From Acidobacteriota bacterium (lineage in GTDB: Bacteria; Acidobacteriota; Thermoanaerobaculia; Gp7-AA8), in the NCBI GenBank assembly GCA_003223645.1, contig QHVT01000036.1, positions 1 through 38,867 of the forward strand: DNA of 38,867 nucleotides. Reading direction: 5' to 3'. Made by a program: the position numbers and the translations under genes. The notes beneath the pieces are model-generated. The model was given only the letters and a program-made list of their open reading frames with translations. It did no database searches and was not told the DNA's origin. This document shows, one piece after another, positions 1 to 38,867 of the stretch (position 1 is the first letter of the stretch; the number at the start of each line of letters is the position of its first letter).

Positions 1-220
1 CGGGGTTCAAACCTCCACAGAAAAAACGACCTCTACGCGTCTTCAAGCAACGCCAGAGGTACCGCAGACTGGCCCGCCCTCGCAACTCCCGTTTGGTCAA
101 CGGTGGTCGTCAGCCGCCGGTGGTGCCTGCATTCTGCCTTCTGCCTTCTGCATTCCTGTCCCGTGCGCACGATTCTCTTCATGCGAAACCCGTCACGAGC
201 CGCAACACGCGCTCGTATCC
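1..220. other. no gene seen; short pyrimidine-rich tandem tract
   Basis: I see no convincing coding region before the end of rtcB. Positions about 128-157 hold a short tandem of CTGCCTT / CTGCATT heptamers, the same style of low-complexity intergenic repeat that recurs elsewhere in the window. Open frames here on either strand lack recognisable protein features. Confidence 0.5.
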
Positions 221-1609
221 TCATCCCTTGATCACCGCAATCGGCCGGAACCGCGCCACTCTCTTCGCGATCCCCGCCTGCGCGACGACGTCGATCACCT
301 GATCGATGTCCTTGTACGCCTCCGGCGCCTCCTCGACCAATCCTTTCGACGATCCCGCCTCGGCCACGATGCCTTGCGCGCGCAGTCGCGCGCGCAGTTC
401 GTCGGCATTGATCTCCTGCCGCGCTTTGGTGCGCGACATCACCCGCCCCGCGCCGTGGCAACTGGAGCCGAAGCTCTGTTGCATCGCTGCTTCGGATCCG
501 ACGAGGAGGTACGACGCGGTGCCCATGCTTCCTGGAATCAACACGGGCTGGCCGGGAAACGCTCGCGTCGCGCCTTTGCGATGCACGATGACTTCGCCGA
601 CGTCGGGGTAGCGCTCGACTTTCGCCACGTTGTGCGCGACGTCGTAGATGATGTCGATGCGATCGTCTTCGAGCTCGTGCAGCCAGGCGCGGCGGATGCC
701 GGCGGTGATGATCTGCCGGTTCGCGAACGCGAAGTTCGCGGCAGCGGACATCGCCGACAAGTAGTCTCGTCCCTCGGGCGACGCAACCGGCGCGCAGGCG
801 AGCTCGCGGTCGGGCACGACGATGTGGTGCGCGGCCATCGCCTTGGTCATGACGCGCAGCGAGTCGGTGGCGACCTGGTGCCCGAGGCCGCGGGAGCCGG
901 TGTGGATTTGAAAGACGATCCCGCCCTTGAAGATGCCGAAGCGCTCCGCTTCTTCTTCGTCGTAAATGGTCTCGACGCGATCGATCTCGACGAAGTGATT
1001 GCCGGAGCCGATGGTTCCGAGCTGATCGTGCCCGCGCTGGCGCGCGCCGGTCGACACGCTTTCGGGATCGGCGCCGTCGAGTCGTCCACCCGATTCGATG
1101 TGGCGCAGATCGTCCTCGTTGCCGAATCCCATTTCGACGGCGCGCTTCGCGCCGTCGCGCAGCACGAGGTCGAGATCCTGACCCTTCAGTCTGACGCTGC
1201 CGCCCCGGCCGACGCCGGACGGCACTTCGCGAGCGATCGAATGCGTGAGCTCGGGGATCAGCGGCCGCACTTCGCCGAAGGACATTTGCGAGCGCAGCAA
1301 ACGTACGCCGCAGTTGATGTCGTAGCCGATGCCGCCGGGCGAGATCACGCCGTCCTTCGCATCGATCGCGGCGACGCCGCCGATCGGAAAGCCGTAGCCC
1401 TCGTGCACGTCGGGCATCGCGATCGCGTACTTCCGGATGCCGGGAAGCGTCGCGACGTTGACGAGCTGCTCGAGCGAGCGGTCGCGCAGGATCGAGTCGA
1501 GCATCGCCTCGCTCGTGTACACGCGCGCCGGCACGCGCATGTCGGCGCGAAACGTGCGCGGGATCTCCCAGAGGTGATCGTGGATTTTCTCGAGATCAGT
1601 TTTCCGCAT
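221..1609 (-). CDS. rtcB: RNA-splicing ligase RtcB
   Basis: GTP- and Mn2+-dependent RNA ligase that joins 2',3'-cyclic phosphate (or 3'-phosphate) ends to 5'-OH ends in tRNA splicing or RNA repair; cytoplasmic. The 462-residue product carries the family signatures: MPDVHEGYGFPIGG (about 65-78), GIGYDINCG with the metal-binding Asp97 and Cys100, GSGNHFVEI (about 201-209), IHTGSRGLGHQ (about 235-245) and SCHGAGR around 383-389, whose His is the expected guanylylation residue. I start it at the ATG at 1609. The frame stays open for 60 more codons upstream, but those are translated palindromic repeat (Arg/Pro/Gly-rich) and do not belong to the family. It is the last gene of a minus-strand group behind archease, its known activating partner, so an RNA repair/ligation unit is likely. 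High confidence. Confidence 0.97.
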   Translation of the reverse strand: MRKTDLEKIHDHLWEIPRTFRADMRVPARVYTSEAMLDSILRDRSLEQLVNVATLPGIRKYAIAMPDVHEGYGFPIGGVAAIDAKDGVISPGGIGYDINCGVRLLRSQMSFGEVRPLIPELTHSIAREVPSGVGRGGSVRLKGQDLDLVLRDGAKRAVEMGFGNEDDLRHIESGGRLDGADPESVSTGARQRGHDQLGTIGSGNHFVEIDRVETIYDEEEAERFGIFKGGIVFQIHTGSRGLGHQVATDSLRVMTKAMAAHHIVVPDRELACAPVASPEGRDYLSAMSAAANFAFANRQIITAGIRRAWLHELEDDRIDIIYDVAHNVAKVERYPDVGEVIVHRKGATRAFPGQPVLIPGSMGTASYLLVGSEAAMQQSFGSSCHGAGRVMSRTKARQEINADELRARLRAQGIVAEAGSSKGLVEEAPEAYKDIDQVIDVVAQAGIAKRVARFRPIAVIKG

Positions 1610-1622
1610 CAGATGGTTCCGA

Positions 1623-1758
1623 GGAGAGCGGGCGTCCCGCGTCCGCCCCCGGGAGGCGGGCGGGACGCCCGCTCTCCTTAATACAGTTTCTCGCAAAATC
1701 GTGTCCGGATGCCGGCGTTCCCGCCGCCCCCGGGAGGCGGACGGGACGCCCGCTCTCC
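1623..1758. repeat. palindromic repeat family B, two copies
   Basis: Copy 1 (1623-1677) is a near-perfect inverted repeat: arm GGAGAGCGGGCGTCCCG, a central CCCCCGGG, and the complementary arm. Copy 2 (about 1711-1758) has the right arm intact and the left arm eroded. They fill the gap between archease and rtcB. A strong hairpin here could attenuate or process the transcript, but that is inference. Confidence 0.85.
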
Positions 1759-2157
1759 TTAGATGTCGAACACTAGCATCGTCGTCCACTCGTCGCCGGT
1801 CTTATGCACTTCGGCTTCGTGGTACGTCACGGCTTTCACGTCTTCGTCGAACGTTGCCGACGCGAATCCGCTCAGCGTCGCTTCGCACGAGGTTGCATCG
1901 AGGCGCGTGAAGTGCGCGGCGTCGAACATCTCGTGCGCGACGTGCGCGCGATGGAGGACTTCGTTGAGGAAGTCAACGAGGAGCGACGTCGTGTCGGCGG
2001 CTTCGTGCACAACCACGCTGTGCTCGACGCGCGTTTCGCCCGGCTGCGCGTGCATGACGGCAAACATGCCGCGCATCGCGTCGGCGAACAACTCTTGGAG
2101 CGACGAGGCGCGGACGCGCAGCCGCACGTCCGCAATGTGATCGATGATCTCGAACAC
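1759..2157 (-). CDS. archease, RtcB-activating protein
   Basis: Archease promotes guanylylation and multiple turnover of RtcB and alters its NTP specificity. The 132-residue product has the family's N-terminal Asp/His pattern (IIDHIADVRL, residues 4-13), the helix SLQELFADAMRGMF, and the characteristic end VKAVTYHEAEV...VFDI, giving the full usual length. The start is GTG at 2157, lying 3 nt after the TAG that ends the rhodanese frame (2161-2163). That spacing suggests translational coupling to the upstream gene. It is separated from rtcB downstream by two palindromic repeats. High confidence. Confidence 0.93.
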   Translation of the reverse strand: MFEIIDHIADVRLRVRASSLQELFADAMRGMFAVMHAQPGETRVEHSVVVHEAADTTSLLVDFLNEVLHRAHVAHEMFDAAHFTRLDATSCEATLSGFASATFDEDVKAVTYHEAEVHKTGDEWTTMLVFDI

Positions 2158-2160
2158 CGT

Positions 2161-2751
2161 CTACTTCAAGCCGGTGCCGACGGGATATCCGAGGCGGCGC
2201 CACGACTCGAAACCGCCGTAGAGAGCTTCGACGTTGGTGAACCCGTTGCGCTTGAGGATGAGCGCCGCACCGGCGCTCGATTCTTCGGCGGGTCACGTAC
2301 AGTACGTGACGATCGGTTTCCCTTTCGGCAGCGACGACATCTCCGTTTCGATGCTCGCCAGCGGAATGTTCATCGCGCCTTCGATGTGCGCGGTCTGATA
2401 GGACGCCGCCGGCCGCACGTCAATGACTGTCACCTGACCGGCCTTCATCTTCTCGCGCAAGTCCTCGACCGCGATGCGCGGGATCGACGCGTTCGATTGT
2501 TCCTGCGGAGGCGCGACCGAAACCGGAAGCGGCGTTGTGCCCGTCGCGCTGGTCGACGTCGCGCTGGTCGCGCTCGTCACCGGCGCGGGTGTCGTCATCG
2601 TCTCCGTCGTCGCGACCGGCGCGGGCGTTTCCACCGTGCGCGTCAGCGCCCAAACGACCAGCCCCGCCACGACCAAACCGCCGATTGCGAGCAGTGCGAG
2701 CGTGGCGCGGGAGGAGGAGGGCGGTGGTGGTGGTTCAGGTTTCTTCGGCAT
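2161..2751 (-). CDS. membrane-anchored rhodanese, candidate selenoprotein (UGA codon 153)
   Basis: Seen: residues 1-15 are a Pro/Lys-rich head, about 16-38 a transmembrane helix, about 40-88 a Thr/Ala/Pro linker, and 90-196 a rhodanese domain (VTVIDVRPAASYQTAHIEGA, then IVTYCT). Codon 153 is TGA (2293-2295). Reading continues in the same frame as PAEESSAGAALIL, GFTNVEALYGGFESW, RRLGYPVGTGLK and stops at TAG 2161-2163, 3 nt before archease. Rhodaneses of this type commonly read YCxCPxE, so TGA stands at the second Cys, giving C-x-U. A stem-loop fitting a bacterial SECIS follows the TGA. Known: rhodaneses transfer sulfane sulfur through an active-site Cys. Inferred: a selenoprotein anchored in the membrane with its domain outside. 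The alternative is a point nonsense mutation or base error. Confidence 0.72.
2260..2278 (-). promoter_or_regulatory. SECIS-like hairpin downstream of in-frame UGA
   Basis: On the minus-strand transcript a perfect 7-bp stem, GAGCGCC / GGCGCUC, encloses the five-base loop GGUGC. There are 14 nt between the UGA (2293-2295) and the stem, and 21 nt between the UGA and the loop. In E. coli fdhF the loop starts with GGU about 18 nt after UGA, so geometry and loop bases agree with SelB recognition. The assignment is inference from this fit; GC-rich coding DNA can form such stems by chance. Confidence 0.55.
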
Positions 2752-2779
2752 GCGCGGGTGATCCTACACTATTGGATTT

Positions 2780-2871
2780 GTGGTGACCGCTGCCCTCAGC
2801 GGTCACACGCCGCCATGGCGGCGCCAGCGGCGCTTCGCGCCGCCGCGACCGCTGAGGGCAGCGGTCGCCAC
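2780..2871. repeat. palindromic repeat family A, long form (92 bp)
   Basis: Outer arms GTGGTGACCGCTGCCCTCAG... and its reverse complement close the element. Each arm is itself a hairpin (GACCGCTG / CAGCGGTC around CCCT), and a third GC-rich hairpin (GGCGCCAGCGGCGC type) sits between. Related copies lie at 19748-19842 and 26394-26487, and 54-bp short forms lie inside two genes. It lies between the aminotransferase and the rhodanese. Confidence 0.92.
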
Positions 2872-2906
2872 ATAGTCGTCACTCCGTCGCCACATAGTCG
2901 TCACTC
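2864..2906. repeat. 22-bp tandem duplication at element edge
   Basis: GTCGCCACATAGTCGTCACTC occurs at 2864-2884 and again at 2886-2906. The first copy includes the right end of the family A element; the second runs into the last codons of the aminotransferase. It may be a duplication created by insertion or slippage next to the palindrome. Confidence 0.8.
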
Positions 2907-4109
2907 TCGCGCTACTCGCGACACAGCCTCCACCAATCTCTGCACGTCCTCCTCCGTCGTGTAGCACGCGCATCCGACGCGCAGCAGCGCGTCGACGTTC
3001 AATCGCTCGCACACCGTCGCGGCGTAGAAGTCGCCGCTGCTCGCGAACAACGCTTCGTTCGCTAACGCGCGCGCGACGTCGTCGGCGTGTATGCCGTCGA
3101 TGGTGAAAGAGATCGTGGGCGTTCGCGGGGCGGTGGGCGGCGGGCCGTACAAGCGCACGCGTTTCATCGTCGACAGCGCGTCCCACAACATCCGCGTGAA
3201 GCGCGCGCCTGCGGCGTGCGCGCTCCCGAAAAAGTCCGCGAGTTTTTCCCGGCGCGTCGCGCCATTGCCGAACGACGCGAGGAATTCGACGGCGGCCGCT
3301 GCGCCGGCGATGCCTTCGTGGTTTTGCGTCCCGGTCTCGACGCGCTCGGGTGCGTAGTCGGGCGCGGGCGCGAGTTTGGGAAACGGGATGGTGTCGAGCA
3401 ATTCGAATTTGCCCCAGAGGACGCCGATGTGCGGGCCGTAGAACTTGTACGCGGAACACGCGAGGAAGTCGCAGCCGATCTCTTTCACGTCGATGAGCGC
3501 GTGCGGCGCGTAGTGGACGGCGTCGACGAAGAAGAGCGCGTTTGCGTCGCGCGCGATCTTGCCGATTCGCTGGAGGTCGTTGATCGTGCCGAGCGAATTG
3601 GACGCGGCGCCGGCGGCGATCAGTTTCGTTCGATCGGTGACGAGGGATTCGAGTTGCTCGTAGTCGAGTTGTCCGCTGTCGCAGTTCATGCGCGCGGTGC
3701 GGACGACGATGCCGCGGTCGACGGTCAGCGCGCGCCACGCATCGACGTTGGCGTGATGATCGAGCTCGGTGACGATCACTTCGTCGCCTTCGTTCCACAT
3801 CCGGCCTAACGCGCGGCCGAGGTGGAACGTGAGGGTGGTCATGTTCGCGCCGAAGGCGATCTCGGTTGGCGATCCATTGATGAAATCGGCGACCGTTTCG
3901 CGCGCGGACAAAAGGATCGCATCCGTCTCCGCACTCGTCGGATAGTGCCAGTGCGTGTTGGCGTTGTGATGAAAAAGGTAGTCGTTCATCGCGTCCGCAA
4001 CCTGCCGCGGCGCCTGCGTTCCGCCGGGCGCGTCAAAGTACGCCACGAGCTTGCCGTTGTGCACGCGCGCGAGCGCGGGGAAGTGTTTGCGGATAGCGTC
4101 TGTGCTCAT
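2901..4109 (-). CDS. class V aminotransferase, cysteine-desulfurase-like
   Basis: PLP enzyme of the NifS/SufS fold, closest in appearance to the 'cysteine desulfurase-like, VC1184' group. Seen (402 residues from the ATG at 4109): the N-terminal YFDAPGGTQAP, TELDHHANVDAW, the cofactor Asp/His pair in FFVDAVHYAPH (about 196-199), and the Schiff-base lysine in SAYKFYGPHIGVLWGK (about Lys222). A C-terminal LRVGCACYTTEED supplies Cys residues where desulfurases carry theirs. The 21 codons upstream of 4109 are translated repeat and are excluded. It could desulfurate cysteine or act as a selenocysteine-lyase-like or beta-lyase enzyme; the sequence does not decide. A downstream rhodanese is a natural sulfur acceptor, but a 149-bp gap with a palindromic element separates them. 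Confidence 0.85.
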   Translation of the reverse strand: MSTDAIRKHFPALARVHNGKLVAYFDAPGGTQAPRQVADAMNDYLFHHNANTHWHYPTSAETDAILLSARETVADFINGSPTEIAFGANMTTLTFHLGRALGRMWNEGDEVIVTELDHHANVDAWRALTVDRGIVVRTARMNCDSGQLDYEQLESLVTDRTKLIAAGAASNSLGTINDLQRIGKIARDANALFFVDAVHYAPHALIDVKEIGCDFLACSAYKFYGPHIGVLWGKFELLDTIPFPKLAPAPDYAPERVETGTQNHEGIAGAAAAVEFLASFGNGATRREKLADFFGSAHAAGARFTRMLWDALSTMKRVRLYGPPPTAPRTPTISFTIDGIHADDVARALANEALFASSGDFYAATVCERLNVDALLRVGCACYTTEEDVQRLVEAVSRVARE

Positions 4110-4132
4110 TGCGCGCGCATTCTCGCTCAAAT

Positions 4133-4198
4133 GGTTGCGCGGTTGCGCGGTCGCGCGGTTGCTCGGCGTCACTGCTCAACCGCGTAACCGCGCAACCG
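4133..4198. repeat. GGTTGCGC tandem/inverted repeat
   Basis: Tandem GGTTGCGC units on the left face an inverted set (AACCGCGTAACCGCGCAACC) on the right, giving an imperfect 66-bp palindrome between the divergent aminotransferase and lysS genes. Any promoters for both genes must lie within or beside it. Confidence 0.85.
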
Positions 4199-4220
4199 AT
4201 TTGCTATCCTCCCGCTCCAC

Positions 4221-5723
4221 ATGGCCGAACAGTCTCTCCGGGACGTACGAATCGATAAACGAACGCTCCTCGAAAAAGAGGGAGTCCAGGTCCATCCCGA
4301 CCGCTTCGAGCGGACGCACACGATCGCCGAAACGATGAAGGCGACGGACGGCACGAAAGTGCGCACGGCGGGCCGCATCGGGCAGCTTCGCAAGTTCGGC
4401 AAGCTAACGTTCGCGACGCTGCAGGACCTCGACGGACACATTCAGCTCGCATTGATTCGCGGCGAGACGCCGAACTATGAGCTGTTCGGGAAAGCGGTCG
4501 ATCGCTGGGATTTTCTCGGCGTCGAAGGCGAGATGTATCACACCGACAAGGGCGAGCTGACGATCCGCGTCCGCGACTGGACGTTTCTCGGCAAGACGCT
4601 GCAGCCGCCGCCCAACAAGTACCAGGGCGTCAAGGACACGGAGACGAACTGGCGCAAGCGCTATCTCGATCTCGTCTCGAACGAGGAGACGCGCCAGCGG
4701 TTCCGCGTCCGGGTGAACGCTGTGAACGCGATCCGCGATTATCTGAACCGCAACCGCTTCACGGAAGTCGAGACGCCGATCCTCAACACGCAGCAGTCGG
4801 GCGCGCTGGCGCGTCCGTTCTTTACGCACCACAACGCGCTCGACCTCGATCTCGTCCTCCGCATCGCGCCGGAGACGTATCTCAAGCGCCTCGTCGTCGG
4901 CGGCTACGACCGCGTCTACGAGTTCGCCCGCTGTTTCCGCAACGAAGGCCTCGGCGCATCGTATCTGCAGGAATTCACGATGCTCGAGTACTACGCCGCG
5001 TACTGGAACTACGAAGACAACATGACGTTCACGGAAGGCCTGTTGCGTCATGCGATCCAGGAGGCGGTGGGCACGCTGCAGATCGAGCGCGGCGGACGGA
5101 CCATCGACTTCGCGCAGTCGTGGCCGCGCCTGCGACTGCGCGACGTGATCCTCGAGCACAGCGGCATCGACATCGACGCGCATCACGACGCCGACTCGCT
5201 GCGCAAGGCGATCTTCGAGAAGAAAGTCGAGCTCGAACATCCCGACGCCGGACGCGGAAGTCTCATCGATCAGCTTTACAAGCGCACCGCGCGGCTGACG
5301 CTGATCCAGCCGACGTTCATCGTCGGACATCCGGTCGATCTCTCCCCGCTCGCGCGCCGCAACGACACGAACCCCGACGCCGTCGATCGCTTCCAGCTCG
5401 TCGTCGACACGTGGGAAGTCATCAACGCCTACTCCGAGCTCGTCGACCCGCTCGACCAGCGGCGCCGCTTCGAAGAACAGGCGGAGCTGCGCGCGAAAGG
5501 CGACGAAGAAGCGATGCCGGCCGACGAGGACTACCTGACGGCGATGGAGTTCGGCATGCCGCCGATCTCGGGCTGGGGCATGGGCATCGACCGCTTCGTC
5601 GCGCTCATCACCGAGGCGCCGAATCTGCGCGATGTGGTTTGGTTTCCGCTGATGCGGCCGGAGGGGGAGGAAGGCGCAGAGGCGCAGAGGCTCACAGGCT
5701 CAAAGGAGAACGAGGCAGAGTAA
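4221..5723 (+). CDS. lysS: lysyl-tRNA synthetase, class II
   Basis: Charges tRNA-Lys with lysine; cytoplasmic homodimer. The 500-residue product has an N-terminal OB-fold anticodon-binding domain (about 50-150, VRTAGRIGQLRKFGKLTFATL) and the class II core: motif 1 region ETPILN, motif 2 YEFARCFRNEG, lysine-pocket residues in PTFIVGHPVDLSPLARR, and motif 3 GWGMGIDRF near 460-470. Length is normal. The final part after PLMRPEGEE (roughly the last 18 residues, AEAQRLTGSKENEAE) is encoded by the left arm of an interspersed repeat, so the original stop seems to have been lost and replaced. First gene of a synthetase group with pheS and pheT. Confidence 0.97.
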   Translation: MAEQSLRDVRIDKRTLLEKEGVQVHPDRFERTHTIAETMKATDGTKVRTAGRIGQLRKFGKLTFATLQDLDGHIQLALIRGETPNYELFGKAVDRWDFLGVEGEMYHTDKGELTIRVRDWTFLGKTLQPPPNKYQGVKDTETNWRKRYLDLVSNEETRQRFRVRVNAVNAIRDYLNRNRFTEVETPILNTQQSGALARPFFTHHNALDLDLVLRIAPETYLKRLVVGGYDRVYEFARCFRNEGLGASYLQEFTMLEYYAAYWNYEDNMTFTEGLLRHAIQEAVGTLQIERGGRTIDFAQSWPRLRLRDVILEHSGIDIDAHHDADSLRKAIFEKKVELEHPDAGRGSLIDQLYKRTARLTLIQPTFIVGHPVDLSPLARRNDTNPDAVDRFQLVVDTWEVINAYSELVDPLDQRRRFEEQAELRAKGDEEAMPADEDYLTAMEFGMPPISGWGMGIDRFVALITEAPNLRDVVWFPLMRPEGEEGAEAQRLTGSKENEAE

Positions 5724-5759
5724 TCTTTGAGCCACTGAGCCTTTGAGCCTCTGAGCCTG
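5672..5759. repeat. GCGCAGAGGCTCA / TGAGCCTCTG inverted tandem repeat
   Basis: The left arm (5672-5706) is built of AGGCGCAGAGG and GGCTCACAGG-type units; the right arm (5725-5759) holds inverted TTTGAGCC / CTGAGCCT units. The left arm is translated as the tail of LysRS and the right arm forms the 5' leader of pheS. Related units occur at 15941-16079. Confidence 0.85.
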
Positions 5760-5763
5760 ACGT

Positions 5764-6801
5764 ATGTCCACCCAAGACACCCTGAACGCGTTCCACTCCG
5801 AGCTCGCGGCCGCCACGACGCCCGAGCAACTGCAGGAGCTCCGCACCAAGTACCTCGGCAAGAAGAGCTACGTGAAGACGGCGCTGAAGTCGCTCGGCTC
5901 GATGCCGGCGGAAGAGCGGCCGGTGTTCGCGAAGGAAGTGAACGACGCGCAGCAGTTGATCGAGCGCGAGCTCGAGCAGGCGACGGAGCGTGTGGCAAGC
6001 GGCGCGATTGCGAAGCAGATCGAGAGCGAGTGGCAGGACCTCACGCTGCCGGGCATCGCGCAGGAGCGCGGGTCGATTCATCCGCTGACGCGCGTGCACG
6101 AGTCGGCGATGAACGTGATGCGGCGGCTCGGGTTCCGGCTCGAGGAAGGTCCGGAGATCGAGCTGCCGTACTACAACTTCGATGCGCTCAACATCCCGGA
6201 GAACCATCCCGCGCGCGACATGCAGGACACGTTTTGGCTCCCGAACAATCACCTCCTGCGCTCGCACACGACGACCGTGCAGGCGCGCGTCCTCGAGAAG
6301 CATCCTCCCCTGCCGATCAAAGTCGTCGCGGCGGGACGCGTCTATCGCAACGAAGCGGTCGACGCGACACACCTGGCGCTCTTCCATCAATTCGAAGGGA
6401 TCTGGGTCGAAGAGGGACTGACGTTCGGTCATCTGAAAGGCACGCTGCTGGAGATCGCGAAGTCGATCTACGGCGAGCATCACGCGTTCCGCTTCAAGCC
6501 GAAGTACTACCCGTACACGGAACCGTCGGCCGGGATGGACATGCAATGCACGGTCTGTCTCGGCAAGGACGACGATTGCCCCGGCTGCCGCGGCGCCGGC
6601 TGGATCACGATCCTCGGCTCGGGAATGATCCATCCCAAAGTCTTCATCGAGTTCGGCTACGACCACACGAGAGTCAGCGGCATCGCCTTCGGCATCGGCA
6701 CCTCGCGCATCGCGTCGCAGGCCGCCGGCATTTCCGCGCTGAAGCCGTTGTACGAGCAGGACCTCCGCGTGCATCGCGCGATTCATCGAGGTGGACTGTG
6801 A
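5764..6801 (+). CDS. pheS: phenylalanyl-tRNA synthetase alpha subunit
   Basis: Catalytic alpha subunit of the (alpha-beta)2 enzyme that charges tRNA-Phe. 345 residues: an N-terminal coiled-coil tRNA-binding arm (about 1-90), then the class II core with SIHPLTRVHE, the motif 2 region VVAAGRVYRNEAVDATH, HQFEGIWVEE, FKPKYYPYTEPSAGMD, a four-Cys cluster (CTVC...CPGC) before GAGW, and motif 3 around GIAFGIGTSRIA. Normal length. The start at 5764 follows directly after the repeat arm, and no clear Shine-Dalgarno is visible, so translation may rely on coupling or on a leaderless or repeat-derived leader. Its stop overlaps the GTG of pheT. Confidence 0.97.
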   Translation: MSTQDTLNAFHSELAAATTPEQLQELRTKYLGKKSYVKTALKSLGSMPAEERPVFAKEVNDAQQLIERELEQATERVASGAIAKQIESEWQDLTLPGIAQERGSIHPLTRVHESAMNVMRRLGFRLEEGPEIELPYYNFDALNIPENHPARDMQDTFWLPNNHLLRSHTTTVQARVLEKHPPLPIKVVAAGRVYRNEAVDATHLALFHQFEGIWVEEGLTFGHLKGTLLEIAKSIYGEHHAFRFKPKYYPYTEPSAGMDMQCTVCLGKDDDCPGCRGAGWITILGSGMIHPKVFIEFGYDHTRVSGIAFGIGTSRIASQAAGISALKPLYEQDLRVHRAIHRGGL

Positions 6802-8837
6802 AGTTTCTCCTCGAACATCTGCGCACGTTCACCGACCTTCCCGAGCGTCCGCACGACGCGCGCGAGCTGCTCGACGACGTCGGCATCGAAGTGAAGACCG
6901 CCGAGGCGACGCAGTTCGGCACGGTCTTCAACTGCGAGCTGCTCGCAAATCGCGGCGATCACTATTGCTACGAAGGCGTCGCGCGCGAGGCGGCCGGACG
7001 CACTGGTCATCCGATGCGCTATCCGCCTGTGAAAGCGCTGCAGGCGGATCGGACGAGCGATCGCGTCCGCATCGAAACGCCGCTCTGTCTCGTCTACACG
7101 CTGACGGAGTTGTTTGCGCCTGAGGACAGGCAGGATTGCCTGTCCTCCACCGTGCTCGCGCCGCTGACGGCAGCGGACATTCATTCGATCAACGCGCCGG
7201 TCGATGCCTCGAATCTCACGAACTTCGACATCGGGCAGCCGACGCACGCGTTCGACGCCGACAAAGTCGACGGCGCGATCACCGTGCGCCTCTCGCGGAA
7301 AGGCGAGAAAGCGTGGCTGCTGTTCACGCCGGGACCGATCGAGATCCCGGAGGGTATGCTGGTCATCGCCGACGAGTCGAAAATTCTCGGCATCGCCGGC
7401 GTGATCGGCTGCGCCGACTCCGGCATCACCGACAGCACGACGCGCATCCTCCTCGAAGCCGCATGCTTCGATCCGGTCGCGGTGCGTATCGCGTCGCGCG
7501 CGCTGAATCAGGCGACCGACGCGGCCGCGCGCTTCATGCGCGGCGGCGATCCGACGCTGCCGCTCGTCGGCGCGGGACGGGTGGCGAAATTGCTCGAGGA
7601 TCACTGCGGCTATCGCGTCGGCAATGCGTACGTCGCCGGCGACTGGAAGGACCCGCAGCGCACGATCGAAGTCGACGTCGAGCGGACGAAGCTCTTCATC
7701 GGCGCGAGTCTCTCGCACCTGGAGATGGCCGACCGGCTGACGCGATACGGATTCACCGTCGAGCCGGAAGTCAACACGTTGACCGTCACGGTCCCGCCGC
7801 GGCGCCTCTGGGACGTGCACTTCGAAGCCGACCTGCAGGAAGAGCTGCTCAAGTCCGTCGGCTACAACAACACGGTCATCGAGCTGCCGCCCGTCGAGAT
7901 GGGCGCGCTGCCTTCGCATCGCGAGAACGTGATGAAGCAGACGAGCGAGCTGCTGGTCGCCGAGGGCTTCTACGAGATCTTCACGGACAGCTTTTACTCG
8001 CCGAAGATGCGCGAGCGCCTCGGCGTCGGCGAAGGCGATCCGCTGTGGGCACACGTCGACGTGCTGAACTCGCAGGAAGGCGACTACGCGATGATGCGCA
8101 ACAACACGGTTGCGCAGGCGCTCGACGCGCTGGCGACGAACGTCAACAACAAGCTCGCCAACGTGAAGATGTACGAATGGGCGCGCATTTACATGCCGGA
8201 CCTGAGCGAGCGCGAAATCCTCTGGGCGCTCGCGAACGGACGCGATCGAGGCCCGTTCTGGGGCGACAAAGGGCGTCCCGCCGACTCGATCTATCTCAAA
8301 GGCATCCTCGAACAGCTCCGCCTCGAGCTGCGCATCGACCTCGGATTCGGATCGACGGACGGACATCGCCTCGAGCGCTTTTTCCATCCCGGCCGCCGCC
8401 TCGGCATCCATCTCGATGGGAAGCTCGTCGGCATCTTCGGCGAGCTCCACCCGACGCTCGTCCAGAACTTCGGCATCAAGCGCCAGCGTCCCGTCTACTT
8501 CGAAATCGAGACCGAAGCACTCCTCGCACCGGCGATCCCGCGCGTGTACAGCGAGCCGCCGTCGCGACAGCCGATCGTGCGCAACGTCGCCTACGCGACC
8601 CCGCGCGGCATCACGTCCGAGGACGTGCGCAACGCGCTCCTCGAAGCCGCACCGCCGTTCCTGCGCGAGATTCGCGTGACGGATTTGTTCGAGTTGCCTG
8701 ACGCGCGCGCCATCACGTTCGAGATCGAGTACCTGTCCGAGGAAGCGTTGACGGGAGAGACGATCAACGCCGCGACCGAGGCGATGATCGCCTCGGTGAC
8801 GAAGAAGTTCGGGGAGAAAGTGACGCAGCGCGTGTAG
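6798..8837 (+). CDS. pheT: phenylalanyl-tRNA synthetase beta subunit, short form
   Basis: Partner of PheS; contains the B3/B4 editing-type domain, B5 domains and C-terminal anticodon-binding fold. The start is GTG at 6798 overlapping the pheS stop (GTGA). 679 residues against about 790 for the common form: the N-terminal MKFLLEHL...GIEV runs almost directly into NRGDHYCYEGVAREAA, so the EMAP/OB tRNA-binding domain is absent. The B3/B4 region contains PTHAFDADKV; the catalytic-like core has LQEELLKSVGYN and MRNNTVAQALDAL; the C-terminal ferredoxin-like domain includes FEIEYLSEEALTGETI. Residues about 108-117 (PEDRQDCLSS) are encoded by a palindromic repeat inserted in frame. Editing capacity is uncertain because that region is modified. 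Confidence 0.95.
   Translation: MKFLLEHLRTFTDLPERPHDARELLDDVGIEVKTAEATQFGTVFNCELLANRGDHYCYEGVAREAAGRTGHPMRYPPVKALQADRTSDRVRIETPLCLVYTLTELFAPEDRQDCLSSTVLAPLTAADIHSINAPVDASNLTNFDIGQPTHAFDADKVDGAITVRLSRKGEKAWLLFTPGPIEIPEGMLVIADESKILGIAGVIGCADSGITDSTTRILLEAACFDPVAVRIASRALNQATDAAARFMRGGDPTLPLVGAGRVAKLLEDHCGYRVGNAYVAGDWKDPQRTIEVDVERTKLFIGASLSHLEMADRLTRYGFTVEPEVNTLTVTVPPRRLWDVHFEADLQEELLKSVGYNNTVIELPPVEMGALPSHRENVMKQTSELLVAEGFYEIFTDSFYSPKMRERLGVGEGDPLWAHVDVLNSQEGDYAMMRNNTVAQALDALATNVNNKLANVKMYEWARIYMPDLSEREILWALANGRDRGPFWGDKGRPADSIYLKGILEQLRLELRIDLGFGSTDGHRLERFFHPGRRLGIHLDGKLVGIFGELHPTLVQNFGIKRQRPVYFEIETEALLAPAIPRVYSEPPSRQPIVRNVAYATPRGITSEDVRNALLEAAPPFLREIRVTDLFELPDARAITFEIEYLSEEALTGETINAATEAMIASVTKKFGEKVTQRV
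7122..7147. repeat. palindromic repeat family C inside pheT
   Basis: A perfect 10-bp inverted repeat, GAGGACAGGC / GCCTGTCCTC, around AGGATT. It encodes P-E-D-R-Q-D-C-L-S-S within PheT. The same palindrome, read in the same frame, occurs in the P450 gene at 11014-11086. Confidence 0.93.
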
Positions 8838-8842
8838 CGCGA

Positions 8843-8971
8843 CCCCTCACCCGGCGCTTCGCGCCACCCTCTCCCCGCAAGCGGGGCGAGGGGCCACAAA
8901 CACACGAATACCGAGATTGTCGCCCTTCTCCCCGCTTGCGGGGAGAAGGTGCCCGAAGGGCGGATGAGGGG
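8843..8971. repeat. repeat family E, inverted pair between convergent genes
   Basis: CCCCTCACCCGGCGCTTCGC... CTCTCCCCGCAAGCGGGG on the left is mirrored by CCCCGCTTGCGGGGAGAAGG ... GGATGAGGGG on the right, with about 30 bp between the arms. It fills the gap between the convergent pheT and the minus-strand fusion gene and could work as a bidirectional terminator, although no U-tract follows. A sister copy is at 17428-17551. Confidence 0.9.
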
Positions 8972-8977
8972 CGGTAG

Positions 8978-10561
8978 TTACTCCGCCATGATCCGCTGGA
9001 TCTCGCGGATCAGCGGCGGCAGGACGTCGCGCGTGACTTCGCCCATCAGGCAGATCTGGATCCAGTTGCGCTCGCGCAGATATCCGCTCGCGTAGCTGAG
9101 GAGGAAGCCGGCGCGTTCGAGCGTGCGCGCGGCATCATCCGAGGAGATGCGGTCGGGCAGCTGGATCGTCACGACGTGCGGCGCGACGGTGGCGTGATCG
9201 CCGATCAGGTCGAGGCCGGCGGAGCGGAGGCGGTTGCGCAGCCATACGCCGTTGGTCACGATCTCTTCGAAGCGCTCCGGCCAGTCGACGCGCTCGACGG
9301 CGACGCGCAGGGCGCGCACGAGATTCGAGGAGTGCGTGTACGGCACGCCGTCGCGCGCGTACATGCCGAGGTCGAGGTAGCGCGGGAGACGATCGCTCGG
9401 CGTGATCAGATGGTTGTGGAACACCATCGACAGGCCGGGATATGCGGCCAGTGCTTTTCCGCTCGCGGCGGTCGCGAGCCAGACGCCGGTGAGGTCGAGC
9501 GGCACGGCGCCGAACGCGCTCACGCAGTCGAGGCAGAGCTTCGCGTCACGCTCGCGGCAGATTTCCGCCAGCGCGACGACGTCATTCAGAACGCCGGCCG
9601 AGGTCTCGCAGGCGACGTTCCAGATCCACTTCGCGTCGACTTCGTCGACGAGGCGCTTGATCGCGTCCATGTCGAACGGCTCGCCCCAGCCGAAGCGGAG
9701 CGGCGTGAAGTCGAGCCGCGCGCGCGTCGCCTGATCGATGAGCCGATCGCCGAACTCGCCGTTCGAGATCACGACGCCATGCCCGCCGTGCAGCGAAAGC
9801 TGCGCACCGACCGTATCGTTCGAGAGCGTGCCGCTGCCGAGGAGCACCTCGACGTAGCGCATGCCCGCGAGCTGGCAAAGGCCCGCCTTCACCGCGCGCA
9901 GGTCTTCGTCGAACTGCGGCGAACGGTGCGACTCCGGCGTCACGTTGAACGCCGCGGCGACGTCGCCGTGAATCGAGACCGGCCCCGGCAGCAGGTTCGC
10001 CACTTCTCCGCGCGTCGAGGGCGGCAGCGACGAGATCTCGCGTGCGCGGTTCTGGAACGCTTCCAGCGTCAGATACATCGGCTGGAACGGCGCCTCCTCG
10101 GTGCCGACCTGCGGACCGAACGGGACGAATCCGAGGTGCTGGTACAGCTTGAGTTGCCGCACCGTGGCGGAGATCAGCGCGCAGTCGTACTCCTCGGTCA
10201 TCGCATAGTCCCAAACCGCCGAGATCAGGCCCGGCAGAACGTTTCCGGTGCGATGCTCTTTGGCGATGTTCAGGAGGCGGATCTCGCAGAAGTTGCGGCC
10301 GGGCGGCAGGAAATCGTCGAGGTTGGGCAGCTTGGAATCGAGCGAAAACGGCCGCGCGCCGCGGATGGCGATGCTGCCGATCACGCGATCCCCGTCCAGC
10401 GCGACGACGTACACGTTCTCGTCGTGAAAACGGTCGATATGCCGCTCTTCGGCGTTCGGCGTGTGTTGCGGGATCTCCTCCACGAACGCTCTGTAATGGA
10501 GCGTATGGATCTGATCCAGCTCACGCGGTTCCCGGGCGATCTTGAACTTTAATGAGGGCAT
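8978..10561 (-). CDS. GNAT acyltransferase / class V aminotransferase fusion
   Basis: Two enzymes in one 527-residue chain. Residues 1-170 look like a GNAT N-acyltransferase (FKIAREPRELDQIHTLHYRAF, YVVALDGDRVIGSIAIRG, CEIRLLNIAKEHRTGNVLPGL, LKLYQHLGFVPFG). Residues about 190-527 are a fold-type I PLP aminotransferase close to alanine-glyoxylate and 2-aminoethylphosphonate transaminases: LLGSGTLSND, VISNGEFGDRL, cofactor Asp345 in LCLDCVSAFG, and the likely Schiff-base Lys369 in ASGKALAAYPGLSMV. The simplest reading is that the transaminase makes or consumes an amine that the GNAT domain acylates; the substrate is unknown. No classical ribosome-binding site is visible at the ATG at 10561. It lies downstream of the P450 on the same strand with a 37-bp gap, so the two may be co-transcribed. 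Confidence 0.86.
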   Translation of the reverse strand: MPSLKFKIAREPRELDQIHTLHYRAFVEEIPQHTPNAEERHIDRFHDENVYVVALDGDRVIGSIAIRGARPFSLDSKLPNLDDFLPPGRNFCEIRLLNIAKEHRTGNVLPGLISAVWDYAMTEEYDCALISATVRQLKLYQHLGFVPFGPQVGTEEAPFQPMYLTLEAFQNRAREISSLPPSTRGEVANLLPGPVSIHGDVAAAFNVTPESHRSPQFDEDLRAVKAGLCQLAGMRYVEVLLGSGTLSNDTVGAQLSLHGGHGVVISNGEFGDRLIDQATRARLDFTPLRFGWGEPFDMDAIKRLVDEVDAKWIWNVACETSAGVLNDVVALAEICRERDAKLCLDCVSAFGAVPLDLTGVWLATAASGKALAAYPGLSMVFHNHLITPSDRLPRYLDLGMYARDGVPYTHSSNLVRALRVAVERVDWPERFEEIVTNGVWLRNRLRSAGLDLIGDHATVAPHVVTIQLPDRISSDDAARTLERAGFLLSYASGYLRERNWIQICLMGEVTRDVLPPLIREIQRIMAE

Positions 10562-10598
10562 GAAGTAATCATAACGGATGAGGCTACCAGTGAAATAT

Positions 10599-11834
10599 TC
10601 ATCGATTCACGATGACCTGAACCGGCACTCCGTTCCTATGCCTTAGCGTAATCCACGCTCTAGGCTCGATTTTGGTGTTACCCAAAACAATGATACATCG
10701 CTCCCGCACCGTTTGGACAACCAGAGGCGCTTCGATCATAGCGAACGCGACACCTAGACATGCGTGCGGTCCGCTTCCGAAAGGGAGATACGCAGGGTTG
10801 CGCGGGCCGTTCACAAAGCGCGACGGATCGAACCGCTCGGGATCCGGCCAGAAGTCCCGATGCCGGTGCAGCACGTAAGGACTGATGTAGACGATCGAGT
10901 CCGCGGGGATGTCGAATCCGTGGATGACGTCGTCCTCGATCGCGCGCCGCTCGACGATCCAGACCGGCGGATACAAACGCATCGCCTCCTGCACCGCCGC
11001 CGTCGTGAAAGCGGACGACAGGCAATCCTGCCTGTCTTCGCGCAGCGATTCGTGATCGTTTGGAGAGGCAGGATTGCCTGTCCTCCACTGTTCGATGAGC
11101 GCAAACGTCCACGCGAGCGCGTTCGCCGTCGTCTCGTGACCGGCGAGGAGCAGCGCGATCATCTCGTTGCGCAGTTCGTCGGGAGACAGCGTGCGCAGTG
11201 CCGAGAGCAGCGGCGAGTCGCCGCGCGCGAGGATGCGCTCGACGAGCGCGCGAACGTCCGCGCACGCGCGCTCGAAGTCGCGCGGCGGACGTCCCCACCC
11301 GAAGACCGACGTCGCGCGCGCGTACGCCTCTTCGAGGATGACGCTCATCAGCCGGTCGAGATCGTCGCCGACGTCGGTGCCGAAAAACGCGCGGCAGGCG
11401 ATCGTCGACGTGAGCTTCATCATCTCGACAGCGAGGTCGACGTCGCGCCGTGGGCGCCACTGATCGATCATCGCGTTCGTCGCGTCGACGACGATCGATG
11501 AGAGCGACGACAGCGCGTCCTTGTTGAACAGCGGCTGCATCAGCAGGCGATGTCGTCGCCATTCGTCGCCGTCGTTCGTGACGAGGCTCTCGCCGGTGAC
11601 GAGGCGCACGGCCGCGGCGCTGCGCGTCTGGCGGTCGTAGTTGCGGTGATGGAGGCGGAGGACGTGCTCGGCGTGCGACGGATGGCCGAGGAGGTGAACG
11701 GTGAGCGCGCCGGCGCCGAGGCGGACGATGTCGCCGTACTCGCGGTGATACGCGAGCAGCGATCCGAGCGGATCGCGGCGCAGCCGGGGCAAATGCGCGA
11801 TCACGCCGAGGCCGGGGCCGGGTGCGGTCGACAT
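10599..11834 (-). CDS. cytochrome P450 with repeat-derived J-helix region
   Basis: Haem monooxygenase; the substrate cannot be told. 411 residues with the core signatures: I-helix oxygen-binding motif AGHETT (231-236), K-helix ExxR in EAMRLYPP (Glu283-Arg286), and the haem-ligand loop FGSGPHACLG with Cys359. The N terminus lacks a membrane anchor, so it is probably soluble. Residues about 251-274 (RTGNPASPNDHESL then REDRQDCLSS) are translated from a double palindromic repeat. Only 43 residues separate AGHETTAN from the ExxR helix, so the repeat seems to have replaced, rather than been added to, much of the J/J' segment. The enzyme may still fold, or this may be a recent loss of function. The start at 11834 is 25 bp from the divergent GTG at 11859. 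Confidence 0.92.
   Translation of the reverse strand: MSTAPGPGLGVIAHLPRLRRDPLGSLLAYHREYGDIVRLGAGALTVHLLGHPSHAEHVLRLHHRNYDRQTRSAAAVRLVTGESLVTNDGDEWRRHRLLMQPLFNKDALSSLSSIVVDATNAMIDQWRPRRDVDLAVEMMKLTSTIACRAFFGTDVGDDLDRLMSVILEEAYARATSVFGWGRPPRDFERACADVRALVERILARGDSPLLSALRTLSPDELRNEMIALLLAGHETTANALAWTFALIEQWRTGNPASPNDHESLREDRQDCLSSAFTTAAVQEAMRLYPPVWIVERRAIEDDVIHGFDIPADSIVYISPYVLHRHRDFWPDPERFDPSRFVNGPRNPAYLPFGSGPHACLGVAFAMIEAPLVVQTVRERCIIVLGNTKIEPRAWITLRHRNGVPVQVIVNR
11014..11086. repeat. palindromic repeat family C, double copy inside P450 gene
   Basis: Two copies of the CAGGCAGGATTGCCTG palindrome (11014-11039 and 11063-11086) separated by about 24 bp. Together they encode roughly 24 in-frame residues of the P450, including D-R-Q-D-C-L-S-S, identical to the insert in PheT. 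Confidence 0.92.
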
Positions 11835-11858
11835 GGACGGGCGTGATTATGATGCGCC

Positions 11859-12125
11859 GTGTCCATCCGGCGGTTCATGTGGGTCCTCGGTGCGATCGTG
11901 TGCGTGTTCGTCATCACGCTCTTTTTTCGGCCGCTCGCGCCGCGGATGCTGATCGTCAATCCGCTGTTCGCGATCGGCTTCGGCGCGCCGCTGGTGCTGG
12001 CGATTCTCCTCTTTGCCTGGCTTTTTCTGCTGCGCTTCGGCGTCCTCCAGCCGCTCGTCCTCTGGCCGATGCTCGTGCTTTCGATCGTCTGCGCGCGAAA
12101 CCTGCATCAGAATGCGCCTGCATGA
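11859..12125 (+). CDS. small integral membrane protein
   Basis: 88 residues, starting at GTG 11859 (MSIRRFMWV). It is almost entirely hydrophobic: helices at about 7-24, 34-57 and 60-78, with a short positively charged N terminus. I recognise no family. Its stop overlaps the ATG of the DEAD-box helicase gene (ATGA, 12122-12125), so the two are translationally coupled. Codon usage resembles its neighbours. The function is unknown. Confidence 0.68.
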   Translation: MSIRRFMWVLGAIVCVFVITLFFRPLAPRMLIVNPLFAIGFGAPLVLAILLFAWLFLLRFGVLQPLVLWPMLVLSIVCARNLHQNAPA

Positions 12126-13876
12126 GCAGTTTTGAAGAACTCGGCCTCCGCCGCGAATTACTCGATACCTTGCTGGCCCTCGGATACGAGGCGCCCACGC
12201 CGATCCAGGAGCGCACGATTCCGCGCCTCCTCGCGGGACGCGATCTCATCGGACAGGCGCAGACCGGCACCGGCAAGACCGCGGCGTTCGCGCTGCCGAT
12301 CCTCGAGAAGGTCGATCCGAAGTTGCGCGACACGCAGGCGCTCGTCCTCACGCCGACGCGCGAGCTGGCGATGCAGGTGGCCGAAGCGATTCATACGTAC
12401 TCGCAGAAACTCGGGCACGTGTCGGTGCTGCCCGTATACGGCGGCGCGCCGATCGTGCCGCAGCTCAAGCGCCTCGAGCGCGGCGCGGTCATCGTCGTCG
12501 GCACACCGGGCCGCATCATCGATCACCTCGATCGCGGCAGCCTCGATCTCTCGAAGTTGCGTGTCGTCGTGCTCGACGAAGCGGACGAGATGCTGAAGAT
12601 GGGCTTCATCGACGACGTCGAGAAAATCCTGTCCGCTTCGCCGGGCGAGCGCCAAACTGCACTCTTCTCCGCAACGATGCCGGACGAAGTGCTGCGCATC
12701 GCCAAGCGCCATCTCCGCAATCCCGAGCGCGTCGAGATCGAGCACAAAGCCATCCACGCGCCGGCGATCGAGCAGCGATTCCTCAACGTTTCCGAAGGTC
12801 AGAAGCTCGAAGTCCTCACGAAAATCCTCGAGCTCGAGCCGGCCGAGGCCGTGCTCATTTTTCGCCGGACGAAAACCGGCTCCGCGGAGCTCGCGGAAAA
12901 ACTCGAAGCGCGCGGATTCGCCGCCGTCGCGATGCACGGCGACATGACCCAGCCGCTGCGCGAGAGCGTGATCCGGCGATTGCGTGCGGGACAGGTCGAC
13001 ATCGTCGTCGCGACCGACGTCGCCGCGCGCGGACTCGACGTCGAGCAGATCGAGCACGTCATCAACTACGACATCCCGTACGACGTCGAAGCCTACGTCC
13101 ATCGCATCGGCCGCACCGGCCGCGCCGGCCGCAGCGGCGTCGCGACGCTCTTCATCACGCCGCGCGAGCGCAAGATGATGCGCGAGATCGAGCGCTACAC
13201 CGGCACGCCCATCAAGCCGATGAAAATGCCGACGCGCGCCGACCTCGCGGCGAAGCGCGTGCAGATATTCAAGGAAAACATCCGCAAGACCATTCAGGAA
13301 GGCGATCTCGATCTCTACCTCGAGCTCGTCGAACAGCTCGCCGAAGAAGGCCCCTTCGACATCGCCGAAGTCGCCGCAGCAGCAGCGCGCATCGCCAACG
13401 GCTCACGCACCCTGGCCGTCGCCGCTGAGCCACCCGCCGCCGCACCTCCGCCGCCGATCGAATCCGACAAAACCATCACCATGATGATGAGCGTCGGCAA
13501 ACGCGAAGGCATCCGCCCCGCCGACATCGTCGGCTCGATCGCGAACGAAGCCAACATCCCCGGCCGCGACATCGGCCCGATCGAGATCCGCGACGAAGTC
13601 ACCTACGTCGGCATCCCCGAACGCTACGTCGAAATCGTGACCGAGAAAGTCGGCAAGAAGCGCTTCCGCGGCCGCGCGCTGAATTTGCGAGTCGCGGGGA
13701 AAGTGCCGCCGGAACGTCGCGACACGGGCGACAAGTTCAAGCCGCGAGGAGAATTCAAGCCGCGAGGAGAGTTCAAGCCGCGAGAAAAGTACAAGCCGCG
13801 CGAAAAGTACGCGCCGCGCGGTGCGAAGCCGCGCAACGACTTCACACCGCGGCATTCGAAGAAGAGAGGGGCTTAG
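12122..13876 (+). CDS. DEAD-box ATP-dependent RNA helicase
   Basis: RNA-unwinding ATPase of the DeaD/CshA type, probably acting in ribosome assembly, mRNA turnover or cold adaptation. 584 residues: Q motif (FEELGLRRELLDTLLALGYEAPTPIQ), Walker A AQTGTGKT, PTRELAMQ, the DEAD box VLDEADEM, SAT, and the second RecA domain ending in ATDVAARGLDV and HRIGRTGRAGR. A DbpA/CsdA-type RNA-binding domain follows at about 455-530 (VGKREGIRPADIVGSIANEA). The last 50 residues are a basic tail with repeated KPRGEF / KPREKY hexapeptides, probably a nonspecific RNA-binding extension. Its start overlaps the preceding membrane-protein gene, and its stop overlaps the convergent vapC stop by 4 bp. Confidence 0.96.
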   Translation: MSSFEELGLRRELLDTLLALGYEAPTPIQERTIPRLLAGRDLIGQAQTGTGKTAAFALPILEKVDPKLRDTQALVLTPTRELAMQVAEAIHTYSQKLGHVSVLPVYGGAPIVPQLKRLERGAVIVVGTPGRIIDHLDRGSLDLSKLRVVVLDEADEMLKMGFIDDVEKILSASPGERQTALFSATMPDEVLRIAKRHLRNPERVEIEHKAIHAPAIEQRFLNVSEGQKLEVLTKILELEPAEAVLIFRRTKTGSAELAEKLEARGFAAVAMHGDMTQPLRESVIRRLRAGQVDIVVATDVAARGLDVEQIEHVINYDIPYDVEAYVHRIGRTGRAGRSGVATLFITPRERKMMREIERYTGTPIKPMKMPTRADLAAKRVQIFKENIRKTIQEGDLDLYLELVEQLAEEGPFDIAEVAAAAARIANGSRTLAVAAEPPAAAPPPPIESDKTITMMMSVGKREGIRPADIVGSIANEANIPGRDIGPIEIRDEVTYVGIPERYVEIVTEKVGKKRFRGRALNLRVAGKVPPERRDTGDKFKPRGEFKPRGEFKPREKYKPREKYAPRGAKPRNDFTPRHSKKRGA

Positions 13877-14292
13877 GTCACCAGCTTCGGCCCGCGTTGA
13901 CGTTCCCAATCGACGACGTGAAGACCGGGTACGCGACGGAACTCGCGAATGTTGTGTGTCACCAGGGTTAGCGCGCGGGCGCGCGCCTGGCCGGCGATCA
14001 GTAAGTCGTAAGGTCCGATCGGAGTTCCCTTCGAGTCGAGAAAGGCGCGAATCTCGGCGGCGTGACGCGCGTCTTTCGCCCCAAATTCAACGATTTGGAA
14101 CCAAGCGGAATCGATGATCGACAGATTGCGGTCTTTCTGACGTCCTAGAAACGCGCCGAAGTACAGCTCATAAGCGACGATCGCTGAGATTCCGATGTCT
14201 TCGTTCTCATGTCGACGCATCTGGCGCAGAACCGGCGAGGTCCTGTTGTAGAGGATTGCTGTGATCGCGTTGGTATCCAGCAGATACTTCAT
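13873..14292 (-). CDS. vapC: PIN-domain toxin, VapC family
   Basis: PIN ribonuclease toxin, expected to cleave tRNA or rRNA when unchecked. 139 residues. The acidic active site is visible: Asp in YLLDTNAI (residue 6), Glu in AIVAYELYFGA, Asp in IGPYDLLIAGQA, and a later THNIREF with the usual terminal motif. Its start overlaps the vapB stop by 4 bp, as is standard for antitoxin-first vapBC operons, and it ends convergently on the helicase gene. High confidence. Confidence 0.94.
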   Translation of the reverse strand: MKYLLDTNAITAILYNRTSPVLRQMRRHENEDIGISAIVAYELYFGAFLGRQKDRNLSIIDSAWFQIVEFGAKDARHAAEIRAFLDSKGTPIGPYDLLIAGQARARALTLVTHNIREFRRVPGLHVVDWERQRGPKLVT

Positions 14293-14549
14293 CGCCGGAA
14301 AAGTTTCTTGACCGCTGGATTGAGCGGCGGGGTTTCGAGCTCCTCATTGATCGCCGTCATGAAATCGGGGTCGTCAGCCAATGACCCTGCGATCTCATCC
14401 AGCCAATCCCACGAATCCGGGATCGGATTAAGGATGATCGTGTTCCCCTGTTTGCGGATCTGGACCTCTTTCGCATCCACCCGAAATTCCTTCGGAAGGC
14501 GCACCGCTTGCGAGCGTCCCGACCAGAATACCTTCGCTGTTTTTGTCAT
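14289..14549 (-). CDS. vapB: antitoxin, VapB family (AbrB/SpoVT-type)
   Basis: 86 residues. The N-terminal swapped-hairpin DNA-binding fold is recognisable in AKVFWSGRSQAVRLPKEFRV and IRKQGNTIILNPI. The C-terminal half (LDEIAGSLADDPDFMTAINEEL) would wrap the VapC active site. A strong Shine-Dalgarno GGAGGTG (14557-14563 on the complement) supports the ATG at 14549. The operon is probably autorepressed through the palindrome just upstream. Confidence 0.94.
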   Translation of the reverse strand: MTKTAKVFWSGRSQAVRLPKEFRVDAKEVQIRKQGNTIILNPIPDSWDWLDEIAGSLADDPDFMTAINEELETPPLNPAVKKLFRR

Positions 14550-14564
14550 TCGGCTGCACCTCCG

Positions 14565-14590
14565 GTGCTATAACAAAAGAGATATAGCAC
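14565..14590 (-). promoter_or_regulatory. probable VapB operator / promoter palindrome
   Basis: A perfect 8-bp inverted repeat, GTGCTATA / TATAGCAC, with 10 bp between arms lies directly upstream of the vapB ribosome-binding site. It is AT-rich in a GC-rich region and contains a possible -10 box (TATAGC or TATATC). VapB-type antitoxins bind such palindromes to autoregulate. The binding role is inference. Confidence 0.7.
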
Positions 14591-14602
14591 GAAGCGTGCG
14601 GG

Positions 14603-15919
14603 CTATTCCTCCTCCGTCCACCCCACCCCGCGCTTCACCGCAAACCACCGCTCCCGCGCCTTCCAAAACCTGCTCTGCTTCATCGCCGCGATGGTTGCTT
14701 CGAGCTCCGCGCGCTGGTGATCGAGCACCGCGTTGCGGTGTTCGAGGTCGCGGATGATCCCGGCGGCCCGCTCCATGTTTTGCTCGATGACGCGCGCGCG
14801 TTCTTTGGCGGCGAAGCCGGTGGCACTGTCGATGGTGCCGAGGAAGAGGATGCGCTCGATGTTGGCGCGGGAGAAGGCGGAGACGGTGGCGGTTTGGTAG
14901 CGGAAGGAGCGCACCGCGGTGTGCGGGACGACGACCGAAAAGGCGGAGTTGGTGGCGGCGTCCGATTGATGTGCGGCGGCGACGTCGGCGCGCGGGAGGA
15001 AGTCGCGCGTGGTCGCGACGACGGAGTCGTCGATGCGCACTTCAACGCGATCGACTTCCTCATCGATCGATGTCGCCCAGCCGGTGAAGCGCACTCCTTC
15101 TTCCGTGATCTCGCAACGCTCGATGAAGCCTTTCGGCGTGCGATGAAAGGTTCCGCTGATGGACGACGGTGAGACGACGTACAAATCCTGCCAATCGGAC
15201 AGCGCCCGCGGCAGTCGCACGCACGCAAAACCCGGATCGATCGATGCGATTTGCTCGCGCACGAACGATTCCGTGACCCACGTCGATCCGTAATCCTCGG
15301 CATCGAGGACGCGGCTCTCGCTGTACGTTTTGAAACTGATCCCGTCTTCGACTTTCGCCGGCGCGATCGATTCGTCGTGGACGCTGAAAAGCAGCAGCCC
15401 CTCCGGCTCGAGCAACGTGGCGAGTCGGCGCAACCACGGCGTGAATGTCGCCGGCGGAAGATGTGTGAATAGCGATGCGACGAAGATGAGGTCGTACTTC
15501 GACGGCGCGGCGAAATCATCGGGCCGCGTCGTCGAGAGAATCGTTCGCACTCCGAATTGGCGCGCCTGGAACGCCATCCCCCCTTCGAGGATGTCCGACA
15601 CCGTGATCTCGTCCGCCAAATGCTGATGGACGACGAACCGAGTGAGGCGTCCGTAGCCGCTCGCGAAGTCGAGCATGCGCCGCGGGTGCGACGGCCGCCA
15701 GGCCGCAATGCGCTTCACGACTTCGAACTGTTCGAGTCCGTTTTGAAAATAGCTCGTGAGTGCGACGTCGCGGTCGCGGTCGAACATCTGCACCGCGAAG
15801 TCGAGCATGTCATCGCGCTCGTCGATCGCGCGGTCGAGCTCTTCCCATCGCGGCACCCGCGTGCGCAGCAGCGCCTCGACCATCGGATGCCGTTCTTCGT
15901 TCGTGAAGGCCAGTGCCAT
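14603..15919 (-). CDS. SAM-dependent methyltransferase with C-terminal beta domain and coiled coil
   Basis: 438 residues from the ATG at 15919 (MALAFTNEERH). The preceding in-frame codons are repeat-derived. A class I methyltransferase core lies at about 85-215: SAM-binding MLDFASGYGRLTRF, the acidic VSDILEGGMAFQA, DLIFVASLFTHLPP and the post-motif LLEPEGLLLFSVHDES. The second part (about 270-375) is beta-rich, including RFTGWATSIDEEVDRVEVRID. The end (about 385-430) is a heptad-like helix (ERARVIEQNMERAAGIIRDLEHR). The mix resembles methyltransferases of surface-glycan pathways, but no substrate can be assigned. It stands alone between vapBC and a tandem-repeat block. Confidence 0.78.
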   Translation of the reverse strand: MALAFTNEERHPMVEALLRTRVPRWEELDRAIDERDDMLDFAVQMFDRDRDVALTSYFQNGLEQFEVVKRIAAWRPSHPRRMLDFASGYGRLTRFVVHQHLADEITVSDILEGGMAFQARQFGVRTILSTTRPDDFAAPSKYDLIFVASLFTHLPPATFTPWLRRLATLLEPEGLLLFSVHDESIAPAKVEDGISFKTYSESRVLDAEDYGSTWVTESFVREQIASIDPGFACVRLPRALSDWQDLYVVSPSSISGTFHRTPKGFIERCEITEEGVRFTGWATSIDEEVDRVEVRIDDSVVATTRDFLPRADVAAAHQSDAATNSAFSVVVPHTAVRSFRYQTATVSAFSRANIERILFLGTIDSATGFAAKERARVIEQNMERAAGIIRDLEHRNAVLDHQRAELEATIAAMKQSRFWKARERWFAVKRGVGWTEEE

Positions 15920-15940
15920 GAGCGGCGCGCATCTTACAAG

Positions 15941-16079
15941 GCTCACGGGCTCATGGGCGCATAGGCTCATAGGCGCATAGGCGCATGGGCTCATGGGCTC
16001 ATGGGCTCATGGGCTCATAGGCTCATAGGCTCATAGAACTGTGAGCCCATGAGCCTCTGCGCCTGTGAGCCTCTGCGCC
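15941..16079. repeat. decameric GGCTCATGGG / CGCATAGGCT tandem with inverted end
   Basis: About ten imperfect 10-bp units (GGCTCATGGG, GCTCATAG, GCGCATAG) run in tandem and are then answered by an inverted arm (GTGAGCCCATGAGCCTCTGC GCCTG). They lie upstream of both the methyltransferase and the dipeptidase, and supply spurious in-frame ATGs to each. Related to the block at 5672-5759. Confidence 0.88.
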
Positions 16080-16139
16080 TGCCCCGTTACCTCACAGGTA
16101 AGTGCGGACGCGGACGGCGACCGCCTACAATGCGGCGCG

Positions 16140-17414
16140 ATGAAACGCGCAATCACGCTGCTCGCTCTGCTCGTCACCGTCCATGTGGGTGCCGCTGCCC
16201 CCAGCGGCACCGCGACCGCTGAGGGCAGCGGTCGCCACATCGATCGCATCCTCGCCGAGGTGCCGCTGATCGACGGTCATAACGATCTGCCGTGGGAGTA
16301 TCGCGATCGCGTGAAGAATCATCTCGCGCAGCTCGACATCGGGCAGGATCAGTCGCACCTCGCGAAGCCGCTGCACACCGACATCGCCCGCCTGCGACAA
16401 GGCCGCATCGGCGCGCAGTTCTGGTCCGTCTACGTTCCCGTCGAGTTGAAAGGTGCGGACGCGGTCCTCACGACGATGGAACAGATCGACGTGGTCCATC
16501 GCCTCGCCGCGACGTACCCCGATGTGTTCGAGCTCGCCTACACGGCCGACGACATCACGCGCATTCACAAGAGCGGCAAGATCGCGTCGTTAATCGGGAT
16601 GGAGGGCGGCCATTCGATCGACAACTCGCTCGCCGCGCTGCGCGAGTTTTATCGCGCCGGCGCGCGCTATATGACGATCACGCACACCGCCAGCACCGCG
16701 TGGGCCGATTCCGAAAGCGGCGCGCCGCTCCACAACGGGCTCACGCCGTTCGGCAAGATCGTGATCGGCGAGATGAATCGCCTCGGCATGCTCGTCGATC
16801 TCTCCCACGTCTCGCCGAAAACGATGCAGGACGTCCTCGACGTGTCGCTCGCGCCGGTGATCTTCTCGCACTCTTCGACGCGCGCTCTCGTCGATCATCC
16901 GCGCAATGTTCCGGACGATGTGTTGCAGCGACTGAAGGACCTCGACGGCGTGGTGATGGTGAGCTTCGTTCCCAGCTTCGACTCCGACAAGGCACGTCTG
17001 CACAGCGCGGATCAATCCGCTGAAGAGGCGCGGTTGAAAGACCTGCTTCGCGGCGATCCGCAAAAGGTGAAGGAGGCGCTCGCGAAGTGGAACGCCGCGA
17101 ATCCCGGGCCGCGCGCGACGATCGCCGACGTCGCCGATCACATCGAGCACGTGATGAACGTCGCCGGCGTCGATCACGTCGGCATCGGCGGAGACTTCGA
17201 CGGCATCACGTCGACGCCGGCCGGACTCGAGAGCGTCGCCGACTATCCGAAGCTGTTCGAAGAGCTGATCCGGCGCGGACACAGCGACGACGACTTGAAA
17301 AAGCTCGCCGGCCTGAACGTGCTGCGCGTGATGAAGAAAGCGGAAGCGGTGGCGGCGCGCCTGCAGAAAGAGCGGCCGCCGGCGGACGCGCTGATCGGTG
17401 AAGTGGACAAGTAA
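16140..17414 (+). CDS. membrane dipeptidase, peptidase family M19
   Basis: Secreted zinc dipeptidase of the renal-dipeptidase family. 424 residues from the ATG at 16140: a signal peptide (MKRAITLLALLVTVHVGAAA), then the metal-binding DGHNDLPW (His47, Asp49), GMEGGHSIDN with the bridging Glu, VDLSHVSPKT and IFSHSSTRAL with metal His residues, and GIGGDFDG with the late Asp. Residues 16-33 (ending GTATAEGSGRH) are translated from a 54-bp family A palindrome, so the signal-peptide end and mature N terminus are repeat-derived. It probably acts in the periplasm on dipeptides or beta-lactam-like substrates. Confidence 0.94.
   Translation: MKRAITLLALLVTVHVGAAAPSGTATAEGSGRHIDRILAEVPLIDGHNDLPWEYRDRVKNHLAQLDIGQDQSHLAKPLHTDIARLRQGRIGAQFWSVYVPVELKGADAVLTTMEQIDVVHRLAATYPDVFELAYTADDITRIHKSGKIASLIGMEGGHSIDNSLAALREFYRAGARYMTITHTASTAWADSESGAPLHNGLTPFGKIVIGEMNRLGMLVDLSHVSPKTMQDVLDVSLAPVIFSHSSTRALVDHPRNVPDDVLQRLKDLDGVVMVSFVPSFDSDKARLHSADQSAEEARLKDLLRGDPQKVKEALAKWNAANPGPRATIADVADHIEHVMNVAGVDHVGIGGDFDGITSTPAGLESVADYPKLFEELIRRGHSDDDLKKLAGLNVLRVMKKAEAVAARLQKERPPADALIGEVDK
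16185..16238. repeat. palindromic repeat family A, short in-frame form (54 bp) in dipeptidase
   Basis: GTGGGTGCCGCTGCCCCCAG ... GCTGAGGGCAGCGGTCGCCAC. It is exactly 18 codons, beginning on a codon boundary (Val16). It has the two outer hairpins of the long form without the central one. The same length and frame occur at 29013-29066. Confidence 0.92.
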
Positions 17415-17427
17415 CTACCAATCACCG

Positions 17428-17551
17428 CCCCTCACCCGGCCTTCGGCCACCCTCTCCCCGCAAGCGGGGCGAGGGGCCACTCGGTACAGTCGTTGTTTGT
17501 TGCCCCTCTCCCCGCTTGCGGGGAGAGGGTGGCCGAAGGCCGGGTGAGGGG
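17428..17551. repeat. repeat family E, second copy
   Basis: CCCCTCACCCGGCCTTCGGC / complement, with internal CTCTCCCCGCAAGCGGGG arms, about 124 bp in all. It follows the dipeptidase stop and precedes the histidine-kinase gene. Nearly the same layout as 8843-8971. Confidence 0.9.
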
Positions 17552-17615
17552 GCGCATTACTGCGGCGTGCGTGCGAGGTGCTACCATCTCCGCACACCCG
17601 AAACGAGAGAACGCA

Positions 17616-19736
<2,121 letters not shown>

Positions 19737-19747
19737 TGCTTGCCTTT

Positions 19748-19842
19748 GTGGCGACCGCTGCCCTCAGCGGTCGCGCGGCGCGAAAGCGCCGCTGGCGCCG
19801 CCATTAGGCGGCGCCGTGACCGCTGAGGGCAGCGGTCACCAC
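19748..19842. repeat. palindromic repeat family A, long form (95 bp)
   Basis: Outer arms GTGGCGACCGCTGCCCTCAG... and the complement ending GGTCACCAC, with a central GGCGCGAAAGCGCC / GGCGCCGCC hairpin. It lies between the convergent kinase and aldolase genes and may terminate both transcripts. Confidence 0.92.
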
Positions 19843-19852
19843 AACTCGACGA

Positions 19853-20815
19853 CTACCGTGCTACTGATGCCACCGCCGTGATCAGCGCGTCGACGTCTTC
19901 GTTGGTCGTGCTGAATCCCGTCACGATGCGCACCGCGCCTTCGCCGAACGGCGGCCAGTCGAAAAATTGATAGCCGGGCACGGGCGCGGGCAAGCGGACG
20001 AAGAGGATGTTCGCTTCGACCGGCTGCAGGAATTCGACGCCGTCGATCGACGAGAGTCCGCGCGCGAGACGGCCCGCAGCGCCGTTCGCGCGGCGTGCGT
20101 TGCGCAGCCAGAGATCGTCGGTCAGATATGCCTCGAGCTGCGCGGAGAGAAAGCGCATCTTCGACGGACGATGACCGCCGCGATGCCAATGCGCTTTCAT
20201 CGCATCGGCGAGCTCGCCGTTGAAGAGAATCACGAGGTCGGCGGTCAGTCCGCCGTTCTTCGTCGCGCCGAGGACGAGGATGTCGGCGCCGGCGCGCCAG
20301 GAGAGATCGGCGGGCTTGCAGTTCTGCGCGACGAGCGCATTCGCGAAGCGCGCACCGTCGACGTGCACGCGCTTCATTCCCTCGCACAACGCGCGCATTT
20401 CGTCCGGCGAGTAAATCGTCCCCGCCTCGGTCGCATTCGTGATGCTGAGACACGATGCGTCGACAAAGTCTTCGCGATGCAGCTGCCCCTCCGCGCCGGG
20501 GATCGGAACCAACTTCGCGCCGCTGAAAAACTCCGCAGCGCCGAGCTCGTCCAGCACGATATGGGCTTGGTTGTGACACAGGACCGTGTCGCCCGCCGAT
20601 GCGAGCGTCGCGATCGCGAGCGCGTTTCCGGCCGTGCCGGTGATCACCGGAAAGACGTCGAGGTCCGTTTCGAAGATCTCACGGCAGCGATCGCGAACGC
20701 GCGCCGTGATCTCGTCGTCGCCGTACGAAGTCATCGTGCCGCGGTTCGCGCGCGCGATCGCTTCGACGATCTCCGGCGACGCGCCGAGGACGTTGTCCGA
20801 ACGGAAGTCGTTCAT
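19853..20815 (-). CDS. threonine-aldolase-like PLP beta-eliminating lyase
   Basis: 320 residues from the ATG at 20815 (MNDFRSDNVLGASPEI). The preceding in-frame codons are translated from a CATCCGC tandem and are excluded. Family features: the N-terminal FRSDN, ITGTAGNALAIATLA, NQAHIVLDELGAAEF, a PLP-ring Asp/Arg segment MKRVHVDGARFANAL, and the likely Schiff-base lysine in LGATKNGGL. The C-terminal domain contains VEANILFVRLP and FSTTNEDVDALI. It would cleave L-threonine or allo-threonine to glycine and acetaldehyde, or a related beta-hydroxy amino acid. Monocistronic. Confidence 0.88.
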   Translation of the reverse strand: MNDFRSDNVLGASPEIVEAIARANRGTMTSYGDDEITARVRDRCREIFETDLDVFPVITGTAGNALAIATLASAGDTVLCHNQAHIVLDELGAAEFFSGAKLVPIPGAEGQLHREDFVDASCLSITNATEAGTIYSPDEMRALCEGMKRVHVDGARFANALVAQNCKPADLSWRAGADILVLGATKNGGLTADLVILFNGELADAMKAHWHRGGHRPSKMRFLSAQLEAYLTDDLWLRNARRANGAAGRLARGLSSIDGVEFLQPVEANILFVRLPAPVPGYQFFDWPPFGEGAVRIVTGFSTTNEDVDALITAVASVAR

Positions 20816-20872
20816 TGCATTCGCTCCGAGGGCGGCTGCGCTGTTGGCCGCTTCGCGGATGGCCCCACCACC

Positions 20873-20938
20873 CGCATCGCCATCCGCCATCTGCCATCCG
20901 CCATCAGCGCATCGCCATCCGCCATCCGCCATCAGCGC
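20873..20938. repeat. GCCATCC tandem repeat in divergent promoter region
   Basis: About nine GCCATCCGCCATCTGC-type heptamer units between the divergent aldolase (start 20815) and STAND regulator (start 20984). Because it fills most of the 168-bp gap, both promoters must overlap or flank it. Confidence 0.85.
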
Positions 20939-20983
20939 AGCCGCGCACAGCGCAGCGCGACCGCGAGCGTATCATCGCCCTGA

Positions 20984-23641
20984 ATGCCGCCCCTTCCCCT
21001 GACTCCGTTGCTCGGACGCGAGCGGGAGCTCGAGGAGACTTCGCGCCTTCTCGAAACGACGCGCCTGCTCACGATCACCGGCGCGGGCGGCAGCGGCAAG
21101 ACGCGGCTCGCGCTGGAGCTGTCGCATCGTCTCGGCGATCGCTTCGACGGTCGCGTGTATTGGGTCGATCTGCAATCGATCGCCGAGCCGGCACTCGTCG
21201 AAGAACAGATCCTCGACGCGCTCTCGATTCGCGACGCGCCGGCGATGGGCGCGATGCAGTTGATCGTCGATCAGTTACGCGGCGACAAAGCGCTGCTCGT
21301 CTTCGACAACTGCGAGCACGTCATCCACGCGGCCGCGGTCGCGGCGGAAGCGATCCTGCGCGGGTGTTCGCGCGCGACGATTCTCACGACGACGCGCGAG
21401 GCGCTCGGAATTGCGGGCGAGCAGACGTGGCTCGTGCCGCCGTTGTCGGTGCAGGACGCAACGCAGCTGTTCGTTGAGCGCGCGCGCGCAGTCGCTCCGT
21501 CGTTCGCGATCGACGCGCAGAACGCCGATGCCGTCGCGCGCATCTGCACGCGCCTCGACGGCATCCCGCTCGCGATCGAGCTCGCCGCCGCGCGCGTGAA
21601 AGTGCTCACCGTCGAACAGATTCTCGAGCGATTGTCGGACGCCTTCCGCTTGCTGTCCTCGGGATCGCGCACACTGCCGCGCCACCGCACGATTCGCGAG
21701 ACGATCGACTGGAGCTATCGCCTCCTCTCGCCCGACGAACAAGAGTTGCTGCGATTGCTCGCCGTCTTCGCCGGTACGTTCACGCTCGAAGCCGCCGAAG
21801 CGGTGTGCGGTTGCGACGACGTGCTCACGCATCTCTCCGCGCTTGTCGACAAATCGCTCGTGCTGTTCGACACGCGCTATCGATTGCTGGAGACGGTCCG
21901 CCAATTCGCGGCGGAGAAGCTTGCGCAATCCGGCGAGCTCGATGCGATGCGCGAGCGCCACGCGCGCTACTTCCTCGAAATGGTGGAAGCGGCGGAGCCG
22001 CGCATCTTCGCCGGCACGATCGATGCGCCGACACTCGCGCGCATCGATGAAGAGATCGGGAACGTGCGCGCGGCGTTCGATTGGGCGGAAGAGGACACGT
22101 CGCGCGCGGAAGTCGAGCTGCGGCTGTTGTACGCGCTGCACTGGTACTGGTTCGCGCGCGGACACTTTCACGAGGCGCGGCGGCACGCCGAGGAGGCGTT
22201 GAAGCGCGCGCAACACGTCGACCCGGTGATTCACGCGCGAGCGCAGATCGCGTTCGGCGACATCGCGGTGTGGCAGGCGGACTGGAACGCGATCCGCGCG
22301 CCGCTCGAAGAAGCGGTGTCAACGTTGCGGGGCACGAGCGATCTCTCCGTGCTTTCCGTTGCGCTGACGCTCCTCGGCACCGCGTACGCGTTCGCGGACA
22401 AAGACGATTACCTGGCCGCGAAAACGCTGGCCGAGGCGAAGGAGATGGGAAAGCGGCACGGCCGCGGACTCGGGCTGGCGTGCTACTGGTCCGGGGTCGC
22501 GGCGCAGCTCCGCGGCGACTGGAGTGTCGCGCGCGCGGAGCTCGAACAGTGCCGCGCGATCGGCGAGCAGCGCGGCGTTCCTCCGGCAATCGCCCACGCG
22601 AACACGGTCCTCGGCTTCGTCGCGCTGCACGAGAGGAAGCGCGACGAAGCGATCGACTGCTTTCGCCGCGCGCTCGACATTCACGCGCGGGTGGATGATC
22701 GCTGGGGACTGACGCAGGTGATCGAAGGAGTCGGCCTGCTGCTGCTCGAAGACGGCGCAGCGGAAATCGGCACGCGCCTCCTCGCGGCGGCATCCGCGGC
22801 GTGGCTGAATCTCGGTGCGCGTCCCGGCCGCGATGTGGAGTTCGAGCGGCAGAAAGACGCCCGCATCCGCCGCGCCCTCGGCGACGATCGCCTGCGCATC
22901 ATTTTCGCCTCCGGCGCGGCGATGCCTTACGAAGCGATGGTCGCGCTCGCACGCGAGCAGCTCGAACACCTCGCCGCGACACCCGCGCCGTCGCGGCTGC
23001 GCGTGCACGCGCTCGGCTCGATCGAGATCGAGCGCGACGGAGAAGCGATCGAAGGCGAGCGCCGCACGCGCGAGCTGCTGCTGTACCTTCTCACGCAGAA
23101 CAAAGGCGCGACAAAGGAACAGATCGGCGCTGCGCTGTGGCCCGGCGTCGACGCGTCGCGCGTCCGCAACAACTTCCACGTCACGCTACATCGGCTGCGA
23201 AAAATGTTAGGCGGCGCGGAATGGATCTCGATCGAGAACGAGACCTATCGCATCGATCGGAAGAACGTCGACTTCGACGTCGAGACGTTCGTCGCCGAGG
23301 CGCGCGCGGCGATCCGCAGCGGCAACGCGGCGCACCTCACGCGCGCGGCAGCGATCTATCGCGGCGACTTCATGGAGAGCACGTCCGGCGAAGGATGGTA
23401 CGAAGACGTCCGCGACCGCCTGCGCGAGCTGTACGGCGAAGTGCTCGCCGCGCTCGCGCGCGTCAGCAGCGATCCGGTTGACGCACTCGAGCGCCTCTTC
23501 GCGCTCAATCCCACGAACGAGGAAAACGCGCGCAACCTCATGAAAGCGCTGGAGAAACAGGGCGAGCGCGGGCGAGCGCAGCGAGTGTACAAGCGGCTCA
23601 CGAGCGCGCTCGCGGCGATTGGGGAAGAGCCGGCGTTGTAG
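20984..23641 (+). CDS. STAND ATPase transcriptional regulator with TPRs and C-terminal winged helix-BTAD
   Basis: 885-residue signal-transduction ATPase. Seen in order: NB-ARC/AAA-like domain (1-280) with Walker A ITGAGGSGKTRLA, Walker B ALLVFDNCEH, TTREALGIAGE and DGIPLAIELAAAR; a winged-helix linker (SYRLLSPDEQELLRLLAVF); TPR-like repeats (about 345-640); and a C-terminal OmpR/SARP-type winged helix (about 665-750, LRVHALGSIEIERDGEAI, VRNNFHVTLHRLRKMLGG) joined to a BTAD domain (about 770-880). SARP regulators such as AfsR carry winged helix-BTAD at the N terminus; here it is at the C terminus. It is directly upstream of a glycosyltransferase/methyltransferase operon, a plausible target. 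That link is inference. Confidence 0.92.
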   Translation: MPPLPLTPLLGRERELEETSRLLETTRLLTITGAGGSGKTRLALELSHRLGDRFDGRVYWVDLQSIAEPALVEEQILDALSIRDAPAMGAMQLIVDQLRGDKALLVFDNCEHVIHAAAVAAEAILRGCSRATILTTTREALGIAGEQTWLVPPLSVQDATQLFVERARAVAPSFAIDAQNADAVARICTRLDGIPLAIELAAARVKVLTVEQILERLSDAFRLLSSGSRTLPRHRTIRETIDWSYRLLSPDEQELLRLLAVFAGTFTLEAAEAVCGCDDVLTHLSALVDKSLVLFDTRYRLLETVRQFAAEKLAQSGELDAMRERHARYFLEMVEAAEPRIFAGTIDAPTLARIDEEIGNVRAAFDWAEEDTSRAEVELRLLYALHWYWFARGHFHEARRHAEEALKRAQHVDPVIHARAQIAFGDIAVWQADWNAIRAPLEEAVSTLRGTSDLSVLSVALTLLGTAYAFADKDDYLAAKTLAEAKEMGKRHGRGLGLACYWSGVAAQLRGDWSVARAELEQCRAIGEQRGVPPAIAHANTVLGFVALHERKRDEAIDCFRRALDIHARVDDRWGLTQVIEGVGLLLLEDGAAEIGTRLLAAASAAWLNLGARPGRDVEFERQKDARIRRALGDDRLRIIFASGAAMPYEAMVALAREQLEHLAATPAPSRLRVHALGSIEIERDGEAIEGERRTRELLLYLLTQNKGATKEQIGAALWPGVDASRVRNNFHVTLHRLRKMLGGAEWISIENETYRIDRKNVDFDVETFVAEARAAIRSGNAAHLTRAAAIYRGDFMESTSGEGWYEDVRDRLRELYGEVLAALARVSSDPVDALERLFALNPTNEENARNLMKALEKQGERGRAQRVYKRLTSALAAIGEEPAL

Positions 23642-23704
23642 TGGAGCGGCGCCCGCCCTCGGGCGCCGGAAAAGCTCGGCGGCCGAGGGCGGCCGCCGCT
23701 CCAC
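23641..23704. repeat. palindromic repeat family D
   Basis: GTGGAGCGGCGCCCGCCCTC ... GGCGGCCGCCGCTCCAC: outer arms complementary, with two inner hairpins (GGCGCCCG/CGGGCGCC and CGGCCGAGGGCGGCCG). It begins on the last base of the STAND stop codon. A copy lies inside the GGDEF gene at 30148-30216. Confidence 0.88.
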
Positions 23705-23973
23705 TTCACCCGGATGTAAGCGGTTTCAGTAAGCACCCCGTAAGCACTCCTCCGTACCTTGCCTCATATGAGTACCTGCAAACGATCAAGCCGATTCGCA
23801 ACGAAATGCCTGACCCGGTGATTCTCGCGCCACCGGCCAGTTAAGGAGTGAATGGAACCCGTCATCCTGAGCCGCGAAGACGGCGAAGGATCTCGAAATA
23901 CGCAACTGTTACGCATCTTGAGATCCTTCGCTCACGCTCAGGATGACGGATTGAACTCACGGAGCTCTCTCTC
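23705..23973. other. intergenic region with family G palindrome
   Basis: It contains a family G repeat at 23862-23949 (CATCCTGAGC...GAAGGATCTC / GAGATCCTTC...GCTCAGGATGACGG), a widespread type of intergenic palindrome. Between 23705 and 23861 I see only two very short frames without ribosome-binding sites. The promoter for the glycosyltransferase operon should be here, and a GGAG lies just before its ATG. Confidence 0.75.
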
Positions 23974-25275
23974 ATGTCACGCTTTCTATTTGCCCCGATG
24001 CCATTCACCGGGCACGTCAACCCAGGACTTCCGATCGCGCGCGAGCTGGTCGCGCGCGGTCACGACGTCCGGTGGTATTCCACTCCCCGCTTTCGGCGCG
24101 CGATCGAGGACATCGGCGCGCGCTACGTTCCCTTCTATTACGCGATGCCGCTCGACGAGGAGCGACTGGACGAGATGTTTCTCCGTCGTCCGAAGTCGGG
24201 CGGCATCGCACAGCTCCGGTGGGACATCAAGAACATCTTCGTCGACTTCTGGCCGGGCGCGCTGCGCGACCTCGCCAACGAGATCGAGCGCGAGCCGGCA
24301 GACGTCGTGGTCGGCGACAGCGCGGCGGCGGCACCCGAGGCGCTGCATGCGCGGTACGACATCGCGTGGGCAGTGTATGGAATCAGCGTACTGACGATGT
24401 CCTCGCGCGACACCGCGCCGTTCGGTCTCGCCATGATGCCGGACACCACGCCGATGGGACGCCTGCGCAATCGCGTCCTCACCAAACTCGTCGACCGCGT
24501 GATCTTCGGCGCGGCAAACAAACACAACGCCACGCTGCGTCGGCGCTTGAATCTGCCGCCGCTCGGCAAGAGCATCATGGACTTCACCCGCGACGCCGAT
24601 CTCTATCTGCAGGGCAGCGTCGCCGCGTTCGAATATCCGCGCACCGACATGCCGGCGAACGTGCAGTTCATCGGCGCGCCGATGCCGCAGGTGCCGGAGA
24701 ACTGGACGCCGCCGGTATGGTGGAGCGAGCTCGATCGCCACCGCGTCGTTCTCGTCACGCAGGGCACGATCAACAACGACTACGACCAACTGATCCGTCC
24801 GGCGATCCGCGCGCTCTCCGATCAGGGCGTGCTCGTCATCGTCACGACCGGCAGCAAGCCGCCGTCGGCGATCGGCATCGATCCGCTGCCGTGCAACGTC
24901 ATCGCCGAGCGCTTCGTCCCGTACGCCGCGCTCATGCCGAAAGTCGACCTGCTCGTCACCAACGGCGGCTACGGCTCGATCCAGATGGCGCTCGCGCAAG
25001 GCGTGCCTGTGGTCGCCATCGGCAAGACGGAAGAGAAACCCGAGATCGCGAATCGCGTCGAATGGTCAGGAGTGGGCGTCGGAGTGAAGGCGCTCGTTCC
25101 GACGGAGACGCAAATCCGCGATGCGGTGCAGCGCGTATTGAATGATGTGACGTACAAAGCGCGGGCGAACGCGATGCGCTACGAGATGGCCGACGTCGAC
25201 GCGGCAGTACGCGGCGCCGAGCTGCTCGAGCGGCTCGCCGGAACCGAATCCGCCGCCTGCGAATGTTGCGCATAA
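23974..25275 (+). CDS. GT-B glycosyltransferase, MGT/UGT family
   Basis: Transfers a sugar from an NDP-sugar to a small-molecule acceptor such as a macrolide, lipid or aromatic. 433 residues. N-terminal Rossmann start MSRFLFAPMPFTGHVNPGLPIARELVARGHDV with the catalytic-type His in FTGHVNP. The C-terminal nucleotide-binding part has VVLVTQGTINND, PLPCNVIAERFVPYAALMPKVD and TNGGYGSIQMALAQGVPVV, the equivalent of the UGT signature (here TNGG rather than the more frequent HGG). The tail ends in a Cys cluster (CECCA). The gene heads a short operon with a 23-residue peptide and an O-methyltransferase, suggesting tailoring of a secondary metabolite or lipid. Confidence 0.93.
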   Translation: MSRFLFAPMPFTGHVNPGLPIARELVARGHDVRWYSTPRFRRAIEDIGARYVPFYYAMPLDEERLDEMFLRRPKSGGIAQLRWDIKNIFVDFWPGALRDLANEIEREPADVVVGDSAAAAPEALHARYDIAWAVYGISVLTMSSRDTAPFGLAMMPDTTPMGRLRNRVLTKLVDRVIFGAANKHNATLRRRLNLPPLGKSIMDFTRDADLYLQGSVAAFEYPRTDMPANVQFIGAPMPQVPENWTPPVWWSELDRHRVVLVTQGTINNDYDQLIRPAIRALSDQGVLVIVTTGSKPPSAIGIDPLPCNVIAERFVPYAALMPKVDLLVTNGGYGSIQMALAQGVPVVAIGKTEEKPEIANRVEWSGVGVGVKALVPTETQIRDAVQRVLNDVTYKARANAMRYEMADVDAAVRGAELLERLAGTESAACECCA

Positions 25276-25287
25276 AGGAAAGAAACC

Positions 25288-25359
25288 ATGGACCCGATTG
25301 GAATCATCGCCGCGTTTCTCTTGATCTTCGTCGCCGTTACGAAGGATCCTGAGCAGTAA
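25288..25359 (+). CDS. 23-residue hydrophobic peptide between glycosyl- and methyltransferase genes
   Basis: ATG at 25288, preceded by AAAGGAAAG seven bases away, encodes [23 protein letters not shown] and stops at TAA 25357-25359, overlapping the methyltransferase ATG (TAATG). The good ribosome-binding site, single hydrophobic helix flanked by charged residues, and coupling on the 3' side argue for a real microprotein rather than chance. It could be a membrane tether, a regulatory leader peptide, or simply a coupling device for the next gene. It has no recognisable family. Confidence 0.6.
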
Positions 25360-26384
25360 TGACGAATCAGGAGCTCGAACATCCCAATCCCGAATCAATT
25401 CTGCAGCTCGGACTCGGATTCTGGGCGTCGAAGACGCTCCTCTCCGCGATCGAGCTCGGCGTCTTCACGCAGCTCGCGACTGGGCCGCTGAACGGAGACG
25501 CGCTCGCGGAGAAGCTCGCGCTGCATCCGCGCGCCGCCCGAGATTTCTTCGATGCGCTGGTCGCCCTCGGCATGCTGCAGAAGAACGGCCACGGCTACGA
25601 GAACACGCCGTCGACGAACGTCTTTCTCGATCGAAACAAGCCGAGCTACGTCGGCGGTCTGTTCGAGATGGCGAACGCGCGGCTCTACGGATTCTGGGGC
25701 TCGCTCACCGAGGCGCTGCGAACCGGACAGCCGCAGAACGAAGCGAAGACCGGCGGACCGAAGCTGTTCGACGCGATCTACAGCGATCCCGCGAAACTGC
25801 AGGGGTTTTTGAAGGCGATGACCGGCGTGTCGATGGGATCCGCAATGGCCATCGCCGCGAAATTTCCGTGGAGCGAGTACAAGACCTTCATCGACCTCGG
25901 CTGCGCGGAAGGATGCGTGCCGGTTGCGGTCGCGCGCCAGCATCCGCACCTCACCGGCGGCGGCTTCGACCTTCCCGTCGTCAAGCCGCACTTCGAAAAT
26001 TACGTCGCCGCGAACGGCTTGAGCGATCGCGTGAAATTCACCGCCGGCGATTTCTTCAACGACGAATTGCCGTCGGCCGACGTATTGATCTTCGGCCACA
26101 TCCTGCACGACTGGGATCTCGAGGAGAAGAAGAGACTCCTCGAGAAAGCCTATCGCGCGCTGCCGGAAGGCGGAGCGGTCATCGTCTACGAAGCGATCAT
26201 CGACGACGACCGCTCGAAGAACGCCTTCGGCCTGCTCATGAGCCTCAACATGCTCATCGAGACCCCCGGCGGCTTCGACTACACCGGCAGCGACTGCATG
26301 CAGTGGATGCGCGAGGTTGGTTTCCGCGAGACGCGCGTGGAGCACCTGGTGGGGCCGGACTCGATGGTGGTGGGGGTTAAGTAG
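25359..26384 (+). CDS. O-methyltransferase, family 2 (COMT-like)
   Basis: SAM-dependent O-methyltransferase of the plant-COMT / hydroxyindole type used in secondary metabolism. 341 residues: an N-terminal winged-helix dimerisation domain (about 10-100, [37 protein letters not shown]), then the SAM fold with [47 protein letters not shown] and the catalytic His region [13 protein letters not shown]. The start overlaps the stop of the 23-residue peptide. With the upstream glycosyltransferase it forms a two-enzyme tailoring unit; no scaffold-making gene (PKS, NRPS, terpene cyclase) is in the window. Confidence 0.93.
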
Positions 26385-26393
26385 TTTCCCTAT

Positions 26394-26487
26394 GTGGCGA
26401 CCGCTGCCCTCAGCGGTCGCGGCGGCGCGAAGCGCCGCTGGCGCCGCCACAGGCGGCGCTGTGACCGCTGAGGGCAGCGGTCACCAC
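26394..26487. repeat. palindromic repeat family A, long form (94 bp)
   Basis: Outer arms GTGGCGACCGCTGCCCTCAG... / ...GGTCACCAC with a central GGCGCGAAGCGCCGCTGGCGC CGCC hairpin. It separates the convergent methyltransferase and PATAN genes. Confidence 0.92.
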
Positions 26488-26498
26488 AACCTTCGAGG

Positions 26499-28928
26499 CT
26501 ACGCGGTCACCACCGGCTGCAACGCCCCCTCCTCCAGCCACCGCATCACCAGCCGACGGATGCGATACGCATCCGTCGCGACTTGCGGTTCCCAATCGCT
26601 CACGCGCGTGCCGCCCGAGGCCTTCACCCACACTTCGCGGATCACCGCGGGATCGTTTTCCTCGGGGTCGGGAGTCGGTTTCACCGATGTCGGCTGCAGC
26701 GCGAGATCGTCGGGGACGAGGATGACGGCCTGTCGCAATTCGTCGTGGCGGCGGATGCCTTCGAACAGCAATCCCATGATGTCGAGCGGCTCGCTCTTCG
26801 TCTTCACGTTGAGCGGCGGCTGCGGGACGAACGCGAACCCGCCGGTGACCGGGCGCTCGAGCAACTGATACATCGCGTCGATGCCGCGCAGATGCCCGGT
26901 CTGCGCGTCGACGAACTTGCCGTTGAGAAAGAGCAGCTTCCCGGACGTCTGTCCCTGCTTGTTGGAGAGCGTCACGATGCCGGTCGCCTGCGTCTCCGCG
27001 AGCGACTGCATCAGCGACGGCAGCGCGAAAAATTCAAGGTCGCCTGTCAGCGTCGCTGCTTGCGCTTCGCGACCCTTCGCCTTCCCGAGCGACGCGAGGT
27101 TCGCGAGTGCCGCTGCGGCCGCGCGTCCGACGTCGTGGTCGCCGAATTTCTCGACGATCTCCGCGAACAGTTTCTCCACGACTTCCGATCGCGTGCTCGA
27201 CAGCGCTTCGATCAACCGCAGCGGCTGCTGTCGCGTGGCGATCAATTTGCCGAAGACTTTCGTCGGCAGATCCTCACGGATCGTCTTCACCAGCACGTTC
27301 ACGGTCTCGGTGTCGAACGAGAGGTCGTGCTGCGACAGCGACGCGAGACGCGCGCGCGTGTCGCCGAGGAGCGGGTTCGGCTTCATGCCGTGGCGCGCGA
27401 TCGCGAGGAGCGCGTTCGGCGTCGCGATGCGCGCCAGCGCCGCCACGATGCGGTCGACGACTTTCCCCATCTCGTCCATCGGATAGAGCGAAGTGTCCTT
27501 GCGCACGAGCAGCGCCTCGAACTCCGCGAGCCGCGTGACCAGCACCTTCACCGCGCCCTCGGCTTTGATGTAGCCGAGCGGCAGGATCGCTTCCTTGATG
27601 ACGTAGATGTTCTGCCCGCGCGCGGTCGCGCGTCCGAGGAGATCGAGCTCCTTGTCGATGTCCTCGTCGGTCTCGCGCGTGATGCGGTGCAGGAGGTAAA
27701 TGAGATTGCGGAGGTAGTACGTGTCGACTTCGTCGGGCGGACGCGCGAGCTCGACCTCCAGCTCCGCGAGCGAGGACATGCGGCCGGCGTGTCCGTACGC
27801 TTCCAGCAGTCCGAGGAGTGCGCGGCGGCGCTCGGGACGCACCTCGCCGCGGAGCTCCTGCAGGAGACTCTGGCGCGTGAGCGTCGGAAAAAATCCGAGC
27901 GCGTTGCGCAGCAGCACGTGCTTGGTCTTGTTCTCCGCGTACTTGCGCAACTGCTCGGAGCTGATCGACTCGACGGCGTCGCTGCGCACGCGATCGACGA
28001 CCGTCGGATCGAGTTTTTTCTCCGCGATCACGAGGTCGGCCAGCTCCAGCATCGCCACCGCAGCGGGCAAGGATCCTCCGTTGAACTGCGCGATCGCCTC
28101 GGCCATCAATTCGCGGAATCGCTTCGCCGCGCCGATCACGCTCGGCGTGAGCTGGATGATGCGATGCATCGCCTCGATCGGCGCGGAGCGCCGCGGCAGC
28201 GCGATCTCCCACTTCGGCACACCGTCCGCGAGGACTTTGAACAGCTTGTCCGGATCCGACTCGCCGGTGTACGGCTGCAGCGTGCGGATGTACTCCTCGA
28301 GCTCCTGCTCGGACGTGGAGCTCGCGGCAGCCATCGCCACGAGTTGCGATGCGTTCGGATCGACTGTGAATTGCTGCGGGGATGACGGCGTGGCCGATCC
28401 GGAGACCGCGGACGCGACGCGCTCCGACAATCGCTCGATCACCAGCGACAAGCGCCGCGCGGTGCGCGCGACGTCGCCCGTGACCTCGGTGGGCGCCGAT
28501 TGTTTGACGACGTTGGCCGATTCAAGGCGCGTGAGATGCACGCCCACCGTGGCGGAGCCGATCTCGCGCGAGTCGCGCAGCGTAAGGAGGTTCGTCCGCA
28601 GCAGCTCGCGCTCCTCGGCGGGACACGCTTCGAGTGCCAGCGGGATCACGGACGTGAGATACGCGTCGGCGACTTCGCGGTCGATCAACTTCAGCGCGCC
28701 GACGAGATGCACCTTGCGCAGCGCATGGAAGAGGAAGTCGCTCATCGACGCCGTCTGCATGCGCCCCTGCTCGAGCGCCCAGCTGCGCACCTCGCGGATC
28801 AACACCTGCGGGGGCTGCGTCATCAGCGCGGCGACCGCTTCACTGGCGGTGAGCGGCGGTATTTGATCGAGCAGGTAACGCTGCAGGTCAAAGAGCGCCC
28901 ACTGCAGTTCTTCCGGGTTGGTATCCAA
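26499..28928 (-). CDS. HEAT-like helical protein with PATAN (DUF4388) domain
   Basis: 809 residues, no signal peptide or membrane helix. Residues 1-130 and 220-600 are largely alpha-helical, in HEAT/ARM-like repeats (ALARIATPNALLAIARHG, AAAALANLASLGKAKG). About 610-720 match a PATAN/DUF4388 domain: LEFFALPSLMQSLAETQATGIVTLSNKQG, GKLLFLNGKFVDAQTGHLRG, FAFVPQPP. Such domains occur in gliding, two-component and GTPase-related regulatory proteins of Myxococcota, Acidobacteriota and cyanobacteria; the biochemical role is unclear. A short C-terminal wing-like segment ends the protein. It is divergent from the GGDEF sensor gene, with about 50 bp between the starts, so the two may be co-regulated. 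Confidence 0.82.
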   Translation of the reverse strand: MDTNPEELQWALFDLQRYLLDQIPPLTASEAVAALMTQPPQVLIREVRSWALEQGRMQTASMSDFLFHALRKVHLVGALKLIDREVADAYLTSVIPLALEACPAEERELLRTNLLTLRDSREIGSATVGVHLTRLESANVVKQSAPTEVTGDVARTARRLSLVIERLSERVASAVSGSATPSSPQQFTVDPNASQLVAMAAASSTSEQELEEYIRTLQPYTGESDPDKLFKVLADGVPKWEIALPRRSAPIEAMHRIIQLTPSVIGAAKRFRELMAEAIAQFNGGSLPAAVAMLELADLVIAEKKLDPTVVDRVRSDAVESISSEQLRKYAENKTKHVLLRNALGFFPTLTRQSLLQELRGEVRPERRRALLGLLEAYGHAGRMSSLAELEVELARPPDEVDTYYLRNLIYLLHRITRETDEDIDKELDLLGRATARGQNIYVIKEAILPLGYIKAEGAVKVLVTRLAEFEALLVRKDTSLYPMDEMGKVVDRIVAALARIATPNALLAIARHGMKPNPLLGDTRARLASLSQHDLSFDTETVNVLVKTIREDLPTKVFGKLIATRQQPLRLIEALSSTRSEVVEKLFAEIVEKFGDHDVGRAAAAALANLASLGKAKGREAQAATLTGDLEFFALPSLMQSLAETQATGIVTLSNKQGQTSGKLLFLNGKFVDAQTGHLRGIDAMYQLLERPVTGGFAFVPQPPLNVKTKSEPLDIMGLLFEGIRRHDELRQAVILVPDDLALQPTSVKPTPDPEENDPAVIREVWVKASGGTRVSDWEPQVATDAYRIRRLVMRWLEEGALQPVVTA

Positions 28929-28979
28929 CGCCCGTTACTCCTCCCGCGCAGAACGTTTCATTGTACGCTGAGGCTTCGC

Positions 28980-31910
28980 ATGCGCTTGCCCGCCCTCGCC
29001 GCCTGCATGCTTGTGGCGACCGCCGCCCTCGGCGGTCACGGTGCCGCTGAGGGCAGCGGCACCCACAACGGCTTCCCGCTCGTGGAGACGTTCGGCGCGA
29101 AACTGCACCAGGGCGGCACGCAGGTGTTCGGCGCGGCGCAGGACGCGAACGGCGTGCTGCGATTCGGCGCGCTGCGCGGTGTGATGAGCTACGACGGCGC
29201 GTGGTGGCGGACGACCGCGCTGCCGAACGACTCGGCGGTGTTTGCGGTGGCGACGCGCAGCGGTCCGGAGATCGCCATCGGCGCGGGCGACGAGCTGGGA
29301 TGGATGGCACCCGATGCTTCCGGCGAATTGAAATACCACTCGCTCGTCGCGCAATTGCCCGCGGACGCGCGGGACGTCGGCGACGTGCGCGGCGTCTGCG
29401 CGACGCCGAGCGCGTTCGTGTTCGTCGCGGAGCGCGAGGTCGTCGCCTGGAGCGGCGGCGCGCCGCGCGTCGTCGCACAACTCCCCGCGTCATCGATCGC
29501 GCGCCGCTGCTTCAACGTCGGGCGCATGGTCTACATCACCGGCAGCGAAGGATTGCATCGACTCGATCCCGCATCGATGACCGTCACGCGCGCGGGATTC
29601 GACGGAAAGACGATCGATCTCGTCGTGCCGTTCGACGACACGCGCGCGATCGTCGCCGTGCGCGGCGAAGGATTGCCGCTCTCCGACGGAACGCCGTTTG
29701 CGCCGGACGCAAATCAATGGCTCGGCACGAGACTCGTGACCGCGGGCTGCCGATTGCGCGACGGACGCTTCGTCATCGGCACGCGGCAGGACGGCGTGCT
29801 GCTGCTCGCGCAAAATGGCGCGGTCGAACAGCGGCTCGATGACGCCGCCGGCTTGCCGATGGCCGTGCTCGCGCACGCGTTCGAAGACCGCGAAGGCTCG
29901 CTCTGGCTCGCGTATCACGGGCCGATCGTGCGCGTCGATCTCGCGACGCCGGTTTCGCTGATCGATACGCGCAGCGGCTTGCGCGGATTCGTCAATGCGA
30001 TCAGTCGCGATCGGGGACGATTGTGGATCGCCACGTCGTACGGACTCTATGTCAGCGACGGATCGCTTCCCGTCCGCCTCGTCGACGGAGTCCCCGCAAC
30101 GGCGTGGTGCACGCTGCCGCTCGATGATGATGCGCGAACGACGAGTCGTGGAGCGGCGGCCGCTTCGGCCGCCGGCCGGCCGCGAGAACCGGCGCCCGAA
30201 GCGGGCGCCGCTCCACCAGAATCGCTGCTCGTCGGCACGAGCAGCGGCGCGTATTTCGTCGACGCGAATCTGCACGCGCGCGCAATCGCAGGCACGGAAG
30301 ACCTCGTCGTCTACGAAGTCTTCCAGCCGAAGAGCGATCCGTCGATTGTCTGGCTCAGCCTGCGAAAAGGAATGGGACTGCTGCGCCGCACGAACGACGG
30401 CTGGCGCTACGACGGCATCATCGCCGGAACGCCGCCGCACGCACGGTCGATCGTCGAGGATGTTGTCGGCGACAAGGGCGCGCTCTGGATCGGATCGACG
30501 TTCGACGGCGTGGTGCGGATGGAGTTCAAAGACGGCGTCGCGCACACGCAGTCGATCCGCGGCGGAATCGAAGCGCACGTCATGAAGGTCGGCACTCGCA
30601 TCCTCGCCTCCCTCGGCGACGAAGGCATCTTCCTCCTCGGCCCGCGCAATCAACTGATCCGTGACGCGCATCTCTCCGCAATCGCGGGCAACGCCTACCA
30701 CCTGGCCGAAGACGCGCGCGGCGATCTCTGGTTCAACACCGCGCCGCCGCGCGTGCTCCCGCGCGGCAAACGCGAAGCCGTGCCGCTCGTCGCCATCGAT
30801 CCGGCGAAGATCATCGTCATGAGCGCGGACGAAGACGGAGTGTGGTTCGGCAGTGACCAGGGCGTGTACCGCTTTACCACCAGCGGCGCATTGCCCGCGA
30901 CGCCGCAGCCCGCGCCGCTCATCGCGCGCGTCGCCCTCGCGAACGGCGCACGCGTCACCGCGCCGCTCGCGCATTCGTTCGGACGCCTGCGCATCGAATT
31001 CGCGCCGGCGTCGTATCGTCCCGGCGTCACCTATCAATATCGACTCGATCCCGTCGACGCATCATGGAGCGCGTGGGCGCGCGAGCCGTTCGCCGACTTC
31101 ACCTCGCCCGGTCCCGGCGACTACACGTTCCGCGTCCGCGCGCGCAGTTCGTGGGGCAGCGTCAGCGACGAAGCCAGTGCCGTCTTCACCGTCCTGCCGC
31201 CGTGGTATCGCACACGATGGGCGATGCTGCTGTGGATCGTCGTCGCCGCGCTGCTCATCTACGCGATCGTGCGCAACCGAACGACTGCGTTGCGACGCCA
31301 GGCCGCAAAACTGCGCGAGCTCGTCGACGAGCGCACCGACGAACTGCGCCAGGCGAACGCGCAACTCGAACGACTCTCACTCCTCGACGAGCTCACCGGA
31401 ATCGCGAACCGGCGCTACTTCCAGCGCGCGCTGACCGAGGACTGGCAGCTGGCGATGGACGAAGGAAAAATGATCGCGCTCGTGCTGCTCGACCTCGATC
31501 ACTTCAAACACCTCAACGACGAGCGCGGCCACCTCGAAGGCGACGCCGCGCTGGTGAAAGTCGGCCGCTTCCTCTCCCGCATCATCCGCCGAAGCAGCGG
31601 CGACATGCCCTCCCGCATCACCAACATCGTCGCCAGAATCGGCGGCGAAGAATTCGCCGTGATCCTCTCCAACGCCACCATCGCCGAAGCCATGACCACC
31701 GCGGAGATCCTCCGCTCCGGCATCGAGTCCCTCAACATCGGCGTGACCGTCAGTTGCGGCGTCGCCGCCACCCTCCCCACCACCCGCGACGGCGCCAACA
31801 CCCTCGTCGACCGCGCCGACCACGCGCTCTACGCCGCAAAAGCGGCGGGACGGAATTGCGTGCGCGCGGATGACGACAAAGTCCGGAACGCTGCCGTCCT
31901 CGGCGGCTGA
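28980..31910 (+). CDS. beta-propeller/Y_Y_Y sensor diguanylate cyclase
   Basis: 976 residues from the ATG at 28980. Signal peptide (MRLPALAACMLVATAALGG), then a periplasmic region of propeller repeats (about 30-700; DREGSLWLAYHG, KGALWIGSTFDG, DGVWFGSDQGVY), a Y_Y_Y-type beta domain (about 665-745, YQYRLDPVDASWSAW), one membrane helix (about 750-770), a coiled coil (about 775-810) and a GGDEF domain with active-site RIGGEEF. This is the architecture of extracellular sensors that make c-di-GMP. The inhibitory RxxD site appears as RITN, so product inhibition may be lost. Two palindromic elements are read in frame: residues 12-29 (family A, signal-peptide end) and about 390-412 (family D, low-complexity Ala/Pro/Arg). 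Despite them the frame is intact. Confidence 0.93.
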   Translation: MRLPALAACMLVATAALGGHGAAEGSGTHNGFPLVETFGAKLHQGGTQVFGAAQDANGVLRFGALRGVMSYDGAWWRTTALPNDSAVFAVATRSGPEIAIGAGDELGWMAPDASGELKYHSLVAQLPADARDVGDVRGVCATPSAFVFVAEREVVAWSGGAPRVVAQLPASSIARRCFNVGRMVYITGSEGLHRLDPASMTVTRAGFDGKTIDLVVPFDDTRAIVAVRGEGLPLSDGTPFAPDANQWLGTRLVTAGCRLRDGRFVIGTRQDGVLLLAQNGAVEQRLDDAAGLPMAVLAHAFEDREGSLWLAYHGPIVRVDLATPVSLIDTRSGLRGFVNAISRDRGRLWIATSYGLYVSDGSLPVRLVDGVPATAWCTLPLDDDARTTSRGAAAASAAGRPREPAPEAGAAPPESLLVGTSSGAYFVDANLHARAIAGTEDLVVYEVFQPKSDPSIVWLSLRKGMGLLRRTNDGWRYDGIIAGTPPHARSIVEDVVGDKGALWIGSTFDGVVRMEFKDGVAHTQSIRGGIEAHVMKVGTRILASLGDEGIFLLGPRNQLIRDAHLSAIAGNAYHLAEDARGDLWFNTAPPRVLPRGKREAVPLVAIDPAKIIVMSADEDGVWFGSDQGVYRFTTSGALPATPQPAPLIARVALANGARVTAPLAHSFGRLRIEFAPASYRPGVTYQYRLDPVDASWSAWAREPFADFTSPGPGDYTFRVRARSSWGSVSDEASAVFTVLPPWYRTRWAMLLWIVVAALLIYAIVRNRTTALRRQAAKLRELVDERTDELRQANAQLERLSLLDELTGIANRRYFQRALTEDWQLAMDEGKMIALVLLDLDHFKHLNDERGHLEGDAALVKVGRFLSRIIRRSSGDMPSRITNIVARIGGEEFAVILSNATIAEAMTTAEILRSGIESLNIGVTVSCGVAATLPTTRDGANTLVDRADHALYAAKAAGRNCVRADDDKVRNAAVLGG
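29013..29066. repeat. palindromic repeat family A, short in-frame form (54 bp) in GGDEF gene
   Basis: GTGGCGACCGCCGCCCTCGG ... GCTGAGGGCAGCGGCACCCAC, exactly 18 codons starting on a codon boundary at Val12. Same length, frame and location (signal-peptide C-region) as 16185-16238. Confidence 0.92.
30148..30216. repeat. palindromic repeat family D inside GGDEF gene
   Basis: GTGGAGCGGCGGCCGCTTCG ... GCGGGCGCCGCTCCAC, a 69-bp (23-codon) element encoding Ala/Pro/Arg-rich sequence in the propeller region, between strands. Copy of the intergenic element at 23641-23704. Confidence 0.9.
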
Positions 31911-31958
31911 TCCGGCGGCGTCCCCGCCGCCGGGCGGCGTGGCAGCTTGTGGTTGGAG

Positions 31959-32486
31959 TCAGGCCGCGGCGGGAACGGCGAGGCGCTGCCACGCGTTGCG
32001 AGCTTGAATCTCCTCGTCGAGGCGTGTCAATGAGATGGTTGCGCTTTTGTGCACGGCAATAAAGCTTCTGAGCTGCTCGGAAGTGGCGATGTAGACCGCT
32101 GGTGGAGCGCTCGGTTCTATAGAATCTGAATACCATACGAACGCGACAAAGTGATTCGCACGGGCACTGAAATCCTCCACGCGCCACTCCATGGGTCCCG
32201 TGAGCGTCTTGATATCTACTGTTAAGGCGCTGCCGGACTCGAGAACGACAGTGATGTCGACATTGTCGGTCTGCGAGAATGTAAGCGTCGCATCAGCTCC
32301 GAGGCGATGGAGTACGGACAGAATGTAGAACTTCGCTGCGAGTTCCAAATGCTTCGCGCGTCTGATGCGCCGCGGCCCCTTGGACGGACCAACGACAATA
32401 GGTTCGCCCCACGCGGATGGATCGTTCACATCCGCGACGACAAGTTCATTCATTTGCTCGTCTGTAAGTTCCGTTTGCTTGGTCAT
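31959..32486 (-). CDS. hypothetical protein with PD-(D/E)XK-like region
   Basis: About 175 residues from the ATG at 32486 (MTKQTEL), chosen because it overlaps the upstream gene's stop as ATGA. An in-frame ATG three codons earlier is possible. Residues 1-40 (ELTDEQMNELVVADVNDPSAWGEP) look like the acidic linear tail of some antitoxins. The rest resembles a restriction-endonuclease fold: helix KHLELAAKFYILSVLHRLGA, then DNVDITVV, then LTVDIKTLTG, which could supply the D...DxK motif. This suggests a nuclease-like or nuclease-derived protein, possibly produced by fusion of an antitoxin tail to it. No family recognised with confidence. Confidence 0.6.
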   Translation of the reverse strand: MTKQTELTDEQMNELVVADVNDPSAWGEPIVVGPSKGPRRIRRAKHLELAAKFYILSVLHRLGADATLTFSQTDNVDITVVLESGSALTVDIKTLTGPMEWRVEDFSARANHFVAFVWYSDSIEPSAPPAVYIATSEQLRSFIAVHKSATISLTRLDEEIQARNAWQRLAVPAAA

Positions 32487-32740
32487 AGAGGCCATCCGTT
32501 TAACACACGCATCTGACGTACACCAAAAACGTGAACGATCAAGAGTAACGCCCTGCCGCCATCAGTGCGCCCTGCAAGCTGATAACGATTGGGACCATGC
32601 GCCTTCTTGTTCGGTTGCGCTACGAAACCATTAAAGATTACCTCTTCAGCTTCCCAGTCGGAAATGCTATGCGACGCAAGTTTCGCAGCGTCGTACTCGA
32701 TTTCCCATTCGGACGCTTCAAAGTGCTGCCAGTAAACCAC
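32483..32740 (-). CDS. BrnT/DUF4258-like toxin candidate
   Basis: The C-terminal 85 residues resemble BrnT / DUF4258 RNase-fold toxins: FEASEWEIEYDAAKLASHSI, then EEVIFNGFVAQ, then NRYQLAGRTDGGRALLLIV and the final MRVLNGWPL (TGWxx-type end). I propose the GTG at 32740; the frame remains open to 32905, but the extra residues do not look like the family and no clear ribosome-binding site helps. It overlaps the following gene by 4 bp (ATGA), so the two form one operon. Usually such toxins are paired with a small antitoxin; here the partner is the larger PD-(D/E)XK-like protein. Function is inferred only. Confidence 0.58.
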   Translation of the reverse strand: MVYWQHFEASEWEIEYDAAKLASHSISDWEAEEVIFNGFVAQPNKKAHGPNRYQLAGRTDGGRALLLIVHVFGVRQMRVLNGWPL

Positions 32741-33141
32741 TTGCGCGATTCTAACGCGAGATCGGCTTACGGGTCTATCCAACTTCGATCGTTCAAGAGC
32801 GAGGTCACTGTTGCCGCCCTCATCCGTGTTAGCTCTTGCGACGAGCGTGCTGTGAGCTCGGTGCGAGAGGGCGGCGGTGCGTAAAGTCAGGGCCGCGACG
32901 AGCATCCGCCGGGAGAGCGTGATGTGCAGTTGTGCGCTCGTCTACTGCGCGCGGTGGGTCGTTGTGAAGGGACGAGCAGAACTGCACATGGGCGCACGCT
33001 TTGCTGATCGCGGCCCGCAGAATCACGATTCAACCAGTTGCGAGGCGCGAGCGTGCCAATCAACCCCTTCATCGTAAACCTGAAGAACGCGGAGCGCTGT
33101 GGCCACCGCCGGTCTAACAGCTTCAACCTAACGAGAACGGC
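32741..33141. other. intergenic stretch with long imperfect inverted repeat
   Basis: No convincing gene. An imperfect inverted repeat spans 32916-33000: left AGCGTGATGTGCAGTTGTGC GCTCGTC, right GACGAGCAGAACTGCACATG ...ACGCT, with about 28 bp between. It could be a terminator, a structured RNA or the end of a vanished mobile element. It precedes the phage terminase fragment. Confidence 0.5.
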
Positions 33142-33597
33142 GTGGGCGGGGGACTCATCGACGACCTGAAGGGCGTGAACGGCTTCGTGGCACAGGCGAG
33201 CCCGATGGAGCCGAAGAACAAACCGGACGATGCGCCCAAGGAGCAGTACGCGAACCTGAAGGCGCAATGCACTTACATGCTGGCCGCGCTCGTGAACAAG
33301 CACGGCATGGCGATCGACTTGACCGCCGTGGAACTTCCACCCGACGTGACCGTTTCGCAGTTCAAACAAATGCTAATCGAGGATCTGGAGCAGATGAAGC
33401 GGAAGGACGCCGACAAGGACGGGAAGCTGAAGATCGTGCCGAAGGACGAGGTGAAGGAGCGTCTCGGCCGTTCGCCTGACTTCGGCGATGACCTCATGAT
33501 GCGGATGTTCTTCGAGCTAAAGCCCGTCAGCTCGGGCGCGATGCCGCCGCCGACCACGGGGCTCGTGAAGCCGTTCTATCCGGATTTGCGGGTATAG
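33142..33597 (+). pseudogene. C-terminal fragment of a phage terminase large subunit
   Basis: 151 residues matching the end of the terminase nuclease domain: GVGGGLIDDLKG (substrate-strand region after a catalytic Asp), EQYANLKAQCTYMLAALVNK, DKDGKLKIVPKDEVKERLGR and the hallmark SPDFGDDLMMRMFFEL. The frame upstream of the GTG at 33142 is closed by TAA at 33115, and no N-terminal ATPase half exists in the window, so this is a truncated remnant of a prophage or satellite. Intact terminases are 400-600 residues. Confidence 0.8.
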
Positions 33598-33618
33598 ACT
33601 GGTACACTCGTCCGATTG

Positions 33619-34521
33619 ATGTTCGTAGCCTTCGTTGATGTCCTTGGTTTCGCAGCGGCGACGACTGCTCTCTCTGAAGACGAAGAGCTCCGGTTGTGGG
33701 ACGCTTTCCGGATGGTTCGGTTTGACCCGCAGATACGTCGCGAAGGACGACCCACTAACGTTCTTATCAACACTTATCTGACCTTCCGAGAAGTTGTTTC
33801 GGAACTTCGTCAAAAGCTGAGCCTACGTGATCGCAATGGTTCCCTCCAAACCATACTCTTTTCGGATGCCATTTATTTGGCATCGCCGGACATTCAAGAT
33901 GTTGTTGGCGGCGCTTCCATGATTGTAGGTGGATTGCTCAGCCGGGGGGTTCCCGCCCGAGCTGGTATTGCCATGGGCGAGTTCATAACTTTGAACTGGA
34001 CGACAAATTCTGATGGCATTGCTAAAGGCACACATTTCGATGCCCAATTTCTGGGTACTGGCGTCGTTAACTCATACTATGCAGAATCTAAGGGTGCCCG
34101 AGGCATCCGGGTCATCGTTCATCCGAGCGCTTCTTCCGCCATCCAAGAAGTTTTTCCCGACTCCCTTTTGTGGCTTGACGATGAAGGTAACCCTGACGGC
34201 CGTTACGAGGTGAACTATCCCTATTTTACCTTCTGGCCTCCAATGCCTCTCCGCGGTCGCGACAAAATCGTTCATAAAGTCTATGGGGACTACAAGCGGA
34301 ACCTCCGCTCTCTCCGCGCTGCAGCGCCTGCCTCTCTTCAACCGCGATATGATCTTAGTCTTGTAGCACTGCGTCGAATGTACGCTCAAAGCAAGGAGTC
34401 GATGGCACCGACTTACCCTTTCCCTTACCGTTTTCCTTTCCCTTACCCTAATTCCGAAGCAGATGCGCGTTACTTTGCCGCCCCCCGAGGGGGCACGCGA
34501 AAGAGAAGAACGCGCAAGTGA
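33619..34521 (+). CDS. class III nucleotidyl-cyclase-like protein
   Basis: About 300 residues from the ATG at 33619. The N-terminal FVAFVDVLGFAAA and later ILFSDAIYLASP place two Asp residues where class III adenylate/guanylate cyclases bind metal; GVPARAGIAMGEF and GVVNSYYAESKGARGIRVIV complete the fold pattern. Proteins of this type include Pycsar cyclases, which make cCMP or cUMP on phage infection, as well as uncharacterised relatives. The C terminus is unusual: a Pro/Tyr/Phe tract (PFPYRFPFPYPN) from a CCCTTACC-type DNA repeat, then a basic end KRRTRK. Base composition is clearly less GC-rich than the core genes. A degenerate membrane-protein frame lies convergent to it. Enzymatic activity and defence role are inference. 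Confidence 0.6.
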   Translation: MFVAFVDVLGFAAATTALSEDEELRLWDAFRMVRFDPQIRREGRPTNVLINTYLTFREVVSELRQKLSLRDRNGSLQTILFSDAIYLASPDIQDVVGGASMIVGGLLSRGVPARAGIAMGEFITLNWTTNSDGIAKGTHFDAQFLGTGVVNSYYAESKGARGIRVIVHPSASSAIQEVFPDSLLWLDDEGNPDGRYEVNYPYFTFWPPMPLRGRDKIVHKVYGDYKRNLRSLRAAAPASLQPRYDLSLVALRRMYAQSKESMAPTYPFPYRFPFPYPNSEADARYFAAPRGGTRKRRTRK

Positions 34522-34942
34522 AGTAGCTGCGCCTGACTCGTGCTGCCGTGTCCTGGGCAGATCGGGTAAACCTGTCGGCTAGCGGTGTTTCTCTCGAATT
34601 TCCTCGACCCAATCTTCTTCCGCACGCCATCTTCTGTAATGAGCACGAGAAAAATACCGAACAGAAATCCCACACCAAGGCCAATCAAAGCACTCTGCCA
34701 CGTTCGAATTTCCCAGTGTTGATCCTCGTAGCTGCTAAACCTCCGAGATTGATAATTCCGGTTACGGTTCCGACAAGGCTCGACGACACCATTGCTCCGG
34801 CCAGCAGCTTTGCCCAGCTCGCGATTCTCTGATGCGCAAACCCGGCACCCACCAGCAGCGCAAAAACTGCCCACCCAACTCCTCGACACAGTACCGCTAG
34901 TCCTCCGGCGGCGCCGCCAACCTTGACCTCTCCCGTTGCCAT
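34470..34942 (-). pseudogene. frameshifted membrane protein remnant
   Basis: Two overlapping frames together look like one three-helix membrane protein. Frame one starts at the ATG at 34942 (MATGEVKVGGAAGGLA), has helices near VGWAVFALLVGAGFAH and LLAGAMVSSSLVGTVTGII, and stops at 34685. Frame two covers the next helix (SALIGLGVGFLFGIFLVL, then ITEDGVRKK) and runs to 34470. The switch lies around 34740-34760. It may be a broken gene or an assembly indel. The start abuts the family G palindrome. It could be a transmembrane effector partner of the cyclase, but orientation is convergent and I have no family match. Confidence 0.35.
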
Positions 34943-35014
34943 CCTGAGCGCAGCGAAGGATCTCAAGCTACGTATTTTGAGATCTTTCGCCGTCTTCGCG
35001 GCGCAAGATGACGG
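34940..35014. repeat. palindromic repeat family G, second copy
   Basis: CATCCTGAGCGCAGCGAAGG ATCTC ... GAGATCTTTCGCCG ... GATGACGG, 75 bp with complementary arms. It ends exactly where the DUF5615-like toxin frame loses similarity, indicating that insertion of, or recombination at, the element removed most of that gene. Confidence 0.88.
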
Positions 35015-35084
35015 GTGTGACTGAACTTGGCGAATGAGTACTAAGCTGGCGCGGTACATCTTCATTGAAGAGCACGCGCCTCAC
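35015..35084 (-). pseudogene. DUF5615-like (PIN-like) toxin, 5' fragment
   Basis: From GTG 35084 the frame reads MRRVLFNEDVPRQLSTHS, closely like the first residues of DUF5615 toxins (MxxLLDEDVPRxL), then passes into the family G repeat. The usual product is about 110-120 residues, so four fifths is missing. The GTG overlaps a TGA that would be the ancestral stop of the neighbouring DUF433 antitoxin, the normal layout of this pair. Confidence 0.62.
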
Positions 35085-35116
35085 GCGATCTGTGCCAGCG
35101 AAGCCCGACCGGCCTC

Positions 35117-35299
35117 CTAGAGAAAGGTAACGGCCTGTTCGCGAGTAACACTAGGAAAATTGTCGAGAAACACATCTAAGCTGTCCCCGCCTTCGATGTA
35201 GTCCAGAAGTGTGCGCACCGGCACTCTCGTACCAACGAACACGGGGTCGCCGCTGTGAATGTTGGGGTCGGAATGGATGATCGAATTGAGCTTTGACAT
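35117..35299 (-). CDS. DUF433 antitoxin, prematurely stopped
   Basis: 60 residues from the ATG at 35299 (MSKLNSIIHSDPNIHSGDPVFVGTR). DUF433 signatures IHSGDPVFVGTRVPVRTLLDY and FLDNFPSVTREQA are clear. The frame meets TAG at 35117-35119, yet continues beyond as EAGRASLAQIA to TGA at 35081-35083, which is the expected family ending and overlaps the toxin start. So a nonsense mutation removed about 11 residues. With the toxin largely gone, the antitoxin is probably drifting. Confidence 0.78.
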   Translation of the reverse strand: MSKLNSIIHSDPNIHSGDPVFVGTRVPVRTLLDYIEGGDSLDVFLDNFPSVTREQAVTFL

Positions 35300-35411
35300 G
35301 GAATGCCTATCCGGGTCGAAGAGAATACGACAGTAACACGTCGGTCGCTGAACGTCGGTGCTGGGTTCGGCCTTGGAATTGCTGAACACCCATTCGTGTA
35401 CACTTCGCTAG

Positions 35412-35588
35412 GTGAAGCGCCAAGAACTCGAGCGACGGTTGACGACGTGCGGCTGGCGCTTCTTGCGACACGGCGGCAAACATGACGTTTGGACGGATGG
35501 GCAGCGGGAGGAGCCAATTCCACGCCATCGGGAGATCAATGAGCAACTTGCGCGTGCCATTCTCCGGCGCGCCTGCGCGGAGGCATGA
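35412..35588 (+). CDS. hicA: mRNA interferase toxin HicA
   Basis: 58 residues. The GTG at 35412 is the first possible start because TAG precedes it directly. The HicA dsRBD-like fold is visible: ELERRLTTCGWRFLRHGGKH (catalytic His in GGKHDVW) and IPRHREINEQLARAILR. HicA degrades mRNAs and is held by HicB. Its TGA overlaps the hicB ATG (ATGATGA at 35585-35591). Short and easily missed, but a full-length member of the family. Confidence 0.88.
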   Translation: MKRQELERRLTTCGWRFLRHGGKHDVWTDGQREEPIPRHREINEQLARAILRRACAEA

Positions 35589-36004
35589 TGAGATTCGAAG
35601 GGAAAGTTTTTCGTGACGGGCGGTTTTGGCTGGCCGAAATACCGTTGCTCGATGGGATGACCCAGGGCCGCACACGCAAGGAAGCGCTGGAGATGATCGG
35701 GGATTGGCTCGAGACCATGGTGAATCGCGATGGTTTTCGCGCGCGCGTTCACCCTCGTGGTATGCGCGAGTTTGAAGTTTCGGGCAGCCACGCCGGCGCG
35801 ATGATCGCTCTGCTGCTACGTAGACGGCGCGAGGCGAGCGGCGCCTCTTTGAGGGATGTCGCATCGAGACTGGGAGCCTCGTCTCGAAATGCCTACGCCC
35901 GGTACGAGCGTGGCGACGTTGTACCGACGCTCGATAAGCTTGACGCGTTGCTGAAGGCTGCCTCGCCAGGGCACGACTTCGTCATTCGGGAGGCTATCGA
36001 CTGA
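35585..36004 (+). CDS. hicB: antitoxin HicB with XRE-type helix-turn-helix
   Basis: 139 residues. N-terminal partly degraded RNase-H-like HicB fold: FEGKVFRDGRFWLAEIPLLDGMTQGRTRKEALEMI. The C-terminal helix-turn-helix LRDVASRLGASSRNAYARYERG binds DNA for autorepression. A second ATG lies at 35588. Toxin-first order with a 4-bp overlap is normal for hicAB. The gene lies about 210 bp before the 22-bp repeat array; whether HicB binds it is unknown. Confidence 0.92.
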   Translation: MMRFEGKVFRDGRFWLAEIPLLDGMTQGRTRKEALEMIGDWLETMVNRDGFRARVHPRGMREFEVSGSHAGAMIALLLRRRREASGASLRDVASRLGASSRNAYARYERGDVVPTLDKLDALLKAASPGHDFVIREAID

Positions 36005-36213
36005 GGCTTGTTCGCAACTTGATATGACTCCTCAGACAGCCAAAATGTATGCCGTGAGCTAGCAGTACCTCACTTTTTTGCCTTCCAGATTTGAGTTGAT
36101 GGGTCGTTTCCAAGAAGTTTGGTTTGCGACGAGGCGCGACGCCGGACTTCTTCTGATGTCTCGCCGATCAGTTTGTTTTTCGATCCCACGGTGTGGGCCT
36201 CGTTGGCCGAGAG
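36005..36213. other. intergenic region, no gene seen
   Basis: About 210 bp between hicB and the 22-bp array. Short frames on both strands show no family resemblance or good ribosome-binding site. A CACTTTTTTG tract at 36069-36079 may belong to a weak terminator for hicAB. Confidence 0.45.
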
Positions 36214-36763
36214 GCAATTGGCTTCCCCGCCCCCGGAAAATGATCGGTGATCAAGAAAGAAGCGATCCATGGATCTGAAAAAAGGGATCGTCGGGTCATG
36301 ACGAAGTGATCGCCCGATCATGAGGAAATGATCGCCTCATCAGAACAATCTGACGCAACCTGTAGAAAGATATGAAGGATACGTCTCACGCATTCGAAGA
36401 GCTGATCAGATGAGTGCGATCTGGCAATCAGATCGAAATGCCGGCGGCACTTTCCGGAAATGGTCGGTCTTGCGTCCTGAAAGGGATCGGGCGACCAAAA
36501 GAAATGAACCATGGATCATATTGAAGTGATCGCCCGAGCATCGCGAAATGATCGCCTCCTCAGAACGATCTGATCCAACCTCGTCCTGAAAATGGTCGGC
36601 CATCCTGTTAGAAATGATTGGCCATCATTTAAAGGGTGATCCTCCGACCTTTTGTAAATGATCGACGATTCTTGAACAAATGAACGGCTGTCCTTTCGCT
36701 GCCGTACGCCGATCGCTCAAGAAATGGCCCGCGGTCCATTTGCAAATGGCAGTTGACCACTGA
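36214..36763. repeat. phase-locked array of 25 degenerate 22-bp units
   Basis: With the core beginning at 36219 + 22n (n = 0 to 24; last at 36747), every unit has G at core position 2, most have T at position 1 and A at 3, and the consensus is GAAATGATCGCCNNATCA plus four variable bases. No indel breaks the register across 550 bp although many units differ at half their positions. Several are dyad-symmetric with different arms: TGATCGCCCGATCA (36307), TGCCGGCGGCA (36439), GATTGGCCATC (36616) and ATGGCCCGCGGTCCAT (36724). Units at 36307-36351 and 36527-36571 match, a higher-order repeat of 220 bp. 22 is not a multiple of 3 and no long frame crosses it, so it is noncoding. Confidence 0.9.
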
Positions 36764-36778
36764 GCCATTTCACGCCAA

Positions 36779-37048
36779 TTAGACCGCAACACTTACACCC
36801 GGCGCCGCGGCGCCGGCCAGCATTCCGTGAACGCTTAGGTCTTCGTCGACGTCGGGCCAGTGAATGCCGAAGCCTGCACCAGAGATCACGAAGTTGTTGC
36901 GCTGCTCCGGAGTGGCATGCAACAGTCGCGGGTACCATACGAGCGGAGTGCTGACAGTACGACCATCGGCAAGATCGACTGTTAGCGTATCTTCGTCGAT
37001 CCGAACGGCCTTGATCTTCTCCCCCGCTCTAGGTTCCGAAGTACGCAT
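36779..37048 (-). CDS. DUF2442 protein, putative antitoxin
   Basis: 89 residues from the ATG at 37048, overlapping the end of the DUF4160 gene by 20 bp. The DUF2442 pattern is clear: IKAVRIDEDTLTVDLADGRT, then VSTPLVWYPRLLHATPEQRN and FGIHWPDVDEDLSVHGML. DUF2442 commonly follows DUF4160 and the pair is regarded as toxin-antitoxin-like. The last residues (GAAAPGVSVAV) come from a GC-rich GGCGCCGCGGCGCC palindrome at about 36801-36815. Confidence 0.88.
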   Translation of the reverse strand: MRTSEPRAGEKIKAVRIDEDTLTVDLADGRTVSTPLVWYPRLLHATPEQRNNFVISGAGFGIHWPDVDEDLSVHGMLAGAAAPGVSVAV

Positions 37049-37265
37049 TCCATGCCTCCACGAACTTCTTTTGATGCTGCAACACGACACGTTCGATAGC
37101 ACGCAGTTCGCGTGCCGAGAAGCCAAGATTGTAGTGGAGCGACACCGGAGTGAGCCAGAACTTGGCCGACGAGTCTCCGGCATCGACGTGAATGTGATGT
37201 GGTTCTCCGACATCTCCGCTGTAGAAGTAGAACCTATAAGGTCCTTGGCGAAGAAGCGTGGGCAT
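37029..37265 (-). CDS. DUF4160 protein, putative toxin
   Basis: 78 residues from the ATG at 37265 (MPTLLRQGPYRFYFYSGD). Family hallmarks: YRFYFYSGDVGEPHHIHVDA, SAKFWLTPVSLHYNLGFSAR, ELRAIERVVLQHQKKFVEAW. Its exact activity is not established. The frame is open upstream to 37430, but the extra residues do not match the family. Confidence 0.9.
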   Translation of the reverse strand: MPTLLRQGPYRFYFYSGDVGEPHHIHVDAGDSSAKFWLTPVSLHYNLGFSARELRAIERVVLQHQKKFVEAWNAYFGT

Positions 37266-37392
37266 GATCTTGAGAGTGTACCTCATGAGGAACTGGTAGC
37301 GCGTTCCGTAGACTAGCAACCAAGGGTAAGATTGAGGCACCTTAGGGAACGATCTTTTCTCGTGTTGGCTCAAGGACAACGAGGGTAATGCG

Positions 37393-37716
37393 GTGAATCG
37401 GAACTCGATCGTGACTGAGACCTGGTCCAATCCCGAATCGGAGCGGCTATACGTTGCGCACTGGCCTGATGATTCTGGACTGTTTGAACGCTATGAAGAT
37501 CGCGAGCAATGCGGAGGTTGCGCCTTCTTCGCACCATTCAATGCTGACTATGGGCTGTGTTGTTACTCCAAGTCGAGGCATCATCTTGAGACTGTTTTCG
37601 AGCACTTCACGTGTCCGGTGTTTGTCAACGACGGTTGGGATGCGCACACATTTCTGGATTGGGACGTTGACGACAACGGAAACTTTCGGCCGAAGCGAAG
37701 TGACCTTCGGTGTTAG
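37393..37716 (+). CDS. small Cys-rich hypothetical protein
   Basis: 107 residues from the GTG at 37393. Cysteines are arranged CGGC (about 40-43), CC (about 56-57) and FTCPVF (about 73), interleaved with FFAPFNADYG and KSRHHLETVFEHF. This spacing could bind zinc or an iron-sulfur centre. No signal peptide or membrane segment. I do not recognise a named family. It stands divergent from the DUF4160-DUF2442 pair and convergent to the methyltransferase; a defence or toxin-antitoxin role would be guesswork. Confidence 0.65.
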   Translation: MNRNSIVTETWSNPESERLYVAHWPDDSGLFERYEDREQCGGCAFFAPFNADYGLCCYSKSRHHLETVFEHFTCPVFVNDGWDAHTFLDWDVDDNGNFRPKRSDLRC

Positions 37717-37781
37717 GCCGCATTCATGAAATATTAAACCGTGCGCAAGCTACAACAGTGCGTCACGCGCAATCACCCTGT

Positions 37782-38654
37782 TTAGACTTCTATTAACCAT
37801 GACGCGCGCCTACCCGTAAGGTAATCAACTGGCAGCTCTTTAGTACGTACAGGGATTTGAAGCCAGTCGTTGAACTTGACGTGTCTCAGCAGCAGTTCAA
37901 TGCTGGACCTCGTGGGGAGAGCAACGACACCTGCATGCGCCGCCATGCGAATGTCTGTTGGTTCTTCCCACTTCAGATAGAGGGCGAACTCGTCTGACGG
38001 GTATAGCGCCGTATCAAGTAGGATGTGACTCCTTGCCATCGTTTTTGTGAGTTCAAGGGCTTCCAGAGGCTTAGGCACATGGTAGAGAAACCCCAGATTC
38101 AGCACTACATCGAACTTTCCACCTAATGTTTCGAGACTCATTTTCCAAAAGTCAAGCACCTTGAACTCGGCGTTGTTGATTCCTGTGATCGACTTCAGCA
38201 GATTCGCTTCCTCGATCAGTTCGGGACGCGCGTCGAATCCCACGACATCGGCGCCGAGAAGAGCGCATTGTATTGACCAAAAGCCGGAATTGCAGGCGAT
38301 ATCCAGGATCCGCTTGCCTTTCAGTGTGCCACCCTGCGACTGCACGAGGTACGGCATGAAATGTCTAAATCGCTGCAACGGACGCATCGGGTCATCCGTG
38401 TCCAAACCGGGATTGCTGTGAGACGTCTGAAAAGAGAGGCCGCCATCGAATTGGTATGCGTAGTGCCAGAAAGGATGCCGAGCGAACTCGTTCCGAATAT
38501 CTTCGTTAGTGAGCATCTGTGCACGACGAGGAAGTGGCCAGACAGGCGGTACTGCCGGCGGCTCGTGCACTGGACTGATGCGCTTCCTCGGAGGAATCTT
38601 GAGAATGTCATAACCCAAAAGACGCAACGCTCGCCTGACCATGAGTTTGATCAC
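37782..38654 (-). CDS. class I SAM-dependent methyltransferase
   Basis: 290 residues. I choose GTG 38654 because AAGGAGG (complement of 38663-38669) lies 8 bases upstream; an ATG four codons later is less well placed. After a basic N-terminal stretch (MVRRALRLLGYDIL) the SAM fold has KRILDIACNSGFWSIQCALLGA, VVGFDARPELIEEA, FKVLDFWKM and FDVVLNLGFLYHVPKPLEAL. It resembles the CmoB/DUF1698-like and glycan-biosynthesis methyltransferases; the substrate is unknown. Composition is closer to the accessory island than to the GC-rich core. Confidence 0.84.
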   Translation of the reverse strand: MIKLMVRRALRLLGYDILKIPPRKRISPVHEPPAVPPVWPLPRRAQMLTNEDIRNEFARHPFWHYAYQFDGGLSFQTSHSNPGLDTDDPMRPLQRFRHFMPYLVQSQGGTLKGKRILDIACNSGFWSIQCALLGADVVGFDARPELIEEANLLKSITGINNAEFKVLDFWKMSLETLGGKFDVVLNLGFLYHVPKPLEALELTKTMARSHILLDTALYPSDEFALYLKWEEPTDIRMAAHAGVVALPTRSSIELLLRHVKFNDWLQIPVRTKELPVDYLTGRRASWLIEV

Positions 38655-38867
38655 GGAAGCTTCCTCCTTCGGCAGCCTAGGGTTATGCCCGGTTGTTTGG
38701 CGCAGAATGATTTCAGCAAAGTCGTCTCGGAGCAATCGTTGCGAAGGCTCTCGAGTCCCACGAACGCGCACGGACGCGCGTGTGTTCGTGCGAATTGAAT
38801 GGGCGGCTGTCGCTCCGCGTATTCGGGGAGATCAGCGCACGAAAGCCCCGTCTCTGCCACTCCCCAA
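38655..38867. other. end of window, no supported gene
   Basis: Only short open frames rich in Arg/Ala/Ser; none has a family match. The AAGGAGG ribosome-binding site of the methyltransferase is at 38663-38669. Confidence 0.5.

Follow-up and report, generated by a model that had tools for sequence, protein, structure and literature searches.

A candidate selenoprotein rhodanese with a conserved in-frame UGA and a SECIS-like hairpin in Acidobacteriota

The locus

The window analysed here is a stretch of 38,867 nucleotides, contig QHVT01000036.1 of an Acidobacteriota bacterium (GCA_003223645.1), whose genome assembly comprises 6.38 Mb in 51 contigs and is 96.67% complete. It contains the following features around a rhodanese gene interrupted by a UGA codon:

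221..1609, minus strand: RtcB (Pfam PF01139, 531.9 bits on 221-1714); the likely ATG at 1609 was picked by eye, and the mechanical open reading frame starts from 1789
1759..2157, minus strand: archease (Pfam PF01951, 97 bits), with a GTG start (2157) 3 nt past the rhodanese TAG
2161..2751, minus strand: candidate selenoprotein rhodanese, from ATG 2751 to TAG 2163-2161, 196 residues with UGA read as selenocysteine (Sec)
2194..2469, minus strand: rhodanese domain, residues 95-186 (Pfam PF00581)
2260..2278, minus strand: SECIS-like hairpin GAGCGCC-GGUGC-GGCGCUC with a 7-bp stem and the loop GGUGC at 2271-2267, from folding and conservation
2293..2295, minus strand: UGA codon, putative Sec153 of the YC-T-U motif (YC-T-U-PAEESS), from translation and from the TGA kept in relatives
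2299..2301, minus strand: codon of Cys151, invariant in 16/16 alignment rows
2644..2700, minus strand: hydrophobic stretch, residues 18-36, probable membrane anchor (19-residue hydropathy peak of 2.59)
2901..4172, minus strand: class V aminotransferase, a profile match that also lies upstream of the rhodanese in a genome of the same genus

The rhodanese frame has a single internal stop, the TGA at 2295-2293, which corresponds to residue 153 in the context IVTYCT-U-PAEESSAGAALIL. Two codons before it is Cys151, presumably the catalytic Cys expected of a rhodanese. Between the hydrophobic stretch, which is probably a membrane anchor, and the rhodanese domain sits a linker rich in Pro, Thr and Ser. 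The read-through protein matches PF00581 with 69.5 bits (cut-off 22.2) over profile positions 2-101 of 102, a complete domain above the gathering score. When the protein is ended at the UGA, the alignment stops at profile position 68 of 102 and scores 47.6 bits. The 43 residues past the UGA align to positions 73-101 and on their own reach 17.2 bits, below the cut-off of 22.2. As judged from these profile matches, read-through alone completes the domain. An earlier note on this DNA had described a rhodanese frame complete except for one TGA, placed at the second Cys of YCxCPxE, with a domain continuing to a TAG 3 nt before archease and a 7-bp stem with loop GGUGC 21 nt after the UGA. All of this holds, the hairpin by direct counting at 2278-2260 and the position of the TGA by homologues that carry Cys there.

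Two repeats were also observed in the window. The first, a dispersed repeat with the core CTGAGGGCAGCGGTCGCC, occurs at 2782-2869, 16219-16236, 19750-19840, 26396-26485 and 29015-29032, and includes several inverted pairs about 70 bases apart, one of which sits shortly before the rhodanese start. Eight copies are present in the window at up to 2 mismatches (0 expected), and the genome holds 103 exact copies compared with 0 for the reversed control. The second, with the core GGCGGGACGCCCGCTCTCC, is represented by three copies at 1623-1758, shortly before the RtcB gene, where 0.01 would be expected; one of the three is inverted.

The archease-RtcB neighbourhood

The gene order aminotransferase V - rhodanese - archease - RtcB is common to the window and G001, the one same-genus genome examined. 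The two share 57% identity in archease and 77% in RtcB, and the gap between rhodanese and archease is 18 nt in G001 and 3 nt in the window. This order has a bearing on what the candidate selenoprotein might do. One proposal is that it serves the RtcB-archease RNA ligase encoded next to it, either as a regulator or by redox protection. The short gaps before archease in both genomes would suit such a role, as would the oxidation-sensitive active-site Cys of human RTCB, which is protected by PYROXD1 (PMC12263435). Among the titles of open papers on archease and rhodanese, none links the two.

The wider distribution of the gene order argues against this proposal. In tblastn searches with the window genes (E <= 1e-6), neither archease nor RtcB was found beside the rhodanese in the other 16 of 18 neighbourhoods, some of which lie on short contigs. 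These include eight other neighbourhoods of the window's own YCTUPxEESS group and one order-level relative, again with some short contigs (3.9 kb for L065). Conservation of the neighbourhood beyond the genus, as a sign of partnership, was therefore not found; among the 18 neighbourhoods the order occurs in the window and G001 only. Moreover, other genes neighbour the rhodanese in relatives. A scan of ten neighbouring genes placed a small cytochrome c gene 3' of it in G005, G014 and G017, which belong to one genus; in G012 and G013 a cation efflux gene takes that place and in G003 and G016 a class I/II aminotransferase, and G012 also has a weak AMP-binding match there. In L041, of the YCTUPNEAS group, there is a weak upstream DedA match (14.6 bits against a cut-off of 236). 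Location also counts against the proposal. RtcB is a cytoplasmic protein, while the hydropathy profile suggests that the rhodanese is anchored facing outward, and a direct role in RNA ligation is unlikely because of this probable membrane anchor. Overall, a protective or regulatory role toward RtcB appears quite improbable.

A related idea, marginally less improbable, is that the UGA lets this genus adjust RNA ligation to the selenium supply, as a switch in which Sec-decoding ribosomes would reach the rhodanese stop and re-initiate at the archease GTG. Were this true, the output of archease and RtcB would drop under selenium shortage. The rhodanese-archease-RtcB operon appears to be an arrangement local to this genus. 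The suggestion in the earlier note that RtcB and archease provide a new context for selenocysteine is accordingly weaker, because of the 18 neighbourhoods the window's arrangement recurs only in that of G001.

Conservation of the UGA among relatives

Evidence that the gene encodes a selenoprotein comes in part from its relatives. The rhodanese was sought in a set of 100 related genomes, and 90 of these gave a match (window included in both counts). Among the matches listed, all 53 that bear a TGA, including the window, have it two codons past the active-site Cys, as YCxU. Fifty of these passed a pattern filter for frames (D-[VLIA]-R ... [YFH][CS] plus a G[GFYE]..W signature), and three (L032/L068, L105 and L107) were read by eye. 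One match, in G018:C1, has two additional TGA codons within the matched stretch. The YCxU proteins fall into the groups YCTUPxEESS, to which the window belongs, YCAUxxEHTSA and YCTUPNEAS, plus a few others. Further motifs were seen in L096 (YCTUPNEASS), L105 (YCTUPHEVSS), L107 (YCTUPNEGSS), L035 (YCTUPNEHSS) and L117 (YCTUPGEGSS), which may be separate selenoprotein branches.

The in-frame UGA is kept at a site where homologues carry Cys and not Trp. The closest Cys homologues read YCTCPAEESS (L061) and YCSCPAEETS (L027/L064), and a search of database contigs with a query bearing Cys at the Sec site also returned Cys-type patterns. Seven of 13 stop-free loci (L123-L128 and L130) were missed by the frame filter and L129 has Ser; from the Cys-query search, 12 of a further 20 loci were missed by the filter. 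A poorly resolved tree of 70 domains implies at least 7 changes between Sec and Cys, with 2 independent Sec/Cys contrasts on starred (well-supported) branches, which are too few for a test.

The window's genome (G000) itself encodes a Cys-type paralogue, L122 (G000:C29:379410-379920), with the motif YCACDAEQTSG and a weak match to the hairpin model described below (15.6 bits, E 1.3). In two relatives, G006 and G011, the Sec form adjoins a Cys form (L068, L069). Such side-by-side pairs are a natural set for asking what selenium contributes to a rhodanese.

The SECIS-like hairpin

The stem of the hairpin begins 14 nt downstream of the TGA and the loop 21 nt downstream; in E. coli fdhF the loop lies about one codon nearer to the UGA. 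A 21-base hairpin pattern has one match in the window at up to 3 mismatches, compared with 0.07 expected. Folding of the window's stretch (59 nt) by itself is ordinary, with a z of -1.25 and 23 of 200 shuffles folding at least as well. It is from conservation between species, as read from the aligned genes, and not from single-sequence folding that the non-chance signal comes.

Specifically, the third bases of four-fold degenerate codons within the hairpin (codons +5 to +11) were equal in 279/282 comparisons among 11 homologues, ten of the window's family (L056 and L058 being from one genome) and one order-level relative. In the same homologues the controls gave 465/915 for the upstream 60 codons, 20/60 for codons +1 to +4, and 23/73 for codons +12 to +18. 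Across 21 sequences, 91.2% of stem cells were paired, a level reached by 0/500 shuffles, and controls in which the stem was slid gave 32-54%. Three of the 7 pairs had changed on both sides, only mildly above the shuffles, 27/500 of which reach that number. The loop is GGUGC or CGUGC across relatives. With the register assumed here, many YCTUPNEAS relatives form just 3-5 of the 7 pairs.

The folding energies differ between the two kinds of gene. The mean was -11.2 kcal/mol in 50 Sec genes (-15.5 to -8.1) versus -5.6 kcal/mol in 20 Cys genes (-13.1 to 0), with a rank test p of 3e-9 that is uncorrected for shared ancestry; three rows with G and single rows with S, A and R at the Sec site were excluded. 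The closest Cys homologues have no stable stem (-4.7 kcal/mol for L061, -2.9 for L027/L064), and 2/20 Cys genes are exceptions that fold as well as Sec genes (-13.1 and -9.3 kcal/mol). Taken together, the synonymous sites, pairing and energies point to a hairpin shortly past the UGA that is under selection as RNA.

A model of the hairpin has one significant site in its own genome (E 1.3e-16, the next being 0.68) and therefore reveals no other selenoproteins there. In a sample of the phylum it matched 52/199 genomes at E <= 0.01 and, by hand count, 31/199 at E <= 1e-6. Of its nine top matches besides the window, seven show, on the strand that was read, a frame with [YF]CxU, and two of these seven are genes used to build the model; the eighth, L146, is the same place as L101, already read, and the ninth, L151, was left out of the frame reading.

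The hairpin also bears on a rival reading in which the TGA genuinely ends translation or arose as a nonsense mutation, so that the gene would be decaying or making a truncated protein. The mechanical reading frame does terminate at the TGA, and the truncated part still matches the Pfam Rhodanese profile with the score given above. However, other genera retain both the TGA and the frame past it, and the codons of that frame bear the hairpin-specific synonymous conservation, which makes a true stop very unlikely.

Decoding machinery and the genetic code

The genes for selenocysteine decoding, whose presence the earlier note had proposed as a check, are all found in the window's genome above their cut-offs: tRNA-Sec (selC) with 69.9 bits, SelB with 375, SelA with 473.7, and SelD with 373.9. 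SelD carries one internal TGA in the context GGUACK. The tRNA-Sec model at E <= 0.001 also matches 14/14 control genomes and exceeds its cut-off in 5 of them, so the matches were checked with ARAGORN, which identified the best selC match as tRNA-SeC (tca) and the second match over the cut-off as tRNA-Ser. Among the 100 related genomes, window included, SelA matches 97 and is over the cut-off in 93.

Translating the TGA as a residue leaves the frame open whatever that residue is, so UGA could in principle encode a different amino acid, for example Trp, through general reassignment or unprogrammed suppression. Within the window, however, UGA terminates RtcB, the class V aminotransferase and PheS, and therefore the code is not generally reassigned. 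With a full Sec machinery in the genome and relatives that carry Cys and not Trp at this site, such a reading is extremely unlikely. Least likely of all, to the point of being negligible, is a sequencing or assembly error in a codon that is really TGC or TGT, as the existence of Cys homologues might suggest, since a TGA at the same codon recurs together with the hairpin in independent genomes, G001, G003, G012 and G016 among them.

A probable selenoprotein and its possible chemistry

Comparison with relatives shows joint conservation of the UGA, the hairpin and the remainder of the domain, and the genome carries the genes for Sec decoding. A pseudogene, a sequencing error and a general reassignment of UGA are very unlikely given the conserved UGA, the sel genes, the synonymous conservation of the hairpin and Cys homologues that mostly have no stable hairpin. 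The conserved UGA, SECIS-like hairpin and sel genes thus support the earlier proposal of a candidate selenoprotein, and on these genomic grounds 2161..2751 very probably encodes a selenoprotein in which UGA is decoded as Sec.

In the selenoprotein so proposed, SelB acting on the in-frame hairpin would deliver Sec-tRNA to the UGA, and the ribosome would finish a single-domain rhodanese of 196 residues that is anchored in the membrane and has Cys-Thr-Sec as its active-site motif. The domain would probably face the periplasm. As in other rhodaneses, Cys151 may accept sulfane sulfur or become oxidised. Sec153 would then resolve Cys151 by forming a Cys-Sec bond, which a reductant of the membrane or periplasm would reopen, so that the protein may transfer or reduce sulfur species outside the cytoplasm. 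This extracytoplasmic sulfur-handling mechanism, involving Cys151 and Sec153, is offered tentatively, as a possibility somewhat short of even. The cytochrome c neighbours in one genus would be compatible with a route for sulfur or electrons outside the cytoplasm, though they do not demonstrate one. An AlphaFold2 model with Cys replacing Sec has a mean pLDDT of 95.3 and a rhodanese fold, and the nearest solved chain is 3nhv_D (TM 0.88).

Comparison with known systems

The motif C-x-U within a rhodanese domain, which the predicted protein possesses, is not new, contrary to the earlier claim. It is in print as 'Rhodanese-like domain-containing protein form 3' (NF041203, CxU, TKB26178.1; PMC13188914), and TKB26178.1 is also listed with CxU in PMC9312934. 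In the openly available papers that were searched, including passages of PMC1794560, PMC12013277 and PMC5029168, no description of the present branch was found, subscription journals lying mostly outside this scope.

Other known rhodaneses are more distant. The Sec rhodanese forms 1, 2 and 4 share the domain and Sec but have different Sec motifs (UxxS, UxxG; PMC13188914). TsoB (NF045694) likewise has a rhodanese domain with Sec but a different motif, UxxxxU (PMC13188914), and its model gives the window protein 28.3 bits against a cut-off of 805. Among single-domain rhodaneses, BH2092 of Bacillus halodurans (3nhv) is structurally similar (TM 0.88, rmsd 1.8 over 108 columns, profile E 4.5e-18), with 36% identity and listings that give it no selenoprotein description. 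With GlpE (NF001195) and PspE (NF007627), which are single-domain rhodaneses too, the window protein scores 55.1 and 33.2 bits respectively, both below the cut-off of 102.

The closest likeness is to NF041203, rhodanese_LYCAU ('rhodanese-related (seleno)protein'), the best NCBIfam match, which shares the rhodanese domain and a Sec two residues past the active-site Cys. The window protein scores 87.4 bits, under the curated cut-off of 115. Compared with the model, and not with its members, it differs in its N-terminal hydrophobic anchor and Pro/Thr/Ser-rich linker. Eight further proteins that were tested, including one Cys form, likewise have NF041203 as their best model, and all nine score 63-87 bits against 115. 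Because NF041203 is the best model and yet the scores fall below its cut-off, the branch would appear to work like the known kind while failing that model's rule. Because the standard reading ends at residue 152 and the nearest NCBIfam model falls short, these rhodaneses are probably misannotated in many genomes. On the sequence comparisons made here, they form a genuine branch, lying outside the current NF041203 model, within a selenoprotein type that is already known.
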